Source: Haloglomus salinum
GTDB taxonomy: Archaea; Halobacteriota; Halobacteria; Halobacteriales; Haloarculaceae
Assembly: GCF_024298825.1 (NCBI RefSeq)
Contig: NZ_CP101153.1
Coordinates: forward strand, 372,001-436,000
Length of the DNA stretch: 64,000 nt
Direction: 5' to 3'
Shown here: piece by piece, positions 1 to 64,000 of the stretch
Layout: every line of letters starts with the position of its first letter
How positions within the stretch are numbered: position 1 is the stretch's first letter
Notes under the pieces: generated by a model
What the model was told of the DNA's origin: nothing
The model's input: only the letters and a program-made list of their open reading frames with translations
Database searches by the model: none
Made by a program: the position numbers and the translations under genes

Positions 1-1485
1 GGACTCGTCGACCTGACGGACATGTCGACGGCCGAGGCAGCCAACGCCATCCGCGGCATCGACGACCCCGACGAACTCCGCGAGCTACTGGAGACGGAGG
101 AGGCCGGCGAGGACCGCGGTGGCGTCAAGACACAGATACAGAACCGCCTCGACTCGGTCACGGAGGACGAGGACGCCGACGAGGGCGAGGCCGAGGAAGA
201 GCCCAAGACCCCCGAGGAGCGCCATCCCGACCTCGACCATCCGACCGCCGACAAGCGCCACGTCCGCGCGGTCGAGGCCGGCGACTATCGGGACATGTGG
301 GTCTACTGCGAGACCCAGCAGGGCGAACTCATCGACGTGTCCAAGGAGATGCTGGGGAAGGCCCGGCAGCTCATGGACGACTACAACGACGAGTACGACG
401 CCGACGAGAAGGTCATCGCGTTCGTCATCGGCGAGGACATCGCCGAGCAGGCCGAACTCGCCATCGAGTACGGCGCCGACGTGGCGCTGTATCAGGAGGA
501 CGACCGGCTCGACCGGTTCCTCCACAAGCCCTACACCGAGATATTCGTCGACGCCGCCCGCGGCACCGGCCACCCGTACGGTCGCGAGGACCGCCCGGAC
601 GTGGAGTGGCACGGCTACGACGAGCCGCGCTACGTCCTGTTCCCGGCGACGAACAACGGACGGGACCTCTCGGCGACCGTGCAGGCCGAACTCGACTCCG
701 GGCTCGCCTCGGACTGCTCGGACCTCCACATCACGGACGTGCTCATCTCGAACCCGGCGAAGACGGGCGAGCCGGGCACGAAGAAGGAGTTCGAGCGTGT
801 GCTGCACATGAAGCGCCCGGACTTCTCGGGCTTCGAGTACTCGACCATCCTCTGTCTGGACAAGCCCGACCGCGAGTTCCACCCGCAGGGTGGCTCGGTC
901 ATCCCGGGTGCGTTCGACGTGCCGGAGCCCGACCCCGAGCGCGAGGGCGAGGTCGTCGAGTGGGAGGCCCCGCTCGAGGACGACTGGTTCGGCGTCGAGG
1001 TCACCGCACACGACCAGCTCGACGAGGGTGTCGACCTCACGGGTCGTGAGGTCATCGTCGCGATGGGCCGTGGCATCGGGGACGACCCGAGCACGGGCAT
1101 CGAACTCGGACTCGACCTCGTCGACGCGCTCGAGGACGCCGACCTCGGGCTCTCGCGAGGAGTCATCACGGCCTCCTACCAGTTCGAGGGCCACGTCGAG
1201 CAGTACATCACCGAGGAACGACAGATCGGCGAGTCCGGGCAGGTGGTCGAGCCGCCCGTCTACATCGCCGCCGGCATCTCCGGCGCCGTCCAGCACAAGG
1301 TCGGCATGGACGAATCGGACACCATCATCAGCATCAACACCAACCCTGACGCAGACATCGTGGACTTCTCAGACTACTTCATCGAGGGCGACCTGTTCGA
1401 GGTCCTGCCTGCCGTGACGGAGGCGCTGGAATCGGGCGAATCGATCGGTGCCGTCGCGGAGGCCGGAGGTGCGACCGATGACTGA
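1..1485 (+). CDS. fixB: Electron transfer flavoprotein alpha subunit FixB, probably truncated at the window edge
   Basis: Passes electrons from acyl-CoA or related dehydrogenases to the ETF:quinone oxidoreductase encoded next. The C-terminal part carries the ETF-alpha FAD domain, with YIAAGISGAVQH about 75 residues from the end followed by SINTNPDADI. An acidic N-terminal extension of about 80 residues precedes the nucleotide fold (WVYCETQQGEL near residue 92), as I recall for haloarchaeal FixB. The frame stays open to the first base of the window (GLVDLTD before the Met at 22), so the true start may lie outside; ATG 22 is the first start visible. The beta subunit FixA is expected upstream but is not seen. 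The end overlaps fixC by 8 bases. Confidence 0.93.
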   Translation, partial: GLVDLTDMSTAEAANAIRGIDDPDELRELLETEEAGEDRGGVKTQIQNRLDSVTEDEDADEGEAEEEPKTPEERHPDLDHPTADKRHVRAVEAGDYRDMWVYCETQQGELIDVSKEMLGKARQLMDDYNDEYDADEKVIAFVIGEDIAEQAELAIEYGADVALYQEDDRLDRFLHKPYTEIFVDAARGTGHPYGREDRPDVEWHGYDEPRYVLFPATNNGRDLSATVQAELDSGLASDCSDLHITDVLISNPAKTGEPGTKKEFERVLHMKRPDFSGFEYSTILCLDKPDREFHPQGGSVIPGAFDVPEPDPEREGEVVEWEAPLEDDWFGVEVTAHDQLDEGVDLTGREVIVAMGRGIGDDPSTGIELGLDLVDALEDADLGLSRGVITASYQFEGHVEQYITEERQIGESGQVVEPPVYIAAGISGAVQHKVGMDESDTIISINTNPDADIVDFSDYFIEGDLFEVLPAVTEALESGESIGAVAEAGGATDD

Positions 1486-3160
1486 GAGCGCCATCGACAC
1501 GGACGAGTACGAGCACTACGAGGCCCTCGTGGTCGGCTGTGGTCCCGGTGGCGCCGCGGCCGCGGCCAAACTCGCCGACGAAGACGTGGAGACGCTCGTC
1601 CTCGAGCGCGGCGTCGAGGCCGGCTCGAAGAACGTCTCCGGCGGCCTCATCTACGCCGAGGAGTCCGCGCCCTACACCATCGACGACCTGTTTCCCGGGT
1701 TCCGCGAGGAGGCCGCCGAGCGACCCATCACGGAGTACCACATCCACAACATGGCCGGGTCGCAGGTGAAGTCGCTGGACATCACGGAGCTCCACGAGCA
1801 CGATACCGAGTGGTCCGACGCGGTCCTCCGGCGGACGATGGACTCGTGGCTCGAGAAGCGCGTCCACGAGAAGACCCGCGAGGCCGGCGGCGGCGTCCTC
1901 ACGGACGTCCGCGTCAACGGCCTGCTCCGCGACGGCGGCGAGATCGTCGGCGTCACCTGCGACGAGATCGAGCCCATCACGGCCGACCTCATCGTCGCTG
2001 CCGACGGCGTCAACTCCGAACTCGCGCGCGACGCCGGCCTCATGGACTGGGACGAGCCCGACGAGTGGTTCCAGGGCGTCAAGGCCATCGTCGACATGCC
2101 TGAGGACGCCATCACCGACCGGTTCGGCGTCGGCGAGGGCGAGGGGGTCGCGCACCTGTTCTCGGGGAACATCTTCGAGGACGTGCGCGGCGGCGGGTTC
2201 CTCTACACCAACCAGGACACCCTCTCCATCGGGACGGTGTTCCACCTCGACAGCCTCGTCGCACAGGAGGCCGAACCCCACCAGCTACTGGACGCGCTAC
2301 TCACGCATCCACTGCTGGCGGACTGGCTCGGCGACGACTACGACGAGGTGGAGTACTCGGCGAAGCTCGTCCCCGACTCGAAGAAGGTGGCCCACAGGTC
2401 ACCGCATCGCGACCGGCTCGTCCTCGTGGGCGACGCCGGGGGACAGATGCAGGCCCAGGGCCCCGTCATCAAGGGGATGAACCACGCCGTCACCGCGGGC
2501 GCGCTCGCGGCCGAGGCGTTCGCCGAGGCGAAACGCGCGGGCCGTCCCCACTCGGCCGGCGAGCGCTACACCGAGAAGCTGGAGGAGTCGGGCACGATGC
2601 ACAAGCTCCGCCCCGAGGCCTACGAGACCATCGCACCCCTCGCGGAGAACGAGACGGCCACCCGGCTCGCCGAGTCGCTCGTCGAGTCGCCGGTCGGCCG
2701 CCTCGGCATCCGCGCGCTGGGGACGAAGGGGCTGGAGAAGCTGTTCGCCAACCCCACCATCCTCTCGCTGATGCCGGACACGAAGGTGCCGTACGTGACG
2801 GTACCAACGGTCATCGCGGAGGAACTGGGCGGCGAGGTCCACGCGACCAGCCACGTCGAGCCACCTGAACTCGACGATCGCATCGGCGACCTGACCTACG
2901 ACGTGGGCGAGCCCCACATCCAGGTGAAGGACAACTCCTGGGAGGCCAGCGGCGCGGCCGTCTCGGCCTGTCCGGTGAGCGCCCGTGACTTCGGTGGCGG
3001 CTGCTACCGGGAGGAGACGGTCGAGACGAACGGCCACGAGGAACGTGTCGTCAGCCTCGACACCCAGCCCTGCGTCGAGTGTGGCACCTGTGCCATCGTC
3101 GCGGACACCGACTGGGAGCATCCTGCCGGCGGAAAGGGCGTCGAGTTCAAACAGGGCTGA
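1478..3160 (+). CDS. fixC: ETF:quinone oxidoreductase FixC with fused ferredoxin-like FixX domain
   Basis: Flavoprotein dehydrogenase of 560 residues expected to move electrons from ETF to the membrane quinone pool. The N-terminal FAD motif is GCGPGGAAAAAKL, and a second FAD segment LVLVGDAGGQ lies near residue 315. The last 100 residues form a ferredoxin-like module (SACPVSARDF, then CVECGTC) able to bind one [4Fe-4S] cluster; many bacteria encode this part separately as FixX. I chose the ATG that overlaps the end of fixB because GGAGGT sits 7 bases upstream; an upstream start would add MPSRRPEVRP, which looks like read-through. It is cotranscribed with fixB and probably with the following small gene. 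Confidence 0.93.
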   Translation: MTESAIDTDEYEHYEALVVGCGPGGAAAAAKLADEDVETLVLERGVEAGSKNVSGGLIYAEESAPYTIDDLFPGFREEAAERPITEYHIHNMAGSQVKSLDITELHEHDTEWSDAVLRRTMDSWLEKRVHEKTREAGGGVLTDVRVNGLLRDGGEIVGVTCDEIEPITADLIVAADGVNSELARDAGLMDWDEPDEWFQGVKAIVDMPEDAITDRFGVGEGEGVAHLFSGNIFEDVRGGGFLYTNQDTLSIGTVFHLDSLVAQEAEPHQLLDALLTHPLLADWLGDDYDEVEYSAKLVPDSKKVAHRSPHRDRLVLVGDAGGQMQAQGPVIKGMNHAVTAGALAAEAFAEAKRAGRPHSAGERYTEKLEESGTMHKLRPEAYETIAPLAENETATRLAESLVESPVGRLGIRALGTKGLEKLFANPTILSLMPDTKVPYVTVPTVIAEELGGEVHATSHVEPPELDDRIGDLTYDVGEPHIQVKDNSWEASGAAVSACPVSARDFGGGCYREETVETNGHEERVVSLDTQPCVECGTCAIVADTDWEHPAGGKGVEFKQG

Positions 3161-3166
3161 CACGGG

Positions 3167-3565
3167 ATGTCCGACGCGTACCACGACCGCATCGCCGACC
3201 TCGCCCGCCGCGCCGAGCGCGACCGGGCGGCGTTCGAGCCCCCGGCCGACCCGCCGGACGAGGAGCGCGCGCTCCAGTATCTCCGCGAAGGCGCGGGGCC
3301 GGCTATCGCGCTGTATCTGGAGGCCCGGACCGGCGGCGGCGAGCCGGTCCGCTTCGACCCCGAGGCGTTCGAGGCGCTTGAGACGGCGATGAACGCGTGG
3401 CTGGAACTGTACGCGGCCTGCTACGGGACCGACCTCGACGCCGCGTTCACCGTCCGTGAGGCTGCGGAGATTCTCGTCCGCACGGAGAACGTCCGGCACA
3501 CGGCCGAGGTGCTGACGAAGGTGCCCGAGCGGGACGCACGGCCGGACGCCACGCCCGCGGAGTAG
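3167..3565 (+). CDS. Small acidic protein of unknown function in the fix operon
   Basis: A 132-residue soluble protein with no signal peptide or membrane segment, predicted mainly helical. It has no catalytic motif that I recognise. It begins only 6 bases after fixC with GGG just before the ATG, so it is almost certainly in the same transcript and may assist ETF function. That link rests on position alone. Codon use and acidity match the neighbours, which supports a real gene. Confidence 0.75.
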   Translation: MSDAYHDRIADLARRAERDRAAFEPPADPPDEERALQYLREGAGPAIALYLEARTGGGEPVRFDPEAFEALETAMNAWLELYAACYGTDLDAAFTVREAAEILVRTENVRHTAEVLTKVPERDARPDATPAE

Positions 3566-3623
3566 GCGCCTGGTCACCCGGGCCGGGGGAGACTTATGCC
3601 GCTGGACGGGCCATCCCCGCCCG

Positions 3624-5159
3624 ATGACCCCCGCGAGCCCTCCCCCTATGGACAGCCGGCGGTCACACCGAACACCGTCCGATTCGAGCGGCGGACCGAC
3701 CATCGCCGTCGCCCACTACCCCGAAGGGGCTGGCCACGCGACCCGGATGCTGGCCATCGCGGACGAACTGGCAGCCCGGGGCGCGACGGTCCGGATGGCC
3801 GGCGGCGGTGCGGGCTCCCGGTTCGTCGCGCTGAACGGCTACGACGCGTTCGAACCCACCAACGTCGATTTCATCGACACCGTGCAGGACGGCACGGTCC
3901 GGCAGGTACTGACCGGGAGCCTCCCGGCCTCGGCGAACCGCATCGCCGACTACGTCGGCTGGCTCCGCGAGACGGCGCCCGACGCGCTCGTCACCGACGA
4001 CATGTTCGCGGCGATGGCCGCACTCCGCATCGACGTGCCGCTGTACGTCCTGAAACACGACATGCCGGGGCTCTACCGGAACCGGCTGGAGCGCGCGGGC
4101 GCGCGGTTCCACACCGACTTTCAGGTCACGTCGGCGAACGGGTTCTTCTACCCGGCCGTATGGCCGGCCGCCGGACTGGCACCCGAGGGCGCGACCCGGG
4201 TTCCCCCGGTCGCGCTGGAGGGGGAGGGCCGCGACCGCGACGGTGCCGACGTGGTGGTCGTGCCGAGCCACTACTCCGAGCTGGGCCGCATCGCGACCGC
4301 GCTCGAACGGGAGGGGTACGACGTCATCGATGTCGGAAGCGACGACTGGGAACCGGTCCCGTCGCTGCTGCCGTACCTGCGGGACGCCGAGGTGGTCGTC
4401 TGCTCGGGCTACTCGACGGTGATGGACGCCGCCGTCGCGGGGACGCCGTGTGTCGTCCACCCGGCGACCGACGAGCAGGAGGCCGTCGCCGACCGGCTCC
4501 GCGACGACGAGGTGACCGGATTCACCGTGGCCGAGGAGCCACTCGACGTGCTCGAGGCCGTGAGCGACCCCCCGGAACCGACCGCCCACGAGAACGGCGC
4601 CCCGCACGTCGCGGAGACCGTCCTGGCAGACCTCCGGCCGACCACGGCGCCCCGGAGCAGCGGCCGACCCGAGGAGCGCGGGGCTGCCGCCGACCGGCGG
4701 CCCGTAGCTGCTGGCAGAGGAGTGGGTCGACGGGCGGCCACCGGTCGGGACCGTCTGCTGCGGGTCGGAGACCGGGTCCGAGTGGCTGCCCGGAGCGCCG
4801 GCCGTGCGGGAGTCCGTGGGGCGACGCGTACAGCGGCGGCGACCCGCCGGACGGCGGCAGCGGTAGCGGCCGGTGCCCGCTCGACTGCCGGGAGCGTCCG
4901 TCGCTACGGCCTCGCGACGAGCGTCCTGCTGGCGTCGGTCGCCGTCTTCGCGGACTGCCGGCTCCGGCGGACCGGCGACGCGACGGCGCGTCGCCTCACG
5001 GCCCTGGCTGCCGGGCTCCGGACCGTGGCTGCCTGGGCACGCGACGCACTGGTCCGGGGCGGACGAGCACTGGCACGGGCCGGCACCGCGGCCGCCGAAA
5101 GCGCCGCCCGGCTCGGCGGCTCGTTGCGCGATGCCCTCGCCGCCGGGACGCGCGAGTAA
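3624..5159 (+). CDS. MurG-like GT-B glycosyltransferase with a long basic C-terminal tail
   Basis: Residues 20-340 resemble glycosyltransferase family 28. The N-terminal nucleotide fold holds VAHYPEGAGHATRM, where the GxGH-type loop is typical of MurG-like enzymes. The C-terminal domain has VVCSGYSTVMDAAVAGTPCV, the usual donor-binding segment. From about residue 340 the protein changes: the last 170 residues are rich in Ala and Arg and strongly basic, with one possible membrane or interfacial helix (LATSVLLASVAVFA). This is unlike the acidic proteins around it and unlike the compact family. The acceptor and donor are unknown. A Met at 3648 is an alternative start. The gene stands alone. Confidence 0.8.
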   Translation: MTPASPPPMDSRRSHRTPSDSSGGPTIAVAHYPEGAGHATRMLAIADELAARGATVRMAGGGAGSRFVALNGYDAFEPTNVDFIDTVQDGTVRQVLTGSLPASANRIADYVGWLRETAPDALVTDDMFAAMAALRIDVPLYVLKHDMPGLYRNRLERAGARFHTDFQVTSANGFFYPAVWPAAGLAPEGATRVPPVALEGEGRDRDGADVVVVPSHYSELGRIATALEREGYDVIDVGSDDWEPVPSLLPYLRDAEVVVCSGYSTVMDAAVAGTPCVVHPATDEQEAVADRLRDDEVTGFTVAEEPLDVLEAVSDPPEPTAHENGAPHVAETVLADLRPTTAPRSSGRPEERGAAADRRPVAAGRGVGRRAATGRDRLLRVGDRVRVAARSAGRAGVRGATRTAAATRRTAAAVAAGARSTAGSVRRYGLATSVLLASVAVFADCRLRRTGDATARRLTALAAGLRTVAAWARDALVRGGRALARAGTAAAESAARLGGSLRDALAAGTRE

Positions 5160-5268
5160 GCCGCTCCAACCCGGCCGAGTCCGTGGCAGGCCCGGTCAGC
5201 GACGGACCATCTCCCTGACCGGGGCGCGGAGTCACGAGCGAGCCGTCCGGTATTTTCCGGCAAAAAAC

Positions 5269-5276
5269 GTTAAGTA
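5269..5276 (+). promoter_or_regulatory. TATA-like element of the HTH-GNAT gene
   Basis: GTTAAGTA lies about 27 bases upstream of the ATG at 5299, the spacing of a leaderless haloarchaeal transcript. This supports that start over the ATG 15 bases earlier. Confidence 0.5.
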
Positions 5277-5298
5277 CTGGGTAATGGTAGCAGCCCAC

Positions 5299-6036
5299 AT
5301 GCAGTTCAGTGACGACCTGGAGTTCGACCACCGGGACCGCAAGGACATCTACGACTACATCGAGCGTAACGGGCGGGTCGACTACGACGAGGCACGGGCG
5401 GCGCTGAACATGGACGAGACGGCATTCGGCCACCACGTCGCCATCCTGCGGCGCGAGGGCGTCATCGAGCGCGACGAGGCTGAGGACGAACTGCGCCTGG
5501 CGTTCGAGGACGCCGAGGTGGAGATCCACTCCGTGGGCGACGTGGAGTTCACCATCCGGCAGGCCCACGAGGACGACCTCGACGGACTGGTCGAGGCCAT
5601 CCGGACCGCGCTCGCGGACCGGACGTACATCGTCGGCGAGACCGTCGCGGACACGGTCGACCACGAGGACGTCCTCCTCCGGCACAACGAGGTCCAGTCG
5701 CGCGTCTTCTTCGTCGCGACCGTCGAGGGGGCGGTCGTCGGCTGGGTCAACCTCGACCATCCGGAGGTCGACAGCCTCGAGCACACCGCCGAACTCACGG
5801 TCGGCGTGGTCCCGGAGTACCGCGGTCACACCATCGGGAGCGAGCTCATGGAGCGGGCCTACGGCTGGGCCCGGGACAATGGCTACGAGAAGCTCTACAA
5901 CTCCGTCCCCGCGACCAACGAGCGCGGCATGGAGTGGCTCGAGGACCACGGCTGGGAGACGGAAGCCGTCCGCGAGCGCCACTACCGCATCGGCGACGAG
6001 TACGTCGACGAGGTGATGATGGCGGTCTGGCCCTGA
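5299..6036 (+). CDS. HTH domain plus GNAT N-acetyltransferase
   Basis: 245 residues. Residues 1-60 look like a winged helix-turn-helix (KDIYDYIERNGRVDYDEARAAL, then an HHVAILRREGVIERDE wing). Residues 80-245 form a GNAT fold: the acetyl-CoA loop is VVPEYRGHTIGSELM (Q/RxxGxG type) and a typical C-terminal strand reads NSVPATNERGMEWLEDHGW. It probably acetylates an amine on a small molecule or protein; whether the N-terminal domain binds DNA or senses something is not clear. The start is chosen from the TATA spacing. Single gene. Confidence 0.85.
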   Translation: MQFSDDLEFDHRDRKDIYDYIERNGRVDYDEARAALNMDETAFGHHVAILRREGVIERDEAEDELRLAFEDAEVEIHSVGDVEFTIRQAHEDDLDGLVEAIRTALADRTYIVGETVADTVDHEDVLLRHNEVQSRVFFVATVEGAVVGWVNLDHPEVDSLEHTAELTVGVVPEYRGHTIGSELMERAYGWARDNGYEKLYNSVPATNERGMEWLEDHGWETEAVRERHYRIGDEYVDEVMMAVWP

Positions 6037-6178
6037 CCGCCGCCGCGACACGGCATCGCGCACCACCGCGCAGGTCCCGTCGGTGACGCACACGACCGGC
6101 TCCCGTTCTGCAGGTCTATCCGCCAGCAGCCACGTCGCCGCAGCGACTACTTTCACGGTGGCGCTGGTGGCGGGGCGT

Positions 6179-7534
6179 ATGCGCTCGTACAGGGCCAAGA
6201 TGGTCGAACCCATCCGGCTCCCCGACCGCGAGGAACGCGAGGCCGCGCTCGAACAGGCCGGACACAACGTCTTCAATCTCGACGCCGACGCGGTCTACGT
6301 CGACCTCCTCACCGACAGCGGCACCGGGACGATGAGCGACGCCCAGTGGGCCGCGATGGTGCAGGGCGACGAGGCCTACGCCGGCAGCGCGAGCTTCGCG
6401 GACCTTGAAGCGGCCGCCAGCGACGTGCTGGGCTTCGACCGCATCGTGCCCGCTCACCAGGGTCGCGGAGCCGAGAACGTCCTCTACGGGTGTCTCGTCG
6501 ACGACGGCGACGTGGTGCTGAACAACACCCACTTCGACACGACGCGGGCCCACGTCGTCGAACACGGCGGCGAACCGGTCGACTGCCCGGTCGACGGCGC
6601 GCTCGACCCCGAGACGAGCGGCGACTTCATGGGGAACTTCGACACCGAGCGGGCCCGCGCGGTCGTCGACGAGGTGGGTGCCGACCGGGTCCCAGCCGTC
6701 GTCGTCACGGTCACCAACAACTCCGCCGCCGGCCAGCCCGTCAGCGTCGCGAACGTCCGCGAGGTCCGGGCGTTCTGCGACGATATCGGCGCGACGTTCG
6801 TCATCGACGCCTGCCGATTCGCCGAGAACGCCTACTTCGTCCGCGAGCGCGAACCCGAGTTCGCGGACGCGACCGTCGCCGAAGTCGCCCGCGAGCAGCT
6901 CTCGTACGCGGACGCCTGCATCATGAGCGCGAAGAAGGACGGCCTCGCCAACGCCGGCGGCTTCGTCGGGATACGGGACGACCCCTCGTTCGACGAGTTG
7001 TTCGAGCGGGCGAAACAGCGCGCCATCCTCTACGAGGGGTTCACCACCTACGGCGGGATGGCGGGCCGGGACCTCGCCGCGGTCGCCGTCGGCCTCCGGG
7101 AGGCCGTCACCGACGAGTACGTCCGCGACCGCGTCGAGCAGGTCCGGTGGCTCGGCGAGCGCCTCGACGAGGCCGGCGTCCCCGTCGTCCTGCCGACCGG
7201 CGGCCACGCGGTCTACGTCGACGCCGGTACGATGTGCCCCCACGTCCCGAGCGAGGAGTTCCCGGGGCAGGCGGTTGTCTGCGAGCTGTATCGGGAGGGC
7301 GGGGTCCGCGGTGTGGAACTCGGCGAGTTCGCTTTCCCCGGGACCGACCGGCCCGACCTCGTCCGACTCGCGGTGCCCCGCCGGACCTACGCCCGCGACC
7401 ACCTCGAACACGTCGTCGAGACGGCCGCCGCCGTCGCCGACCACGCGGCGGACCTCGCGGGCTACGAGGTCGTCAGCGAGCCGCCGATGGCGGAACTGCG
7501 CCACTTCTCCGCGGAACTCCGGCCGCTGGCGTAG
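6179..7534 (+). CDS. tnaA: Tryptophanase / tyrosine phenol-lyase family enzyme
   Basis: PLP-dependent beta-eliminating lyase of 451 residues, expected to split tryptophan into indole, pyruvate and ammonia. Family landmarks are YVDLLTDSGTGTMS near the start, AHQGRGAEN, VTNNSAAGQPVS, and MSAKKDGLANAGG with the PLP lysine at residue 252 or 253. The N-terminus MRSYRAKMVEPI fits the TnaA start, and GTG/ATG codons further upstream would add a stretch that does not fit. Tyrosine phenol-lyase shares the fold, so substrate is inferred. No tnaB permease or leader peptide is visible. Confidence 0.9.
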   Translation: MRSYRAKMVEPIRLPDREEREAALEQAGHNVFNLDADAVYVDLLTDSGTGTMSDAQWAAMVQGDEAYAGSASFADLEAAASDVLGFDRIVPAHQGRGAENVLYGCLVDDGDVVLNNTHFDTTRAHVVEHGGEPVDCPVDGALDPETSGDFMGNFDTERARAVVDEVGADRVPAVVVTVTNNSAAGQPVSVANVREVRAFCDDIGATFVIDACRFAENAYFVREREPEFADATVAEVAREQLSYADACIMSAKKDGLANAGGFVGIRDDPSFDELFERAKQRAILYEGFTTYGGMAGRDLAAVAVGLREAVTDEYVRDRVEQVRWLGERLDEAGVPVVLPTGGHAVYVDAGTMCPHVPSEEFPGQAVVCELYREGGVRGVELGEFAFPGTDRPDLVRLAVPRRTYARDHLEHVVETAAAVADHAADLAGYEVVSEPPMAELRHFSAELRPLA

Positions 7535-7662
7535 CGGCCGTGCGCGCCTCCTGCCGCTGGATGGCTGCGTACCCGAGCGGCGGCGTCCGGCACCACGGCC
7601 GTGAGCCGCCTCGACCCCCCTGAAAGCTTATCCCGTCATCGGCGGGTGTCATAGATACACAC

Positions 7663-8670
7663 ATGAACCGCGAGCGCATCCTGGCGGCGGGCGCCGTCGG
7701 GGTGGTCGTAGTCGCCCTCCTGTCCGCTGCGGTCGTCCCCGGGGCCATCACGGACCCCTCGGCCGACGACCCCGAGCGACCCGGTCCCCTCCGCGTGGTC
7801 GACATGCCCATCGCGCCCGGGCAGGTCGACGGGGAGACCGCCACCCTGCGAGTGACCCCATACCTCCGACACGCCGGCCCGACGACGCCGAACGTCTCCG
7901 TGGTGTTCCGCGCCGTCGACTCGGAGTCCGGCCTGGTCGAGACCACCCGTCGCGTCGCGGTCGGCGACGTGACGACCGACGGGGAGCGCCCCGTCTCCGC
8001 GAACCTGACCGTCGAGCGCGAGGGCGGCTACCACATCGAGGCCATCGTCTACACGGACGACCGACGCATCGACACCGCCCGCCGCACGGTGTCGGGGCTC
8101 GATGCCCTCACGCCCGCGTACGCCCGGAGCACCGTCGCGTTCACCGACGAGGAGGCGCTTCCGGCACTGTCGGTCGGCGTCGAGAGCACCGGCGAGGACC
8201 AGACGACACTGCGCGTGGCGCCGTCGCTCGTCAACCGCGGCGATACGGCGTCCGAGGGCCTGCGCGTCGCGGTGACGCTCCGGCAGGCCGAGTCGAACGT
8301 CGTCGCAGCCCGAACCGCCGTCGACGTGGGAACCGTCCAGCCCGGCCGCACCGCCTCGCCAGAGACGACCGTCTCGGTCCCCGCCGAGTACAACTACTAC
8401 GTCGACGCCGTGCTGTACCGGGACGGCGTGGTCGTCGACACCGCCCGCGGCGCGGTCAACCTCGACCCGAGCGAACCCATCTCCGTCAACGAGACCCGCC
8501 GCGAGGTCGCGTTCGAGGCCGGCGACTTCGAGAGCGACGGCGGCGGCAGTGGCGGCGCACCACCCGGCACCGAGACGGCCGTCTCCGGCGGCCAGCCCGG
8601 CTTCGGTGCGGGGCTCGCGGTCGTCGCGCTGCTGGGGGCCGCCCTGCTGGCCCGGCGGTGGTCGCGATGA
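7663..8670 (+). CDS. Secreted PGF-CTERM surface protein (DUF7490-like)
   Basis: 335 residues. An N-terminal hydrophobic segment (ILAAGAVGVVVVALLSA) exports the protein. Two similar beta-rich modules of about 110 residues follow; each carries a phrase like YHIEAIVYTD or YYVDAVLYRD, suggesting an internal duplication. A Gly-rich linker then leads to PGFG, a hydrophobic stretch and a basic end, the PGF-CTERM signal that archaeosortase A uses to attach proteins to membrane lipid. It overlaps the next gene by 4 bases. I recall the family as DUF7490, with moderate certainty. The function is not known. Confidence 0.8.
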   Translation: MNRERILAAGAVGVVVVALLSAAVVPGAITDPSADDPERPGPLRVVDMPIAPGQVDGETATLRVTPYLRHAGPTTPNVSVVFRAVDSESGLVETTRRVAVGDVTTDGERPVSANLTVEREGGYHIEAIVYTDDRRIDTARRTVSGLDALTPAYARSTVAFTDEEALPALSVGVESTGEDQTTLRVAPSLVNRGDTASEGLRVAVTLRQAESNVVAARTAVDVGTVQPGRTASPETTVSVPAEYNYYVDAVLYRDGVVVDTARGAVNLDPSEPISVNETRREVAFEAGDFESDGGGSGGAPPGTETAVSGGQPGFGAGLAVVALLGAALLARRWSR

Positions 8671-9059
8671 GCGACGACGAACCGGGCGCCACCGAATCGG
8701 CCACGGACACGAACGCGAACGCGGACCCGCCCGAGAACCAGCCTCCCGACCGACCCATGTCCACCGACACCACCGATACGACCGCAGCGACGGCGAAGAC
8801 CGCCCCGACCGACGACTCCGACGATGATTCCAACGGGGACACAAGCGACCTCGTCAGATACGCCCGCTACGCGCTGCTGGGCGGTCTGACGCTACTGGCG
8901 CTGGTGGCGACGCTCCGGTTCTACTTCGCCGCCTCGAACGCCATCGACATCTGGGTCGCCCGACAGTACCGGCCCCTGTTCCAGGCGGCGTTCAACCTCG
9001 TCGTGCTGCTCGTGGCGGCGGTCGGCATCTCCTGGGAGATACGGAAGGTAGCCGGCTGA
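8667..9059 (+). CDS. Small two-helix membrane protein with acidic N-terminal region
   Basis: 130 residues. The first 60 are Thr-, Asp- and Pro-rich and probably disordered. Two hydrophobic helices follow (YALLGGLTLLALVATLRFYF and AFNLVVLLVAAVGISW). The ATG overlaps the stop of the PGF-CTERM gene (ATGA), so the two are translationally coupled and their products may act together at the membrane. No catalytic motif is visible. I recall similar haloarchaeal proteins only as domains of unknown function. Confidence 0.8.
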   Translation: MSDDEPGATESATDTNANADPPENQPPDRPMSTDTTDTTAATAKTAPTDDSDDDSNGDTSDLVRYARYALLGGLTLLALVATLRFYFAASNAIDIWVARQYRPLFQAAFNLVVLLVAAVGISWEIRKVAG

Positions 9060-9100
9060 CCCTCGCCGCGTTTCGACCGTCGACAGAGCGCCATCTCCAC

Positions 9101-10021
9101 ATGCACTGGTACACAGCGGCCCCACGGCTGGTCGACACCACCACGGCACGAGCGGCGTGGCTCGCGCTTCGCGGCGACCTCGAGACGTTCGGACCGCCCG
9201 AATCGCCCGAGTCCGAACTCGTCGCCCCGGTCGCGGCGCCGTTCGACTCGGTCGATGCGGCGGTCGAGGGGCTCGCCGACCTCGAGACGCGGCTCCGGAC
9301 CCGCGGGGACCGCCGGGCCGTCTTCCTCACCATCTACGAGCGGATGACGCGCGCGGTCCGGGACGGCATCGAGGGCGGCCGGTTCGTAGACGCCGCGTGG
9401 ATGCGCGAGTACACCACCACGTTCGCGAACTACTACCGGCGGGCCTTCCTCGCGTTCGAGCGCGGCCGGCTCGGCGCGGTCCCCGACCCCTGGCGGGTCG
9501 CGTTCGGCACCGCACGCCGGGCGGACCGCCTCGTCGTCCAGGACGCCTTCCTCGGTGTGAACGCACACATCAACTACGACCTCGCGCTCGCGCTCCGCGA
9601 CGTGGGCCTCGACCCCGGCCGGGAGCGGAAGTACGCCGACCACCGGGCCATCGACGACATCCTGTCGGGACTGGTCGATGCCCAGCAGACCGCGCTGGCG
9701 GAGCTCTACGCACCCGAGGTCGACGATATCGACAGGGCACTCGGCCGGCTCGACGAGACGCTCACCCTCCGCTCGATGACGGAGGGTCGAGAGCAGGCCT
9801 GGCGGATCGCCGTCGTGCTCACCGATGCCCCCTGGTCGCCCCTCAGGGCGCTCGCCAGACAGGTCCTGCGAACGACCGCGACCGGGGCCGCCTTCCTCGT
9901 CCGGGGTCCGGACCTCGACCCCGCGCTCGTGGGGCGACTCCGAGCCGCCGAACGCGACGGCCTCGACCTCGAGACGGTGCTGGAGCGAGTGAAGACGACG
10001 CTGGACGACACCGCCGTCTGA
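9101..10021 (+). CDS. DUF5995 family protein
   Basis: 306 residues, soluble and helical. Features I associate with DUF5995 are the VFLTIYERMTRAV segment near residue 75, the aromatic YYRRAFLAFERG, and NAHINYDLALAL near residue 155, where the His and Asp could form an active or metal site. The biochemical role of the family is unknown to me. It begins 41 bases after the preceding gene, so it may be cotranscribed or have its own promoter. Confidence 0.8.
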   Translation: MHWYTAAPRLVDTTTARAAWLALRGDLETFGPPESPESELVAPVAAPFDSVDAAVEGLADLETRLRTRGDRRAVFLTIYERMTRAVRDGIEGGRFVDAAWMREYTTTFANYYRRAFLAFERGRLGAVPDPWRVAFGTARRADRLVVQDAFLGVNAHINYDLALALRDVGLDPGRERKYADHRAIDDILSGLVDAQQTALAELYAPEVDDIDRALGRLDETLTLRSMTEGREQAWRIAVVLTDAPWSPLRALARQVLRTTATGAAFLVRGPDLDPALVGRLRAAERDGLDLETVLERVKTTLDDTAV

Positions 10022-10099
10022 GGGAACCGGGATGGAACCGCTCGGTACGGTTCCACCGGCAGGGACGCCGGCGTTACCGCTCGCGAATGAGTCAGAGAG

Positions 10100-10230
10100 T
10101 GCCCGGGGCGGGCTCCGAACCCGCGATCTCCGCATGTCTCAGGTGGAGGCAGGCAGCCTCCGACACGCGGGGTGCCGCTCGTGGTGTTACCCTATGAGTG
10201 CGGCGCTATGTCCAACTAAGCCACCCGGGC
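10100..10230 (-). tRNA. Elongator tRNA-Met (CAT) with a 57-nt intron
   Basis: Read on the minus strand, exon 1 (10230-10193) gives the acceptor half GCCCGGG, the D-arm and the anticodon loop CTCATA. Exon 2 (10135-10100) gives TGCGG of the anticodon stem, the T-arm GCGGG-TTCGGAG-CCCGC, the acceptor half CCCGGGC and discriminator A. Stems pair fully once the intron is removed. The intron lies after position 37, the canonical archaeal site cut by the splicing endonuclease. Elongator tRNA-Met introns are known in haloarchaea. CCA is not encoded. Confidence 0.95.
10136..10192 (-). other. tRNA-Met intron
   Basis: 57 bases between A37 and position 38 of the mature tRNA. Its ends can pair with the anticodon stem region to form the bulge-helix-bulge recognised by the archaeal splicing endonuclease. 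I see no clear box C/D pair that would make it a guide RNA. Confidence 0.85.
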
Positions 10231-10339
10231 GCAGTCGTTCGTAACCGGGACGGCCTCTTGAACGTTCTTGTTTGGCCCCCGCGACCCGACGACGGCGGCC
10301 GCGCCGGGTTCCGGGGGTGGTTGCACGCTCGCGGCGGCT

Positions 10340-10374
10340 GGGGGTCACCCCCGGATTTATGCCGAATCCGGGGG
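10340..10374 (+). promoter_or_regulatory. TATA box inside a perfect 10-bp inverted repeat
   Basis: CCCCCGGATT at 10348-10357 and AATCCGGGGG at 10365-10374 are perfect inverted repeats around a 7-base centre; the TATA-like GATTTAT overlaps the left arm and centre, 27 bases before the ATG. An overlapping second repeat, GGGGG-TCA-CCCCC at 10340-10352, shares the left arm. The layout suits a repressor operator or alternative hairpins. Confidence 0.55.
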
Positions 10375-10384
10375 AGGCTGTGGC

Positions 10385-11362
10385 ATGGACGTTCCGGACC
10401 TCGTGGCCGACGCACTGGACGGGGAGTCGGTCCTCGCGTCGGTGGGTATCGGCGGTGACGACGGCGTCTTCGTCACGCCGCAACGGACGCTGGTCTACAA
10501 GGGTGACGGCCTGCTCAGCGACGAGTCCGTCGGGACACACGAGCACGGGTTCGACCGGCTGGAGCTGAAGCAGGGCCGGCGCCGAACCTCGTTCACGCTC
10601 CACTACTACGACCGCGAGGAGTCGTTCGCGGTCGGCTCCAGCTACGCACAGGATGTGGTCAAGACGGTGCTGTCGGCCCACCTGCGCGCGACGGGGACTC
10701 TCGCCGCCGACGAGCAGGTCCGCGGTGTCTACCGCTTCAACGAGCTCACGGTCGTCGTCGGGACCGAACGCCTGCTCAAGCACGTCGGCGGCGCGGTCTG
10801 GTCCGAGGACTACGAGGCCTACCCGTACGCCGACCTGACGCGGCTGGACTTCGAGGAGGGTGGCCACGCGATGCAGGTCGTCATCGCCGTGTCGGGGCGC
10901 CCGGAGCGAATCAAGGTGCCCAACGAGCGGGCAGCCGAGGTCCGACGCACCATCGAGGAGGCCGCCCTCTCGTTCCACGACGCCGACTCGCTCGCGGCGC
11001 TCAACGAGGCCGTCGCCCCGGAAGAACCCGAGGAGCAGGAGGGGGAGCCGGGGCCGGACTACGCCGACAGCGGTATCGACTCGCTCATCGACCGTGGCAA
11101 GGGCGGCGGCGACGCCGGCTCCCCGACGACGACCGGAGGGGACGCCGCCACGACGGAGGACGCCGACGGGTCCGCGGACGCGGACACGACGGCCGAGGCC
11201 CCGACCGGGTCCGACGCCGATGGCTTCGTCTCCGCGGCCGATACGGAGGTCCTCGGCCGACTGGAGGCGCTGGAGACGAAGGTCGACGAGCAGACCGAAC
11301 TCATCGAGCGCCAGCAGGAGACCATCGAGCAACTGGTCGACGAGCTCCGGCGCGGGCGCTGA
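10385..11362 (+). CDS. DUF7115 family protein with C-terminal coiled coil
   Basis: 325 residues. The N-terminal 200 residues show two similar beta-rich lobes (FVTPQRTLVYKGDGLLSDES and VVVGTERLLKHVGG...YADLTRLDF) resembling PH-like folds, matching what I recall of haloarchaeal DUF7115. An acidic, Thr/Asp/Gly-rich linker follows, and the last 40 residues form a coiled coil (LGRLEALETKVDEQTELIER), suggesting an oligomer. The role is unknown. The promoter overlaps a strong inverted repeat, so regulation by a DNA-binding protein is likely. Confidence 0.75.
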   Translation: MDVPDLVADALDGESVLASVGIGGDDGVFVTPQRTLVYKGDGLLSDESVGTHEHGFDRLELKQGRRRTSFTLHYYDREESFAVGSSYAQDVVKTVLSAHLRATGTLAADEQVRGVYRFNELTVVVGTERLLKHVGGAVWSEDYEAYPYADLTRLDFEEGGHAMQVVIAVSGRPERIKVPNERAAEVRRTIEEAALSFHDADSLAALNEAVAPEEPEEQEGEPGPDYADSGIDSLIDRGKGGGDAGSPTTTGGDAATTEDADGSADADTTAEAPTGSDADGFVSAADTEVLGRLEALETKVDEQTELIERQQETIEQLVDELRRGR

Positions 11363-11395
11363 GCGGGGCCACCGTCGACCGGGACCGGCCCCGTC

Positions 11396-11809
11396 TCAGT
11401 CGCGCCGCCCGGTGACCTTCTCGATACACGACGACCCGAACGGCCCGAGTTCGCCCGCTTCCAGCCGGATGAAGTGACCGACCGAGAGGGACTTCCCGCA
11501 GCGCTTGCACTCGTAGTCGCCGCTTCGCTCGACGACCTCGCTCTCGAACGTGAGGAAGCGCCCGCTCGTCGGCTTCACGGTGTCGCCGTCGCGCTCGATG
11601 ATGCCGCGCTTCTCGGCCGCCTCGATGATGGCCCGCGTCGTCGCGGGGTGGGTCGTGACCGTCTCGATACGGTCGACCAGCTCCGCCAGCGATAGCTCGG
11701 CGTGCTCCAGGCGCTCGATGAGCTGGACCCCCAGCTCGACCGGGTGGCCGTCGGCATCGCCACCCGGTGGTCCGGCACCGCCGTCGCCACCGCGCCGGTC
11801 GCGCGCCAT
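11396..11809 (-). CDS. DUF5830 family protein (HTH plus zinc-ribbon-like)
   Basis: 137 residues. The middle (LSLAELVDRIETVTTHPATTRAIIEAAEKRGIIERD, in two halves) looks like a winged helix-turn-helix. The C-terminal third has CKRCGKSL and a later lone Cys in GSSCIEK, a possible zinc site. I recall this architecture as DUF5830 in haloarchaea. It may be a small DNA- or RNA-binding protein. It converges with the DUF7115 gene and diverges from the molybdopterin oxidoreductase. A much longer open frame upstream is GC-driven and was not used. Confidence 0.75.
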   Translation of the reverse strand: MARDRRGGDGGAGPPGGDADGHPVELGVQLIERLEHAELSLAELVDRIETVTTHPATTRAIIEAAEKRGIIERDGDTVKPTSGRFLTFESEVVERSGDYECKRCGKSLSVGHFIRLEAGELGPFGSSCIEKVTGRRD

Positions 11810-11926
11810 ACGCCCGAGCGGGACCGGCGCGGACGAAAACCTGTCGCCCACGGCCGAAACCGAGACGAATTCTAGACGAACCCTAGCCGGTGTCCCAACG
11901 GAGCCCGGAGGGAGTCTGAAGAACGC

Positions 11927-11932
11927 GTATAC
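11927..11932 (+). promoter_or_regulatory. TATA-like element of the molybdopterin oxidoreductase gene
   Basis: GTATAC is centred 27 bases upstream of the ATG at 11957, indicating a leaderless transcript and favouring that ATG over the GTG just before it. Confidence 0.5.
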
Positions 11933-11956
11933 GGGTGGCTCCCCCCGTCCCGGGTG

Positions 11957-13513
11957 ATGAAGCGACAGGAACTCACGGTGGCGATTCGGGAGCGGTGGGT
12001 CGCGGCGCTCGTCGCGCTGGCGGCCGGCGGCGCGGCGGTGGCCGGGTCGTACGCCGCGGCCGGCTTCACGCCCTCGTACGTCGTCGCACCGGTCGAGACG
12101 GTTCTCGCGCGATACATCCCCGGCGCGTTCATCACGTTCGCCATCGTCGTGCTGGGCGACCTCGGGAAGCAACTGAGCCTCATCGGCGCCACGCTGCTCA
12201 GCACGCTCGTCCTCGGGACGCTCGCCGGCCTGGGGCGGACCATCGCCGAGCAGGCCGGCCTGCGACCGCTGGCCGGTCCGTTCGCCGGCATCCCCGTGTG
12301 GGGCGCGACCGCCGCGCTGACCGGGCGGCCGGTCCTCTCGCTGGGCGCGGGCCTGGCCGCGGCACTGGTGGTCAGCCTGGCGGGACTCGCGGGCCGCATG
12401 ACGCGGGCCGACGACCCGTCGCCGGCCCGGCGCCGCGTCGTCACCAGTCTCGCAGGACTCGCAGGGCTGGGGACAGCCGGCTGGCTCCTCGGGAACCGGC
12501 GGACAGCGTCCGGCGGGCCGGCTGCGCCCCCCACACCCGCCGCGGGGCAGGCCGGCAGCGGCGACGACGGCTCGGACACCCAGGCCGCGGCGGGTGAGAC
12601 GCCCGCGCCGACGGAGACCGAGATGCTGCTGGCCGAGGCCGAGGAGAAGAGCTTCGGCGTCGACGGGCTGGAGCCGCTGGTCAGCGAGGAGTTCTACCAC
12701 GTCGACATCAGCTCCGTCAACCCGCAGGTACAGGCCCAGGACTGGTCGCTGTCGGTCACGGGCGCCGTGCCCGAGGAGACGAGTTTCGACTATCAGGATA
12801 TCATCGAGCGCGAGTCGACGCTGGAGTTCTCGACGCTGCGCTGTGTCGGCGAGCGGCTCAACGGGAAGAAGACCGACACCGCACTCTGGGAGGGCGTCCG
12901 CGTCGGCGACCTGCTCGAGGCGGCGAACGTGCCGGACCGATGCTGTGTGATGGCCCGGGGCGCCGACAGCTTCTTCGAGGAGTTCCCGGTCGCTGCGCTC
13001 CGGGAGTCACTGCTCGTCTACCGGATGAACGGCGACCTCCTGCCGCGGGCCCACGGCTACCCGGCCCGACTGGTCGTCCCCGGGCACTGGGGGGAGATCC
13101 ACGTGAAGTGGGTCGACGAGCTGGAGATCCTCGACGAGCCGGCGAAAGGCTACTGGGAGAAGAAGGGCTGGCACGGCACCGGCCCGGTCAATACCGTCGC
13201 GAAGCTGTACGCTGTGAACGACCTCCCGGACGGGCGCAAGCAGGTCGCCGGGCACTCATACGCCGGGACGCGTGGCATCCGGACCGTCGAGGTGTCGACG
13301 GATGGCGGGAGCACCTGGAACGAGGCCGAGCTGACGGAGGAACTGCCCGGGCGCGCCGTGTGGCGCCAGTGGAGGTACGACTACGAGCCGCCCGGCAGCA
13401 CGCACGAGGTGGTGGTGCGGGCCGTGGACGGCGAGGGAACGCTGCAGCCACAGGAGGACAGCGGTCCCTACCCCAGCGGCCCGAGCGGCTGGGTCTCACG
13501 GAGAGTGGACTGA
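11957..13513 (+). CDS. Membrane-anchored molybdopterin oxidoreductase, sulfite oxidase family
   Basis: 518 residues. Residues 10-155 hold about four hydrophobic helices, then a Pro/Ala/Asp-rich linker. From about residue 235 the sulfite-oxidase-type Mo-pterin domain begins (FYHVDISSVNPQV, LSVTGAV). The cysteine that ligates Mo is in STLRCVGE near residue 296, followed by YPARLVVPGHWGEIHVKW. The C-terminal part is the family's dimerisation domain (RTVEVSTDGGSTW). It probably catalyses an oxygen-atom transfer outside the membrane with electrons going to membrane carriers; the substrate is unknown. The stop overlaps the ATG of the next gene by one base. Confidence 0.88.
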   Translation: MKRQELTVAIRERWVAALVALAAGGAAVAGSYAAAGFTPSYVVAPVETVLARYIPGAFITFAIVVLGDLGKQLSLIGATLLSTLVLGTLAGLGRTIAEQAGLRPLAGPFAGIPVWGATAALTGRPVLSLGAGLAAALVVSLAGLAGRMTRADDPSPARRRVVTSLAGLAGLGTAGWLLGNRRTASGGPAAPPTPAAGQAGSGDDGSDTQAAAGETPAPTETEMLLAEAEEKSFGVDGLEPLVSEEFYHVDISSVNPQVQAQDWSLSVTGAVPEETSFDYQDIIERESTLEFSTLRCVGERLNGKKTDTALWEGVRVGDLLEAANVPDRCCVMARGADSFFEEFPVAALRESLLVYRMNGDLLPRAHGYPARLVVPGHWGEIHVKWVDELEILDEPAKGYWEKKGWHGTGPVNTVAKLYAVNDLPDGRKQVAGHSYAGTRGIRTVEVSTDGGSTWNEAELTEELPGRAVWRQWRYDYEPPGSTHEVVVRAVDGEGTLQPQEDSGPYPSGPSGWVSRRVD

Positions 13514-13827
13514 TGGAGGAGTCACTGTGGTACCTGCTGGCCGGGACGCGTGGCAGCGAGAACCGGGCCCGCATCGTCCGCGCACTCGACGAACAGCCGC
13601 GCAACGCCAACCGGCTGGCCGAGGCGCTCGGGGTCGACTACAACACCGTCCGGCACCATCTCGACACGCTCCGTGAACACGAGGTCGTCGTCCGGAGCGG
13701 CGACGACTACGGTGCGGTCTACCGGCTCACGGACCGCTTCGAGGCGCATCGGGACACCTACGAGCGGGTTCTCGAGACCGTCGACCACGCCGTCGAAGCC
13801 AGGGAGACCGGCGGAGGGGTGGAATGA
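13513..13827 (+). CDS. ArsR-like winged-helix regulator
   Basis: 104 residues. A winged helix covers residues 1-75: SENRARIVRALDEQPRNAN, the recognition helix VDYNTVRHHLDTLREHEVV, and a beta wing GAVYRLTD. The C-terminal helix could dimerise. No metal-binding cysteines are present, so it is not a classical metal sensor. It sits in a tight array between the molybdopterin oxidoreductase and a small membrane protein, touching both, and may regulate them. Confidence 0.85.
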   Translation: MEESLWYLLAGTRGSENRARIVRALDEQPRNANRLAEALGVDYNTVRHHLDTLREHEVVVRSGDDYGAVYRLTDRFEAHRDTYERVLETVDHAVEARETGGGVE

Positions 13828-14144
13828 TGCTGCCGCTCGCGTCGATGCCGGCCATGGCACCGTGGCTGCTGGCTGCGGCCGGTATCTCCGTCCTGAACGC
13901 CCTCATGCTGGCCGCGCTGACGGTCGTCTGGCTCCGGAACTACCGGACCTTCCGGACGCCGATGACCGCCGGGCTCGCGGCCTTCGGCGGCCTCCTGCTG
14001 ACCGAGAACCTGGTCGCCGTCTACTTCTTCGTCTCCACCCGGATGCTCTACTCCGGCGAGGCGGTCGCCCAGCAGACCGTGGTCGTCCTGCGGGTGCTGG
14101 AGCTGCTGGCGGTCGGGTTCCTGACCTACGTGACGATGCAGTAG
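13824..14144 (+). CDS. Small three-helix membrane protein
   Basis: 106 residues with three predicted transmembrane helices (ISVLNALMLAALTVVWL, TAGLAAFGGLLLTENLVAVY, VLRVLELLAVGFLTYVTM). It overlaps the preceding regulator by 4 bases, a common haloarchaeal pairing of a winged-helix protein with a small membrane protein. Function unknown; it might sense a membrane or redox signal for the regulator, which is inference from position. Confidence 0.8.
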   Translation: MMLPLASMPAMAPWLLAAAGISVLNALMLAALTVVWLRNYRTFRTPMTAGLAAFGGLLLTENLVAVYFFVSTRMLYSGEAVAQQTVVVLRVLELLAVGFLTYVTMQ

Positions 14145-14147
14145 CGT

Positions 14148-14162
14148 GGTTCCGGTAGAACC
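14148..14162 (+). terminator. Small hairpin after the membrane protein gene
   Basis: GGTTC and GAACC flank a 5-base loop 4 bases after the stop; wobble pairs extend the stem outward. There is no following T run, so a terminator role is only possible. Confidence 0.3.
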
Positions 14163-14388
14163 GTGCGTGCTGCATGCGGGTCGCGGATCGGTCACTGGGG
14201 TAGCCCCCGGCCAACAGTACGAGACCGGGACCGTTCCCCGGTCATCCGGGCCAGCGACGAGGGGGCCGTGTTCCGGGCTGCCGACCAGCTCGCCCGCAGC
14301 CCCGTGTCGCCTCGATCTTCCCCGGAACAGTGGTGACTGCACTGGTCAGTAGGAACCACCATACCACTGCAGCGCCCACGTGAGGGAA

Positions 14389-15048
14389 ATGAGCGTCCTT
14401 CTGGAGTTCACCATCGAGGCGGACGCGTTCCAGCTCGGGCGGGTGCTGGCACCGCCGCCCGGACTACGCCTGGAACTCGAGCGCGTCGTCCCGACCGGGT
14501 CGATGGTCACGCCGTTCGTGTGGGCGACCGGGGACGATCATCTCACCTTCGAGGAGACCGTCCGCTCCCATCCCGACATCGAATCCCTGACCTCGCTCGA
14601 CCGATTCGAGGGCCGGAGACTGTATCGACTCGGATGGCACGACTCACCGACGGACCTGGTCGCGGCCTTCGTCCGTTCGGATGCCGTCATCCTCGAGGCT
14701 CGGGGGGGTGACACGTGGGAGTTCCGGCTTCGGTTCCCCGACCACCACGACCTCTCGACGTTCTACAACGCCGTCCGCGAGCAGGAGATTCCGATCCACG
14801 TCGGTCGAACCTACACCCAGGTCGAACCGGTCGAGAGTGGCCAGATGTTCCACCTGACGCCGGAGCAACGGGAAGCGCTCGTGCTAGCGGTCCGGCGAGG
14901 CTACTTCGCGTCCCCGAGTGCGGTGCAGCTCGACGAACTCGCCGGCGAACTCGGAATCAGCAGGCAAGCGACCTCGAAGCGCATCCGACGAGGCAACGAG
15001 GCGATCCTCGAGAGCGTCCTGCTGTCCTCGGATACGGACCGGGACTGA
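14389..15048 (+). CDS. HTH-10 (bacterio-opsin activator-like) transcription regulator
   Basis: 219 residues. The N-terminal 150 residues are the beta-rich BAT-like sensory region (MSVLLEFTIEADAFQLGRVL and FRLRFPDHHDLSTFY). The C-terminal part is the HTH-10 domain: LTPEQREALVLAVRRGYF, then LDELAGELGISRQATSKRIR. This is a large haloarchaeal regulator family. The ATG is preferred to a GTG three codons upstream because ACCATACCAC, a TATA-like stretch, lies about 25 bases before it. The target is unknown; the nearest downstream gene is the DUF11 lipoprotein. Confidence 0.9.
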   Translation: MSVLLEFTIEADAFQLGRVLAPPPGLRLELERVVPTGSMVTPFVWATGDDHLTFEETVRSHPDIESLTSLDRFEGRRLYRLGWHDSPTDLVAAFVRSDAVILEARGGDTWEFRLRFPDHHDLSTFYNAVREQEIPIHVGRTYTQVEPVESGQMFHLTPEQREALVLAVRRGYFASPSAVQLDELAGELGISRQATSKRIRRGNEAILESVLLSSDTDRD

Positions 15049-15114
15049 CAGCGGTCCTGTCGGCTGTTTCGAGACTCCTTCCGAGAACCGCTGCTCAAGA
15101 GGAATCTACCCAGA

Positions 15115-15124
15115 GTATATAAAC
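15115..15124 (+). promoter_or_regulatory. Strong TATA box upstream of the DUF11 lipoprotein gene
   Basis: GTATATAAAC is a clear TATA box. With the usual 25-base spacing the RNA would start near 15145, leaving a leader of about 150 bases before the ATG at 15296. Another AT-rich patch (TGGTAATTGATATC near 15181) could hold a second promoter. Confidence 0.5.
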
Positions 15125-15295
15125 GAGTTGCCCAGTCAACCTCGAAGGATACCCGCGGGGAGCGAGTGGGGCATAAAGAATGGTAATTGATATCGCGGAA
15201 CGGGCACTCTCACGGCGGGGGGAACGGTACGAGCGGAGACGGTCGACGGCAGGAAGACGACGGGGGATATCCCGACAGCTCCACGGGGGCGAGCG

Positions 15296-17797
15296 ATGAC
15301 CGACGACGAACTACCGGAGCGGGGGAACTTCACCCGGAGACGGGCCCTCCAGGTCGTTGCAGCGGGGGGTGCTGTCGGCCTCGCGGGGTGTTCGAACCCC
15401 GACGACCCCTGTGACCTGACGCTCTCGAAGGAGCACTCCGGTGACCCGGTTACGTACGGGGGAACGACCGAGTTCGAGATCAGCGTCTGCAACGAGGGCG
15501 ACGAGGAGTGTACCGACGCCGTGACAGTCACCGACGACCTGCCGAGCGGGACGACGTTCGACTCGGTCGGCGGGAGCGGCTGGACGGCCAGCGAGAGCGG
15601 GGGGGTCGTCACGTGCGAGCACCCGAACTCGAACGGCCTCGGCGGGGGGGACTGCTTGCCGACCCTGACGCTGACCGTCGAGGTCGGGCAGCCGTCCGAG
15701 GTCGGCCCCGAGGTCGCCAACTGCGCCACCGTCGAGCAGGGCGATTCCGAGACGAGGAGCAAGACCGACTGCGTCAAGGTCCCCGTCGAACCACCGGAGG
15801 GCGAGTGTGACCTGGCCATCTCCAAGCGGTACGGTGCCGATGTCATCACCGAAGGGACTGCTGCCACCTTCCAGATCGAGGTCTGCAACGAGGGCGACGG
15901 GGTCTGTACGGACCCCGTCACGGTCGTCGACGGCCTCCCGAACGGCGTGACGTTCGATACGGGGGGTGGCTCCGGCTGGTCCGTCGGGCAGAGCGGCGGG
16001 TCCGTCGTCGCGACCCACGACAACAGTGGCGGACTCGACCCCGGGGAGTGTCTCCCGGTGCTCGAGTTGACGCTCGATATCGGACCGATGTCCGAAACCG
16101 GTGACGCGATTCGCAACTGTGCGAGCCTCAAGGTCGACGACGCGAACTCCGCGAACGATGTCGACTGCGTGAGCGTGCCGGTCGAACCCGGCGAACTCGA
16201 CGGCGAGTGCGACCTGGCCATCTCCAAGCGGTACGACGGCGACACCGTGACGGAGGGGAGTTCCGCCACGTTCGAGATCGAGGTCTGTAACGAAGGGGAC
16301 GAGATTTGCGAGGACGACGTGACGGTCGTCGACGGCCTGCCGGCCGGCGTAACCTTCGACTCGGCGAGCGGCACCGGCTGGTCCGTCAGCCAGAGCGGTG
16401 GGTCGGTCGTCGCGACCCACGACAACAGCGGTGGGCTCGACCCCGGGGAGTGTCTCCCAGTGCTCGAGTTGACCGTCAATATCGGCTCGATGTCCGTCAC
16501 CGGCGACGCGATCCGCAACTGTGCGAACCTCAAGGTCGCGGATTCGAACGCCGCCAACGACCGCGACTGCGTGAGCGTCCCCGTCGAGCCCGGCGAACTC
16601 GACGGCGAGTGCGACCTGGCGGTCACCAAGAGCTTCGGCGCCGACGCCGTGACCGAGGGGAGTCCCGCCGCCTTCCAGATCGAGGTCTGTAACGAGGGCG
16701 ACGGCGTCTGTACGGACCCCGTCACGGTCGTCGACGGCCTCCCGAGCGGCGTGACCTTCGACACGGGGGGCGGCACCGGCTGGAGCTTCAGCGAGTCCAG
16801 CGGAGTCGTGACGGCGACCCACGCCAACGGCGGTGGGCTCGACCCCGGCGAGTGTCTCCCGACGATGGAGCTGAACGTCCAGATCGGCGCCATCGAGGAG
16901 ACGGGCGACCAGATCCGCAACTGTGCCAGCATCGAGGGCACGGACGCGAACCCCGACAACAACCAGAACTGCGTGAGCGTGCCCGTCCGGCCCGCCGCGG
17001 GCGAGTGCGACCTTGCGGTCACCAAGACCCATGCTGGTGGCGGCGTGGTGACCGCGGGGGAGACGACCGAGTTCGACATCGTGGTCTGTAACGAGGGCGA
17101 CGGCGACTGCGACGAGCAGGTGACTGTCACCGACGACCTGCCCGACGGTGTGACGTACGCCTCGGCGAACGGGACCGGCTGGAGTGTCAGCCAGAGCGGC
17201 GGCGTCGTCACCGCGACGCACGGCAACGCCAACGGGCTCGCGCCCGGGGACTGCCTCCCGGCGCTGACCCTGACGGTCGATGTCGGCTCGATCGACGAGA
17301 CCGGCGATCAGATCCGCAACTGCGTCAGTATCGACGGTAGCGACGTGAACGCGAGGAACGACCGCGACTGCGCGGTCGTGACCGTCACGCAGCCGGTCGA
17401 GAGCTGTAACGGCCTCACCGTCGAGAAGGTGGCCGCGACACAGTTCACCTACGGCGAGCAGGAGGAGTACGACATCACGGTCTGTAACCCGACGGACGCA
17501 CAGTGTGACGGCCAGGTCACCGTGACCGACGACCTGCCCGACGGGATGTCGTTCGTCTCCGCGTCCGGGAGCGGCTGGAGCGTCTCGGCGAGTGGTGGCG
17601 TCGTCACCGCGACCCACCCCAACAACGGGACGCTCTCGCCCGGAAACTGCCTCCCGACGCTGACGCTGACCGTCCAACTCGTCCCGGCGGAACAGTTCCC
17701 CGGCGGTTCGGACGCCGTCCAGAACTGCGCGGACCTGATCGTGGATGGCGCCATCGTCGACGAGGGCTGTGTCACCCACGTGATTACGAACACCTGA
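15296..17797 (+). CDS. Tat-exported lipoprotein with six cysteine-rich DUF11-like repeats
   Basis: 833 residues. The signal has twin arginines (TRRRALQVV) and a lipobox LAGC with the lipidated Cys at residue 32. Six modules of 132-134 residues follow, beginning near residues 39, 171, 305, 439, 571 and 704. Each has a DUF11-like pattern (EVCNEGD, VTVTDDLPDGVTF, GECLPTLELTV, IRNCAS) and ends in a DC-V-VP linker. Most repeats carry about six cysteines at fixed places, so internal disulfides are likely and unusual for a haloarchaeon. Probably a rod-like cell-surface protein. The strong repeats suggest recent duplication of units two to four. Confidence 0.88.
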   Translation: MTDDELPERGNFTRRRALQVVAAGGAVGLAGCSNPDDPCDLTLSKEHSGDPVTYGGTTEFEISVCNEGDEECTDAVTVTDDLPSGTTFDSVGGSGWTASESGGVVTCEHPNSNGLGGGDCLPTLTLTVEVGQPSEVGPEVANCATVEQGDSETRSKTDCVKVPVEPPEGECDLAISKRYGADVITEGTAATFQIEVCNEGDGVCTDPVTVVDGLPNGVTFDTGGGSGWSVGQSGGSVVATHDNSGGLDPGECLPVLELTLDIGPMSETGDAIRNCASLKVDDANSANDVDCVSVPVEPGELDGECDLAISKRYDGDTVTEGSSATFEIEVCNEGDEICEDDVTVVDGLPAGVTFDSASGTGWSVSQSGGSVVATHDNSGGLDPGECLPVLELTVNIGSMSVTGDAIRNCANLKVADSNAANDRDCVSVPVEPGELDGECDLAVTKSFGADAVTEGSPAAFQIEVCNEGDGVCTDPVTVVDGLPSGVTFDTGGGTGWSFSESSGVVTATHANGGGLDPGECLPTMELNVQIGAIEETGDQIRNCASIEGTDANPDNNQNCVSVPVRPAAGECDLAVTKTHAGGGVVTAGETTEFDIVVCNEGDGDCDEQVTVTDDLPDGVTYASANGTGWSVSQSGGVVTATHGNANGLAPGDCLPALTLTVDVGSIDETGDQIRNCVSIDGSDVNARNDRDCAVVTVTQPVESCNGLTVEKVAATQFTYGEQEEYDITVCNPTDAQCDGQVTVTDDLPDGMSFVSASGSGWSVSASGGVVTATHPNNGTLSPGNCLPTLTLTVQLVPAEQFPGGSDAVQNCADLIVDGAIVDEGCVTHVITNT
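15410..17797 (+). repeat. Six tandem coding repeats of about 400 bp
   Basis: Units start near 15410, 15806, 16208, 16610, 17006 and 17405. Units two, three and four share long near-identical stretches; for example the block around 16000-16070 recurs around 16400-16470. The period and DNA identity point to recent tandem duplication within the gene. Confidence 0.85.
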
Positions 17798-17988
17798 GAC
17801 CGCCTACGGCCAGGTCCGTGACCTCCGCCTTGCCGTTCGGTGGTCTACGGCGGCGGGAGTTCGACCGAGCCGTTCACCGACCACACACTCCGTAGCCGAT
17901 AGGGCGTCCCTGGCGGGGACCCGGCAGGGCGTGGACCGAGGCGAGACACCCGATTCCCACCGACCGACGCGGCAGTCGGTCAGAAGAC

Positions 17989-17996
17989 GTATATCG
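17989..17996 (+). promoter_or_regulatory. TATA box of the DedA/TVP38-like gene
   Basis: GTATATCG lies about 26 bases upstream of a GTG at 18018 and sets that GTG as a leaderless start. Confidence 0.5.
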
Positions 17997-18017
17997 GCGC
18001 TTCCACACACCCCGGGT

Positions 18018-18674
18018 GTGCAGCGCGCGACCCGGCGGCAACTGTTCGGCGCGGCCCTCTTCGGGGGGGTCGTCCTCGCGGCGGCGCTCCTCGCCTCGCC
18101 CGGCCGGGCCGTCACCGAACTCCACGCGCTCGCGGCCCGGCCGCTCCTGTTCGCGCCGGCGCTGCTGGCGGCGTATCTCCTGCGTCCGCTCGTCGCGTGG
18201 CCCATCAGCGCCCTCTCCATCCTGCTGGGCTTCCTCTACGGGCCGGTTGCCATCCCGGTCGCGCTCGTCGGCGCCGTCGTCACCTGTAGCCCGGCATACC
18301 TGCTCGCGCGCCGAACAGGCGACGCCGGGCTGTTCGCACAGGCCGGGGATTCCGGCCAGCGTTTCTTCGCCGCGACCGGCGACGTGCGCGGCCTCACGGG
18401 ACTGCGACTGATGCCGCTCCCACCGGACCCCGTCTCCTACGGCGCGGGCCTGTCTGGGCTCTCGCTCGGTCGGTTCGTCCTCGGGACGGCGCTCGGCGAG
18501 TTGCCGTGGGTCGTCGCGGGTGTTCTCCTGGGGTCGTCGCTGGAGACGCTCACGGTCGAGGGCGTCGGCGCCGGCCTCCCGCTCGTGGTGGGGCTGGCAG
18601 CGCTGGCCGTGCTCGTGCTCGGTGGGCCCCTCTACCGGCGGTGGCGGGAGGGGCGCAGGTCGCCGGTGGAGTGA
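18018..18674 (+). CDS. TVP38/TMEM64 (DedA-like) membrane protein
   Basis: 218 residues with about five or six membrane helices. The core matches the SNARE-associated/VTT fold: LRPLVAWPISALSILLGFLYG, then AYLLARRTGDAGLF, then GLRLMPLPPDPVSYGAGLSG with the family's Arg and Pro-rich re-entrant motif, then FVLGTALGELPWVVAGVLLG. Members act in membrane homeostasis or lipid scrambling; the exact role here is unknown. GTG is the start chosen from TATA spacing. Longer upstream starts add an Arg-rich stretch that does not look like protein. Confidence 0.85.
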   Translation: MQRATRRQLFGAALFGGVVLAAALLASPGRAVTELHALAARPLLFAPALLAAYLLRPLVAWPISALSILLGFLYGPVAIPVALVGAVVTCSPAYLLARRTGDAGLFAQAGDSGQRFFAATGDVRGLTGLRLMPLPPDPVSYGAGLSGLSLGRFVLGTALGELPWVVAGVLLGSSLETLTVEGVGAGLPLVVGLAALAVLVLGGPLYRRWREGRRSPVE

Positions 18675-18675
18675 G

Positions 18676-18792
18676 TCAGGTCCAGAAGTTGTCGCTGCAA
18701 TCCATGATGGTACCGTGCTGCGGGCAGACGTACTTGCAGTGGCGCCTGTAGAGGTCCGCATCGCACATCGGACAGGTCGGCGGCCCGCTCAT
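18676..18792 (-). CDS. 38-residue zinc-finger protein (HVO_2523-type)
   Basis: A tiny protein: it starts MSGPPTCPMCDADLYRR, continues HCKYVCPQHG and ends DCSDNFWT. CPMC and CxxxC place four cysteines with a nearby His for a zinc finger. I recall this short family in haloarchaea as HVO_2523-like zinc-finger proteins. Its stop lies 1 base after the stop of the convergent DedA-like gene. Role unknown; such micro-proteins often affect growth or stress phenotypes. Confidence 0.8.
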   Translation of the reverse strand: MSGPPTCPMCDADLYRRHCKYVCPQHGTIMDCSDNFWT

Positions 18793-18950
18793 GGAGTTGC
18801 CTCGGCCCCGCAGTACCTCAATCCGACGACTGGGACCGCACGCGCTGTCCGTTCACAGACAGCCGGGGAGCGATGCCGTGACCCGAGCGGCCGGCACGGC
18901 CGGTACGACCCATCCAAGCGGTTATCCGTCTACTCTCCAGAAACGTAGCA

Positions 18951-19496
18951 ATGGGTCATCTGCGGCGGCGACTTCTCCGGAATCTCGGGGGCGTCACCAG
19001 GCTGTTCCTGACGGACCTGATATGGCGACCCAAGAACCTCCTCACGCTCGGCGGCGTCGGGGTGGGACTCACGCAGGTCCACGCCGGAGTCGGCCTCCTC
19101 CTCGCGGGTAGCTTCGTCGCATCGCTCGGAGCCCTGTTGCTGGGTGCCGTCGGATTCCTGGCCGGTGGAATCAGCTTCTTCGGCCGTCCAGCCTCCGGGG
19201 GTATCGCGCTCGCGCTCGTCGTCGTCCTGGTCGTGGCCGGTCCGGGGGTCGTGGCCGGGGTCGGCGATGCGGCCCACGATGCCGCCGGCGAGTCGCTGGA
19301 GGCGCTGGGCCCTCAGCCGACCGAGACGCCGGTGAACGATACCACAACCTTCGCGGATCCACCCTCGGACGACGACCGCGTCGGTGGCGGGTTCCGGGAT
19401 GGCGACACCGCCGACGACGGCTGCGGGACGAACGACGGCGACCCGAACTACAACGAGGACAACGACCGCGACAACGACGGCCTCTGTGACGAGTAG
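18951..19496 (+). CDS. Membrane protein with acidic calcium-binding-like tail
   Basis: 181 residues. Three hydrophobic helices span residues 30-105 (LTLGGVGVGLTQVHAGVGLL, SFVASLGALLLGAVGFLAGG, ALALVVVLVVAGPGVVAGVG). The tail after residue 120 is rich in Asp, Asn and Gly and ends NEDNDRDNDGLCDE, resembling the calcium loops of thrombospondin type-3 repeats. Two cysteines in the tail (DGCGTND and LCDE) could pair. The tail probably faces outward. Function unknown. Confidence 0.75.
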   Translation: MGHLRRRLLRNLGGVTRLFLTDLIWRPKNLLTLGGVGVGLTQVHAGVGLLLAGSFVASLGALLLGAVGFLAGGISFFGRPASGGIALALVVVLVVAGPGVVAGVGDAAHDAAGESLEALGPQPTETPVNDTTTFADPPSDDDRVGGGFRDGDTADDGCGTNDGDPNYNEDNDRDNDGLCDE

Positions 19497-19669
19497 CCGG
19501 GACCTCCCGTGGTCCGTGCCCCGTGCAGTTCTCGACGGCTACGGTCCGCTCGACGAATCCGCCCTCTCTGCCGGGGCGTTCGTAGTTTACCGAGACAGAA
19601 GTAGGAGAGATGTAGATATTCGCCCGCAATATCCGAGTCAATGATTTATAGCCCCAGATAAGAGGGTAG

Positions 19670-19688
19670 AAGTCGGATTTGCCGACTT
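19670..19688 (-). terminator. Hairpin at the end of nrdJ
   Basis: AAGTCGG and CCGACTT form a 7-bp stem with a 5-base loop, starting 7 bases after the nrdJ stop on the minus strand and followed by CTACCCTCTTATC. This suits an archaeal transcription end. Confidence 0.5.
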
Positions 19689-19694
19689 ACGCCG

Positions 19695-22600
19695 TCAGCA
19701 CTCGGACCAGCCGCAGGACTCGCAGGTCTTGCAGCCCTCCGAGAAGTAGAGGTTCATGCCGCCACAGTCGGGGCACTCGGGGCTCTCGCCGGCCTCGATG
19801 AGCGACTGGGTATCGCCCTGGTCGGCCGCGCGAGCGCCCGCGCCGCCGTCCGTCTCCGGCGTCGGCGGCTCGGGGGGTTCGTTCTCGGGCTCGGGGGTCC
19901 CGGTGCTGGTGGAGGCATCCGCGTCGACCGCCTCGTCCAGGCTGGTCTGCTTGGGGTACGGCTTGTCGATCTCGTCCTCGATGTAGCGGCTGAGCGCCGT
20001 CCCGATGGCGTCCGGGATGGAGTTGATCTGCTCGCCCTTGTCCCAGGCGACCTTCGGCGACCGGGTCCCGCGGAGTTCGTCGACGATCTCCTCGGGGTCC
20101 ACGCCGGCACGCAGGGCGGTCGAGATGACCTTGCCCAGTGCCTCCGTGAAGGAGTTGGTGTAGCCACCGGAGTGGCCGATATTGGCGAAGACCTCGAACG
20201 GCTGGCCCGTCTCGGGGTCCTCGTTGATGGTGACGTACAGCTTGCCGTAGCCAGTCTTCACGCGCTGGCTGACGCCGTGGAGCGTGTCCGGCCGGGCCTG
20301 CAGTTCACCCATCTGCACCTCGCTGCTACCCGCATCCTCCAGCAGGGCCGCGATGTCGGCCTCGGCCTGGGCGCGGACCTCCTCGTTGTCGAGGAAGGCC
20401 TCCAGCCCGCCGAAGGCCTCGTCGACCTGCTCGAGGATGGCGGCAGCGGCCTCGGACTCGTCCATCTCCGAGAACTCGGCGTTGTCCGCGCGGGTCGTGA
20501 GGACCTGCTTCGAGCGGGTCCCGTCACGGTAGACGGTGACGCCCTTCCCGCCGTTCTCGTAGATGTAGCGATACACCTCGTCCATGTCCTCCTTGGTGGC
20601 GGTGTTGGGGAAGTTGCAGGTCTTCGAGATGGCCGAGTCGACCCCGTCCTGGCAGGCACACTGCACGCCGGCGTGCTCCTTGCCGGTCAGGTCCGAGGTG
20701 ACGACGAACAGCTCGCCGATTGCCGTCGGGACCGTCTCGAGGCCCTCGACGCCGTCGAACTCGTTGGCGGCCATCTGCTCTTTGGCCTCCTCCTTGACGG
20801 CGTCGACGTCGATGTCGTTGGCCTCCAGGGTCCGGAGGAAGTAGTCGTCGAACTCGACGAGCATCTCGTCGCCCTGCACGTCGTCGGAGACGTTCTTGTA
20901 GTAGGCGACGTTGTAGATGGGCTCGCACCCCCCCGTCGTGTTGCCGACCATCGAGGTCGTGCCCGTCGGTGCGATGGTCGTCGTGTTGTGGTTCCGGATG
21001 GGGAACCCGTCTTCCCACTCGTCGGCGTCGAGGCCGGTATGGTGTTCGAACCAGTCGGCGTACTCGGTCGGGTTCTCGTACTTCGAGTTGTCCCACTCGG
21101 CGAAGGAGCCACGCTCCTCGGCCAGCTTGTGGCTGGCCCACTTCGAGTCGTGGTTGATCTTCATCATGACCTGCCGGGCGATCTCGTTGGCCTCCTCGCT
21201 GCCGTAGCGGACGCCCAGCTGGATGTACAGCTGGGCGAGACCCATGATGCCCAGACCGATCTTCCGCATCTCCCGGACCTTCTCCTCGATCTCGGGCACC
21301 GGGAAGTCCGACATCGTGACGACGTTCTCGAGGAAGCGCGTCCCGAGTTCGATGCGACGCTCGAACTCGCCGATGTCCAGTGACTCCTGCAGGAACGCCT
21401 CGACGGAGTCCTCGAGGGATTCGCTGTCCGGGCGACTGTCCTTGAACACGCGCCAGTCCGGCGAGTCGTGGGCCGCGAGCGTCGAGAGGTTGATGTGACC
21501 GAGGTTGCAGGCCTCGTACTCCTCGAGGGGCTGCTCGCCGCACGGGTTCGTCGCGAGGATGCGGTGGTCCGGGTGCTCATCGACGTCGAACGAGTGCTGC
21601 TTGTTCACCCGCTCGAGATAGATGACGCCCGGCTCACCGTTCTCGTGGGCGCCGTCGACGATGCGGTCCCAGATGAGCTCGGGGTCGATGGTGAGCTCCT
21701 CGCCCGGCTCGACGTGGTCGCCGAGCCCGTAGCGCCCGTACATCTCTCTGGTCTCCTCGGTAGCGATGTGGGGCTCGCCCGTCCGGGGGTTGGTGAACGT
21801 GAACTCCTCGCCGTTCTGCAGGGCCTCCATGAAGTCGTCGGTGATGCCGACGGAGATGTTGAAGTTCGAGAGGTGCCCCTCGACGGCGTTCCGCAGGTGC
21901 TCCGGGACGCGCCCCTCGTCGTCGATGAGTTCGCGGGCCTCCGCGAGCGCGTCGGAGAAGTCGGTGTGGGTGTAGTCGTCGGGGTCGTTCAGCCGCAGGG
22001 TGTGGGCCAGCGAGACGTCCTTGTTCTTCGCGTGGAGGAACTCGATGACGTCAGGGTGTGAGACGCGCATCACGCCCATCTGGGCGCCCCGCCGGGCGCC
22101 GCCCTGGGCGATGGTCTCGCACATCTGGTCGAACGTCTCCATGAACGTCATCGGGCCGCTGGCGATGCCGCCGGTCGAGCCGACCGGGTCGCCGTACGGC
22201 CGGAGCTGCCAGAAGGCATACCCCATGCCGCCGCCGGACTGGAAGACCTCGGCGGCCTCCTTCGCGGTCTGATGGATGTCGGTGAGGTCGTCACCGGGTG
22301 AGTCGACGAAACAGGCCGAGAGCTGCTGGAGCTCGTCGCCGGCGTTCATCAGTGTCGGCGAGTTCGGGATGAAGGAGAGCTGCTCCATCAGGTTCTGGAA
22401 CTCGTCGGCCGTCGACTCGACGTGGCTCTGGATTTCGTCGGGCAGCTCCGGAACGAGCGTCTCGTACGAGAACTTGTTGACGTTGTGGATGTCCAGCGTC
22501 GTCTCCGCATCGTCGGCCGCGGTGGTCCCCTCACCGAAGACCTCCGCGGCGAGTTCGTCGCGACGTGGGTGGTCCGGCTTCAGCAGGTCCGGCGTGACCG

Positions 22601-22847
22601 TGACCTCGATATCCCGGCGCTCGGCCTCGAAGACGGCCTCCGCGAGCGCGATGTTGTTGGCGACCCGCCGGAAGAGGTCCTCCTGCTCCTCGACGAAGTT
22701 CCCGTCGGCGTCCTTCTTCAGATAGCGTGCCGGCAGGATGTTGTGGTAGGCGTTCCCCGTGAGCCGCTCCTCCATCGTGTCGCCCTCGGTCCGCTTGACC
22801 GGGAGCACGACCTCGTCGGCGTCCGCGTCGGGTGTCTCCGCACTCAT
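19695..22847 (-). CDS. nrdJ: Adenosylcobalamin-dependent ribonucleotide reductase (class II)
   Basis: Makes deoxyribonucleotides from ribonucleotides using a B12-generated radical, so it needs no oxygen or metal-radical subunit. 1050 residues. Landmarks are LSACFVDSPGDDL with the first redox Cys, GGIASGPMTFM, the catalytic NPCGEQPLEEYEACNLGHINLS (in two parts: NPCGEQPL and ACNLGHINL), and the substrate loop PTGTTSMVGNTTGG. The C-terminus is a zinc-ribbon, CPDCGG...CKTCESCGW, with the tail cysteines that re-reduce the active site. No intein is present, although RNR genes in archaea often have one. Monocistronic, with a terminator hairpin after the stop. Confidence 0.96.
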   Translation of the reverse strand: MSAETPDADADEVVLPVKRTEGDTMEERLTGNAYHNILPARYLKKDADGNFVEEQEDLFRRVANNIALAEAVFEAERRDIEVTVTPDLLKPDHPRRDELAAEVFGEGTTAADDAETTLDIHNVNKFSYETLVPELPDEIQSHVESTADEFQNLMEQLSFIPNSPTLMNAGDELQQLSACFVDSPGDDLTDIHQTAKEAAEVFQSGGGMGYAFWQLRPYGDPVGSTGGIASGPMTFMETFDQMCETIAQGGARRGAQMGVMRVSHPDVIEFLHAKNKDVSLAHTLRLNDPDDYTHTDFSDALAEARELIDDEGRVPEHLRNAVEGHLSNFNISVGITDDFMEALQNGEEFTFTNPRTGEPHIATEETREMYGRYGLGDHVEPGEELTIDPELIWDRIVDGAHENGEPGVIYLERVNKQHSFDVDEHPDHRILATNPCGEQPLEEYEACNLGHINLSTLAAHDSPDWRVFKDSRPDSESLEDSVEAFLQESLDIGEFERRIELGTRFLENVVTMSDFPVPEIEEKVREMRKIGLGIMGLAQLYIQLGVRYGSEEANEIARQVMMKINHDSKWASHKLAEERGSFAEWDNSKYENPTEYADWFEHHTGLDADEWEDGFPIRNHNTTTIAPTGTTSMVGNTTGGCEPIYNVAYYKNVSDDVQGDEMLVEFDDYFLRTLEANDIDVDAVKEEAKEQMAANEFDGVEGLETVPTAIGELFVVTSDLTGKEHAGVQCACQDGVDSAISKTCNFPNTATKEDMDEVYRYIYENGGKGVTVYRDGTRSKQVLTTRADNAEFSEMDESEAAAAILEQVDEAFGGLEAFLDNEEVRAQAEADIAALLEDAGSSEVQMGELQARPDTLHGVSQRVKTGYGKLYVTINEDPETGQPFEVFANIGHSGGYTNSFTEALGKVISTALRAGVDPEEIVDELRGTRSPKVAWDKGEQINSIPDAIGTALSRYIEDEIDKPYPKQTSLDEAVDADASTSTGTPEPENEPPEPPTPETDGGAGARAADQGDTQSLIEAGESPECPDCGGMNLYFSEGCKTCESCGWSEC

Positions 22848-23200
22848 CGCTGCCGTCCCCCTCCTCGTACAAGAGTGAAATCCGAATGGTGTGTCATGGT
22901 GATGTGTTGTCGCTCCCTACCGATTAACCCTCGGTAGCACGGGCGTCTGTCAGATATCTGATGCTGAACTATCGGCACTGTACCAACTCGCTATGACTGG
23001 CCTCGCGCGGGCATCCGCGCGACACGACCTGTTGTGACTGTCCCTGCGTTAATGAACGTGGGTAAACCGAAGTGAAAGTGAAAGTCGGAGCCCGAGAACC
23101 ACCAGACTGGAGCACGATTTCGACTGGAAGTGATGGGGGGTTGCAAGCCGCACGTCGGACGGCCGACACGCTTACCCCGACGGGCAGTGTGAACCGAAAC
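22848..23200. other. Intergenic region upstream of nrdJ with two palindromes
   Basis: No protein or RNA gene seen. CTACCGA-TTAACCC-TCGGTAG at 22917-22937 is a perfect 7-bp inverted repeat, 70-90 bases upstream of the nrdJ start; read on the minus strand its centre gives GGGTTAA, TATA-like. TCAGATATCTGA at 22950-22961 is a perfect 12-base palindrome. Either could be an operator for nrdJ. GCTTACC near 23170 is the likely promoter element of the next plus-strand gene. Confidence 0.5.
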
Positions 23201-23437
23201 ATGCTTCCCGTGCTTGCACCGCTGCAGCTGGGCGCGCTCGCGTCTCCCGTCGGACTTGTCGGAGCTGTGATACTCGCGCTCCTGGCCGTCGTGGTCGTCC
23301 GGTTCGTCCTCAAGATGGCTGTCCGCATCGCCATCATCGCCGCAATCGTGGTGGCCGCGCTCTGGTTCCTCGGACTGCTCGGTCCGCTCCAGAACCTCGT
23401 CGGACTGGTCGGAGTCCCCGGTGCCGTCGGCGTCTGA
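23201..23437 (+). CDS. Small membrane protein
   Basis: 78 residues, mostly hydrophobic, with two or three helices (VGLVGAVILALLAVVVVRF and AIIAAIVVAALWFLGLLG). The ATG is placed about 30 bases after a TATA-like GCTTACC. The upstream extension of the open frame is hydrophilic and not membrane-like, so it was left out. Function unknown. Confidence 0.6.
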   Translation: MLPVLAPLQLGALASPVGLVGAVILALLAVVVVRFVLKMAVRIAIIAAIVVAALWFLGLLGPLQNLVGLVGVPGAVGV

Positions 23438-23458
23438 CGACCGGCTGACGAGACCCAA

Positions 23459-23467
23459 TTTATATAG
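23459..23467 (+). promoter_or_regulatory. TATA box of phoU
   Basis: TTTATATAG is centred 28 bases upstream of the phoU ATG, giving a leaderless transcript. Confidence 0.6.
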
Positions 23468-23490
23468 GGAGATATTGCTTCCTTGCGTCT

Positions 23491-24168
23491 ATGCCCCGTG
23501 AGAGTTACCAGTCGCAGCTAGAGCAACTCCGTGAGGACGTGCTCTACATGAGCGAGGTCGTCATCGAACGCTTCCGGACAGCGCTGTCCGCACTGGCCCA
23601 GCGCGACGAGGAGACCGCGTGGGAGGTCATCGAGGGGGACGACGAGATCAACCGGATGTACCTCGACCTCGAGCAGGACTGCATCGACCTGCTCGCGCTG
23701 CAGCAGCCGGTCGCCAGCGACCTCCGCTTCATCGCCGCCTCGTTCAAGATCATCACCGACCTCGAACGGGTCGCCGACCTCGCGACCAACATCGGCGACT
23801 ACACACTCGAGGCCGGCGAGGAACGCTACCCCGACGTCGACGTCCAGGGCATCGGTGACACCGTGCTGGAGATGCTCGAGGACGCGATGGCCGCCTACGC
23901 CGAGGAGTCCCCCGAGGCCTGCCGCGCGGTCGCCGAACGCGACGACGAGGTCGACGCCGAGTGCGAACACGCCTCCGACGAGGTCGTCCGTTCGCTCATC
24001 GAGACGGAACTCGACGACCCCGAGGAGACCGACGTGGACGCCCTGATGGACGATGTCTCACGGCTCCTGCTGACCATCCGCGACCTCGAACGCGTCGGCG
24101 ACCACGCCGTCAACATCGCCGCCCGCGCGCTGTACATGATCGAGAACGACGACGAGCTCATCTACTGA
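23491..24168 (+). CDS. phoU: PhoU-family phosphate signalling regulator
   Basis: 225 residues, two copies of the PhoU three-helix bundle (residues 10-95 and 115-215). Each ends with the family metal motif: FIAASFKIITDLERVADLATNIGDY and LLLTIRDLERVGDHAVNIAARA, quoted in part, where E/D-R-(V/I)-xD-x-A-x-N-I is diagnostic. PhoU proteins modulate the Pst phosphate transporter and histidine kinases. No pst genes lie in the window, so it acts at a distance or has another role. Own TATA box, monocistronic. Confidence 0.92.
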   Translation: MPRESYQSQLEQLREDVLYMSEVVIERFRTALSALAQRDEETAWEVIEGDDEINRMYLDLEQDCIDLLALQQPVASDLRFIAASFKIITDLERVADLATNIGDYTLEAGEERYPDVDVQGIGDTVLEMLEDAMAAYAEESPEACRAVAERDDEVDAECEHASDEVVRSLIETELDDPEETDVDALMDDVSRLLLTIRDLERVGDHAVNIAARALYMIENDDELIY

Positions 24169-24269
24169 CGCGAGTGAGTCGCTGATCGGGCCTCCTCGCA
24201 GCACCGCCGAACCGGGACATGTTCAGGTCGGTCGCCGACGCATCGGGCGACTCGACGGCCGGTACCGGA

Positions 24270-24950
24270 TTACGAATTCTCTCCTACGGCGCCCCAGTCG
24301 GTGATGCGGGTGAGGGTCCCGTTCGCCAGGTCGACCGTCACGGAGTAGGCCTCCTCGCCGGTCGTCGGGTCCCGGACCCCGACACTGGCCCGGTCCTCGA
24401 CGTAGGTCCGGTCGCGCCGGAGGGTGACCGAGTCGTCGCCCCTCGAGCCGGTCGACGCTGACCCGTCGCCCGCCTCCCCGACGACGCGGAACGTCGCCGA
24501 CTCTGCCGAGCCGTTACCGACCCTCGTGACGTTGTAGACGGTCACGTCCTCGTCAGTGGTCTCCAGCTTCGGAATCGGCTCTACGACGAGTTCGTACGCG
24601 CCCATCGCGTCCAGGTGCCGACGCATGGTCGCGTTGGCCCGGACGACCGCGCGGGCCCGCTCGCGCTCCGCCGCGGTCAGCGGGGACGCTCGCTCGGCAT
24701 CGATGACGAGGTCGCCGCCCTGGGTCCGGAGTTCGATGGCCTCGACCCCGCGCGTGTCGTTCAGCACGGTCATCTCCCGCCCGCCGTCGGAGAGCGTGAC
24801 GTTCCCCTCGCCGACAGCGACTCCGAGCGACGACTCATCAGCCGTCACCGGACCGCCGACGCCCAGCGCGGCACCGGCCCCGGCGAGGCCGAGTCCGAGG
24901 ACAGCGAGCCCGAGGAGCGTGGCGACCCTGACGGAGATGTCGCGGCGCAT
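24270..24950 (-). CDS. Exported protein of unknown function
   Basis: 226 residues. An N-terminal signal or anchor (VATLLGLAVLGLGLAGAGAAL) follows a basic start. The mature part is beta-rich with repeated phrases such as GNVTLSDGGREMTVLND and VTVDLANGTLTRI. No catalytic motif is recognised. It is divergent from the membrane-anchored HTH gene, with a shared 145-base promoter region holding a palindrome, so the regulator may control it. The ATG is chosen over a GTG three codons upstream. Confidence 0.7.
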   Translation of the reverse strand: MRRDISVRVATLLGLAVLGLGLAGAGAALGVGGPVTADESSLGVAVGEGNVTLSDGGREMTVLNDTRGVEAIELRTQGGDLVIDAERASPLTAAERERARAVVRANATMRRHLDAMGAYELVVEPIPKLETTDEDVTVYNVTRVGNGSAESATFRVVGEAGDGSASTGSRGDDSVTLRRDRTYVEDRASVGVRDPTTGEEAYSVTVDLANGTLTRITDWGAVGENS

Positions 24951-25001
24951 GGTGTTCACGTTCGGTGGAAGAGCTAATGGGCGCTACGATGGAACGCGGC
25001 T

Positions 25002-25025
25002 GAAACGCGTTTCACGGGCGTTTCA
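25002..25025. promoter_or_regulatory. Palindrome and repeated GTTTCA in a divergent promoter
   Basis: GAAACGCGTTTC at 25002-25013 is a perfect 12-base palindrome. GTTTCA occurs at its right edge (25009) and again at 25020, 11 bases apart, about one helical turn. It lies between the exported protein gene and the HTH gene, where an operator would be expected. Confidence 0.5.
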
Positions 25026-25095
25026 TCCCCCTTTCGCGCCCATATCATCGCCAGATATCGGTGGTCATTAGGCGCCGTATGTGGTCGGGTCACGT

Positions 25096-25725
25096 ATGGA
25101 CCTGCGGGCCCTCCACAGCGAACACCTGTTCGCCGCCGGCGTCTTCGTCGCCTCGACCCTGGTCCTCGCGTTGCAGCTCATCAACCCCTCCCCGGTAGTC
25201 GTCTCGGTCGGCGAGCGCGGCACGGAGGTCGCCGAGCTCGGCGGCTACTTCCGGTACCGGGACGTGGGGGTGGTGACCGTCGCGGCGTGCCTGCTGGGCG
25301 CGAGCGGCACCTACCTCCTGACGAGCGACCCCGACCCGGCGGCCGAGTCGAACCCGACCGACGACGCCGTCGGCGTGGCGACCCCACCCGGCCCCGGCGA
25401 CGCCCGGCCCGTCGCACGGGCCGACGGAGCCGCCCAGACGCCGGACGGACGGTTCCCCGATGAGGGGGACAACCCCGACCCGAGCGACGAACTCCTCGAG
25501 GCGCGGCGCCGCGAGTGGGAGGAGAAGGCCGACCGCCTCGCGAACAACGAGGCCGAGGTGTACGAACTCCTCCTCGACGCCGACGGCGTCCTGCCACAGG
25601 CCGAGATCGTCGACGAGAGCGACCTCTCGAAGGCCACCGTCAGCCGGACCCTCGACAGCCTGGAGACCAAGGACCTCGTCGAGCGCAAGCGCCGCGGGAT
25701 GGGGAACATCGTCCTCCTGCAGTGA
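25096..25725 (+). CDS. Membrane-anchored winged-helix transcription regulator
   Basis: 209 residues. Two hydrophobic helices near the N-terminus (HLFAAGVFVASTLVLALQL and VGVVTVAACLLGASGTYLL) anchor it, with a short loop outside. A 55-residue acidic linker follows. The C-terminal 70 residues form a MarR-like winged helix: EVYELLLDADGVLPQAEI, recognition helix LSKATVSRTLDSLE, wing LVERKRRGMGNIV. This design couples an extracellular or membrane cue to DNA binding. The divergent neighbour encodes an exported protein that could be target or partner. Confidence 0.8.
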   Translation: MDLRALHSEHLFAAGVFVASTLVLALQLINPSPVVVSVGERGTEVAELGGYFRYRDVGVVTVAACLLGASGTYLLTSDPDPAAESNPTDDAVGVATPPGPGDARPVARADGAAQTPDGRFPDEGDNPDPSDELLEARRREWEEKADRLANNEAEVYELLLDADGVLPQAEIVDESDLSKATVSRTLDSLETKDLVERKRRGMGNIVLLQ

Positions 25726-25892
25726 AGAGGGGCGGAACGCCGCGGAACCGTTCCGAAAACCTTCCAGAAACACGTTCTCAACGGGTCCTTATCCGGGTTT
25801 TCATCACACGTTAACCCGAGCGGCGACGGGCCGACGCCCGCTGCGGACCGCCGACAGACGGGCCGGGCGTTCCCGTACCGCTCGACAGCCCC

Positions 25893-26180
25893 ATGACGAG
25901 CAAGCTACTCGCGCTCGCGTTCGCGGCGGCGGCCATCCTGGCCGTCGGCACCGGCGGCGTCGCCGCCGCCCCCGACGCGGGCACCGACACGGACGCATCG
26001 GCGACCGACGACCCGGTCCACATCGACCTCGAGGACTGGGACATCGAACACGACGACGACGGCGAGGAGTACGACCAGAAGCTCACCGCCGACGAGTCCA
26101 TCACCCTCGACTTCGAGGAGGAGGAAGTGACCCGACAGGGTGACGGAATCTACGTCGTCGACTACGACGACGAGGAATAG
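25893..26180 (+). CDS. Small secreted acidic protein
   Basis: 95 residues. A clear signal peptide (LLALAFAAAAILAVGTGGVAAA) ends with an AAA-type cleavage site. The mature 70 residues are extremely acidic (HDDDGEEYDQ, DFEEEE) and show no cysteines or known domain. It ends 109 bases before the DUF5799 gene. Function unknown; it could bind cations or a cell-wall partner. Confidence 0.65.
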   Translation: MTSKLLALAFAAAAILAVGTGGVAAAPDAGTDTDASATDDPVHIDLEDWDIEHDDDGEEYDQKLTADESITLDFEEEEVTRQGDGIYVVDYDDEE

Positions 26181-26289
26181 AGCGACTCCACGCGGACGGC
26201 CCCACCCTATCCCGTCCGTCCGATTCGCCCCCTGTTCTCGCGGCTGTCGACGGGAAACGCTGATTGCCCCGAGGCCCGAACGGCGGCCC

Positions 26290-26769
26290 ATGACAGACGA
26301 CGACCCCGACAGCACACCGTGGTCGGACCGCATCGTCGGGGCCCGGATGGCAGTCGACAGTGAGTTCTCGAGCGAGGTCGACCGGTCGGTCTTCTCCCGG
26401 CAGGAGTGGGGGATGGTGATGACCGCCGTCGAGTTCGACATCGAGAACGCCGGCGACGAGGCGGCCGCCGAACTGGTGGCCAACACCGACAGCCTCCGTG
26501 ACGTGCTCCCCGAACTGGAGCGGGCCCGCGAGGCCCAGGCCGCGATGGCGGCCGGGCAGGAGCCCGATTCGGGCGGTGGGAACGGCATCCTCGACTCGGT
26601 GAAGGGTGCACTCGGGTTCGACAGCAACGACGATGTCGACGAGATCGACGAGGACCAGCTCCGCGAGGCCGAGCGCCTCGCCGACGCCTACGCGACGGAA
26701 CTCCAGTCCTACCTCGAGTCGAACGGGCGCTGGGCGGAGATTCGCCGAGCGTACGTCGAACAGCAGTAA
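26290..26769 (+). CDS. DUF5799 family protein
   Basis: 159 residues, soluble and acidic. The pattern WSDRIVGARMAVDSEFSSEV, then FSRQEWGMVMTAVEFDIEN, matches the haloarchaeal DUF5799 family as I recall it. The C-terminal helices (LREAERLADAYATELQSYLE) could dimerise. Biochemical role unknown. The ATG is chosen because the longer open frame upstream overlaps the preceding gene. Confidence 0.82.
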   Translation: MTDDDPDSTPWSDRIVGARMAVDSEFSSEVDRSVFSRQEWGMVMTAVEFDIENAGDEAAAELVANTDSLRDVLPELERAREAQAAMAAGQEPDSGGGNGILDSVKGALGFDSNDDVDEIDEDQLREAERLADAYATELQSYLESNGRWAEIRRAYVEQQ

Positions 26770-26798
26770 GGGGCCGCGTTCGGTCCCGGTCTCCCCGT

Positions 26799-27779
26799 CT
26801 ACAGTCGCTCCAGCACCGCCGCCGTCAGGTCCTCGGTCGAGGCATCGCCACCCAGGTCCGGCGTGCGCGGCCCGTCGGCGAGCACGGCCTCGACGGCGGC
26901 GTGGACGTCGGCGCCGGCCTCGTCGTAGCCCAGGTGCTCCAGCAGCATCGCCGCCGAGACGATGGTCGCGGCGGGGTTGGCGACCCCCTGCCCGGCGATG
27001 TCGGGCGCAGTGCCGTGGACCGGTTCGAACAGTGCGTTGTCGGTGCCGATGTTGGCCGACGGCAGCAGGCCAAGACCGCCGACGAGGCCGGCGGCCAGGT
27101 CGCTCAGCACGTCGCCCGCGAGGTTGGGGCAGACGACCACGTCGAACGCCGTCGGGTCGAGCGGGAGCCGGGTCGCGAACGCGTCCATCAGTACCTCCTC
27201 GGTCTCGACACCGCGCTCGTCGGCGACGGAGACGACGGCGTCCCGGAACCGACCGTCCGTCTCGCGCATCACGTTCGCCTTGTGCGCGACCTGGAAGCCG
27301 TCCATGTCGCGCTCCGTGACGTAGTCACAGGCGAACTCCGCCAGTCGCTCCGACGCGGAGGTGGTGACGACGCGCGTCAGCGTCGAGAGGTCCTCGGAGA
27401 GCCGGTCCTCGTGGCCCGCGTAGACGCCCTCGGTGTTCTCGCGGAGGAACACGACGTCCGTCTCCGGCCGGAGCGCGTCCACGCCGGGGTAGGCCGTCGC
27501 GGGGCGGACGTTGACGAACGAGCCGACGGCCTCTCGGAGCGGGAGAATCACGTCCGCGGCAGTCTCGCCGGCCGCACCGAACAGCGTCGCGTCGGCCGCC
27601 TGGACCGCGTCGTAGGTCGCCTGCGGGAGCGCCTCACCCGTCTCCGCGAGTACGGCGTCGCCCGCGTCGGCGTGTGTGAACGTGAAGTCTGCGTCGACGG
27701 CCTCCAGCACCTCGACTGCGGCCGGAACGACCTCCTGTCCGATACCGTCGCCCTCGATGACGACGATTTCGTCTGTCAT
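26799..27779 (-). CDS. leuB: 3-isopropylmalate dehydrogenase
   Basis: Third step of leucine synthesis: oxidative decarboxylation of 3-isopropylmalate with NAD. 326 residues. Landmarks are [13 protein letters not shown] at the start, [32 protein letters not shown] (partly) with the catalytic Tyr and Lys, the metal loop [19 protein letters not shown] and the cofactor loop [16 protein letters not shown]. Isocitrate and homoisocitrate dehydrogenases share this fold; the neighbouring leuC and leuD argue for LeuB. It is separated from leuD by a gene on the other strand, so it has its own promoter. Confidence 0.92.
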
Positions 27780-27849
27780 GCCACGGAGTCCGCGGGGCCG
27801 GCGAAAGAGGGTGTCGGTCCGCGCAAACGACGCGGTTCGGCACCCCCAG

Positions 27850-27857
27850 CTATAACT
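27850..27857 (+). promoter_or_regulatory. TATA-like element of the response regulator gene
   Basis: CTATAACT lies about 35 bases upstream of the ATG at 27888, a reasonable TATA position with a short leader. Confidence 0.45.
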
Positions 27858-27887
27858 GTCGACAGGCGAGAGACCTACCGAGTCCAC

Positions 27888-28637
27888 ATGGTCGAGCCCG
27901 GAACCGGCGACATCACCGTCCTGCACGTCGAGGACGACCCGGCGTTCGCCGACCTCGCCGACGACATGCTCGAACTCGTCGCCGACGATATCACGGTCAC
28001 GACCGCCCCCGACGCCGAGGCGGCACTGGAGCGGCTCGAGGCGGAGTCGGTGGACTGCGTGGTGAGCGACTACGACATGCCCGGGCGCAGCGGGCTCGAA
28101 CTGCTTGAGGCGGTCCGAGAGGCCCATCCGGACCTCCCCTTCATCCTGTTCACGGGGAAGGGGAGCGAGGAGATCGCCAGCCAGGCCATCGGCGCGGGCG
28201 TCACCGACTACCTCCAGAAGAGCGGCGGGCGGGACTGCTACGAGATACTCGCAAAGCGCGTCCGGGACGCGGTCAGCCGGTACCGTTCCGAGGAGCGCTA
28301 CCACAACCTCGTCGACACGGCGCCGGTCCCCATCGCGCTGTTCGGGCCGGACCAAGGCCTCCGCTATGCCAACGACGCGGCCGTCGAGTTCCTCCAGGCA
28401 GACAGCGCCGCGGAGTTGCTGGGCACGCCGATGCCGGAGTTCGTCCACCCGGAGTACCAGGAGGCCGCCGACGGACGGTTCGCACAGCTCATGGACGAGG
28501 GAGAGCCGGCCCCACGGGCCGAGTTCAAACTCCAGACGGTCGACGACACGGTGAAGCAGGCGGTCGTCGCGACCGCGCCGGGCCACTACCGCGGCGAGAA
28601 GGTGGCACAGGTCATCGTCCGCCTCGTCGAGGAGTGA
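27888..28637 (+). CDS. Response regulator with C-terminal PAS domain
   Basis: 249 residues. Residues 10-125 are a receiver domain: acidic pair EDDP, phospho-acceptor Asp in [12 protein letters not shown] near residue 63, and the Lys in YLQKSGGRD. Residues 140-245 are a PAS sensor ([25 protein letters not shown]). There is no DNA-binding or kinase domain, so it is likely to relay signals to a separate histidine kinase. It lies on the opposite strand between leuD and leuB and looks like an insertion into that locus. Confidence 0.88.
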
Positions 28638-28670
28638 CGGCGACCGGAACGCAGCAGTCCCAGTCGACGC

Positions 28671-29297
28671 TCAGTCGCCCCTGACGTACGGCAGGTCCGC
28701 GGCCGTCTCCGCGATGGCCTGCTCGTTGGCCTTCATCAGCGCGGTCGTGTCCCAGATGCCGTCGACCAGTGCCTTCCGCTGGGCGTCGTCGACGGAGACG
28801 CCGACCTCCTGCCCGCCGTAGCTGACGGTCTCGGCGGCCACGTCGACCTCGATATCGCCATCGGGGTTGTCGTCGACCCACTGCTGCAGGTCGGTGATGG
28901 TCTCGTGGTCGGCCGTGACGGTGGGGATGCCGAGCGCGAGGCAGTTGCCGGCGAAGATCTCGGCGAAGGACTCGCCGATGAGCGCGTCGATGCCCCAGCG
29001 CATCAGGGCCTGCGGCGCGTGCTCCCGGGAGGAGCCACAGCCGAAGTTGTTGTTGACCACCATGATGTTCGCGTCCTGGAACCGCTCCTCGTTCATGGGG
29101 TGGTCCTTCTCGTTGTCGTCGTCGTCGAACCGCAGGTCGAAGAAGGAGAACTGGCCCAGGCCATCGAAGGTGACGACCTTCATGAACCGCGCGGGGATGA
29201 TCTGGTCCGTGTCGATGTCGTTCCCGCGGATGGGGATGCCGCCCCCCTCGACGTAGTCGACCTCCGGAATCTCCTCGGTGGGGTCGCCCGAACTCAT
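28671..29297 (-). CDS. leuD: 3-isopropylmalate dehydratase small subunit
   Basis: Partner of LeuC in isomerising isopropylmalate. 208 residues. Family motifs are [16 protein letters not shown] near the N-terminus, [17 protein letters not shown], and [13 protein letters not shown]. The aconitase swivel domain covers most of the protein. The ATG overlaps the leuC stop (ATGA), so it is translationally coupled. Confidence 0.95.
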
Positions 29298-30715
29298 GCG
29301 ACGGTCACCTCCTTCAGGTCGCGCACGTCTGTGACCTCGCCGGTGATGGCCGCGGCGGCCACCATCCGGGGGTTCATCAGGACGGTCCGGCCGTCCTTGC
29401 TCCCCTGCCGGCCGACGAAGTTCCGGTTCGAGGAGGAGGCACACGCCTCGTCACCCTCGAGCTGGTCCTCGTTCATGCCCAGACACATCGAGCAGCCCGC
29501 GTTCCGCCAGTCGAAGCCGGCCTCGCGGAAGATGTCGGCGAGGCCCTCCTCCTCGGCGGCCTGCTGGACGCGCTGGCTGCCGGGGACGACGAACGCGCGC
29601 ACGTCGTCGGCGACCTGCCGGCCCTTCACGATGCGGGCGGCACGCCGCAGGTCGGGCAGGCGGGCGTTCGTACAGGAGCCGAGGAAGGCCACGTCGATGT
29701 CGTACCCCTCCATCGTCTCGCCGGGTTCGACGCGCATGTGCTCCTGGGCGCGCCGGGCCGTGTCCTGCTTGTCCTCGGCCAGGTCCTCCGGTGCCGGGAT
29801 GGGGTCGTGGATGCCGACGCCCTGACCGGGCGTGGTCCCCCACGTGACGACGGGGTCGAGTTCGGAGGCGTCGATGGTGACGACGTCGTCGTACTCGGCA
29901 TCGTCGTCGCTGCGGATGGACTCCCAGTACGGCTTCAGGTCGTCGTACTCCTCGGGGTTCTCCTGGAAGTAGTCGGTCTCCGCAAGCCACTCGTAGGTGG
30001 TCTCGTCGGGGTTGACGTAGCCCGCGCGGGCCCCGCCTTCGATGGACATGTTGCAGATGGACATCCGGCCCTCCATGTCCAGGTTCCGGATGGCCTCGCC
30101 GGCGTACTCGTAGACGTAGCCGACGCCGCCCTCGGTTCCCAGGCGACGGATTATCTCCAGGATGATGTCCTTGGCCTCGACGCCCTCGCCGAGTTCGCCG
30201 TCGACCTGGATCTTCCGTACTTTCTGCTTCTCCATGGCGACCGTCTGGGTCGCCAGCACGTCGCGAATCTGCGAGGTCCCGATACCGAACGCCAGCGCGC
30301 CGAACGCGCCGTGCGTCGAGGTGTGGGAGTCACCGCAGACGATGGTCTTGCCGGGCTGGGTGATGCCCTGCTCCGGCCCGATGACGTGGACGATGCCCTG
30401 GTTGCCCGTGGTGGGGTCGTCGAACTCGATACCCGCCTCGCGGACGTTCTCCTCGAGTTCGGCCATCATCTCCTCGGCGGCGTCGTCGCTGTACGGCCGC
30501 GACTGGTCCGCTGTCGGGACGATGTGGTCGACCGTGGCGTGGGTCAGGTCCGGGCGGGCGACCTCGAGGTCGCGCTCGCGGAGCATCCCGAACGCCTGCG
30601 GGCTCGTCACCTCGTGGATGAGGTGCAGACCCACGAACAGCTGGTCCTGCCCGTTCGGCAGCGTCGTGACCTTGTGGCGGTCCCAGACCTTGTCGTAGAG
30701 CGTGCCCTCACTCAT
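29294..30715 (-). CDS. leuC: 3-isopropylmalate dehydratase large subunit
   Basis: 473 residues, aconitase fold binding a [4Fe-4S] cluster. Landmarks are KVWDRHKV near the start, the HIVPTADQ region, [34 protein letters not shown] with the first cluster Cys, and [13 protein letters not shown] with the other two. With LeuD it converts 2-isopropylmalate to 3-isopropylmalate. One base separates the small acidic gene upstream from its ATG. Confidence 0.95.
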
Positions 30716-30716
30716 G

Positions 30717-31034
30717 CTAGCGGTTCTCCTCGCGGCCCTCGTGGCCGCGCTCGTAGACGCCGTTGGTCCCCTCGGCGTCGCCCGGTGGCGTGTGCTCGAC
30801 GTCGCGCAGTTCCTCGGACTCGGCGTCGCGCTCGCCCCCGTCGGCCGCGGTCTCGGCCTCGCTCTCCTCGGCGACCTCGGCCTCCCGCTCGGGGTCTGCT
30901 CCTCCGTCAGCAGCGACGGTGCGGCCGCGGTCGTAGGTCTGCGTCGAGCCGAACACCTCGCCCGTGAACGGGTTGGTGTGGCTGACCTCGCCCAGTGTCT
31001 TCGGTGCGTTCTCGTCCGGTGTGTCCTTGGTCAT
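30717..31034 (-). CDS. Small acidic protein between ilvC and leuC
   Basis: 105 residues. The first 40 ([20 protein letters not shown]) look ordered; the rest is rich in Glu, Ala and Gly and probably disordered. It is tightly packed between ilvC (6 bases) and leuC (1 base), so it is cotranscribed. As I recall, haloarchaeal leu/ilv operons often keep a small gene here. Function unknown; it may assist a neighbouring enzyme. Confidence 0.75.
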
Positions 31035-31040
31035 TGGTAT

Positions 31041-32108
31041 CTAATCGTCCGCGGGTGTCTCGGCTGTCTCTCCCTCCGCCTCGGCGTCCTCGCCCCACGC
31101 GAACAGCGAGCGCAGGTTCTCGCCAACCGCCTCGATCTCGTGGTCCTTCTCGGCCTGCCGGAGCTGCTTGTAGGAGGGACGGTTCGCCTGGTTCTCGTTG
31201 ATCCACTCGCGCGCGAAGGTGCCGTCCTGGACCGCCTCGAGGACCTCCTCCATGTTCTCGCGGGCGTGGTCGTCGACGACCATGTCACCGCGGGTGAGGC
31301 CGCCGTACTCGGCGGTGTCGGAGACCGAATCCCACATCTCGCCGAGCCCACCTTCGTACATCAGGTCGACGATGAGCTTCAGCTCGTTCAGGCACTCGAA
31401 GTAGGCCATCTCCGGGGAGTAGCCGTTGTCGACGAGCGTCTCGTACCCCTGCTTGACCAGGGAGGTCACGCCGCCACAGAGGACGGCCTGCTCGCCGAAC
31501 AGGTCGGTCTCGGTCTCCTCGCGGAACGAGGTCTCGACGACACCCGCGCGGGTGCAGCCGATGGCCTTCGCGTACGCCAGCCCCACGTCGTGGGCCTCGC
31601 CGGTCGCGTCCTGGTAGACCGCCAGCAGGCCGGGCGTGCCCTCGTCGTGCTCGTAGTTCCGGCGGACGAGGTGGCCCGGCGACTTCGGGGCGACCATCGT
31701 CACGTTGACCTCCTCCTTGGGCTCGATCTGCCCGTAGTGGATGTTGAAGCCGTGTGCGAACTGGAGCGTGTCGCCGGGGCCCAGTTCGTCCTCGATCTCG
31801 TCGTAGACGGCGGGCTGGACGGTGTCGGGCACCAGCACGCTCACGAGGTCGGCCTCGCTGGCGGCGTTCTTCGGGGTCGTCACGCGCAGCCCCTCGGCCT
31901 CGGCGGCCTCGCGGGAACTCGATGATTTGCGCAGGCCGACCACGACATCGATGCCGGACTCGTGCAGGTTCAGGGCGTGCGCGTGGCCCTGGCTGCCGTA
32001 GCCCAGCACCGCCACCGTCTGCTCGGCCAGCGCACCGAGGTCGGCGTCGTCGTCGTAGTAGACCGTCGTCGTGAACTCCTCGTCTCCGTCGTCGTCGTTC
32101 GTGCTCAT
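31041..32108 (-). CDS. ilvC: Ketol-acid reductoisomerase
   Basis: Second step of valine and isoleucine synthesis. 355 residues, class I length. The N-terminal NADPH domain has [20 protein letters not shown] and GLRKSSSS, whose Arg and Ser residues favour NADPH. The C-terminal knotted domain has the metal ligands in [14 protein letters not shown] and the [17 protein letters not shown] helix. It overlaps the ilvN stop by 4 bases. Confidence 0.95.
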
Positions 32109-33007
32109 TCGTCAGTCACCTCGTCGGCCGCGCCCTCGTCGTGCGCGGTCCCGTCAGTATTCGCCTCGTCGTCTGTCTCCTCGTTGGCCGGCACGGAGAT
32201 GACGCGCTCGCGGTTGGCGGGCACGTCCACGGCGGCCTCCCGGTTGGCGGGCGCCGTGACGGCGGGCCGCTCGTACTCCGGGTCCGGCGCGTCCGCGTCG
32301 TTGGCCGGCGCGGTCACCGCGGACTCCTCGCGCGAGCCACTGCCGTCCGTGACGGCGATGGCATCGTTGGGCGCCGTGGCGGTCTCGCCACGGGCCAGCG
32401 CCGCCTGCCCGGTCCGGGCGATCTCCCGGATGCCGAACTGCTCGTAGGCGTCGATGGCGTCGTCGATCTTCCCCTCGTCGCCGGTTATCTGGACCGTGAT
32501 GGTCCGGGGCCCGGCGTCGAGCGTGGTGCCGTCGTACATCTCGGTGATGGCGTGGACCTTGTCCGGCTCCTCGCCGTTCACCTTCAGCAGCACCAGCTCG
32601 CGGGAGACGGGCTGTCCGTCCAGTTCGCGGGCACTCACGACCGGAACGAGCTTGCTCAGCTGCTTCTCGATCTGGTCGATGTTCGGGTCCGGTTCCTCGA
32701 CGACGATGGTGATGCGCGAGTAGTCGTCCTCCTGCGTGGGGCCGACCGTCAGCGACTCGATGTTGAACTGGCGCCGGCTGAACAGGCCCGAGACGCGCGA
32801 CAGCACACCCGGCTCGTTCTCCACGAGCGCGGTCATGACCGTCCGGCGCGGGAGGTGTTCTGCCTCGGCCTCGGGGTCGATGCGGATACCCTGCGAGTTC
32901 CGGCGTCCGACCGGGCGCATCCGCTCGCTCGGCTCGGGCCCGTGCAGGCCACCCTTGCGGTCCTCGGCGTCGCGCTCGGCACGGGGCGGGGTCTCGTCGC
33001 TGCTCAT
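32105..33007 (-). CDS. ilvN: Acetolactate synthase regulatory subunit with a long tail
   Basis: 300 residues. The ACT domain is at 56-130 ([38 protein letters not shown]), where branched-chain products bind for feedback. A second IlvN-type domain follows ([32 protein letters not shown]). After about residue 210 comes an unusual acidic tail of roughly 90 residues with four short PAN phrases ([31 protein letters not shown]), which the family normally lacks. It overlaps both ilvB and ilvC by 4 bases. Confidence 0.92.
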
Positions 33008-34785
33008 AACTGGTCCTCCGACAGTGCGAACTGCCCGTTGTCGCCGCCGCTCGGGACCATCGGATAGACGTTCTCCTCGGGGTCGATGTGGACGTCGACG
33101 ACGCTCGGGCCGTCGTACGCCAGCGACTCCTCGACCACGTCGGGGAGCTCCTCGTACGTGTCCACGCGGAAGCCCTTCGCGCCGAACGCCTCGGCGAGGG
33201 TGTCGAACTCCGGCACCCAGGGATATTCGGAGGCCATCCGGCGCTTCTCGAAGAACGCGTCCTGCCACTGCCGGACCATCCCGACCGCGGCGTTGTTGAG
33301 GACGACGACGGTGATGTCCATGTCCTCGCGGACCGCGACGGACAGCTCCTGCAGCGTCATCAGGAAGGAGCCGTCGCCGTCGAAGCAGACGACGTCCTGG
33401 TCGTCGTCCGCGGCGAGACGCGCGCCGATTGCGGACGGCAGGCCGTAGCCCATCGTCCCCAGCCCGTGGCTGGAGACCCAGGTCCGGGGCTCGGTGAACA
33501 TCCAGTACTGGCAGGCCCACATCTGGTGCTGGCCGACGCCGGTGGTGACGATGGTGTCGTCGTCGGTCGCGGCGTCGTACGCCTCGACGACGAACTGCGG
33601 CTTGACCGGCTCGTCCTCGGGCGCCGAGTAGTCCATCGGGTACTCCGCTTTCCACTGCTGGCAGGTGTCCCGCCACGCCTCGCAGTCGGGCGCGGTCGGC
33701 ATCGCCTCGTGGACCTGGCTGATGACGTGTGCCGCGTCACCCAGCAGGCCGTAGTCGGCCTCGACGTTCTTCGATATCTCGGCGGGGTCGATGTCCGCGT
33801 GGATGATGTCCGCGTCCGGCGCGAACGTCTCGATGCCGCCGGTCAGCCGGTCGTCGAAGCGCGTCCCGACGGCGAACATCGCGTCGCAGTTCGTGATGGC
33901 CATGTTCGCGTAGCCGGTGCCGTGCATCCCGGCCCACTCCAGCGAGAGGTCGTGGTCCTCCGGGAACGCGCCGATGGCCGGCATCGTCGTGATGACCGGA
34001 ATCTCGTGCTCCATGGCGAACTCGCGCAGCTCCTCGCTGGCGTCGGCCTTGATGACGCCGCCACCCGCGAGGATGACGGGTCGCTCGGCGCTCGCGAGCA
34101 CGTCGGCCGCGTCGCGCACCGCCTGCGGGTCCGCACGCTCGGGCGGGTCGTACGTCTTCGGCGTCTTCGGCGCGCCCGGGCGCCGCTCCGTCTCGCCCTT
34201 GGTGACGTCTTTGGGCAGGTCGACCAGGGTCGGACCCTGGCGACCCTCGCTAGCGAGCGCGAACGCCTCGCTCACGTCCGTCCCGACCTCGTCCGGGTCG
34301 GAGGCGAACGTGTTCTCCTTCGTGATGGGGCGGGTGACGCCGATGGTGTCGGTCTCCTGGAAGGCGTCGCTCCCGACGAAATCCGTCGGGACCTGTCCCG
34401 TCAGCGCGACGACCGGGTCCGAGTCCATGTTGGAGTCGGCCAGTCCCGTGACGAGGTTGGTCGCGCCCGGCCCGGAGGTGGCCATGCAGACGCCTGGCTC
34501 CCCGCTCACGATGCCGTACGCGTCGGCCGCGTGCGCGGCCCCCTGCTCGTGGGCCATCGTGATGTGGGTCATCTCCGAGTCGTACAGCGCGTCGTAGACG
34601 GGCATGATGGCGCCGCCCTGCACGCCGAACAGGTACTCGACGCCGGCGTTCTCCATCGCCTCGACGACCGTCTCGGCGCCGGTCACGGCACCGCGACCGG
34701 TCGGCTCCTCGTCGGCCTCGGTCTCGTCAGGTGTCGCCTCGGTCTCGGTCGTGGGCGACACCGGCTTCGGTTGTTCCTTGCTCAT
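33004..34785 (-). CDS. ilvB: Acetolactate synthase large subunit
   Basis: TPP-dependent catalytic subunit, 593 residues, joining two pyruvates (or pyruvate and 2-oxobutyrate). An acidic 30-residue extension precedes GAETVVEAMENAGVEYLFG. The catalytic Glu is in TMAHEQGAAHAADAYG. The TPP-binding GDGSFLMTLQELS...NN motif is in the C-terminal third. FAD and TPP domains are complete. Its stop overlaps the ATG of ilvN. Confidence 0.95.
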   Translation of the reverse strand: MSKEQPKPVSPTTETEATPDETEADEEPTGRGAVTGAETVVEAMENAGVEYLFGVQGGAIMPVYDALYDSEMTHITMAHEQGAAHAADAYGIVSGEPGVCMATSGPGATNLVTGLADSNMDSDPVVALTGQVPTDFVGSDAFQETDTIGVTRPITKENTFASDPDEVGTDVSEAFALASEGRQGPTLVDLPKDVTKGETERRPGAPKTPKTYDPPERADPQAVRDAADVLASAERPVILAGGGVIKADASEELREFAMEHEIPVITTMPAIGAFPEDHDLSLEWAGMHGTGYANMAITNCDAMFAVGTRFDDRLTGGIETFAPDADIIHADIDPAEISKNVEADYGLLGDAAHVISQVHEAMPTAPDCEAWRDTCQQWKAEYPMDYSAPEDEPVKPQFVVEAYDAATDDDTIVTTGVGQHQMWACQYWMFTEPRTWVSSHGLGTMGYGLPSAIGARLAADDDQDVVCFDGDGSFLMTLQELSVAVREDMDITVVVLNNAAVGMVRQWQDAFFEKRRMASEYPWVPEFDTLAEAFGAKGFRVDTYEELPDVVEESLAYDGPSVVDVHIDPEENVYPMVPSGGDNGQFALSEDQL

Positions 34786-35223
34786 GGTCGATACCTCCGT
34801 CGGTCCGGGGTTGGGTGGTTGGTTCCGTCGTACATCGGTGGTTTCTCGCGGATACTGCCGACAACACGCGAACGCGTGCTGTTGGTCGTGAACTGCGGCA
34901 ACGTCGATGGAATGGGTGATGTCGGGGCTAGGCGGCCCCTACAATACCCAGAATCGAGAGGAGACGGCGCACGGACGCGTCGCTGGCACCACGAACCCGC
35001 GTGGGCGCGACACGCCGTGTCATCACGTCGTTGGTAGTGCACTGCTGTGGTAAAACGCTGTCGTGTCGCGCGGCCCCGAGCGCGGGCGCGGTGGCCCACG
35101 CGGGTGTGCCGCCTGCCCACGTCGGCGCACAGCCCGGTCACACGTCCGCCAGCGCAGCCGCTCGTGGCCGGCTGGGTACGTACCACTCTCGTGGGCGCGA
35201 CGACCGGATGAGGGGGCATGGGC
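34786..35223 (-). other. 438-base region between leuA and ilvB
   Basis: No supported gene. On the minus strand CGTTTTACCA near 35050 is a possible promoter for ilvB, giving a leader of about 240 bases. The leader contains CACGCG-AA-CGCGTG (34865-34878), a short hairpin that could be part of a control structure. Otherwise GC-rich sequence. Such a long leader is rare beside the leaderless genes of this window. Confidence 0.4.
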
Positions 35224-36475
35224 CTAGACCCTGACCTCCTCACGGGTGACGCCGATCTCGCGGGCGAACTCCTTCAGGTGCGCCAGCGTGACGCGGCCCT
35301 GTTCGGCGCCGTAATCCTTCACCCGCCGGGTGACCTCGCGGACCTCCTCGTCGGTCGGGGCGAAACCCTCCTCCTCGAGGCGTTCGCGCACCGAGTGCTG
35401 CCCGGTGTGCTTGCCCAGGACGAGTTCGCGCTTCGCGCCGACCATCTCCGGCGTCATCACGCCGGGTTCGAAGGTATCGGAGTTCTCGATGACCCCGGCC
35501 GCGTGGATACCGGATTCGTGGCTGAACGCGTTCGAGCCGACGATGGGCTTGTTGGCCGGCACGTCGATGCCGGACTTCTCCTCCACGATACGGGACAGCT
35601 CCACGATGCGCGTGGTGTCGATGCCCGTATCCACGTCGTACAGCGACTCGAGGCTCATCACGACCTCCTCGTAGGCCGCGTTGCCCGCGCGCTCGCCGAT
35701 ACCGTTGACCGACACCTGCGACTGGGTCGCACCGGCCTCGTAGCCCGAAATCGCGTTGGCCGAGGCCAGCCCGAAGTCGTCGTGGGTGTGGACGTCCACG
35801 TACACCTCGCCCTGGCCGACCTCCGTCGCGGCCTCGTTGGCCGTCCCCACGACGCCCTCGACCATGTCGTAGAAGCGTCGCGGCGTGGCCACCCCGCAGG
35901 TGTCGGGGATGTTTATCCAGTCGGTTCCCGCCTTCGAGACGGCCTCCACGACCTCGCTCAGGAACGCCTCGTCCGTTCGGGTGGCGTCCATCGGCGAGAA
36001 CATGCAGGTCGCGCCGGCCTCCTTGACCCGTTCGACCGCGTCCACGGAGCGCTCGACGGCCTCCTCGCGGGAAGCGTGCATCGAGTCCTCCAGCTGGACG
36101 TCACTGGTCGAACAGAAGACGTGGACCATGCCCACGCCCGAGTCCAGCGCCGCCTCGATATCTTTGTCGACGACCCGCGCCAGCCCGCACACGGTCGAGT
36201 GGCGGGTGCTCTCGGCGATGTCGCTCACGGCCTCGAACTCCGCGTCGGAGTTCACGGGGAACCCGGCCTCGATGACGTGGGTGCCCATCTCGTCGAGGAC
36301 CTCGGCGATTTCGCGCTTGTCCTCGTACGAGAACGATGTGCGTGGCGACTGCTCACCGTCGCGCAGCGTGGTGTCGAAAATTCGTGCCTCGTCTATCTCT
36401 CCAGTGGAATCAAGCGTGCCCTGGAAGAACTCGACCCGCCGACTCAGTCGACGAACCCTCGGTGTTGCCTGTCAT
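35224..36475 (-). CDS. leuA: 2-isopropylmalate synthase family protein, with apparent 5' frameshift
   Basis: Condenses acetyl-CoA and 2-oxoisovalerate at the start of leucine synthesis. The frame holding the full catalytic N-terminus reads VEFFQGTLDS, then FDTTLRDGEQSPRTSF, and continues MGTHVIEAGFPVNS to the end, but it has no ATG, GTG or TTG before that Met at 36288. The ATG at 36475 is 30 bases below a good TATA box, yet lies one frame away and reads MTGNTEGSSTESAG. One base too many near 36421-36430 would explain this. The C-terminal LeuA regulatory domain is absent; total length would be about 417. Citramalate or homocitrate synthase are alternatives; the locus favours LeuA. Confidence 0.85.
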
Positions 36476-36837
36476 GGCTATCCGACACTGGATGCTCCCG
36501 ACTATTTAATACTGTCGTCGCGGCAGCGTCTGCGGCCACCGAACCGAACAGGCCCCTTTCACCGGCGCAGGGGGGAAATCAAGCGGCTCAGACGGTGTAC
36601 GAGTGCAGGAGGCCCCTCGTGAACCACGACACGACGTAGCACGACCCGGGCGGTCTATATCGACGGCGCGTGTAACTTCCACAGTTCTTCCCCCAGAATC
36701 AACTCGCGCGCGGCCAGCGCGCGCCGGTCGGGTGGACACGTGTCCGCCCTCGCCCGGACCCGCCCGGTCACTCCCGGAGTCACCGACTGGGAACCGCCGG
36801 TACACATCTAAGTTCGGAGCGCGTAAGTCCCGACGGT
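36476..36837. other. Intergenic region between leuA and the ferritin-like gene
   Basis: Holds the leuA promoter on the minus strand. On the plus strand GTCTATATCG near 36651 is TATA-like without an obvious gene behind it, and CATCTAAG near 36807 is the probable promoter element for the ferritin-like gene. No RNA gene recognised. Confidence 0.4.
36502..36511 (-). promoter_or_regulatory. TATA box for leuA
   Basis: On the minus strand TATTAAATAG is one of the clearest TATA boxes in the window. It lies about 30 bases before the ATG at 36475, so the RNA should begin at or near that codon. Confidence 0.65.
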
Positions 36838-37293
36838 ATGAGCGACGACGAGGTAACTCGGCTGCTACAGAAGGCGTACCAGGACGAGATCGAGACCGTG
36901 ATGAACTACCTGTCGAACAGCATCGTCCTCGACGGCGTCCGGGCCGAGGAGATCAAGGAGTCCCTCGAACTCGATATCGACGAGGAGCTCCAGCACGCCC
37001 GGATGCTGGGCGAGCGACTGAAACAGCTCGACGAGAACGTCCCCGGCAGCGAGGCGTTCGTCGCCAACCAGGACTCGCTCCAGCCGCCCGAGGACACCAC
37101 CGACGTCCTCGGTGTCATCGACGGCGTCATCGAGGCCGAGGAGGACGCCATCGCGACGTATCGCGACCTCGTCGACGCTGCCGAGGCCGCCGACGACCCC
37201 GTCACCGAGGACCTCGCCGTGACCCTGCTGGCGGACGAGGAGGCCCATCGCACGGAGTTCCGCGGCTTCCGCAAGGAGTACGCTCAGGACTGA
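36838..37293 (+). CDS. Ferritin-like (rubrerythrin/bacterioferritin-type) protein
   Basis: 151 residues forming a four-helix bundle. Candidate di-iron ligands are the Glu residues in YQDEIETVMNYL, the pair DEELQHARML, EAEEDAIATYRD and ADEEAHRTEF; E-x-x-H appears twice. It may store iron or remove peroxide. The ATG is about 31 bases after a TATA-like CATCTAAG. Monocistronic. Confidence 0.85.
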   Translation: MSDDEVTRLLQKAYQDEIETVMNYLSNSIVLDGVRAEEIKESLELDIDEELQHARMLGERLKQLDENVPGSEAFVANQDSLQPPEDTTDVLGVIDGVIEAEEDAIATYRDLVDAAEAADDPVTEDLAVTLLADEEAHRTEFRGFRKEYAQD

Positions 37294-37375
37294 CGCCCAG
37301 CCCGTCCGGGCCGGTGACAGCCGCGCGTCGGACCCTGCCGCGACCTTTTTGCCGCCCCCTCCCGACCCCTCGGCC

Positions 37376-37696
37376 ATGAGCGACGAGAACGAGTCGACGG
37401 GCGGGCCACTGAGCGACCTCGACCTGCAGGCCGCCGAGGGGGAGATGGACGACCCGACCCCGAAGGCGTTCGACCGCGTCGAACTGGGCGTGCTGGACGG
37501 CTCCGAAGACCCCGAGGAGTGGATCGCCGCCATCCAGGACGGCGCCGTCCTCGTGCTCGACGTGGAGGGCGACCTCAACGAACTCGCCGCCGGCTTCGCC
37601 CGCGACGTGCGCGAACTCGGCGGCGAACTGATGCACTTCCGGGGCTTCCTCGTGGTCTCGCCGCCCGACGTGGAGATAGATACGGACCGGCTGTAG
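37376..37696 (+). CDS. DUF5779 family protein
   Basis: 106 residues. The conserved core reads VELGVLDGSEDPEEW, then VLDVEGDLNELAAGFARDV, and GGELMHFRGFLVVSPP; this matches haloarchaeal DUF5779 as I recall it. Role unknown. A T5 run about 30 bases before the ATG (GACCTTTTTGCC) is a plausible promoter element; in-frame starts further upstream give a Pro-rich leader and were rejected. Confidence 0.85.
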   Translation: MSDENESTGGPLSDLDLQAAEGEMDDPTPKAFDRVELGVLDGSEDPEEWIAAIQDGAVLVLDVEGDLNELAAGFARDVRELGGELMHFRGFLVVSPPDVEIDTDRL

Positions 37697-37783
37697 GCGA
37701 CGGAGAGCGGTTGGACGGGGCAAAGAACGGTGGTTCTCTGCAGGACTCCGGTATCTCACGCCGGCCGCTCGAGCGGTCGCCGG

Positions 37784-38752
37784 TCAGATACCGCTCAGGC
37801 CGGCCAGGGCCTCGGCGTAGACGACCACATCGAGCGCGAGCGTGAACCCGACCATCGCCAGGGCCGGCACCCACACCGACCGGGTCCGTTCGTAGCCGAG
37901 GACCGCGAGCCCGAACGCAGCGACCCACAGCGCGTCGACGACGACCTCGCCGAGCGTCGTCAGGCCGGTTCCGACACCCACGATGCCGACGAGCGCCAGC
38001 GCCAGTACGGCGAGATGTCGGCGTTCCAGGGCCCCGGCGTCGAACGCCACGGAGCCGTCCGGCCCCTCGGCGTGACGGTAGAGGATGCCCACGCCCATCG
38101 CGAACGCGACGCCGAACACGAGCGACGCGGTGAACTCGACGGCGCTCCCGACGCTGAGCCGGAGGCCGACAGCGTCCATGGGGAGGAGCCAGAAGAACCC
38201 GACCAGCAGGGTGGCGACCACGGGCGCGTCCTCGGCGCCGACGAGATTCCGTACCCGCTCCGGGACCAGCGCACAGAACAGGACGCCGAGGCCGACCCCG
38301 AGGAACACGGACGGGAGCCCCATCATCCACACGAGGACCGACGTCGATGCCTCGGGGTTCACGAACCGGTTCAGGAGCGAACTCAGGGGGACCCCGAACA
38401 CCGTGTTCGCGACGAGCGCCGTGGCCCCCGCGATGGCTGCCGGCCCGACGACGGTCGCGGCGGCGACCGGCCACGACCCGTCATGGGGCCGCCCCAGCGA
38501 GATGTCGATGCCACGGTAGCGGGCATATGCCAGCGCGCCGCCGGCGAGTCCGACGAGCGATGCGGCCCCCGAGACCAGGAGGAGCGACTCCGGGGTCCCG
38601 AAGACCTGCCCGGCGAACTGTGCCGCGGCGGCCACCGCGGTCGACCAGAGACTGACGGCGATGAGCGCCGCGAAGAGGACCCCGAGTCCGAGGGCAGTGG
38701 TGTCCTCGGGCCCGCCGAAACCCCACGTCGCGCTGCGTCTACTGTTGGACAT
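37784..38752 (-). CDS. Polytopic membrane protein of unknown function
   Basis: 322 residues with about eight transmembrane helices and short loops. The overall plan recalls CPBP/CAAX-protease-like membrane proteins, but I do not see their EExxxR and HxxxN catalytic motifs. No signal peptide. It lies alone between the DUF5779 and cupin genes. Function unknown. Confidence 0.75.
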   Translation of the reverse strand: MSNSRRSATWGFGGPEDTTALGLGVLFAALIAVSLWSTAVAAAAQFAGQVFGTPESLLLVSGAASLVGLAGGALAYARYRGIDISLGRPHDGSWPVAAATVVGPAAIAGATALVANTVFGVPLSSLLNRFVNPEASTSVLVWMMGLPSVFLGVGLGVLFCALVPERVRNLVGAEDAPVVATLLVGFFWLLPMDAVGLRLSVGSAVEFTASLVFGVAFAMGVGILYRHAEGPDGSVAFDAGALERRHLAVLALALVGIVGVGTGLTTLGEVVVDALWVAAFGLAVLGYERTRSVWVPALAMVGFTLALDVVVYAEALAGLSGI

Positions 38753-38831
38753 TGGTTGAACGATTGTTCACGAGGGACAAGTACCTGTCCCCGACCGGGG
38801 ACGCCTCCGGGCGGCGGCCCGGGCCGCCGCC

Positions 38832-39371
38832 TCACTCCGCCGGACCCGGTCGGAGTCGGTCGGTTTCGGCCCCACACCCCGCGCAGGACAGGACGTACAC
38901 CGGCACCCCGTCCTCCTCGTCGGCCACGAAGTCCCGACTCGTCCGCTCGCCGCACGCCTCGCACGCCTCGACGATGGTGGCCCCGTCAGACGCCTTCGGC
39001 GCGCCGACGGCGATGACCCGGGCGGGTTCGTCCCCGACGGCGACGGCCTTCTGTGGGTGGTTCGGCGGGACGAACAGCACCTCGCCGGCCGTCACGTGGC
39101 GCTCGCCGCTCGGCGTTTCGACCCGTAACTCGCCCTCGAGGACGTGGAGTACCTCCTCGTGGTCCGGGTGGTAGTGGTACCCCCATGGCAGTTTCTCGCC
39201 GGGGTCGGCGACGAAGACGTTGTAGCCGAACCCCGTGGCGCCGACGGCCTCGTCGACCTCGCGCTTCGCGCGAGTGGGATTCGGGGCGTCGGGCAGGTCG
39301 TCGACCGCGACCTGCCGGTAGTCGTATTCGCCGTCCAGCGGGTCCGGGTCGGGATGGGTCTCGTCGGCCAT
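38832..39371 (-). CDS. Cupin-domain protein with C-terminal zinc-ribbon-like segment
   Basis: 179 residues. The cupin core spans 50-130: motif 1 HYHPDHEEVLHVLEGELRVE, motif 2 VLFVPPNHPQKAV. His and Glu there suit a bound metal. The C-terminal 45 residues hold two Cys pairs, CEACGERT and CAGCGAET, which can form a zinc ribbon. The substrate is unknown. It ends 43 bases before the VOC gene start region and may share regulation with it. Confidence 0.85.
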   Translation of the reverse strand: MADETHPDPDPLDGEYDYRQVAVDDLPDAPNPTRAKREVDEAVGATGFGYNVFVADPGEKLPWGYHYHPDHEEVLHVLEGELRVETPSGERHVTAGEVLFVPPNHPQKAVAVGDEPARVIAVGAPKASDGATIVEACEACGERTSRDFVADEEDGVPVYVLSCAGCGAETDRLRPGPAE

Positions 39372-39414
39372 GCCACCGGGGTCGCACCGGCACGGCAAAA
39401 GTCCGCCGCGTGGC

Positions 39415-40107
39415 TCACTCCCCCACGAACGTGAGGTAGTGGCCGTCGGGGTCCCGCACCCGGACCGCACCCGAGTCGAGGTCCTCGATGCGGTCGGCCC
39501 GGCCCCAGACGGCGTCGGTCGCGGTCTCGGGGTCGTCGACGTACACGCCGAGGTCGACGTGGACGCCGCCGCGCGCGTCCGCCAGCCCGAGATGGGGTTC
39601 CCACAGCTCCAGGTCGAACGGGCCCGCAGTGAGACGGGTCCGCTTGCGCCGGTCGCCCTGGTCGACGACTTCCATCCCGAGTGCGGTGTAGAACTCCTCC
39701 GCGCGTGGCAGGTCCTCGACCTCGAGGACCACCTCCATCAGGCCCGTGATGGCGGTCTGGCTCCCCTGGTCCCGCCCCATGACTTCGACGCAGTTCCCCT
39801 CCGTGTCGTAGAAGTACAGCGACCGCACGTCGCCGAAGGTCTCCTCGTGGAGGTCGAAATCCTCGGAGAGGCGGTCCCACCAGTCGTCGTACGCGTCGGC
39901 GGGGCAGGAGAAGGCGTAGTGGGTGTGGAGGCCGCCGCGGGGGACCCCCGCAGGTCGGCGGAGCAGGAGGTCGGTCTCCCCGGCTCCGAGCGCGGCCTCG
40001 CGCCCGTCCTTGCGCCGGAGCGGGAGGTCGAGGTGCTCCTGATAGAACTCGACCGCCCGGTCGAGAGACTTGACCTCCAGCGCCAGCCACGCGAGTCCCG
40101 AGAGCAT
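39415..40107 (-). CDS. VOC-family (glyoxalase/dioxygenase-like) protein with two modules
   Basis: 230 residues, two vicinal-oxygen-chelate modules: residues 1-115 (LAWLALEVKSLDRAVEFYQE ... YFYDTEGNCVEVMG) and 120-230 (EVVLEVEDLPRAEEFYTALG ... RVRDPDGHYLTFVG). The His and Glu residues near module ends suggest a metal site. Members act as glyoxalases, dioxygenases or resistance proteins; the substrate is not evident. The ATG at 40107 begins the first module exactly; the upstream extension is not used. Confidence 0.87.
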   Translation of the reverse strand: MLSGLAWLALEVKSLDRAVEFYQEHLDLPLRRKDGREAALGAGETDLLLRRPAGVPRGGLHTHYAFSCPADAYDDWWDRLSEDFDLHEETFGDVRSLYFYDTEGNCVEVMGRDQGSQTAITGLMEVVLEVEDLPRAEEFYTALGMEVVDQGDRRKRTRLTAGPFDLELWEPHLGLADARGGVHVDLGVYVDDPETATDAVWGRADRIEDLDSGAVRVRDPDGHYLTFVGE

Positions 40108-40234
40108 ATCCCGCCGTTCACGGGGGCGGCTGTTAAGTGCCGCCCCAGCGCTGGGGCGCACCGTCGGCCACGGGTGGGGCCGCTCGCTTGCCCGGAGACG
40201 ACCCTTTAACCGCGTTCCGGCCGAACTGCGTGGT

Positions 40235-40927
40235 ATGCCGATGAAGTCATCCGGAGCGGGGTCGCTCAACGAGGTCAACCGCTGGGACGGCGGCGCGAGC
40301 TGGATCGCCTACCCCGAGGAGGAGATGCAGCGCGCGAGCCACGCGGTCGCGACCGAGGCAGGGCTCGTCGTCGTCGACCCCGTCGACGTGCCCGACCTCG
40401 ACGAGTGGCTGGCGGACCTCGCCGCGGACACCGGCGCGGACGGGGTGGCTGGCGTCGCGGTCCTGCTGGACCGGCACAAGCGCGACTCGGCCGCCATCGC
40501 GAAGCGCCACGGCGTCCCCGTGGGCGTCCCATCGTGGATGAGCGGCGTCGCCGGCGACCTCGACGCTCGCACGACCGACCTCGCGGACCTGCTCGCGGAC
40601 ACCTCCTACGAGGTCCGGCGGGTCATCGACAACCCGTTCTGGCAGGAGGCAGGGATGTACGACCCCGACGCCGAGGTGCTGGTCCTGCCGGAGGTGTTCG
40701 GCACCGTCGACTACTACTGCGCCCCGAGCGAGCAACTGGGCGTCCACCCGATGCTCCGGCTCACGCCGCCGAAGAAGCTCAAGCGCCTCGACGTCGAGCG
40801 CCTCCTCGTCGGCCACGGCGAGGGCGTCGCCGAGGACGCCGACGACCTGATACGGACGGCACTCCGGAAGGCCACGACCAATGCCCCCGGGCTCTACATC
40901 AGCACGGTCAAGAACGCGCTCTTCTGA
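40235..40927 (+). CDS. Conserved protein, possibly a degenerate MBL-fold protein
   Basis: 230 residues. Order of segments recalls the metallo-beta-lactamase fold: VNRWDGGASWIAYPEEEM, LVVVDPVDVPDLDEWL, VLLDRHKRDSAAIAKRHGVPV in place of the HxHxDH metal motif, VLVLPEVFG, and LLVGHGEGV near the end. The main metal histidines are missing, so it may not be an active hydrolase. The ATG is about 30 bases after CCTTTAACC. The family assignment is my inference. Confidence 0.65.
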   Translation: MPMKSSGAGSLNEVNRWDGGASWIAYPEEEMQRASHAVATEAGLVVVDPVDVPDLDEWLADLAADTGADGVAGVAVLLDRHKRDSAAIAKRHGVPVGVPSWMSGVAGDLDARTTDLADLLADTSYEVRRVIDNPFWQEAGMYDPDAEVLVLPEVFGTVDYYCAPSEQLGVHPMLRLTPPKKLKRLDVERLLVGHGEGVAEDADDLIRTALRKATTNAPGLYISTVKNALF

Positions 40928-40996
40928 CGCGGCCGTCGGTCAGCCGGTCGCCCCGGCGACCACCGGTGTTAAGCGATTCGGCGGCGTACTGGTGGT

Positions 40997-41458
40997 GTGA
41001 CCGACGACCTCGACGCGGCGACGCCGGACGGGGCGGGCGGGCGGCCGCCGGTGTACGCCACCGCGGGGCTCGTGCGGGCGCTGCTGGACATCGCCGAGGA
41101 CCGCTCGCCGAACAAGGTGACCATCGCGGTCACCACCACCCCCGCCGGCGAGTTCGAGCCACCGCTCGACCTCTCCCCCGAGACACCCGTCTTCACGGAC
41201 CTCTACCTCCCGGGAACGGGTGGTTCCGTCGCGGCCGTCTTCGGGATGGACCTCGGAACGCCCGCCTCCGACGGGCGGTTCGTCTCACACCCGGACGGCC
41301 GGCTCGAGGTCCGGCAGACGGACGACCTCCACGAGGTCGTGTTCATCGGTGTTCCCCCGTGGGACGATACCGCTATCGCGGCGTTCGACCGGCGCGGGCG
41401 CGGGCGGGCGCTGGAACTGCTCGACGTCGAGCCGCCGGCCGAGTCGCTGCCGCCCTGA
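40997..41458 (+). CDS. Putative JAB/MPN-like protein with altered metal motif
   Basis: 153 residues. GLVRALLDIAEDRSPNKVTIAV, then FGMDLGTPASDGRFVSHPDGRL, then DDLHEVVFIGVPPWD resembles the JAB1/MPN fold, in which HxHPxG...SxxD binds zinc. Here the first His is missing (VSHPDG) and Ser is replaced, while an Asp is kept. It may be a non-catalytic ubiquitin-like or SAMP-pathway protein. GTG start chosen because GTTAAGCG lies 27 bases upstream. Confidence 0.6.
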   Translation: MTDDLDAATPDGAGGRPPVYATAGLVRALLDIAEDRSPNKVTIAVTTTPAGEFEPPLDLSPETPVFTDLYLPGTGGSVAAVFGMDLGTPASDGRFVSHPDGRLEVRQTDDLHEVVFIGVPPWDDTAIAAFDRRGRGRALELLDVEPPAESLPP

Positions 41459-41466
41459 CGGCCCCG

Positions 41467-41676
41467 TTACTCCAGATAGCCCAGGTCCTGCAGCTGTGCG
41501 GTTATCTCCTCGAACTCCGCCTCGGTCAGCTCGCCCTGCTGCTGGTGCTGGATGACGATGCTCCGCAGCAGGAACCGCACCAGGTCGCTGGTCGAGGAGA
41601 ACGAGGTCCCCTCGATGGTCCCCTCGACGCGCTCGGCCAGGTCCTTCGGGATGGAGACGGTGGTGTACTCGGTCAT
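41467..41676 (-). CDS. Ribbon-helix-helix (CopG/Arc-like) DNA-binding protein
   Basis: 69 residues. The beta strand TEYTTVSIPKDLAERVEG and the two helices (FSSTSDLVRFLLRSIVI) form the ribbon-helix-helix dimer typical of CopG/Arc-type regulators. The C-terminal helix is Glu-rich. It may regulate its own region. The partner next to it, on the same strand, is a small acidic protein; neither resembles a known toxin. Confidence 0.85.
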   Translation of the reverse strand: MTEYTTVSIPKDLAERVEGTIEGTSFSSTSDLVRFLLRSIVIQHQQQGELTEAEFEEITAQLQDLGYLE

Positions 41677-41751
41677 ACCGCCGGAGACGGCGCCCGGACC
41701 GATAGGGGTGACGCTCGGGGTTGCACGAGCGGCGAGAGGGGGAACCGGGGG

Positions 41752-42078
41752 TCAGAAGGGGAGCAGCGCGCGCAGCTGCCCGAGGATACTGTTGCCGGCG
41801 CGCTCGCGGTAGGACTCGAAGACGGGGTGGAGCGTGTTCAGCAGCTCCTGCTCGGAGTCGAAGTGCTGGATGTGGACCTTGTCCATGGCCTCCGAGAGCG
41901 CCACGGTCGACCCGGTGGCATCGTAGGGGATGTCCGGGTCGCCCAGCTGGGTCAGCAGCGTCTCGGCGTCGACGGGGAACTCCACGTCCGCACGCTCGAG
42001 GTGGGCGTCCAGGGCCGCGATGCCGAACGTGATCGTGTCGGGCTCGTCGTCGTCGTTCTGCGGTGGCCGGACTCCCAT
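41752..42078 (-). CDS. Small conserved protein of unknown function
   Basis: 108 residues, acidic, no membrane segments. Segments ITFGIAALDAHLERADVEFP and IPYDATGSTVALSEAMDKVHIQ suggest an ordered alpha/beta protein. CTTTTGTACG lies 27 bases upstream of its ATG and marks a leaderless start; a GTG one codon earlier is possible. The family is not recognised. Confidence 0.7.
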   Translation of the reverse strand: MGVRPPQNDDDEPDTITFGIAALDAHLERADVEFPVDAETLLTQLGDPDIPYDATGSTVALSEAMDKVHIQHFDSEQELLNTLHPVFESYRERAGNSILGQLRALLPF

Positions 42079-42196
42079 CACGCGACAGTACGCCGCGCCT
42101 CGTACAAAAGACTGCCCTCATCGGGAGACAGGCCCCGCCCGGACAGCCCGCCGCGCCATCGCGGAGATTGAAACCCCCTCGCTGCCTTCGGTCGGT

Positions 42197-43600
42197 ATGG
42201 ACCTCTTCGGCACGGCGGGTATCCGCGGGCCGGTTCGCGACCGCGTGACGCCGGCACTCGCCCTGCGCGTCGGTCGCGCGGCGGCGCGCGAAGCACGCGC
42301 GGACGACACGAGCGACGGGAACGAGGGGGGTGGCAGCGGCACGCCGGTCGAGTTCGTGGTCGGGCGCGACGGTCGGGAGACGGGCGACGCCATCGCGTCG
42401 GCGGTCACCTCGGGCCTCCAGTCCGGCGGCGCACGCGTCGTCCGAGTCGGGCGCGTCCCCACGCCGGCGCTCGCGGCCGCCTCGCGCGGCCGCTACGGCG
42501 TGATGGTCACGGCCAGCCACAACCCGCCGGCCGACAACGGCCTCAAACTGTTCCGCGACGGCCGGGAGTACGACCGCGAGGCCGAGCGGCGCGTCGAGGA
42601 GGCCGTCGCGGCCGAGGCCCCGCCCGTCGAGTGGGACGACTGGGGTGGCGTCGAGCGTGCCGACCGCCTCACCGAGTACCGCCACGCCGTCGTCGCGTAC
42701 GCCCGGGGCCACGGCGCCCCGCTCGACGGCCTCCGGGTCGCCGTCGACACGGGCAACGGGATGGCCGCGCGGGCGGCGCCCTGGGTGCTCCGGGAACTCG
42801 GCGCGCACGTCGTCACGCTCAACGGTAACGTGGACGGCCACTTCCCCGGCCGCGAGTCCAAACCCACGCCCGAGAGCCTCGCGGACCTCCGCGCGTTCGT
42901 CGCGGACGGCGAGTTCGCGCTCGGGCTAGGGTTCGACGGCGACGGCGACCGCATCGTCGTCGTCGACGGCGACGGCGACGTGGTCCACGAGGACACCGTT
43001 CTCGCCGTGCTCGCCGAGCACTACACCCGCGCCGCCACGCCGGGCGACCCGGTGGTCGTGACGACGCCGAACGCCTCCGCGCGCATCGACGAGCGCGTCG
43101 CCGAGGCGGGTGGCCGCGTCGAGCGCGTCCGCCTGGGGGCGCTCCACGAGGGCATCGTCGCCGCCCGGGCCGCGGGTGGCCCCGACACGGAGGTCGTCTT
43201 CGCCGCCGAGCCCTGGAAGCACACGCACACCCGGTTCGGCCCGTGGATGGACGCAGTCGCCAGCGCGGCCATCCTCACACGGCTGGTGGCCGAGTCGGGG
43301 CTCGACGCGCTCCGCGGCCCCATCACCGAGCGCCCCTACCGGAAGGTGAGCGTCGACTGCCCGGACGGCCGCAAGACGGCGGTGATGGCGGCGCTGGAAC
43401 GCACACTCCCCGAGGCGTTCCCCGACGCCGATGTGGACACCGAACACGGCGTCCGCCTCGAACTCGACGGGGGCTGGACCCTCGTCCGTCCCTCCGGAAC
43501 CGAGCCGTACGTCCGGGTCTACGCGGAACACGACGACGTGGACGCGCTCGTCGACCGGACCGTCGAGGTCATCGAGGCCGCCGTCGCGGACGCTGGGTAA
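42197..43600 (+). CDS. Phosphoglucomutase/phosphomannomutase family enzyme
   Basis: 467 residues. Moves a phosphate between positions 1 and 6 of a hexose phosphate. The phospho-serine motif is TASHNPPADNG (Ser107), the Mg loop is FDGDGDRI at about 246, the sugar-binding loop is in FAAEPWKHT, and the phosphate-binding loop is RPSGTEPYVRVYAE near the end. An unusual Gly-rich loop sits at 40-50. GlmM or phosphomannomutase cannot be told apart by eye. It could feed sugar nucleotides to surface glycans. Confidence 0.9.
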   Translation: MDLFGTAGIRGPVRDRVTPALALRVGRAAAREARADDTSDGNEGGGSGTPVEFVVGRDGRETGDAIASAVTSGLQSGGARVVRVGRVPTPALAAASRGRYGVMVTASHNPPADNGLKLFRDGREYDREAERRVEEAVAAEAPPVEWDDWGGVERADRLTEYRHAVVAYARGHGAPLDGLRVAVDTGNGMAARAAPWVLRELGAHVVTLNGNVDGHFPGRESKPTPESLADLRAFVADGEFALGLGFDGDGDRIVVVDGDGDVVHEDTVLAVLAEHYTRAATPGDPVVVTTPNASARIDERVAEAGGRVERVRLGALHEGIVAARAAGGPDTEVVFAAEPWKHTHTRFGPWMDAVASAAILTRLVAESGLDALRGPITERPYRKVSVDCPDGRKTAVMAALERTLPEAFPDADVDTEHGVRLELDGGWTLVRPSGTEPYVRVYAEHDDVDALVDRTVEVIEAAVADAG

Positions 43601-44161
43601 CTCGTTCTCTGCTCCGGCGTCGGTCCGCCGAGACACTGCTCGTCTGGAACTCACCCCCGTCAGTCGCCCGGGCGCGCGCTTGCGGCCGTGCCCCCAGGGC
43701 CGGCCGCAGCGCACGCGCGAGGGCTGAGGAGCACAGCGGAGGGAGCGTAGCGACCGAAGCGAGCACCGCAAGCGGTTGGGGAGGCGTGAGGCTCACAGGA
43801 CCTGACTGACCAATCCGCGGGCCTGGTGGACTCGAAGGGCGAGCACGCTGGACGAAGCCCGCCGACGGTGAACCGAGCGGAGCGAGGCGAACCACGGGAG
43901 TCGCAGCGCGCGCAGCGAAGCGAGCAGGAACGACTCCCGGAGCAAGCACCGCAGGGAGGGCGCGAAGCGACCAATCGAGGCGCGCAACGAGGCGCGAGAG
44001 TCCAGCGTGCGAGGGCTCCGTGGGTGTTTCTGCCGTCGTCATCGCGAGAGCGTGCGAGGGTTCGGAGCGGCTGCAGTCGTCGGAGTTGGCAGAAACCACC
44101 TCGCTACATCGTTCCTGCCCGCACGCTCAACTACAAAGTACCCCCCCGTCCACAACGGCCC
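43601..44161. repeat. Non-coding GC-rich region with degenerate hairpin repeats
   Basis: 561 bases with no gene I would support. Many copies of a short inverted motif occur, such as AGCGAAGCGAGC, ACCGAGCGGAGCGAGG and GAGCGTAGCGACCGAAGCGA, each able to fold as a small stem. Open frames on both strands here have odd compositions (Arg/Ala/Pro/Ser) and are probably spurious. CTACAAAGTA near 44131 is the promoter element of the next gene. Confidence 0.6.
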
Positions 44162-44980
44162 ATGGACAGTGAGGACCCGAACGACGAGGTCCAGTACCAC
44201 CTCGAACTGGAACCCGGCGATATCGACGGGCCGGTCCTGCTCCCGGGAGACCCCGAGCGGGTCCCCGTGGTCGCCGAGCAGTGGGACCGGGCCGAGGAGG
44301 TCGCACACCACCGCGAGTACCGGACGATGCGGGGCCACCGCGCGGGGGCGCCGGTCGCCTGCACCTCGACGGGTATCGGCTCACCCTCCGCGGCCATCGC
44401 GGCCGAGGAACTCGCCAACGTCGGCGCCGAGACGCTCATCCGCGTCGGCTCCTGCGGGGCCATCCAGGCCGAGGCCGAGGTCGGCGACCTCGTCATCACC
44501 ACGGGGGCGGTTCGGCAGGAGGGGACCAGCGCCGAGTACGTCCGCGAGGACTACCCGGCGAGCGCGCACGGCGAGGTCGTCACCGCCCTCGTGACGGCGG
44601 CCGAGCGTCTCGGCTACGACTACCACCTCGGCGTCACCTGCTCGACGGACTCGTTCTACGCCGGCCAGGGGCGCCCCGGGCACGACGGCTTCGAGGCCGC
44701 AGGGACCGACGAGCGAACCGCCGAACTGCAGGAAGCGGGCGTCCTCAACTACGAGATGGAGGCCGCCGCGCTCCTGACGCTGGCCTCCATCTACGGCCTG
44801 CGGGCGGGCGCGGTCTGTACCGTCTTCGCCAACCGCGTCACCGGCGAGTTCCGGACCGAGGGCGAATCACGTGCCGCCGAGGTGGCCAGCGAGGCCGCCG
44901 TCGTCCTCGACCACATGGACCACGTCAAGCAGGAGGCGGGCGCCGACCACTGGCACGCGGGGCTGTCGCTCGAGGGGTGA
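44162..44980 (+). CDS. Nucleoside phosphorylase (uridine phosphorylase type)
   Basis: 272 residues of the PNP/UDP family, splitting nucleosides with phosphate. Landmarks are VLLPGDPERVPVVAEQW, STGIGSPSAAIAAEEL, IRVGSCGAIQAEAEVGD with the phosphate loop, and NYEMEAAALLTLASIYGLRAG (in part) with the family's EMEAA ribose site. These favour uridine phosphorylase over purine enzymes. A leaderless start fits the CTACAAAGTA element about 27 bases upstream. Confidence 0.92.
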   Translation: MDSEDPNDEVQYHLELEPGDIDGPVLLPGDPERVPVVAEQWDRAEEVAHHREYRTMRGHRAGAPVACTSTGIGSPSAAIAAEELANVGAETLIRVGSCGAIQAEAEVGDLVITTGAVRQEGTSAEYVREDYPASAHGEVVTALVTAAERLGYDYHLGVTCSTDSFYAGQGRPGHDGFEAAGTDERTAELQEAGVLNYEMEAAALLTLASIYGLRAGAVCTVFANRVTGEFRTEGESRAAEVASEAAVVLDHMDHVKQEAGADHWHAGLSLEG

Positions 44981-45081
44981 CGGCCGGGCACCGGGATGGG
45001 ACGGCGCCGTCGGGTGGAGGCGCCATTCGTCACGATATACGAAATATAACAACACATTCGAACTCCGATTCGGCGCGAAAC

Positions 45082-45091
45082 TTGATTAACG
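45082..45091 (+). promoter_or_regulatory. TATA-like element of the histidine kinase gene
   Basis: TTGATTAACG lies about 27 bases upstream of the ATG at 45113 in an AT-rich stretch. Confidence 0.5.
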
Positions 45092-45112
45092 TGGAGTCCA
45101 AGTGGGTGGTAG

Positions 45113-46180
45113 ATGGTAGGTAACCGTTCCGAGCCGTATCGTGTCGCGGGCGCGGACGGGAGTCGCTACGGACATCTCATCGAACACGTCCAGGACGCCA
45201 TCGTGGAGTTCGAGCTGGTCGACGGGGAGCCCATCGTCAGGGGCGTGAACCACGCGTTCGTCGAGACGTTCGGCTACGACGCCGAGACGGTTCGGGACGA
45301 GCCGCTCAACGACTACATCGTCCCCGGGTGGCTCGCCGAGGAGGCTCGCGCCCTCGACGAACGGACGGCAGCGGGAGAAATCAACTACCGGCGTGTCGAG
45401 CGCGAGACGGCGACCGGGCTCCGGGAGTTCCTGTACCGGAGCATCCCCTACGACGACCGGAGCGGTCAGACCGGCGGCTTCGCCGTCTACACCGACCTGA
45501 CCGACATCAAACGGCAGGAGCACCGATTACAGGTCCTGAACCGGGTCCTTCGACACAACCTGCGGAACAACGCGAACATCATCCTCGCCCACACCACGCG
45601 ACTGCTCGAACAGCTCGAGGAGCAGACCGAGGAGACGACGGCGGTCGCCGCCACCCTCGAGAAGGCGGCCAGCGATCTGGAGACCCTGACGCGCGAGGCG
45701 GGCGAGATCGACACCATCCTCTCCCAATCCGACACCACCACGGGCGCCATCGACTGCGCGCCCCTCCTCCGGGCGATCGCCGAGGATCGACGCCAGCGGG
45801 CACCGGGGGCGACGGTCGAGACGGCACTCCCCGACTCGCTGGAGGTGAACGCGGACGCGAATCTCCGGGCGGCCGTCGATAGCCTCCTCGAGAACGCCAT
45901 CGAGCACCACCCCACGGGCTCGGCACACGTCCGCATCCGGGTCTCCGATGGCGGGGAGAGCCGCTGGGTGACCATCCACGTCGAGGACGACTGCCCGAAG
46001 ATCCCGGCCAACGAGCTGGACGTGGTGACCGGGCGCGAAGAGATCTCGCCGACCTACCACGGAACCGGGCTCGGGCTCTGGCTGGTCCGGTGGACCGTCG
46101 ACGCCTTCGGCGGCGACCTCTCCTTCGGCACGAGCGAGTTCGGCGGGAACGACGTCCGTATCCGTCTACAACGAGCCTGA
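45113..46180 (+). CDS. PAS-domain sensor histidine kinase
   Basis: 355 residues without membrane helices. PAS domain at 20-125 (LIEHVQDAIVEFELV ... FAVYTDLTDIKRQE). The phosphate-accepting His is in NRVLRHNLRNN near residue 147, the pattern of haloarchaeal HisKA-like kinases. The ATPase domain follows with the N box AAVDSLLENAIEHHP, a degenerate G1 region and GTGLGLWLVRWTVDAFGGD. It probably senses a cytosolic redox, light or ligand cue. No adjacent response regulator. Confidence 0.92.
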   Translation: MVGNRSEPYRVAGADGSRYGHLIEHVQDAIVEFELVDGEPIVRGVNHAFVETFGYDAETVRDEPLNDYIVPGWLAEEARALDERTAAGEINYRRVERETATGLREFLYRSIPYDDRSGQTGGFAVYTDLTDIKRQEHRLQVLNRVLRHNLRNNANIILAHTTRLLEQLEEQTEETTAVAATLEKAASDLETLTREAGEIDTILSQSDTTTGAIDCAPLLRAIAEDRRQRAPGATVETALPDSLEVNADANLRAAVDSLLENAIEHHPTGSAHVRIRVSDGGESRWVTIHVEDDCPKIPANELDVVTGREEISPTYHGTGLGLWLVRWTVDAFGGDLSFGTSEFGGNDVRIRLQRA

Positions 46181-46229
46181 AATCGACGGAATCCATCCGG
46201 TACGCTCCGCCTCGCCCCGACCGGGGTCG

Positions 46230-46544
46230 CTACTCGGACCGTCCGACCTCGACGGTCCGGCTCTGTGGCCGGTCGCCGACGATGGGAAGGCGGATCTCCA
46301 GTACGTCGTCGGATTCGTTGTAGTCGGCGGTGATCGCGCCATCATCGACCGCCCGCGGGAACGTCATGTCCCGATGGGTGACGCGGGTGCGACCCTCGTG
46401 ATGGTGCTCGGCGGCGACGTGGAGGTGACCGTCGACCCACTTCACGTCGATGTCCTCGGGGGCGGCGTCGATGTGGGCCAGCACGAGGTAGTGGTCGTCC
46501 TCCCGGTACAGCTCCAGTTCGTGCCGCGGGTCCGTCATCGTCAT
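46230..46544 (-). CDS. Hsp20/alpha-crystallin-like protein
   Basis: 104 residues. The pattern YLVLAHIDAAPEDIDVKWVDGHLHVAAEH followed by THRDMTFPRAVD and YNESDDVLEIRLPI matches the alpha-crystallin domain (quoted in parts of at most 20 residues: YLVLAHIDAAPEDIDVKW; HLHVAAEHHHEG). Probably a holdase chaperone. Two ATGs are usable, at 46544 and 46538. The N-terminal arm and C-terminal IxI motif are short. Confidence 0.82.
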   Translation of the reverse strand: MTMTDPRHELELYREDDHYLVLAHIDAAPEDIDVKWVDGHLHVAAEHHHEGRTRVTHRDMTFPRAVDDGAITADYNESDDVLEIRLPIVGDRPQSRTVEVGRSE

Positions 46545-46660
46545 CTCGGCCGGGAGTTCGACGGGCCGGCACTTCAGGATACTGTCGGCTCTCGGTGGAC
46601 GAGAACCACCGATGCACGGCTGCCGGTCGGTGAAAACAGGTCGAAACGGAACTCGCTACC

Positions 46661-47551
46661 TCAGAGCTTGCCGGCGCGCTGCAGCTTCATGAGGTCCTCG
46701 GTGTCGAGGGTCTCGCCCTCCTTGAAGCGCTGGTAGATCTCCTCGGCCTCCTCCTGGGCCTGCTCCTTCTTGGCCTGGCGCTCGTCCTTGCGCTCCTCCT
46801 CCTCTTCCTTGTCCATCTCGCGGAGGCGCTTCTGGACGCGGACGAAGTCCTCGTGGTGGCGGTCGGCCGCTTCCTGGGCCTCGACGAACTTCTCGTGCCA
46901 CTCGTCGGCCTCGTCGCGGATGTCGTCGGCCTCGCGGTAGGCCTCGATCATCTCGTTGTGGTGCTCCTGGGCCTTGTCCGCGAGCTCGGTCACCTTCTGG
47001 TGGTGCTCGCTGGCCTCGGCGCGGACCTCCTGGGCCTCCTCCTTGACGCCCTCGAGGTCACCGGTCTGGTCGAGCTTCTCCTTGCGGTTCTGGAGCTTCT
47101 CGCGCTTGTTCTCGATCTTCTCGATGAGCTCGCGCTCCTCGTCGGTCGAGAGAACCTCCGTCTGCTGCTTGAACTCCAGATCCTCGATCTCCTCCTTGAG
47201 CTCGTCGGCCGACTTGCCCTCGTTCAGCTCGAGGTCGTCCTTCATGTCGTCGACCTTGTCGAAGAGCTCGTTGGCCTTCGCGTTGAGCTCGTTGCGCTGC
47301 TCCTTGTGCTCCTGGACCTGCTCGTTGAGCTCGTCGCGCTTCTCGCGGTGCTCCTGGGCCTCGTCGACCTTCTCGCGGGTCTTCGCGTTCAGCTCGTCGC
47401 GCTTGGAGGCGCGCTCGGAGGCCATCTGGTTCAGCTCGTTCCGTCGGTCACGGAGCTGCCCGGCCTTCTTGATGAGCTGGCCCTTGGAGTTGCTCTCGAG
47501 GTCGTCGTCTGTCAGTTCTACGTTCTTGCTTTCGTCAATGCTCTCTGCCAT
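46661..47551 (-). CDS. Long coiled-coil protein (COG1340-like)
   Basis: 296 residues, almost all charged heptads of Glu, Lys, Asp and Arg with regular Leu (LRDRRNELNQMASERASKRD, VQEHKEQRNELNAKANELF). This pattern matches the archaeal coiled-coil family COG1340, sometimes mislabelled phosphoserine phosphatase. It probably forms a rod and may organise chromosome or cell structure. The leader of about 150 bases runs from a TATA-like element at 47715 and contains a perfect 7-bp hairpin. Confidence 0.88.
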   Translation of the reverse strand: MAESIDESKNVELTDDDLESNSKGQLIKKAGQLRDRRNELNQMASERASKRDELNAKTREKVDEAQEHREKRDELNEQVQEHKEQRNELNAKANELFDKVDDMKDDLELNEGKSADELKEEIEDLEFKQQTEVLSTDEERELIEKIENKREKLQNRKEKLDQTGDLEGVKEEAQEVRAEASEHHQKVTELADKAQEHHNEMIEAYREADDIRDEADEWHEKFVEAQEAADRHHEDFVRVQKRLREMDKEEEEERKDERQAKKEQAQEEAEEIYQRFKEGETLDTEDLMKLQRAGKL

Positions 47552-47919
47552 TGTTAGTAACTCTCTATCCATTACCGCTCCGGGTTCACACACCGGTCCC
47601 TAGGGGACAATGCAGCCACCGAAGGATCGAAGGGTCCTGTCATTCTGGTCGGCTGGCGATGCGGGTGAACGCCGGAGGCGTTCTGGTACTTGCATCTTTA
47701 TCATTCAACCATATAATGGTTTCGCCGATGCGAGACCCGTGAAAACGAGCCACACGGCCCGCCTACCCGCGACAACGGTTCACACGGAACCGACAGATAG
47801 TATATAAGTCGACCGTGTCTCAGAGGCTCACCATCGGGACCACCCGACGGCGACGAGGGCGTCCACCGGAGAGCCGTCGGAACGTCGGCCTGAAGTACGG
47901 TCGTCGCTCCGGTCCGGGT
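47552..47919. other. Divergent promoter region with hairpin and two TATA boxes
   Basis: GAACGCC-GGA-GGCGTTC (47667-47683) is a perfect hairpin in the leader of the coiled-coil gene. AACCAT-ATA-ATGGTT (47707-47721) is a palindrome around its TATA. TATATAAG at 47801-47808 is a strong plus-strand TATA box about 115 bases before the DUF371 ATG, which also has its own element near 47893. A short untranslated RNA between them is possible. Confidence 0.45.
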
Positions 47920-48393
47920 ATGAGCGACCACGCCCCCGTCGACACCCCCCACGAGGAGGTCGTCCACGCACACGGACACGAGCACGTCCGCGCCGAACAC
48001 GCCAGCACGTTCGAGGTGACGACCGACGACTGGCTCACGCCCGCCGGCGACTGCATCCTCGCCATCGAGGCCGACCGCACGCCCGCGGACTTCGACGACG
48101 CCTTCGTCGCCGCGTGCCGGGATGCCGACGCGCATATCGAGGCCACCATCGCCGTCGACCCGGCCGGCGACTGGGACGCACCGGCCCACGAGACGACCAT
48201 CACGGGGCGGGGCCATCCGGACCTGACCTTCGCGGACGACCGTGGTGCGGTGGGCCGGACCAGCGACCACGTCGACGACCGGACCATCATGCTGGACGCC
48301 GACGCGGCGGCCGCCGACCTCGACCGCGACCTCGTCGCAGCACTCGCGGACGGCGCGGACCTGCGGCTCGTACTCCGAGTCTCCGAGAACTGA
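47920..48393 (+). CDS. DUF371 family protein
   Basis: 157 residues. VVHAHGHEHVRAEHASTFEV, then TTDDWLTPAGDCILAIEAD, is the N-terminal signature of DUF371, a small conserved archaeal family. VVDHVDDRTIML-like segments follow. The fold is beta-rich; the role is unknown. The ATG is 27 bases after GAAGTACGG. The extra upstream frame in the same phase is Arg-rich and not used. Confidence 0.87.
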   Translation: MSDHAPVDTPHEEVVHAHGHEHVRAEHASTFEVTTDDWLTPAGDCILAIEADRTPADFDDAFVAACRDADAHIEATIAVDPAGDWDAPAHETTITGRGHPDLTFADDRGAVGRTSDHVDDRTIMLDADAAAADLDRDLVAALADGADLRLVLRVSEN

Positions 48394-48405
48394 CGCTCCT
48401 GCTGG

Positions 48406-48831
48406 TTACTCGATATCGACCGTCAGCACACCGTTCGAGACGTGCCGGTCGGCCGCCGTCGGGTCGAAGGGGAGGTCGAACGAGCGCTCGACGCCCTCGG
48501 CGCGGACGGTCACGCCGAAGCGACCGAGGTCCACCGTCGCGTCCGGGTCGTCCACGACGACCGTCGCTGCCTCGCCGTCCGGCGCGCAGTCGAACCGGAC
48601 CAGTGGCTCGGGCCCCGTCCCCGCGTCGTCGGCCACCTCACCCCGGCCGGCCGCGACGGCCCGCCGGACAGCCTCGGGGCCCGCGCCGCGGCGGACGAGA
48701 AGCACCCGCCGACCACCGTCGTCGAACCGGTCCTCCACCTCGACGTGCTCGGTACGCAGCGAGGCGGAGACGCCGGGCAGCAGGTTCAGCGAACGGACGA
48801 ACAGCTGGAGTGGGGCGAAGAGCGGATTCAT
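48406..48831 (-). CDS. Alpha-crystallin-like (GvpH/Hsp20-type) protein
   Basis: 141 residues. A short hydrophobic N-terminus (PLFAPLQLFVRSLNLLPG) precedes a variable region; the last 50 residues look like the end of an alpha-crystallin fold (SFDLPFDPTAADRHVSNGVL, then TVDIE). Gas vesicle protein H has a similar layout, but no other gvp genes are here. An upstream ATG ten codons earlier (MNTRRHHYRV) is possible. It is convergent with the DUF371 gene, and the stops are 12 bases apart. Confidence 0.7.
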   Translation of the reverse strand: MNPLFAPLQLFVRSLNLLPGVSASLRTEHVEVEDRFDDGGRRVLLVRRGAGPEAVRRAVAAGRGEVADDAGTGPEPLVRFDCAPDGEAATVVVDDPDATVDLGRFGVTVRAEGVERSFDLPFDPTAADRHVSNGVLTVDIE

Positions 48832-48950
48832 TACCCTATAATGGTGTCTTCTGGTATTCATTGGTTTCGGTCGTGGCGGGCGCTGACGAGGCCCGCGGCG
48901 GGACCGCCACGAACCGCAGTCATATGACGCCGCCGCCCCACGGTTCGGCC

Positions 48951-49823
48951 ATGAGCGAGCAGCCCGGAGACGGTTCCAGCGATCCCGCGGCGGACCCGGA
49001 GCCGGCAGAGAACATCTCCGGTGGCGACGCAGGTGGTGGCCGTGCACACCGATTCGAGTCGACCGAGGAGCCCGCAACCCGCGCCGAAGCTGTCGTCGAC
49101 CGCCTCGGCGAACGCTACTGGCGGAAGGCGTACGGCGGGCAGGCCGCCTTCGAGTGTCTCGTCCGGACGGTCCTCTCGCAGAACACCTCGGACAAGGCCT
49201 CGCAACCGGCCCACGACGCGCTGATGGAGCGGTACGGTCGTGGCGGGGGCGACGGGGAGGGTGACCTCGCGGCCGCGCTCGCCGCGGCCGCGCAGGACGA
49301 ACTGGCCGAGACCATCTCGTCGGCTGGCCTCTACAACCAGAAGTCCGAGACGCTCATCAGACTCGCCGGACGCGTCCGCGACGAGTACGGGGGGGCCGAC
49401 GCCTTCGACGCGTTCGTCACCGGGGAGGACCCGACGACCGTGCGCGACGCGCTCCTCGAGATGAAAGGTGTCGGGCCGAAGACGGCCGACTGCGTGCTGC
49501 TGTTCTCGGGCGGCCGTGGCGGCGTCTTCCCCGTCGACACCCACGTCCACCGTATCGCCCGGCGGGTGGGGCTCGCGCCGGCCGACGCCGACCACGAGGG
49601 CGTCCGCGCGGCGCTCGAACGCGACGTTCCAGCCGGGAGATGTGGCTTCGGCCACACCGCGATGATACAGTTCGGCCGCGAGTTCTGCACGGCCCGCAAC
49701 CCCGCCTGCCTCGACGACCCGGACGCGTGTCCGATGGCCGACGTCTGCGACCAGGTCGGCGTCTACCCGGCCACGGGCGAGGTGGTCGACCCGGCCGAGG
49801 CTCCCGAGGCCGGCGTGGACTGA
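48951..49823 (+). CDS. nth: Endonuclease III (DNA glycosylase/AP lyase)
   Basis: 290 residues. Removes oxidised pyrimidines and cuts the abasic site. An acidic 40-residue extension precedes the enzyme. The helix-hairpin-helix is LLEMKGVGPKTADCVLLFSG, with the catalytic Lys in GPKTADC and the Asp in FPVDTHVHRI. Four cysteines for a [4Fe-4S] cluster follow in FCTARNPACLDDPDACPMAD, then VC; their spacing is C-x6-C-x6-C-x5-C, with a longer middle gap than the usual x2. Confidence 0.93.
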   Translation: MSEQPGDGSSDPAADPEPAENISGGDAGGGRAHRFESTEEPATRAEAVVDRLGERYWRKAYGGQAAFECLVRTVLSQNTSDKASQPAHDALMERYGRGGGDGEGDLAAALAAAAQDELAETISSAGLYNQKSETLIRLAGRVRDEYGGADAFDAFVTGEDPTTVRDALLEMKGVGPKTADCVLLFSGGRGGVFPVDTHVHRIARRVGLAPADADHEGVRAALERDVPAGRCGFGHTAMIQFGREFCTARNPACLDDPDACPMADVCDQVGVYPATGEVVDPAEAPEAGVD

Positions 49824-49824
49824 C

Positions 49825-50274
49825 TCAGCCGAGCAGTCCGCGCTCCCGGGCCGCCACGACGCCGCCCAGCCCAGCCACGAGTCCGAACGCCACCAGCGAC
49901 AGGTTCGGGATGGTGAGGCCGACGACGGGCGCGCGCCACAGGACCGCCGCGCAGTCACCCTCGAAACCGCAGGCCACGGTGGTCGCCTGCAGGTAACTGT
50001 GATACGCCGCGACGACGAAGCCAGGGATGGCCAGCGGGAGGACCGTCCGCCAGACCGCCGGTCGCGCCTCCGCGACACCCACACCCAGCACGACCACGAG
50101 CGGGTACATCAGGACACGCTGGTACCAGCAGAGTTCACACGGCACCAGTCCGAGGCCGAGCGAGAACCAGAGGCTCCCAGCCGTCGCGACGGTCGCGACG
50201 AGCGCCGCCAGCACGAGCAGGGACCGCGTGGCGGGTCGGTGGGCGGCCGGATTCCGGTTGCGCTCGCTCGCCAT
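49825..50274 (-). CDS. DsbB-family disulfide bond formation membrane protein
   Basis: 149 residues with four membrane helices. The first loop has the redox pair CELC in LVPCELCWYQRVLMYP, the family signature; the second loop holds two cysteines in VACGFEGDC. It would reoxidise the secreted DsbA-like protein and pass electrons to quinones. It begins 4 bases after the DsbA-like gene ends, so they form an operon. Confidence 0.93.
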   Translation of the reverse strand: MASERNRNPAAHRPATRSLLVLAALVATVATAGSLWFSLGLGLVPCELCWYQRVLMYPLVVVLGVGVAEARPAVWRTVLPLAIPGFVVAAYHSYLQATTVACGFEGDCAAVLWRAPVVGLTIPNLSLVAFGLVAGLGGVVAARERGLLG

Positions 50275-50278
50275 CGCG

Positions 50279-51022
50279 TCACTCGCCGGCGTTCTGGAGT
50301 GCGTTCCGGAGCGCATCCTGCTCGTTGAACGGGCTGTACGAGGCGTCACCGACGACGATGGCGGGGGTCCCTCCGACGCCGCTGTTGGCGGCGAACTCCG
50401 TGTTGGCGCGGACCTCGCTCTCGTACTCGCCGCCGTCGATAGCCTGCCCGACCGCATCGGGGTCCGAGACGCCGGCCTCGCGGGCGAACTCGACGAGCTT
50501 CGACTTCGTCGCCCAGCGCTTGCTCTCGGCCGGCTGGTTCGCCATCACGTGCTCGTGGTACCGCCAGTAGTTCTCCGGGTCGACGTTCCAGACGGCGAGG
50601 CCGGCCCGCGCGGCGCGGGGGGCGTCGGGACCGAGGAACGGCTCGCCGTCGCCGGTGTAGGAGAGCGCCCGGTACTCCAGCGCGAGGTCGCCGGGAGCGA
50701 CGTAGTCGGAGACGATGGTGCCCAGCGACAGCACCCGGTCCGAGCCCGTCGAGAACTCCGCGCAGAACGGGCACTTCCAGTTGCCGAGATACGTGACGGT
50801 GGTCGATGCCCCGGCATCAATCCGGGCGTAGGTGCTCGCGCCCGGGTCGTCCGGGACGGGCGCGGTCGCCACGGGACCGTTCGGCGTACTCTGGTTCCCG
50901 CCTCCGCCGTCGCCACCAGCTCCACCGTCGCCGCCGTCGCTACCGTCCAGTTCGGCACAACCGGACAGCCCTGCGGCAGCGGTCGTCCCGACGGCCGCGA
51001 GGAAGGTACGTCGAGTCGTCAT
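50279..51022 (-). CDS. DsbA-family thiol oxidoreductase, Tat lipoprotein
   Basis: 247 residues. Twin-arginine signal (MTTRRTFLAAVG) with lipobox LSGC, Cys at about residue 22. A Gly/Asp-rich linker of 40 residues follows. The thioredoxin fold begins near residue 75, with the redox motif CPFC in GNWKCPFCAEF, and the cis-Pro loop GVGGTPAIVVGD. It makes disulfides in exported proteins, together with the DsbB next to it. Confidence 0.93.
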   Translation of the reverse strand: MTTRRTFLAAVGTTAAAGLSGCAELDGSDGGDGGAGGDGGGGNQSTPNGPVATAPVPDDPGASTYARIDAGASTTVTYLGNWKCPFCAEFSTGSDRVLSLGTIVSDYVAPGDLALEYRALSYTGDGEPFLGPDAPRAARAGLAVWNVDPENYWRYHEHVMANQPAESKRWATKSKLVEFAREAGVSDPDAVGQAIDGGEYESEVRANTEFAANSGVGGTPAIVVGDASYSPFNEQDALRNALQNAGE

Positions 51023-51109
51023 GGCCGCGCTTGCACGGTCCGGTGTCTCAATCTTCTGGTCGGACTCTCGAAAACATCGGTCGGACGGGGGGACCCGTCG
51101 GATGGCCCG

Positions 51110-51565
51110 TTACCGGTCCTCGAGCGCGTCCGCAACGCGCTCGACCTCGCGACGGATGTCGTGGAGCTCGTCGCGGACCTTCCGGACCTCGCGGACGAGT
51201 TCCTCGTTGTCCTGGCCGCCCTCGTCGCGCCCGCGGCCCTCGGGACCGCCGGGCGAGCCACCGAGCGCGCCGCCGGGGCCGCCACCGCCCATCATGCCGC
51301 CCATCATCTGCGCGAACGGGTTGCCGCCGCCACCGCCGCCCATGCCCGGCGGGCCGCCCTCGCCACCCATCCCGGGCGGACCGCCGCCACCCATCATCTC
51401 CTCCATGCGCTCCTCGGGGCTCTGCCCCTCGCCGCCCTCGCCCTCGCGCTCCTCGGCGCGCTGCTGTCGGATTTCCTCGACGCGCTCGCGGAAGGATTTC
51501 TCCTCGCCACCGTCCTCGCCGCCGTTCTCGGCCGGCTTGTCCGCATCTTCGGATTCGTCCGTCAT
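51110..51565 (-). CDS. Gly/Met-rich protein with C-terminal coiled coil
   Basis: 151 residues. The acidic N-terminus is followed by a charged helix (FRERVEEIRQQRAEER), a low-complexity Gly/Met/Pro stretch of about 60 residues (GGGGPPGMGGEG), and a C-terminal coiled coil (VREVRKVRDELHDIRREVER). Composition suggests a flexible linker between two helices. Function unknown; a scaffold role is possible. Separate from the neighbours. Confidence 0.7.
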   Translation of the reverse strand: MTDESEDADKPAENGGEDGGEEKSFRERVEEIRQQRAEEREGEGGEGQSPEERMEEMMGGGGPPGMGGEGGPPGMGGGGGGNPFAQMMGGMMGGGGPGGALGGSPGGPEGRGRDEGGQDNEELVREVRKVRDELHDIRREVERVADALEDR

Positions 51566-51635
51566 ACCTCCCGGTATCGGTGCGCCACGGAAAAACATGC
51601 GGGAATCGTCGGTGACCCCCGGCCCGGTATCGCTG

Positions 51636-52409
51636 CTAACCGAACTTCCCGAGCGACGACTGGATATCCCTGTCACGCGCGCCGTCCGTGACCTCGTGGC
51701 CGAGCAGGTCCCGCAGGTCGACGGCGTAGGTGCTGCCGGCGTTCTCCAGCACCAGCAGTCGGCCCTGCACGCCGACGACCGTTCCGGTCGCGAGCGTCTC
51801 GCGGACCGGCCGGTCGGCCACGGTGAAGCCGTAGTCGAGGTCGAACGTCTCCAGCGGGTCGAACTCCGCGAGCAGCGCCTCCCACGCCTCGGTGTTCACC
51901 GTCCGCGCGAGGGCTGCCACCTTCGTCGGCGTCCGAACCCGGTCCGGCAGGCGGTCGGCGAGCGCGGCCTCCCGGCGTCGTGCGGCCCGCCCGTCGGGGA
52001 AGTGTTCGACCAGCGCGGCGCGGTCGGCGCCCTGCTCGCGGAGCCTGGTCTCCAGGCGTCCGGGCTTGGTGACGCCGACCTTGAACGTGTCCGGCGCGAA
52101 GGCGGCGAGGTAGAGAACGTGCTCCCGGGCGCAGTTCTCCAACGGCATGTCGCAGTTCCCGGTACACCGCGCACACGCCCACGTCGAGGTGTGGTCCCGG
52201 CAGTACGGGGCCCGCGACGCGGTACACGAGCGATGCCGCAGTTCGTCCCCACCGTCACCGTCCTCGGCGACCAGCGCGCCCGCGCAGTGACGGTCACCGA
52301 GCCCGTACTCCAGTGTGGTGCCCGACACCAGCGCCACACGCTCGACGGGCCCCCCGGCGGCGAGCTGGAGCGCGGGGTCGGGGGACCGGTCGTAGCCGAC
52401 GAACTGCAC
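51636..52409 (-). CDS. DUF2797 family protein
   Basis: 257 residues. Two N-terminal Cys clusters (HRSCTASRAPYCRDHTSTW and ACARCTGNC) can bind zinc. The core has YLAAFAPDTFKVGVTKPGR with the family's KVGVT motif near residue 108. The C-terminal 60 residues are beta-rich. As I recall, DUF2797 is conserved across archaea and some bacteria without known function. GTG start, set by CTTTTGCC about 25 bases upstream. Confidence 0.85.
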   Translation of the reverse strand: MQFVGYDRSPDPALQLAAGGPVERVALVSGTTLEYGLGDRHCAGALVAEDGDGGDELRHRSCTASRAPYCRDHTSTWACARCTGNCDMPLENCAREHVLYLAAFAPDTFKVGVTKPGRLETRLREQGADRAALVEHFPDGRAARRREAALADRLPDRVRTPTKVAALARTVNTEAWEALLAEFDPLETFDLDYGFTVADRPVRETLATGTVVGVQGRLLVLENAGSTYAVDLRDLLGHEVTDGARDRDIQSSLGKFG

Positions 52410-52490
52410 ACGTGGCGTTCGTGGGGGACGGCAAAAGAGGTGCCGTCGCCGCTGTACTCATAAATGGTGGCGCAGATACGGCCATTCTTT

Positions 52491-52500
52491 GATATAGGAT
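52491..52500 (+). promoter_or_regulatory. TATA box of the subtilase gene
   Basis: GATATAGGAT lies about 47 bases before the ATG at 52544; the RNA would begin near 52520. An ATG at 52499 overlaps the box and is therefore not used. Confidence 0.5.
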
Positions 52501-52543
52501 GGTGGTACGGGGGGATACGGACCGGCCGCCCGTCGGTGGTGGT

Positions 52544-53719
52544 ATGAGACAGGGTGGACGGAGTCGGCGGGCGGTACTGCAGGCGATCGGTGTGGGAACG
52601 ACGGCGGTCGGCCTCGGTACGGGCCTCGGCGCGGCCGACGGGCGCGGTGGTCGCGATGGTGGCGCGACCACGCGCGTGAACGTCGGTATCCGGCCGGGCG
52701 GCGAGCAGGCGGCTCGGGCGGCCGCAGCGACGGTCCACCGGACCTACGCGTTCGACGCGCTGACGGCGACCGTCCCCGAGGTGGCGATTCCGGACCTCCG
52801 GGCGCGCGACGACGTGCGCTACGTCGAGGTCGACGGGGCGGTCCGGATCGACGGGTCGGGGCCCGTCGAGACGGAGGACACCCAGACCACGCCCTACGGC
52901 ATCGAGCGTGTCGGGGCGACGGCTGTCGACGAGACCGGCGAGGGGGTCCACGTCGGCATCGTGGACACGGGCATCGACGCGACACATCCCGACCTGCTCG
53001 GTCGCGTCGGTGAGAGCTTCACGACGGTCGGGAGCTGGGTCGCCGGAACCGCGGCGCCCGCGGGCCAGGACGACAACGGGCACGGCACCCACGTCGCCGG
53101 GACGGTCGGCGCGACCGACGACTCCGGCGGTGTCGTCGGGGTCGCACCCGGTGTGACCGTCCACGCGGTCAAGGCGCTCACCGCGGCCGGGGTCGGCTAC
53201 AACGCCGACCTGGCCCGTGGCATCGAACTCGCCGCAGAACAGGACTGGGACGTGGTGAACCTCAGCATCGAGACCACGGCCGCGTCCGGCACCCGGATGC
53301 TTCGTGACGCCTGCGCGTTCGCCCGCGAGCGCGGAGTCGTCCTCGTCGCCGCGGCCGGCAACTACGGCCCGTGTTCGGACTGCGTGGCCGCGCCCGGGAA
53401 GTTCGCAACCACGGTCGGCGTCGGCGCGACCGATGCCGACGACGACGTGGCCGCCTTCTCCTCGACGGGCCCGGGCGTCGACATCGCCGCGCCGGGCGTC
53501 GACGTCCGCTCGACCGACCTCGGTGCAGGCTACACGGAGAAGAGCGGCACGTCGATGGCGACACCCCACGTCACCGGGGCCGCCGCGCTGCTCCGTGCGG
53601 CCGGCCACGACCCCGGACGCACGGAGGAACGGCTGCTCTACACGGCCGAAGACATCGGTCAGAAGGTGGCCGAGACGGGTGCCGGCCTGCTGGACGTCCC
53701 GGCGGCGCTGCAGCGGTAG
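52544..53719 (+). CDS. Tat-exported subtilisin-like serine protease (halolysin type)
   Basis: 391 residues. A twin-arginine signal (GRSRRAVLQAIGVGTTAVG) precedes a propeptide with inhibitor I9-like fold (residues 40-110). The catalytic triad is Asp141 in GIVDTGID, His180 in NGHGTHVAG and Ser337 in SGTSMATPH. The oxyanion Asn is in VLVAAAGNYG. There is no C-terminal PKD or extension domain. Folded before Tat export and activated by propeptide removal. Two cysteines (CSDC) could form a disulfide. The next gene encodes a BsuPI-like domain. Confidence 0.92.
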   Translation: MRQGGRSRRAVLQAIGVGTTAVGLGTGLGAADGRGGRDGGATTRVNVGIRPGGEQAARAAAATVHRTYAFDALTATVPEVAIPDLRARDDVRYVEVDGAVRIDGSGPVETEDTQTTPYGIERVGATAVDETGEGVHVGIVDTGIDATHPDLLGRVGESFTTVGSWVAGTAAPAGQDDNGHGTHVAGTVGATDDSGGVVGVAPGVTVHAVKALTAAGVGYNADLARGIELAAEQDWDVVNLSIETTAASGTRMLRDACAFARERGVVLVAAAGNYGPCSDCVAAPGKFATTVGVGATDADDDVAAFSSTGPGVDIAAPGVDVRSTDLGAGYTEKSGTSMATPHVTGAAALLRAAGHDPGRTEERLLYTAEDIGQKVAETGAGLLDVPAALQR

Positions 53720-53777
53720 CTCGGCAGCCCGTCGACACCGCACAAACGCTTTCTCCCCGGGGTCGTATGCTCCGGCC

Positions 53778-54122
53778 GTGTCACCGCTCGACGCGTCGCT
53801 GGAGGTCACGGTCGACGGCGACGGCCAGCGGGTGCAGTTCACGCTGGTCGTCGAGAACGCCGGTCACGACCCTGTCAGCGTGACCTTCCGCGACAGCGGC
53901 GATGCGGACTTCGCCGTGTTGACGGCTGCCGGCGAGGAGGTGTGGCGCTGGTCGGACGGCCGGCTGTTCGCGCAGACGCTCCGTCCGGCCGAGTTCGCCC
54001 CCGGCGAGTCGGCCACGTTCGAGGTCGAGTGGCCGGACCCCGCGTCCGGCGACTACACCGCCGTCGGCGAACTCCGCATCCGTGAGAGCGAGGTCCGCGC
54101 GGAGACGCCGTTCTCGGTCTGA
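53778..54122 (+). CDS. BsuPI-type putative proteinase inhibitor domain protein
   Basis: 114 residues, beta-sandwich, no signal peptide. FTLVVENAGHDPVSVTFRDS, VWRWSDGRLFAQTLRP and FAPGESATFEVEWP match the intracellular proteinase inhibitor (BsuPI) fold of Bacillus. GTG start 58 bases after the subtilase, with AAACGCTTT upstream. It could restrain the protease inside the cell before export; this is inference from position and family. Confidence 0.8.
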   Translation: MSPLDASLEVTVDGDGQRVQFTLVVENAGHDPVSVTFRDSGDADFAVLTAAGEEVWRWSDGRLFAQTLRPAEFAPGESATFEVEWPDPASGDYTAVGELRIRESEVRAETPFSV

Positions 54123-54151
54123 GCTGCCGCGCCGCGTGGCCACGCGACGGC

Positions 54152-54430
54152 TTACTCGATGGAGAGCTCCTCGCCGTCGACGGGAGCGTCCTCGTCCCAC
54201 TCCAGTTCCAGCTCGAGGCCGAGTTCGCCGGGGCCGCTGGCCGGCCCCTCGCGCTCGACCTTCACCTCGAACTCCACCCGGTTGGGCGGCGTCACGGAGA
54301 CCGACTGGTCCCCGGATTTCAGCGTGACGGCACCGTCCGACTCCAGCGCGTCCGCGACGTCGCGCAGGTAAGCGGCGACTTCCGACCGGCTCTGCATCGA
54401 CTCCGTCTCGAACAGCACTTCTTCGGGCAT
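54152..54430 (-). CDS. amphi-Trp domain protein
   Basis: 92 residues. MPEEVLFETESMQSRSEVAA, then LRDVADALESDGAVTL, and VEFEVKVEREG follow the amphi-Trp domain, a small fold of alternating strands and helix common in haloarchaea; the namesake Trp near the C-terminus is in LEWDEDA. Role unknown. The ATG is the first that gives the family start; an upstream frame on an AT-rich region is not used. Confidence 0.82.
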   Translation of the reverse strand: MPEEVLFETESMQSRSEVAAYLRDVADALESDGAVTLKSGDQSVSVTPPNRVEFEVKVEREGPASGPGELGLELELEWDEDAPVDGEELSIE

Positions 54431-54838
54431 ACTCGTCCATGTGCGACTCGCGGCCATACGCATGTCGGCTCCTGCAAACGATGACACGGCAGGGATATGC
54501 GACCATAATCTGTAAATATCGGCACTTTGGAGATTATGCACCACACAATGAACTAGAGGACATTTCTATTCATAAACCATCCATTTTCACCCCATAATCC
54601 TCGTGATAGGATTCGGGCGGGACACAGCGTGCGGGTCCGCCGGTTCGTGCTGAACCGGCGAGTCCGTGGACAACGATGGAACCACATCGAAAGCCCCCGA
54701 GCGCCCCGGGGCGTCGAGCACCGGTGGACTCCGTCCACCGAGCAGTCGGCGCGAAGCGCCGACGACGGCCAGGGGCTTCCAACCCGTTCCTGTCGCAGCG
54801 GAAGAGTTCTGAGCGAGGCACCTGCCAGACCCGTACGC
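54431..54838. other. Non-coding region: AT-rich stretch followed by a hairpin array
   Basis: 54480-54610 is unusually AT-rich for this genome. 54637-54778 holds four hairpins, described separately. No protein gene supported; open frames here are short and Arg/Ser/Pro-rich. Confidence 0.6.
54637..54778. ncRNA. Possible structured RNA: hairpin array closed by an outer stem
   Basis: CGCCGGTTC-GTGCT-GAACCGGCG (54637-54659) is a 9-bp hairpin. Then AAGCCCC (54691-54697) pairs with GGGGCTT (54772-54778), enclosing three near-perfect hairpins: 54698-54716, CGGTGGAC-TCC-GTCCACCG (54722-54740), and GTCGGCGC-GAA-GCGCCGAC (54745-54763). The whole folds like a four-way junction. Strand and function are unknown; terminator cluster, regulatory RNA or mobile-element end are possible. 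Confidence 0.4.
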
Positions 54839-56521
54839 TCACCCTAGCAGCGCCTCGTGGACCGCATCCAGAATCCGCCGGGTGCCCGCCCCGTCGACGA
54901 ACTCCCTGGCGCGCTCGGCCAGTTCCCGCCGGCGCTCGCGGTCCGCAGCGAGGTCGTCGATGGCCGTCCGCAGGCCCCCGGCCGACATCCCACGGCCGTC
55001 GCCGAGGTAGCTGACGACGCCGCGCTCGCCGAGTGCAGCCATCCGCTCGTGTTCGCGGTCGTTCTGTGCCAGGACGAGCGTCGGCGTCCCGGTCGCCGCA
55101 AGTTCGTACGCCGTCCGCCCGCCCGAGCAGACCGCGAAGTCGGCCCACTCCATCACCGCACCCATCTCCGGGTCCGTGACGGCGGTCACGTTCGGCGCCC
55201 CGGCCAGCGCCGCGTCCAGGTCGGAGTCATCGAAATCCGGCCCGCGGACGAGCCGGTACTCGCGGCCGTCACCAGCCACCGCCTCGACGGCGAGCGCCGA
55301 CAGCCCCGCGGGGTCGCTCCCGCCGAACGTCAGCAGGCCGTGCTCGGCCGTCTCTGGCACTTCGAGCGGACGGTCGCGGAACTCCTCTCGCAGGACGAAG
55401 TACTCCGCGCCCGCGAGATGGTTGTCGCCCCCCTCGACGAGCTCGGGCTCGTACAGCGCGTTCACGACGAGGTCGGCGGACTCGGGACCGCCCGCGAGGT
55501 CCTCCAGGTTGACGACCGCCGCCGCGGTCCGGTGGAGCTGGCGCACCCGCTCGGGGTCCGTGTCCAGCACGTCCAGGAACACGAGGGCCGGGTCCATCGC
55601 TGTGACGGGCGCGAGCGGGTCGCGCTCGTCCGGGTCGACCACCTGCACCTCGCGCCCGGCGTCCCGGATGGCGGCGATACCCGCGGGGTAGTCGGCCCGA
55701 CAGACGAAGGTCGGCGCCGCGCGGAGCGTCCGCTCCAGCTCCGCGGCGAGCGTGAGACACCGCGAGACGTGTCCCAGCCCCCGGTTCCCGCCCCCGTCGA
55801 CGCGGAAGACGACGCGGGGCCCCTGCGAGAGCCGCTCGGCCAGCCACAGGTCCACCACGCCGTCGATAGCCAGCGAGGAGAGTCGGTCGGTGACGACGTA
55901 GCCCGGCGTCTCGCCGACCCGGGTCCCCCGTTCGAGCAGTGCCGTCGACGTGACGTTTATCGAACCCGTCTCCCGGTAGAACGGTTCGAGGTCGGCCCGG
56001 AGCGCACGCTCGTCGAAACGCGGTTCGAGCCGGCCGCCGTCCTCCGTGTCCCCGTTCGTCCCCGAAGTCCCCTCCTGCGCTCGCCAGAAGAACCGCCGCT
56101 CCTCGGCGACGCTGATGACCGCCTCGTGGCCGCCCCGGAACCGCTCGATGGCCAACTCCACGTCCGCGACTCGTCGGAACGGGACGTTCGGCTGGAGGAC
56201 GACGATGGGCGTCGCCGCGGTCACGGGTCGCTCCCCGCGCACCTGCTCGACGGCGTGTGCGACGACCTCGTACAGGAGCGCGTCGGTGGCCAGTCGCTCG
56301 GGTCGGAGGAACGGGGCCCGGGCGCCGTGCTCACGCGCGAGTTCGGCCAGCGCCTCGTCCTCCGTCGTGACGAGCACCTCCTCGATGCCCGGGCACGAGA
56401 GTCCCGTCTCGACCGTGTGTGCGAGGACCGGCTTCCCGGCGAGCTGCTTGAAATGCTTCTTCGGCAGGCCGGGCGAGGTCCCGCGCGCGGGGACGATGCA
56501 GAGTGGGTCGGTCGGGTCCAT
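54839..56521 (-). CDS. Fusion of CMP-sugar synthetase (NeuA/PseF-like) and PseG-like hydrolase
   Basis: 560 residues. Residues 1-235 are a cytidylyltransferase of the NeuA type (IVPARGTSPGLPKKHFKQLA, then TPIVVLQPNVPFRR), which joins CMP to a nonulosonic acid. Residues 240-560 are a PseG/SpsG-like GT-B hydrolase (FRVDGGGNRGLGHVSRCLTL, TFGGSDPAGLSAL, CSGGRTAYELAATGTPTLV), which removes UDP from the sugar precursor. These are usually two enzymes; here they are one chain covering an early and a late step. It is the last gene of the minus-strand glycan array, 15 bases beyond NeuB. Confidence 0.88.
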   Translation of the reverse strand: MDPTDPLCIVPARGTSPGLPKKHFKQLAGKPVLAHTVETGLSCPGIEEVLVTTEDEALAELAREHGARAPFLRPERLATDALLYEVVAHAVEQVRGERPVTAATPIVVLQPNVPFRRVADVELAIERFRGGHEAVISVAEERRFFWRAQEGTSGTNGDTEDGGRLEPRFDERALRADLEPFYRETGSINVTSTALLERGTRVGETPGYVVTDRLSSLAIDGVVDLWLAERLSQGPRVVFRVDGGGNRGLGHVSRCLTLAAELERTLRAAPTFVCRADYPAGIAAIRDAGREVQVVDPDERDPLAPVTAMDPALVFLDVLDTDPERVRQLHRTAAAVVNLEDLAGGPESADLVVNALYEPELVEGGDNHLAGAEYFVLREEFRDRPLEVPETAEHGLLTFGGSDPAGLSALAVEAVAGDGREYRLVRGPDFDDSDLDAALAGAPNVTAVTDPEMGAVMEWADFAVCSGGRTAYELAATGTPTLVLAQNDREHERMAALGERGVVSYLGDGRGMSAGGLRTAIDDLAADRERRRELAERAREFVDGAGTRRILDAVHEALLG

Positions 56522-56535
56522 GGCGTGCTCCGTCG

Positions 56536-57603
56536 CTAGCTCTCCCGCTCGATGTCCTCGGCCGTCAGGACGGTGTCGCCGGGCAGGTCCCGGGTCGCGC
56601 GCCACACCTCCTCGTCGACCTCGAACAGCAGTTCCGGAGCGAGACCGGTCCCCGGCCGCTTGACCGCGAGGTCCGCCCGCCGGATTCGCTCGCCGGCCTC
56701 GATGGACCGGGCGGTGACGAGCGAGCGCCGGGCCAGCCGCATCCCGTCGGCCTCCACCTCGGTCGGCCCCTGCTCGGCCCGCCCCATCGCCGCGTGCACC
56801 TCGCGGGTGCGGTCGACGATCTCGCCCATCACCTCGGTGTCGGCGGAGAGCCGATGGTCCGGGCTCTTCTCCAGCGACGTGTCGTAGGTGAAGTGCTTCT
56901 CGATGACGGCGGCCCCCATCGCGGCCGCCGCGACCGGCACCGTCGTCCCGATGGTGTGGTCCGAGAGGCCGACGGGATAGTCGAACTCGGCCATCAGCGT
57001 CGACAGCATCCGCAGGTTCGCGTCCTCGATATCGGTCGGGTACTTCGTGATGCAGTGGAGCAACACGATATCCTCGTTCCCGGCGTCCTCGATGACGCCG
57101 ACGGCCGCGCGAACCTCCGCCAGCGTCGCCATCCCTGTCGAGAGGATGACCGGCTCGCCCCGTGAGGCCACGTCCCGGAGGAGCGGATGGTGGGTGAGGT
57201 CCCCCGACGCCACCTTGTACGCGGGCACGTCGAGGTCGTCGAGCAGGTCGACGGCCGCGTGGTCGAACGGGGTCGAGAGGTACGTGATGTCCTGCTGGCG
57301 GGCGTGGGCCGCCATCGCCTCGTAGTCCGAGCGCTCGAGGACATCGAGTTCCGCGAATTTCTCGTACTGTGTGCCCTCGCCCCAGTACTTCGGGGCGTCG
57401 CGCGTGACGAGGGTGTCGGCGGAGTAGTTCTGGAACTTGACGGCGTCGGCGCCGCTCTCGACGGCCGCGTCGACGAGCCGCTTCGCCTTCGCCAGCTCAC
57501 CGTCGTGGTTGGCGCCGGCCTCGGCGATGACGTAGGCCGGCTCGCCCGGACCGACCGCTCTGTCCCCGATGTGGACCGGCTCGATGTCGCGTTCGTCCGG
57601 CAT
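56536..57603 (-). CDS. neuB: Nonulosonic acid synthase (NeuB/LegI/PseI-type)
   Basis: 355 residues. Condenses phosphoenolpyruvate with a six-carbon amino sugar to a nine-carbon sialic-like acid. TIM-barrel motifs are AYVIAEAGANHDGELAKAKR, DAVKFQNYSADTLV, ITYLSTPFDHAAVDLLDDL and CITKYPTD. The C-terminal 60 residues are the SAF/antifreeze-like lid (RRSLVTARSIEAGERI). The N-terminal domain lacks nothing essential. Product could be legionaminic or pseudaminic acid; the sequence alone does not decide. It follows the oxygenase gene by 34 bases. Confidence 0.93.
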   Translation of the reverse strand: MPDERDIEPVHIGDRAVGPGEPAYVIAEAGANHDGELAKAKRLVDAAVESGADAVKFQNYSADTLVTRDAPKYWGEGTQYEKFAELDVLERSDYEAMAAHARQQDITYLSTPFDHAAVDLLDDLDVPAYKVASGDLTHHPLLRDVASRGEPVILSTGMATLAEVRAAVGVIEDAGNEDIVLLHCITKYPTDIEDANLRMLSTLMAEFDYPVGLSDHTIGTTVPVAAAAMGAAVIEKHFTYDTSLEKSPDHRLSADTEVMGEIVDRTREVHAAMGRAEQGPTEVEADGMRLARRSLVTARSIEAGERIRRADLAVKRPGTGLAPELLFEVDEEVWRATRDLPGDTVLTAEDIERES

Positions 57604-57637
57604 CAGTGGGTGGTGGGTCTCTGTCGTCTCTGCATCA

Positions 57638-58393
57638 TCAGTGGTGGTCGGCGCCCGCCGGCGTGTGCGAGGTGGTCGCGAGCATGCGCTCGAAGCCCGG
57701 CTCCTGCGGGGTCCCGCGGTGGAGCCCGGCCTGGTTCGCGACGATGAGCGTTCCCTTCGGGGCCGTGCAGACGAGCGCGTCGTCGTCGTCGTAGAAGACG
57801 CCGTCCGTCGGTGGGTCGCCGCGGACACGGTTGAGGAGCTGTGTGGCCTTCCGCCGCAGGACGGAGGGGTCGTGACTCCCCGGGATGTACTGGAACGGGC
57901 CGTAGCGCTCGTCGGGCACGTCGGTGAGGTAGACGAACGCCTTGAACTTGCCCGCGTAGGTGTCGGCGTGGAAGTCACGGGTCCCCGTGACGCCGCGGTT
58001 GACGTAGACGTTGAGGTTGTCCGGGGTGTAGCGTGTCCCAGCCGCATCGTCGACGATTCCGGCGACGAAGCGGTCGCGCTTGAGCTGTGCCAGCGCCGGA
58101 ATCGCGAGGTCCATGTTGAACACGTCGAGCATCCCGTCGTCGGTCTCGCCGGTCCGCTCTCTGACGACCGGCTCGCCGCGCGTCGAGAGCGAACCGTAGT
58201 CGTCGTCCGGACCGGCGCGCGGGAGGTCGTCGAGCCGCGTCTCGACGCGCTCACGGATTTCGTCACAGAGTGACGGCGCGAGGAAGTCCTCCACCACGAC
58301 GACACCATCGGCAGCCAGCGTATCCGCGTACGTCCCGGCATCCGCGTCGAGGTCTGGCACCCGGTCGTTCTCGGCGTCGGGGACCGTAGCCAT
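57638..58393 (-). CDS. Phytanoyl-CoA dioxygenase-like Fe(II)/2-oxoglutarate oxygenase
   Basis: 251 residues. Metal ligands are probably His and Asp in DFHADTYAGKFKAFVYLTD and a distal His in GLHRGTPQ. The core (FQYIPGSHDPSVL) matches the PhyH family. It likely hydroxylates a small molecule, here perhaps the nonulosonic acid or an attached lipid. The array position between the synthase and the glycosyltransferase supports a sugar-tailoring role. The ATG is chosen at MATVPDAE; upstream residues are unlikely. Confidence 0.83.
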   Translation of the reverse strand: MATVPDAENDRVPDLDADAGTYADTLAADGVVVVEDFLAPSLCDEIRERVETRLDDLPRAGPDDDYGSLSTRGEPVVRERTGETDDGMLDVFNMDLAIPALAQLKRDRFVAGIVDDAAGTRYTPDNLNVYVNRGVTGTRDFHADTYAGKFKAFVYLTDVPDERYGPFQYIPGSHDPSVLRRKATQLLNRVRGDPPTDGVFYDDDDALVCTAPKGTLIVANQAGLHRGTPQEPGFERMLATTSHTPAGADHH

Positions 58394-58443
58394 GCGACGA
58401 TGCAGTCGGCTGGCGTGTAAGTCTCTTCCCGTTTCCGCGACGC

Positions 58444-60003
58444 TCACCGGAGCGTTCCCTCGGTTGCCAGCCGGTCGAGCGTCCGGACTGCGTGACGGGT
58501 GGCGTCTGGCCGGAAGTACGCGTCCGGGTCGAACGCCGTGGCGGGGGCATCGGTGTCCACGGCATCGCCGTCACCACCGGTCGCGATGGCCTCGGCGACG
58601 GCAGCGGCGTCCGGGAGTACCTCGGCGGCCCCGGCCGCGACGAGCCGGTCCATGTACGCGACGCCGGGCAGGTCGACCAGCAGCGTCTCGCACCCGAACG
58701 CCAGCCCCTCGAACAGCGCCGTCGAGTAGACGCCGACCTGCGCCCGGCTCGTGGCGAACAGCTCGTACAGGTCGACCGAGGGGTCCGCGATGACCCGGAG
58801 CCGCCCCGCGTCGTGCGCATCGACCAGCCACGGCGTCCGGTCGCGCCAGCGGTCGTGCTCCGAGGGGTGGAGCTTGTAGACGAGGGCCGGCACGTCCGGG
58901 TGGCTCTCCAGCCGGTCGGCCACCTCGCACGCGACCCGTGACAGCCGGACGCCGGCGGTCCCCTGTGAGATGAACGTCACTCGGTCCTCCGTCGGGGCCT
59001 CGGCGTACCGTTCGCGGCCGCGTTCGAGTCCCGGATAGCCGACCGGCAGGACACGCTCCGCGGGCAGGGGGAGCGGACAGAGGTCGGCCCAGCGCTCCCC
59101 CCACGAGCAGAGGTAGTCCGGGAAGACGCTCGGCGACCCCGTCGAGCCCGGGGCGTCGCTGTCGGGGTACGCGTACCCGAGGTGGTACGGACTCATCACG
59201 CCGTGCTGGAGTTCGGCGACCGGGATGCCCTCCTCCCGACAGACCTCGACGAACGTCGGCTTCGTGTACCAGACGACCACGACAGCGAGGTCGGGGTCGA
59301 CACGCCGGCAGAGCGCGCGGAACGCGGGTCGTTCCAGCCGTCGTCGGGCGAGACGCCGCCCGACCATCGCCACGAGGTCCGGTGCGGTGCCGACGGCCGA
59401 ATGGAGGCGTGCCTCGGCGGTACGCAGCGTCGTCCGCTCGCTCGCCGGGAGTTCGTCGGCCGGGTCGCCCAGGTGGTCCGCCAGCCCCGCCCCGTAGAGG
59501 ACCGGGTCGAGATACCGGACACCGTCCGTCTGCGCCGGCGTCAGGTGCTCGCCCTCATGTGGGGCCTCGACGTAGGTCCACGAGCGCTCGCCACCGCTTT
59601 CGCTTCCGCCTCCATCGAACGCGTCCAGCAGCGGGTCGCAGTAGCAGTCGTGCCACACCCCCTCCCGTTCCGTCCGCCGTTCGTGACCCCACACGAGCAG
59701 GTCCGTGTCGGATGCCAGCCACGGGTTCCGTGACGGTCGGAGCCCCCGGAGGACCCGCCTGGCACGGCCGGCCGTGGTCAGTCCACCGGAGCCGTGCGCG
59801 GTGTCGGTCGCGCCGGTCAGTTCGAGGAGTCGCTGCTGGACATCGAACCGCACGTGGGTCCAGTAGTGACAGCCGTCGGCCGTCCGCGAGAGCAGGTCGA
59901 GGTCCGACTCGACGGCGAGCAGCGCGTCGGTGACGGCCGCGAGCGTCGGGCTGTCGGCGTCCGGTTCCACGCCGCCCCCACCGCTCGCACCGTCCCCGCT
60001 CAT
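58444..60003 (-). CDS. GT-B glycosyltransferase (possible sialyltransferase-like)
   Basis: 519 residues. The second half has a GT-B donor domain: CLVVVWYTKP-like segment, VAELQHGVMSPYHLGYAY, ALVYKLHPSEHDRW, and VGVYSTALFEGLAFGCETLL. The KLHPSE and YST-xx-EG patterns occur in capsule and polysialic-type transferases that use CMP-sugars, which suits the CMP-sugar synthetase in this array. The first 170 residues are a variable acceptor domain. The acceptor is unknown. Overlaps the next gene upstream by 4 bases. Confidence 0.8.
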   Translation of the reverse strand: MSGDGASGGGGVEPDADSPTLAAVTDALLAVESDLDLLSRTADGCHYWTHVRFDVQQRLLELTGATDTAHGSGGLTTAGRARRVLRGLRPSRNPWLASDTDLLVWGHERRTEREGVWHDCYCDPLLDAFDGGGSESGGERSWTYVEAPHEGEHLTPAQTDGVRYLDPVLYGAGLADHLGDPADELPASERTTLRTAEARLHSAVGTAPDLVAMVGRRLARRRLERPAFRALCRRVDPDLAVVVVWYTKPTFVEVCREEGIPVAELQHGVMSPYHLGYAYPDSDAPGSTGSPSVFPDYLCSWGERWADLCPLPLPAERVLPVGYPGLERGRERYAEAPTEDRVTFISQGTAGVRLSRVACEVADRLESHPDVPALVYKLHPSEHDRWRDRTPWLVDAHDAGRLRVIADPSVDLYELFATSRAQVGVYSTALFEGLAFGCETLLVDLPGVAYMDRLVAAGAAEVLPDAAAVAEAIATGGDGDAVDTDAPATAFDPDAYFRPDATRHAVRTLDRLATEGTLR

Positions 60004-61028
60004 GGCCCCGCGACCGCCTGCTTCGCACGCCACGCGAACCGGTACGGGCGCCGGCCGAGCGCCGCGAGGCCGAGCATCGCGGCGTGTGTCGGTTCGGGGG
60101 CGAGCCGCACCGTCCGGGCGAACCGGCGGACGGCCTCGCGGCGGTCGCCCCGCTCGAGCGCGGCGAGCCCCCGTTGCTTCGCGAGCATCGCCTCGAACTC
60201 CCGGCGGGCCTCGGGATTCGCCTCGAGGTCGCCCAGGTACTTCTCCCGCAGTCGCTCGCGGATGGCGACCTCGTAGGAGGGGTCGCCGAAGGCGGCGTCG
60301 CCGGAGACGTTGTCGTCGGCGTAGCGGCGCTCGACGAGCGGCTCTGGGACGTACGCCCACCGCCAGCGCTTGCAGAGCCGGACCGTGAGGTCCCAGTCGA
60401 CACCGCGCGGGAACGATTCGTTGTAGCCCCCCACCGCGTGCAGGCAGTCCCGGCGGACGAGATGGCCCGAGTGGGGCCGCACGTCGAACCGGACCAGCAC
60501 GTCGGGCCACAGGTCGCCCGCCGCGCCGGTGTCCACGCGGCGAACGACCTCGCCGCCGGCATCACGGACCACGCCGCCGCAGTAGACGCCGCAGTAGTCC
60601 GCCGAGTCGCAGTCCGTGCGTTCGCGGAGGCGGGCGAGCGCATCGAGCTGTCGCTTCACCTTCCGGGACCGCCAGCGGTCGTCGTCGTCGAGCTGACAGA
60701 CGTAGGCGCCGCGTGCTGCCTCGATGCCCCGATTGCGCGTGTGGCTGATGCCGCGGTTCCGGTCGTTGTGCAGCGCCCGGACGTTCGCGTGGGCGTCGGC
60801 GTACGCCTCGACGACGCGCCGGGTGTCGTCGGTGGAGCCGTCGTTCACCACGACCACCTCCAGGCGGTCGTGGGTCTGCTCGAGGGCGCTCTCGATGGCC
60901 CCGCCGACGCGGTCGGCCCGCTCGTAGGTCGGGACGACGACGGAGACGAGCGCGTCGCGCGGGCGCTCGGGTGGCGCCGCGACGGCCGTCCCGGCTGTCC
61001 CTGCCGCCTCGGGGTCGGGACCGGTCAC
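60000..61028 (-). CDS. Family 2 glycosyltransferase
   Basis: 342 residues. The GT-A core begins VSVVVPTYERADRVGGAIES; nucleotide-sugar contacts are in VVVNDGSTDDTRRVV; the metal DxD motif is CQLDDDDRWR; and the acceptor loop follows in GGYNESFPRGVDWDL. A C-terminal helical region of 60 residues (FEAMLAKQRGLAALERGDRR) is added. A GTG is the most likely start (VTGPDPEAAG), as no ATG lies before the divergent SDR promoter. It probably extends the surface glycan. Confidence 0.85.
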   Translation of the reverse strand: MTGPDPEAAGTAGTAVAAPPERPRDALVSVVVPTYERADRVGGAIESALEQTHDRLEVVVVNDGSTDDTRRVVEAYADAHANVRALHNDRNRGISHTRNRGIEAARGAYVCQLDDDDRWRSRKVKRQLDALARLRERTDCDSADYCGVYCGGVVRDAGGEVVRRVDTGAAGDLWPDVLVRFDVRPHSGHLVRRDCLHAVGGYNESFPRGVDWDLTVRLCKRWRWAYVPEPLVERRYADDNVSGDAAFGDPSYEVAIRERLREKYLGDLEANPEARREFEAMLAKQRGLAALERGDRREAVRRFARTVRLAPEPTHAAMLGLAALGRRPYRFAWRAKQAVAGP

Positions 61029-61062
61029 TGCCGAGCGGTGTGGGTGGCGTGCCGTTAGCGTT

Positions 61063-61114
61063 GCGGTCGGGCGTCGGTCCCGTCGGGCGCGTTCGCGGTC
61101 GGGCGTCGGTCCCG
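61063..61114. repeat. 20-bp direct repeat between the divergent glycan genes
   Basis: GCGGTCGGGCGTCGGTCCCG occurs at 61063-61082 and again at 61095-61114, 32 bases apart (about three helical turns). It lies between the GT2 gene and the SDR gene and could be a paired binding site. Confidence 0.6.
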
Positions 61115-61179
61115 CCGGATGCGGTTCCCGGTGATTCCGGCCTCCCGGCTTTATGCTCCCGCCGGGAGAACCCACGGCC

Positions 61180-61989
61180 ATGACACTGTTCGACCTGACG
61201 GACGAGGTCGTCGTGGTGGTCGGGGGCGCCGGGCGTATCGGTCCCGCCGTCTGCGGGGCGCTGGCCGACCACGGCGCCGAGGTCGTGGTCGCCGACGTGG
61301 ACCGCGACGCCGGCCGGCGCGTGGCCGACGACATCGACGGCACCTACCACCACGTGGACGTGACCGACGAGACCTCTATCCGCAAACTCTACGACGCAGT
61401 CATCGACGGCTTCGACCGCATCGACGCCGCCGTCCATGCCGCCTACCCGCGGGACGCGGCCTACGGCGACGCCTTCCTCGCCCGCGGCGAGAGCGACTGG
61501 CGCGAGCAGGTCGACGCCCAGCTCACCGCGACCGCGACCCTCTCCCGCGAGGCCATCCGCCGGATGCACCCCGACGGTGCCGGGACCGCGGGGCAGTCCG
61601 ACCCGGACGACGCCGTCCGCGACGGCGGCGCAGTCGTCAACTTCGGCTCCACCTACGGGATGGTGGCGCCCGACTTCCGCGTCTACGAGGAGGCGAACAT
61701 GCCGCCGAGCCCGGCGCACTACTCGGCCTCGAAGGGCGGTATCCTCAACCTCACGCGCTATCTCGCCTGCGAGTTCGCCCCCGAGGTCCGGGTCAACGCC
61801 GTCTCACCGGGCGGCGTCTTCGACGAACAGGACCCGGAGTTCGTGGCCGCGTACGAGGACCGCACGCCGATGGACCGGATGGCCGACCCCGATGACATCG
61901 CGGGGGCGGTGGTCTACCTCGTCTCCGATGCGGCCTCGTACGTCACGGGTGAGAACATCGCGGTCGATGGGGGGTGGACCGCACAATGA
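61180..61989 (+). CDS. SDR oxidoreductase, PtmA-like
   Basis: 269 residues. Rossmann motif VVGGAGRIGPAV (GGxGxIG type); catalytic Ser in GSTYGMVAP, Tyr181 and Lys185 in YSASKGGILNLTRYL. The segments FDEQDPEFVAAYEDRTPM and VDGGWTAQ resemble PtmA of the Campylobacter legionaminic acid pathway, as I recall it. It may reduce or epimerise the sugar precursor. TATA-like TTTATGC lies about 30 bases upstream. It overlaps the next gene by 4 bases (ATGA). Confidence 0.85.
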   Translation: MTLFDLTDEVVVVVGGAGRIGPAVCGALADHGAEVVVADVDRDAGRRVADDIDGTYHHVDVTDETSIRKLYDAVIDGFDRIDAAVHAAYPRDAAYGDAFLARGESDWREQVDAQLTATATLSREAIRRMHPDGAGTAGQSDPDDAVRDGGAVVNFGSTYGMVAPDFRVYEEANMPPSPAHYSASKGGILNLTRYLACEFAPEVRVNAVSPGGVFDEQDPEFVAAYEDRTPMDRMADPDDIAGAVVYLVSDAASYVTGENIAVDGGWTAQ

Positions 61990-62798
61990 CAGCCGACGAA
62001 CCCGCACCGACGCCCGACGACGTCCCCGCCCTCGGCCTCGGCACCTGGAAGCTCACCGGCGACACCGCCACGGAGGTCGTCGCCGACGCCCTGGAGACGG
62101 GCTACCGCCACATCGACACCGCACAGCTCTACGACAACGAACTCGAGGTCGGGCGTGGCATCCGCCGGGTCGACCCCGACGAGGACGTGTTCCTCGCGAC
62201 GAAGGTCGCCCCCGAGAACTGCGCGTACGAGGACTGCGTCTCCTCGGTGCGGGCCTCGAAGGACCGCCTCGGCCGGACGCCGGACCTCGTCTACGTCCAC
62301 TGGCCCCGCGCCGCGTACGACGCCGAGGACACGACGCGTGCGCTGGACGACCTCGTCGACGAGGGCACCGCCCGCGCCGTCGGCGTCTCGAACTTCACGG
62401 TCGACCTGCTCGACGAGTTCCTCACTCACGCCGACCACCGGCCGGTCGCCCATCAGTTCGAGTGCCACCCCCTGCTCCCACAGGACGACCTCGTCGAGGC
62501 GTGCCACGAGCGTGACGTGCTTCCCGTGGCGTACTCGCCGGTCGCGCGCGGCAAGGCGCTGGAGCACCCGGACGTGCAGGCGGTGGCCGACGAGGTCGAC
62601 GCCACGCCCGGCCAGGTCTGTCTCGCGTGGCTCCGCGCGCGCAACGTCGCCGCCATCCCGAAGACCACCGGCGGCCACCTCGCGGAGAACTTCGACTCGC
62701 AGTCGGTGACGCTCACGGACGACCAGGTCGCGCGCATCTCGGCCATCGAGGACCGGCACCGCTGCGTGAACCCGCCGAGTGCGCCGTGGGACCGGTGA
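61986..62798 (+). CDS. Aldo/keto reductase
   Basis: 270 residues. Barrel with the family tetrad Asp and Tyr in HIDTAQLYDNE, Lys in FLATKVAP and His in VYVHWPRA. The NADPH site is in IPKTTGGHLAENF. It could reduce a sugar carbonyl in the same pathway as the SDR, with which it is translationally coupled. A general detoxifying reductase is the alternative. Confidence 0.88.
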   Translation: MTADEPAPTPDDVPALGLGTWKLTGDTATEVVADALETGYRHIDTAQLYDNELEVGRGIRRVDPDEDVFLATKVAPENCAYEDCVSSVRASKDRLGRTPDLVYVHWPRAAYDAEDTTRALDDLVDEGTARAVGVSNFTVDLLDEFLTHADHRPVAHQFECHPLLPQDDLVEACHERDVLPVAYSPVARGKALEHPDVQAVADEVDATPGQVCLAWLRARNVAAIPKTTGGHLAENFDSQSVTLTDDQVARISAIEDRHRCVNPPSAPWDR

Positions 62799-62808
62799 CC
62801 CGTCGCCG

Positions 62809-64000
62809 CTAGACCACGCCGGTACCCTCGGACCGCTGGATGGGGTCGCCGTTCGCGTCGGTGAGTAGCGTCACCGTGTTCGCACCGCCGACATCGTCGA
62901 CGTACTTCAGCTTCTCGCTGTCGTTGCTCACGAAGACGACCTCCGGCGTGCCGTCTCCGTCCACGTCGGCGACCGTCGCGGGCGCCTTCCGAGCCACGCC
63001 GCCTGTGAGCGTGGTCGTCGCCTCGCCGCCGGCAGCCGTCCCGGCCCCGACCAGCTTCACCTGGTTGCTCCCATCCACCCCGACAGCGCGGTGGATGCCG
63101 TCACCGTCGAAGTCTGCCAGCGCGCCCGCGCCGATGCCGTTGTTCGACCCCAGCTGCCCGTCGGCGAGCGCGGTCACGGTCCCGTCGGGGTCGAGCGCCT
63201 GGAGCCGCTGGCTGCCGTCGGCGAACACGAGTTCGTCGGCCGCGTCGCCGTCGACGTCGGCGATACCGACGACCGCCTGGGTGCCGTCGCCCGGCGCGGC
63301 GACCGCGGTCGGCGTTCCGCCCTCCGCGACGCGATAGAGGGTATCGTGGTTCTCGTTCACGAAGAGGACCGACGGGTCGCTCCCGTCCCAGCGGCCGGTC
63401 GCGAGCCGGGTCTTCGCCCCCTCGATGGTCCCTGGGATGTCACCGCTCGTCGCCAGCGTCGTGGTCGTCCCGTCGGGGTCGGTCACCCGGACCTGGTCCG
63501 CGCCGTTGACGTAGGGAACGTCCGTCCCGCCGTCGTCGAGGAGGTTGGTCGTCGCCGGGCCGAGCGCGTCGACACTCCCGGGAACGGACAGCGTCTCCAG
63601 CGTGCCGCTTCCCGTGTCTATCGAGGTCAGCGAGCCGCCGTCACCCGCGTAGAGGACGCCACCGCAGGCGGTCGCACTCCCCCCGGGCGGCTCCAGACGG
63701 GAGAGGACGTACGTCGACCCGTCGTCGGGGGCGTTCCAGACGACGGTCACCTCGTCGGCGGTCGGCCGCACGGCGACGGTGTCGCCGGCGCCGAACCGCT
63801 GGTCCTGCAGTGGTGCAGCGTGCTCGGTCCCCTGGAGCCGAATCCGGTCCCCGTCGAGCGTGTCACCCTGCCGGTGGACGAGGTCGACGGGACAGTCGTC
63901 GCCCTGGAGCGCCAGTCGGCTCTCCGGCGACGCCGGCCCGGAATCCGCGAGCCCCAGCACCAGCCCCGAGATGACGACGCCCAGCGCGACGACGATGGCG
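62809..64000 (-). CDS. Pilin-like protein with FG-GAP repeats, 5' end beyond the window
   Basis: At least 397 residues. The frame runs off the window edge and reads AIVVALGVVISGLVLG, the hydrophobic part of an archaeal type IV pilin N-terminus. A beta domain follows (RIRLQGTE, VTVVWNAPDDGSTYVL). The rest holds FG-GAP/VCBS-like calcium repeats: IADVDGDAADELVFAD, LADFDGDGIHRAVG, VADVDGDGTPEVVFVS. Such repeats form beta-propellers that bind ligands or glycans. Probably a pilin-type adhesin or receptor near the glycan locus. Confidence 0.82.
   Translation of the reverse strand, partial: AIVVALGVVISGLVLGLADSGPASPESRLALQGDDCPVDLVHRQGDTLDGDRIRLQGTEHAAPLQDQRFGAGDTVAVRPTADEVTVVWNAPDDGSTYVLSRLEPPGGSATACGGVLYAGDGGSLTSIDTGSGTLETLSVPGSVDALGPATTNLLDDGGTDVPYVNGADQVRVTDPDGTTTTLATSGDIPGTIEGAKTRLATGRWDGSDPSVLFVNENHDTLYRVAEGGTPTAVAAPGDGTQAVVGIADVDGDAADELVFADGSQRLQALDPDGTVTALADGQLGSNNGIGAGALADFDGDGIHRAVGVDGSNQVKLVGAGTAAGGEATTTLTGGVARKAPATVADVDGDGTPEVVFVSNDSEKLKYVDDVGGANTVTLLTDANGDPIQRSEGTGVV

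Follow-up and report, generated by a model that had tools for sequence, protein, structure and literature searches.

A natural fusion of NeuA/PseF-type and PseG-like domains encoded beside neuB in Haloglomus salinum

Introduction

In the formation of nonulosonic acids, which are sialic-acid-like sugars, PseG-type enzymes free a hexose from a UDP-sugar, NeuB condenses the hexose with phosphoenolpyruvate (PEP), and NeuA/PseF converts the product to the CMP-sugar. The window considered here, a stretch of 64,000 nucleotides of Haloglomus salinum DNA (contig NZ_CP101153.1, positions 372,001 to 436,000), contains a gene whose product resembles the first and the third of these enzymes in one polypeptide. 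Is this protein real, how widely is it distributed, and what might it make in a haloarchaeon? According to earlier surveys, as cited in PMC6137143, the archaea with a complete nonulosonate pathway are very few.

The fusion gene and its domains

Located on the minus strand at 54839-56521, the gene runs from ATG to stop as one open frame of 560 codons for amino acids, with no N in the sequence. The original prediction assigned residues 1-235 of a single chain to a NeuA/PseF-like part and residues 240-560 to a PseG-like part. Both the single chain and the borders, to within a few residues, have been borne out. Searches with NCBIfam profiles gave a PseF match (TIGR03584) over residues 7-230 with an E-value of 1.1e-22 and 80.8 bits, and a PseG match (TIGR03590) over residues 236-487 with 1.6e-31 and 110 bits; the PseG-like domain continues to residue 559. 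The N-half (residues 7-230, 55832-56503, minus strand) was defined by its PseF/NeuA matches and by comparison with 30 other archaeal N-halves, and the C-half (residues 236-560, 54842-55816, minus strand) by the TIGR03590 match, a profile alignment with the structure 3HBM and conservation. Both profile matches are significant, and that of the N-half spans the whole domain, but they fall under the curated equivalog cut-offs of 205.7 bits for TIGR03584 and 153.6 bits for TIGR03590. The C-half is PseG-like and, at 110 bits, is not assignable as a PseG equivalog.

Other comparisons gave the same two domains. The PDB sequences matching the first part are CMP-sialate and CMP-Kdo synthetases. When a profile was built from the 13 fused proteins described below, NeuA structures matched positions 2-226 (best E-value 5e-42) and Campylobacter jejuni PseG (3HBM) matched positions 225-458; a profile of the C-half matched 3HBM with 1.5e-27. 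The AlphaFold model of the fusion (pLDDT 78.9), a kind of check that the original prediction had proposed, shows two domains joined at about residue 234, with the last helix of the NeuA domain (222-233) running directly into the first strand of the GT-B domain (236-240) without a linker. Foldseek with this model retrieved CMP-nonulosonate synthetases (E 1e-13; PpNeuA, VcNeuA and NmCSS) as well as GT-B enzymes. The C-half has the GT-B fold and keeps the GxGH (248-251), GGxD (400-403) and TxYE (470-473) motifs, which place it in the PseG-like superfamily.

The probability that sequencing or assembly has joined two genes is negligible, since the frame has no break and the identical architecture is present in independent genomes, namely those of H. 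halophilum, a third Haloglomus and 10 further organisms. An internal start that would separate the halves is likewise not indicated by the sequence: no in-frame ATG, GTG or TTG occurs between codons 224 and 291, and the nearest candidates, GTG codons at 222/223, are within the last helix of the synthetase and lack a purine-rich leader. It is confirmed that the Haloglomus salinum gene is a genuine fusion of two normally separate enzymes.

Distribution and origin of the fusion

Full-length fused relatives, with the domains in the same order, were found in the three Haloglomus genomes and in 10 more from the phylum, of which five belong to other orders than Haloglomus. The original prediction had treated such a fusion as uncommon; since 13 or more genomes in the phylum carry it, its rarity was overstated, and a one-off event is ruled out by this recurrence. 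Identity over the full length ranges from 29 to 95% across the 13 genomes. It is 95% with H. halophilum and 85% with the third Haloglomus, and falls to about 29-32% with four further genera of haloarchaea in the family and with a single genome from a second family within the order; the five relatives outside the order show the same 29-32%. The relatives also have NeuA-like genes and PseG-like genes that stand alone.

In a tree with solo PseG-like proteins, the fused C-halves form one clade (support 96/92). In the N-half tree the fused proteins other than those of Haloglomus also form one clade, with Haloglomus outside it on a long branch (2.2), but a single clade of all fused N-halves is not rejected (AU p 0.076). 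One ancient fusion followed by divergence would be the simplest reading of these trees. Because the Haloglomus N-half stands apart in its tree, a second fusion event or a domain replacement in this genus is possible.

The operons of certain bacteria suggest by analogy how the fusion arose, since pseF precedes pseG in them as the corresponding domains do here. In a Mesorhizobium plasmid record (L048) the order is pseC-pseF-pseG-pseH-pseI. In Acinetobacter (L047, 3995-5788) pseF and pseG are in the same frame and just the stop codon and one further codon intervene, so that loss of the stop would yield a protein of this kind; this arrangement is a possible intermediate toward fusion. The archaeal gene probably originated in this way, when a pseF next to pseG lost its stop codon. 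The bacterial distribution was thinly sampled: of the long tblastn matches on plasmids two were examined (H2/L048 and H3/L047), and each proved to be two adjacent genes and not a fusion. There was no full-length match on viral contigs. The parts of the protein are known, and no description of their combination was found in the literature searched; an earlier description elsewhere is possible.

The neuB partner and the gene neighborhood

Upstream of the fusion, on the same strand at 56536-57603, is a neuB homologue encoding a nonulosonate synthase of 355 amino acids with an SAF domain (TIGR03569, 351 bits; TIGR03586, 290 bits; PF03102, 3e-83). Its score against the Neu model exceeds that against PseI; it ends 14 nucleotides before the start of the fusion, and is the sole NeuB in the genome. 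The nonulosonic acid context proposed in the original prediction for this haloarchaeal host is thus supported. Linkage to neuB is found in all 13 fusion genomes, each of which has exactly one NeuB: the two genes adjoin or overlap in 12, and in the remaining one (G399) they are about 1 kb apart with one ORF between them. neuB lies before the fusion in Haloglomus and after it elsewhere. Haloglomus NeuB lacks short insertions, for example after residue 32, that every NeuB encoded with one of the other fusions has, which fits a separate lineage of the cassette. In the window genome the fusion is the only match to itself, so that neither a further NeuA-like gene nor a further PseG-like one turned up.

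The minus-strand run consists, in order, of a family-2 glycosyltransferase, a GT-B-like protein, a PhyH-family protein, neuB and the fusion, and two pairs overlap by 4 nucleotides, given the chosen starts. The glycosyltransferase (60000-60947; PF00535, 1.2e-30; start codon uncertain) overlaps by 4 nucleotides the gene for the GT-B-like protein (58444-60003), which has no Pfam or NCBIfam match and contains the motifs ELQHGV, in the longer form ELQHGV..YH.GY.YP, and YKLHP. Homologues of the latter are found near the fusions in L040, L042, L109 and L112, and more divergent ones in L110 and L114. The protein is a candidate CMP-nonulosonate transferase. Its model is of low confidence (pLDDT 67), with UDP-GlcNAc 2-epimerases as first matches, and is too weak for assignment of function from structure. 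The PhyH-family gene (57638-58447; PF05721, 6e-7; start codon uncertain) encodes an Fe/2-oxoglutarate dioxygenase-like protein; it shares the strand and gene run of the fusion, and a PhyH gene is also beside the fusion of G071 (L042, 4607-5398). Two distantly related fusion clusters thus share a dioxygenase of this type, for which hydroxylation of the nonulosonic acid, or of the glycan that carries it, is a possible role. Divergent from the cluster, at 61153-62798 on the plus strand, are overlapping genes for a short-chain dehydrogenase and an aldo/keto reductase; the dehydrogenase has a weak PtmA-like similarity among many SDR matches.

The synthetase half in Haloglomus

The N-halves of the three Haloglomus proteins were compared with those of 30 other archaeal proteins (10 fused, 20 solo). 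In the active-site region six positions that are identical in 27-30 of the 30 are changed in all three Haloglomus genomes: G15T, K17P, N23H, T112N, Q176A/T (Q176A in the window copy) and D218A. Haloglomus therefore lacks the conserved residues K17, N23, T112, Q176 and D218 of the CTP, metal and sugar sites, and it keeps R13, K22, R73, R175, D220 and D224. In the C-half, five less central conserved positions are changed. By alignment, D218 corresponds to the leading Asp in the IDID metal motif of NmCSS (1EYR), and K17 and N23 correspond to K16 and N22 of the same enzyme. The N-half also contains a D/G-rich loop of low confidence at residues 141-178 (about 55988-56101, minus strand), the length of which differs between Haloglomus species; it is 19 amino acids longer in H. 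halophilum, and absent or much shorter in the other fusions.

Both halves are under purifying selection: among the three Haloglomus genomes the N-half has a dN/dS of 0.18-0.28, and the C-half one of 0.12-0.25. The sequence thus portrays an N-half that is selected for, yet whose CMP-transfer activity is doubtful or changed, because six conserved positions are altered though selection maintains it. That residues 1-235 are a functional CMP-sugar synthetase, as had been proposed with these changes overlooked, may not hold, and automated annotation that calls the Haloglomus protein a cytidylyltransferase may mislabel it.

What the cassette may make

It is conceivable, at somewhat less than even chances, that the Haloglomus N-half no longer acts as a CMP-nonulosonate synthetase or has taken on a different substrate, so that it would serve as a structural or regulatory partner or have a new specificity, in a protein that is mainly a hydrolase feeding NeuB. 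The six substitutions at nearly invariant positions, among them that of the Asp aligned with the IDID motif, argue for this, as do the long branch in the N-half tree and the variable loop. However, the N-half is under constraint similar to that on the C-half, the genome has no other NeuA-like match to replace the step, and PpNeuA (9T4Z), a CMP-Kdn synthetase, is also without the Lys and the first Asp.

The origin of the sugar used by NeuB raises a separate question. Profile searches, on which all of these absences rest, detected neither a true PseB/LegB nor NeuC in the haloarchaeal genomes that carry the fusion. Pseudaminic acid synthesis would call for a PseB-type 5-inverting dehydratase, and the best PseB matches in seven haloarchaeal fusion genomes do not exceed 62 bits (cut-off 408). 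PF02719 dehydratases above 100 bits are missing from 11 of the 13 fusion genomes, G370 and G181 being the only exceptions, and none better than 60 bits is present in the window genome. The Neu5Ac pathway would call for NeuC, a separate hydrolysing UDP-GlcNAc 2-epimerase; none passed the cut-off in the 13 genomes, and the window genome gave no match. WecB was unmatched in the window genome and in G071, and a GlcNAc 2-epimerase, for which nothing in the window genome passed the cut-off, has a strong full-length match in G024 only. In the window genome the profile searches therefore turned up no supplier of the NeuB substrate, whether PseB/LegB, NeuC, WecB or a GlcNAc 2-epimerase over the cut-off.

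An ordinary pseudaminic or legionaminic acid pathway, with PseB/C/H or LegB/C/H encoded elsewhere and too divergent for the profiles, is rather doubtful. The window genome has many generic sugar epimerases and aminotransferases, and Halorubrum sp. PV6 makes legionaminic acid with genes that are partly scattered (PMC6137143). But the best aminotransferase candidates in the window genome fall in other pathways: as judged from their translations, the DegT gene at 2.269 Mb adjoins WbpA/WbpB-like genes and that at 3.795 Mb adjoins RmlA/RmlB-like genes, a context for which both were rejected as PseC. The same absences, from PseB and PF02719 to NeuC, WecB and GlcNAc 2-epimerase, would be accounted for if the C-half were to behave as a hydrolysing 2-epimerase, producing ManNAc or a similar sugar from a pool UDP-HexNAc such as UDP-GlcNAc, so that the fusion and NeuB would suffice for a CMP-sialic-acid-type sugar. 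Recurrence of the cassette without PseB/C/H neighbors and the preference of NeuB for the Neu model over PseI also favor this complete two-gene pathway, which we nevertheless consider unlikely. SpsG of Bacillus subtilis is a relative of PseG. It is needed for legionaminic acid (PMC7439481), which is in keeping with such a role. On the other hand, the sugar could come from an unrelated enzyme, the GT-B-like neighbor being one candidate supplier by the first matches of its low-confidence model, and WecB could provide UDP-ManNAc in some fusion genomes. Moreover, PseG itself is a non-epimerising hydrolase. Direct formation of NeuB's sugar from a common UDP-HexNAc by the C-half is attractive but unproven. 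The fuller proposal, in which the PseG-like half replaces NeuC in a two-gene pathway without PseB/C/H or LegB/C/H and the CMP-transferase half of Haloglomus is remodelled for a different activated acid, is a speculative one with low odds.

Proposed mechanism and significance

On balance the protein is probably a natural two-domain enzyme of CMP-nonulosonate synthesis that acts with the adjacent NeuB. The C-half would convert a UDP-amino-sugar to the free sugar and UDP, NeuB would condense this sugar with PEP to form the nonulosonic acid, and the N-half, judged by its ancestry, would join the acid to CTP, giving a CMP-sugar for the neighboring glycosyltransferases and, probably, for surface glycans. 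Against this reading are the sub-cut-off scores of both halves, the six altered positions in the three Haloglomus genomes, the place of their N-half outside the other fusions, and the failure to find upstream enzymes, PseB/LegB for Pse/Leg or NeuC for Neu, in the haloarchaeal genomes. Channeling between the two fused activities, as originally suggested, is not supported as stated: the fused domains join the first and third steps and NeuB catalyzes the second, so there is no direct channeling without NeuB. Fusion of these steps, with neuB alongside, fixes the stoichiometry of the activities. NeuB may sit between the fused domains, and the conserved gene pair leads us to infer a NeuB-bridged complex.

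If surveys seek separate enzymes, sialic-acid-like sugars could be commoner in archaea than thought, and made differently, because the conserved cassette consists of two genes, one of them for a fused enzyme, and occurs without recognizable upstream steps. The cassette is also a compact system for reconstitution.

Comparison with known systems

The N-half shares the fold of PseF/NeuA synthetases (TIGR03584; PDB 1EYR, 6IFD, 9FTB and 9T4Z) over residues 7-230, together with the motifs PARxxSxGxPxK, RP, QPxxP, R175 and ID220xxxD224. It differs from them in being followed by a PseG-like domain, in the six changed positions of Haloglomus, and in scoring under the PseF equivalog cut-off. The C-half shares the GT-B fold, GxGH, GGxD and E473 with PseG, the UDP-2,4-diacetamido-2,4,6-trideoxy-beta-L-altropyranose hydrolase (TIGR03590; PDB 3HBM/3HBN), but here it is the C-terminal domain of a fusion and below the cut-off, and since the fusion genomes have no recognizable PseB, its substrate probably differs from that of PseG. 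SpsG of B. subtilis is, with PseG, among the closest known systems.

The Mesorhizobium (L048) and Acinetobacter (L047) operons have the same F-then-G order, adjacent and, in L047, in frame; there, however, the genes are separate and PseC and PseH are encoded in the same operon. A Parabacteroides plasmid record (NZ_OY725823.1) includes a protein with a PseG domain that bears a bifunctional annotation, but the record lists pseF as a gene of its own, and this is not the NeuA-PseG combination. Among haloarchaea, nonulosonate synthesis is represented by Halorubrum sp. PV6, in which NeuB- and NeuA-type enzyme activities were shown (PMC6137143). In that organism LegB and LegC are present, and LegF and the NeuC-type LegG are separate proteins, whereas in Haloglomus salinum a NeuA/PseF-type domain and a PseG-like domain are joined in one chain.
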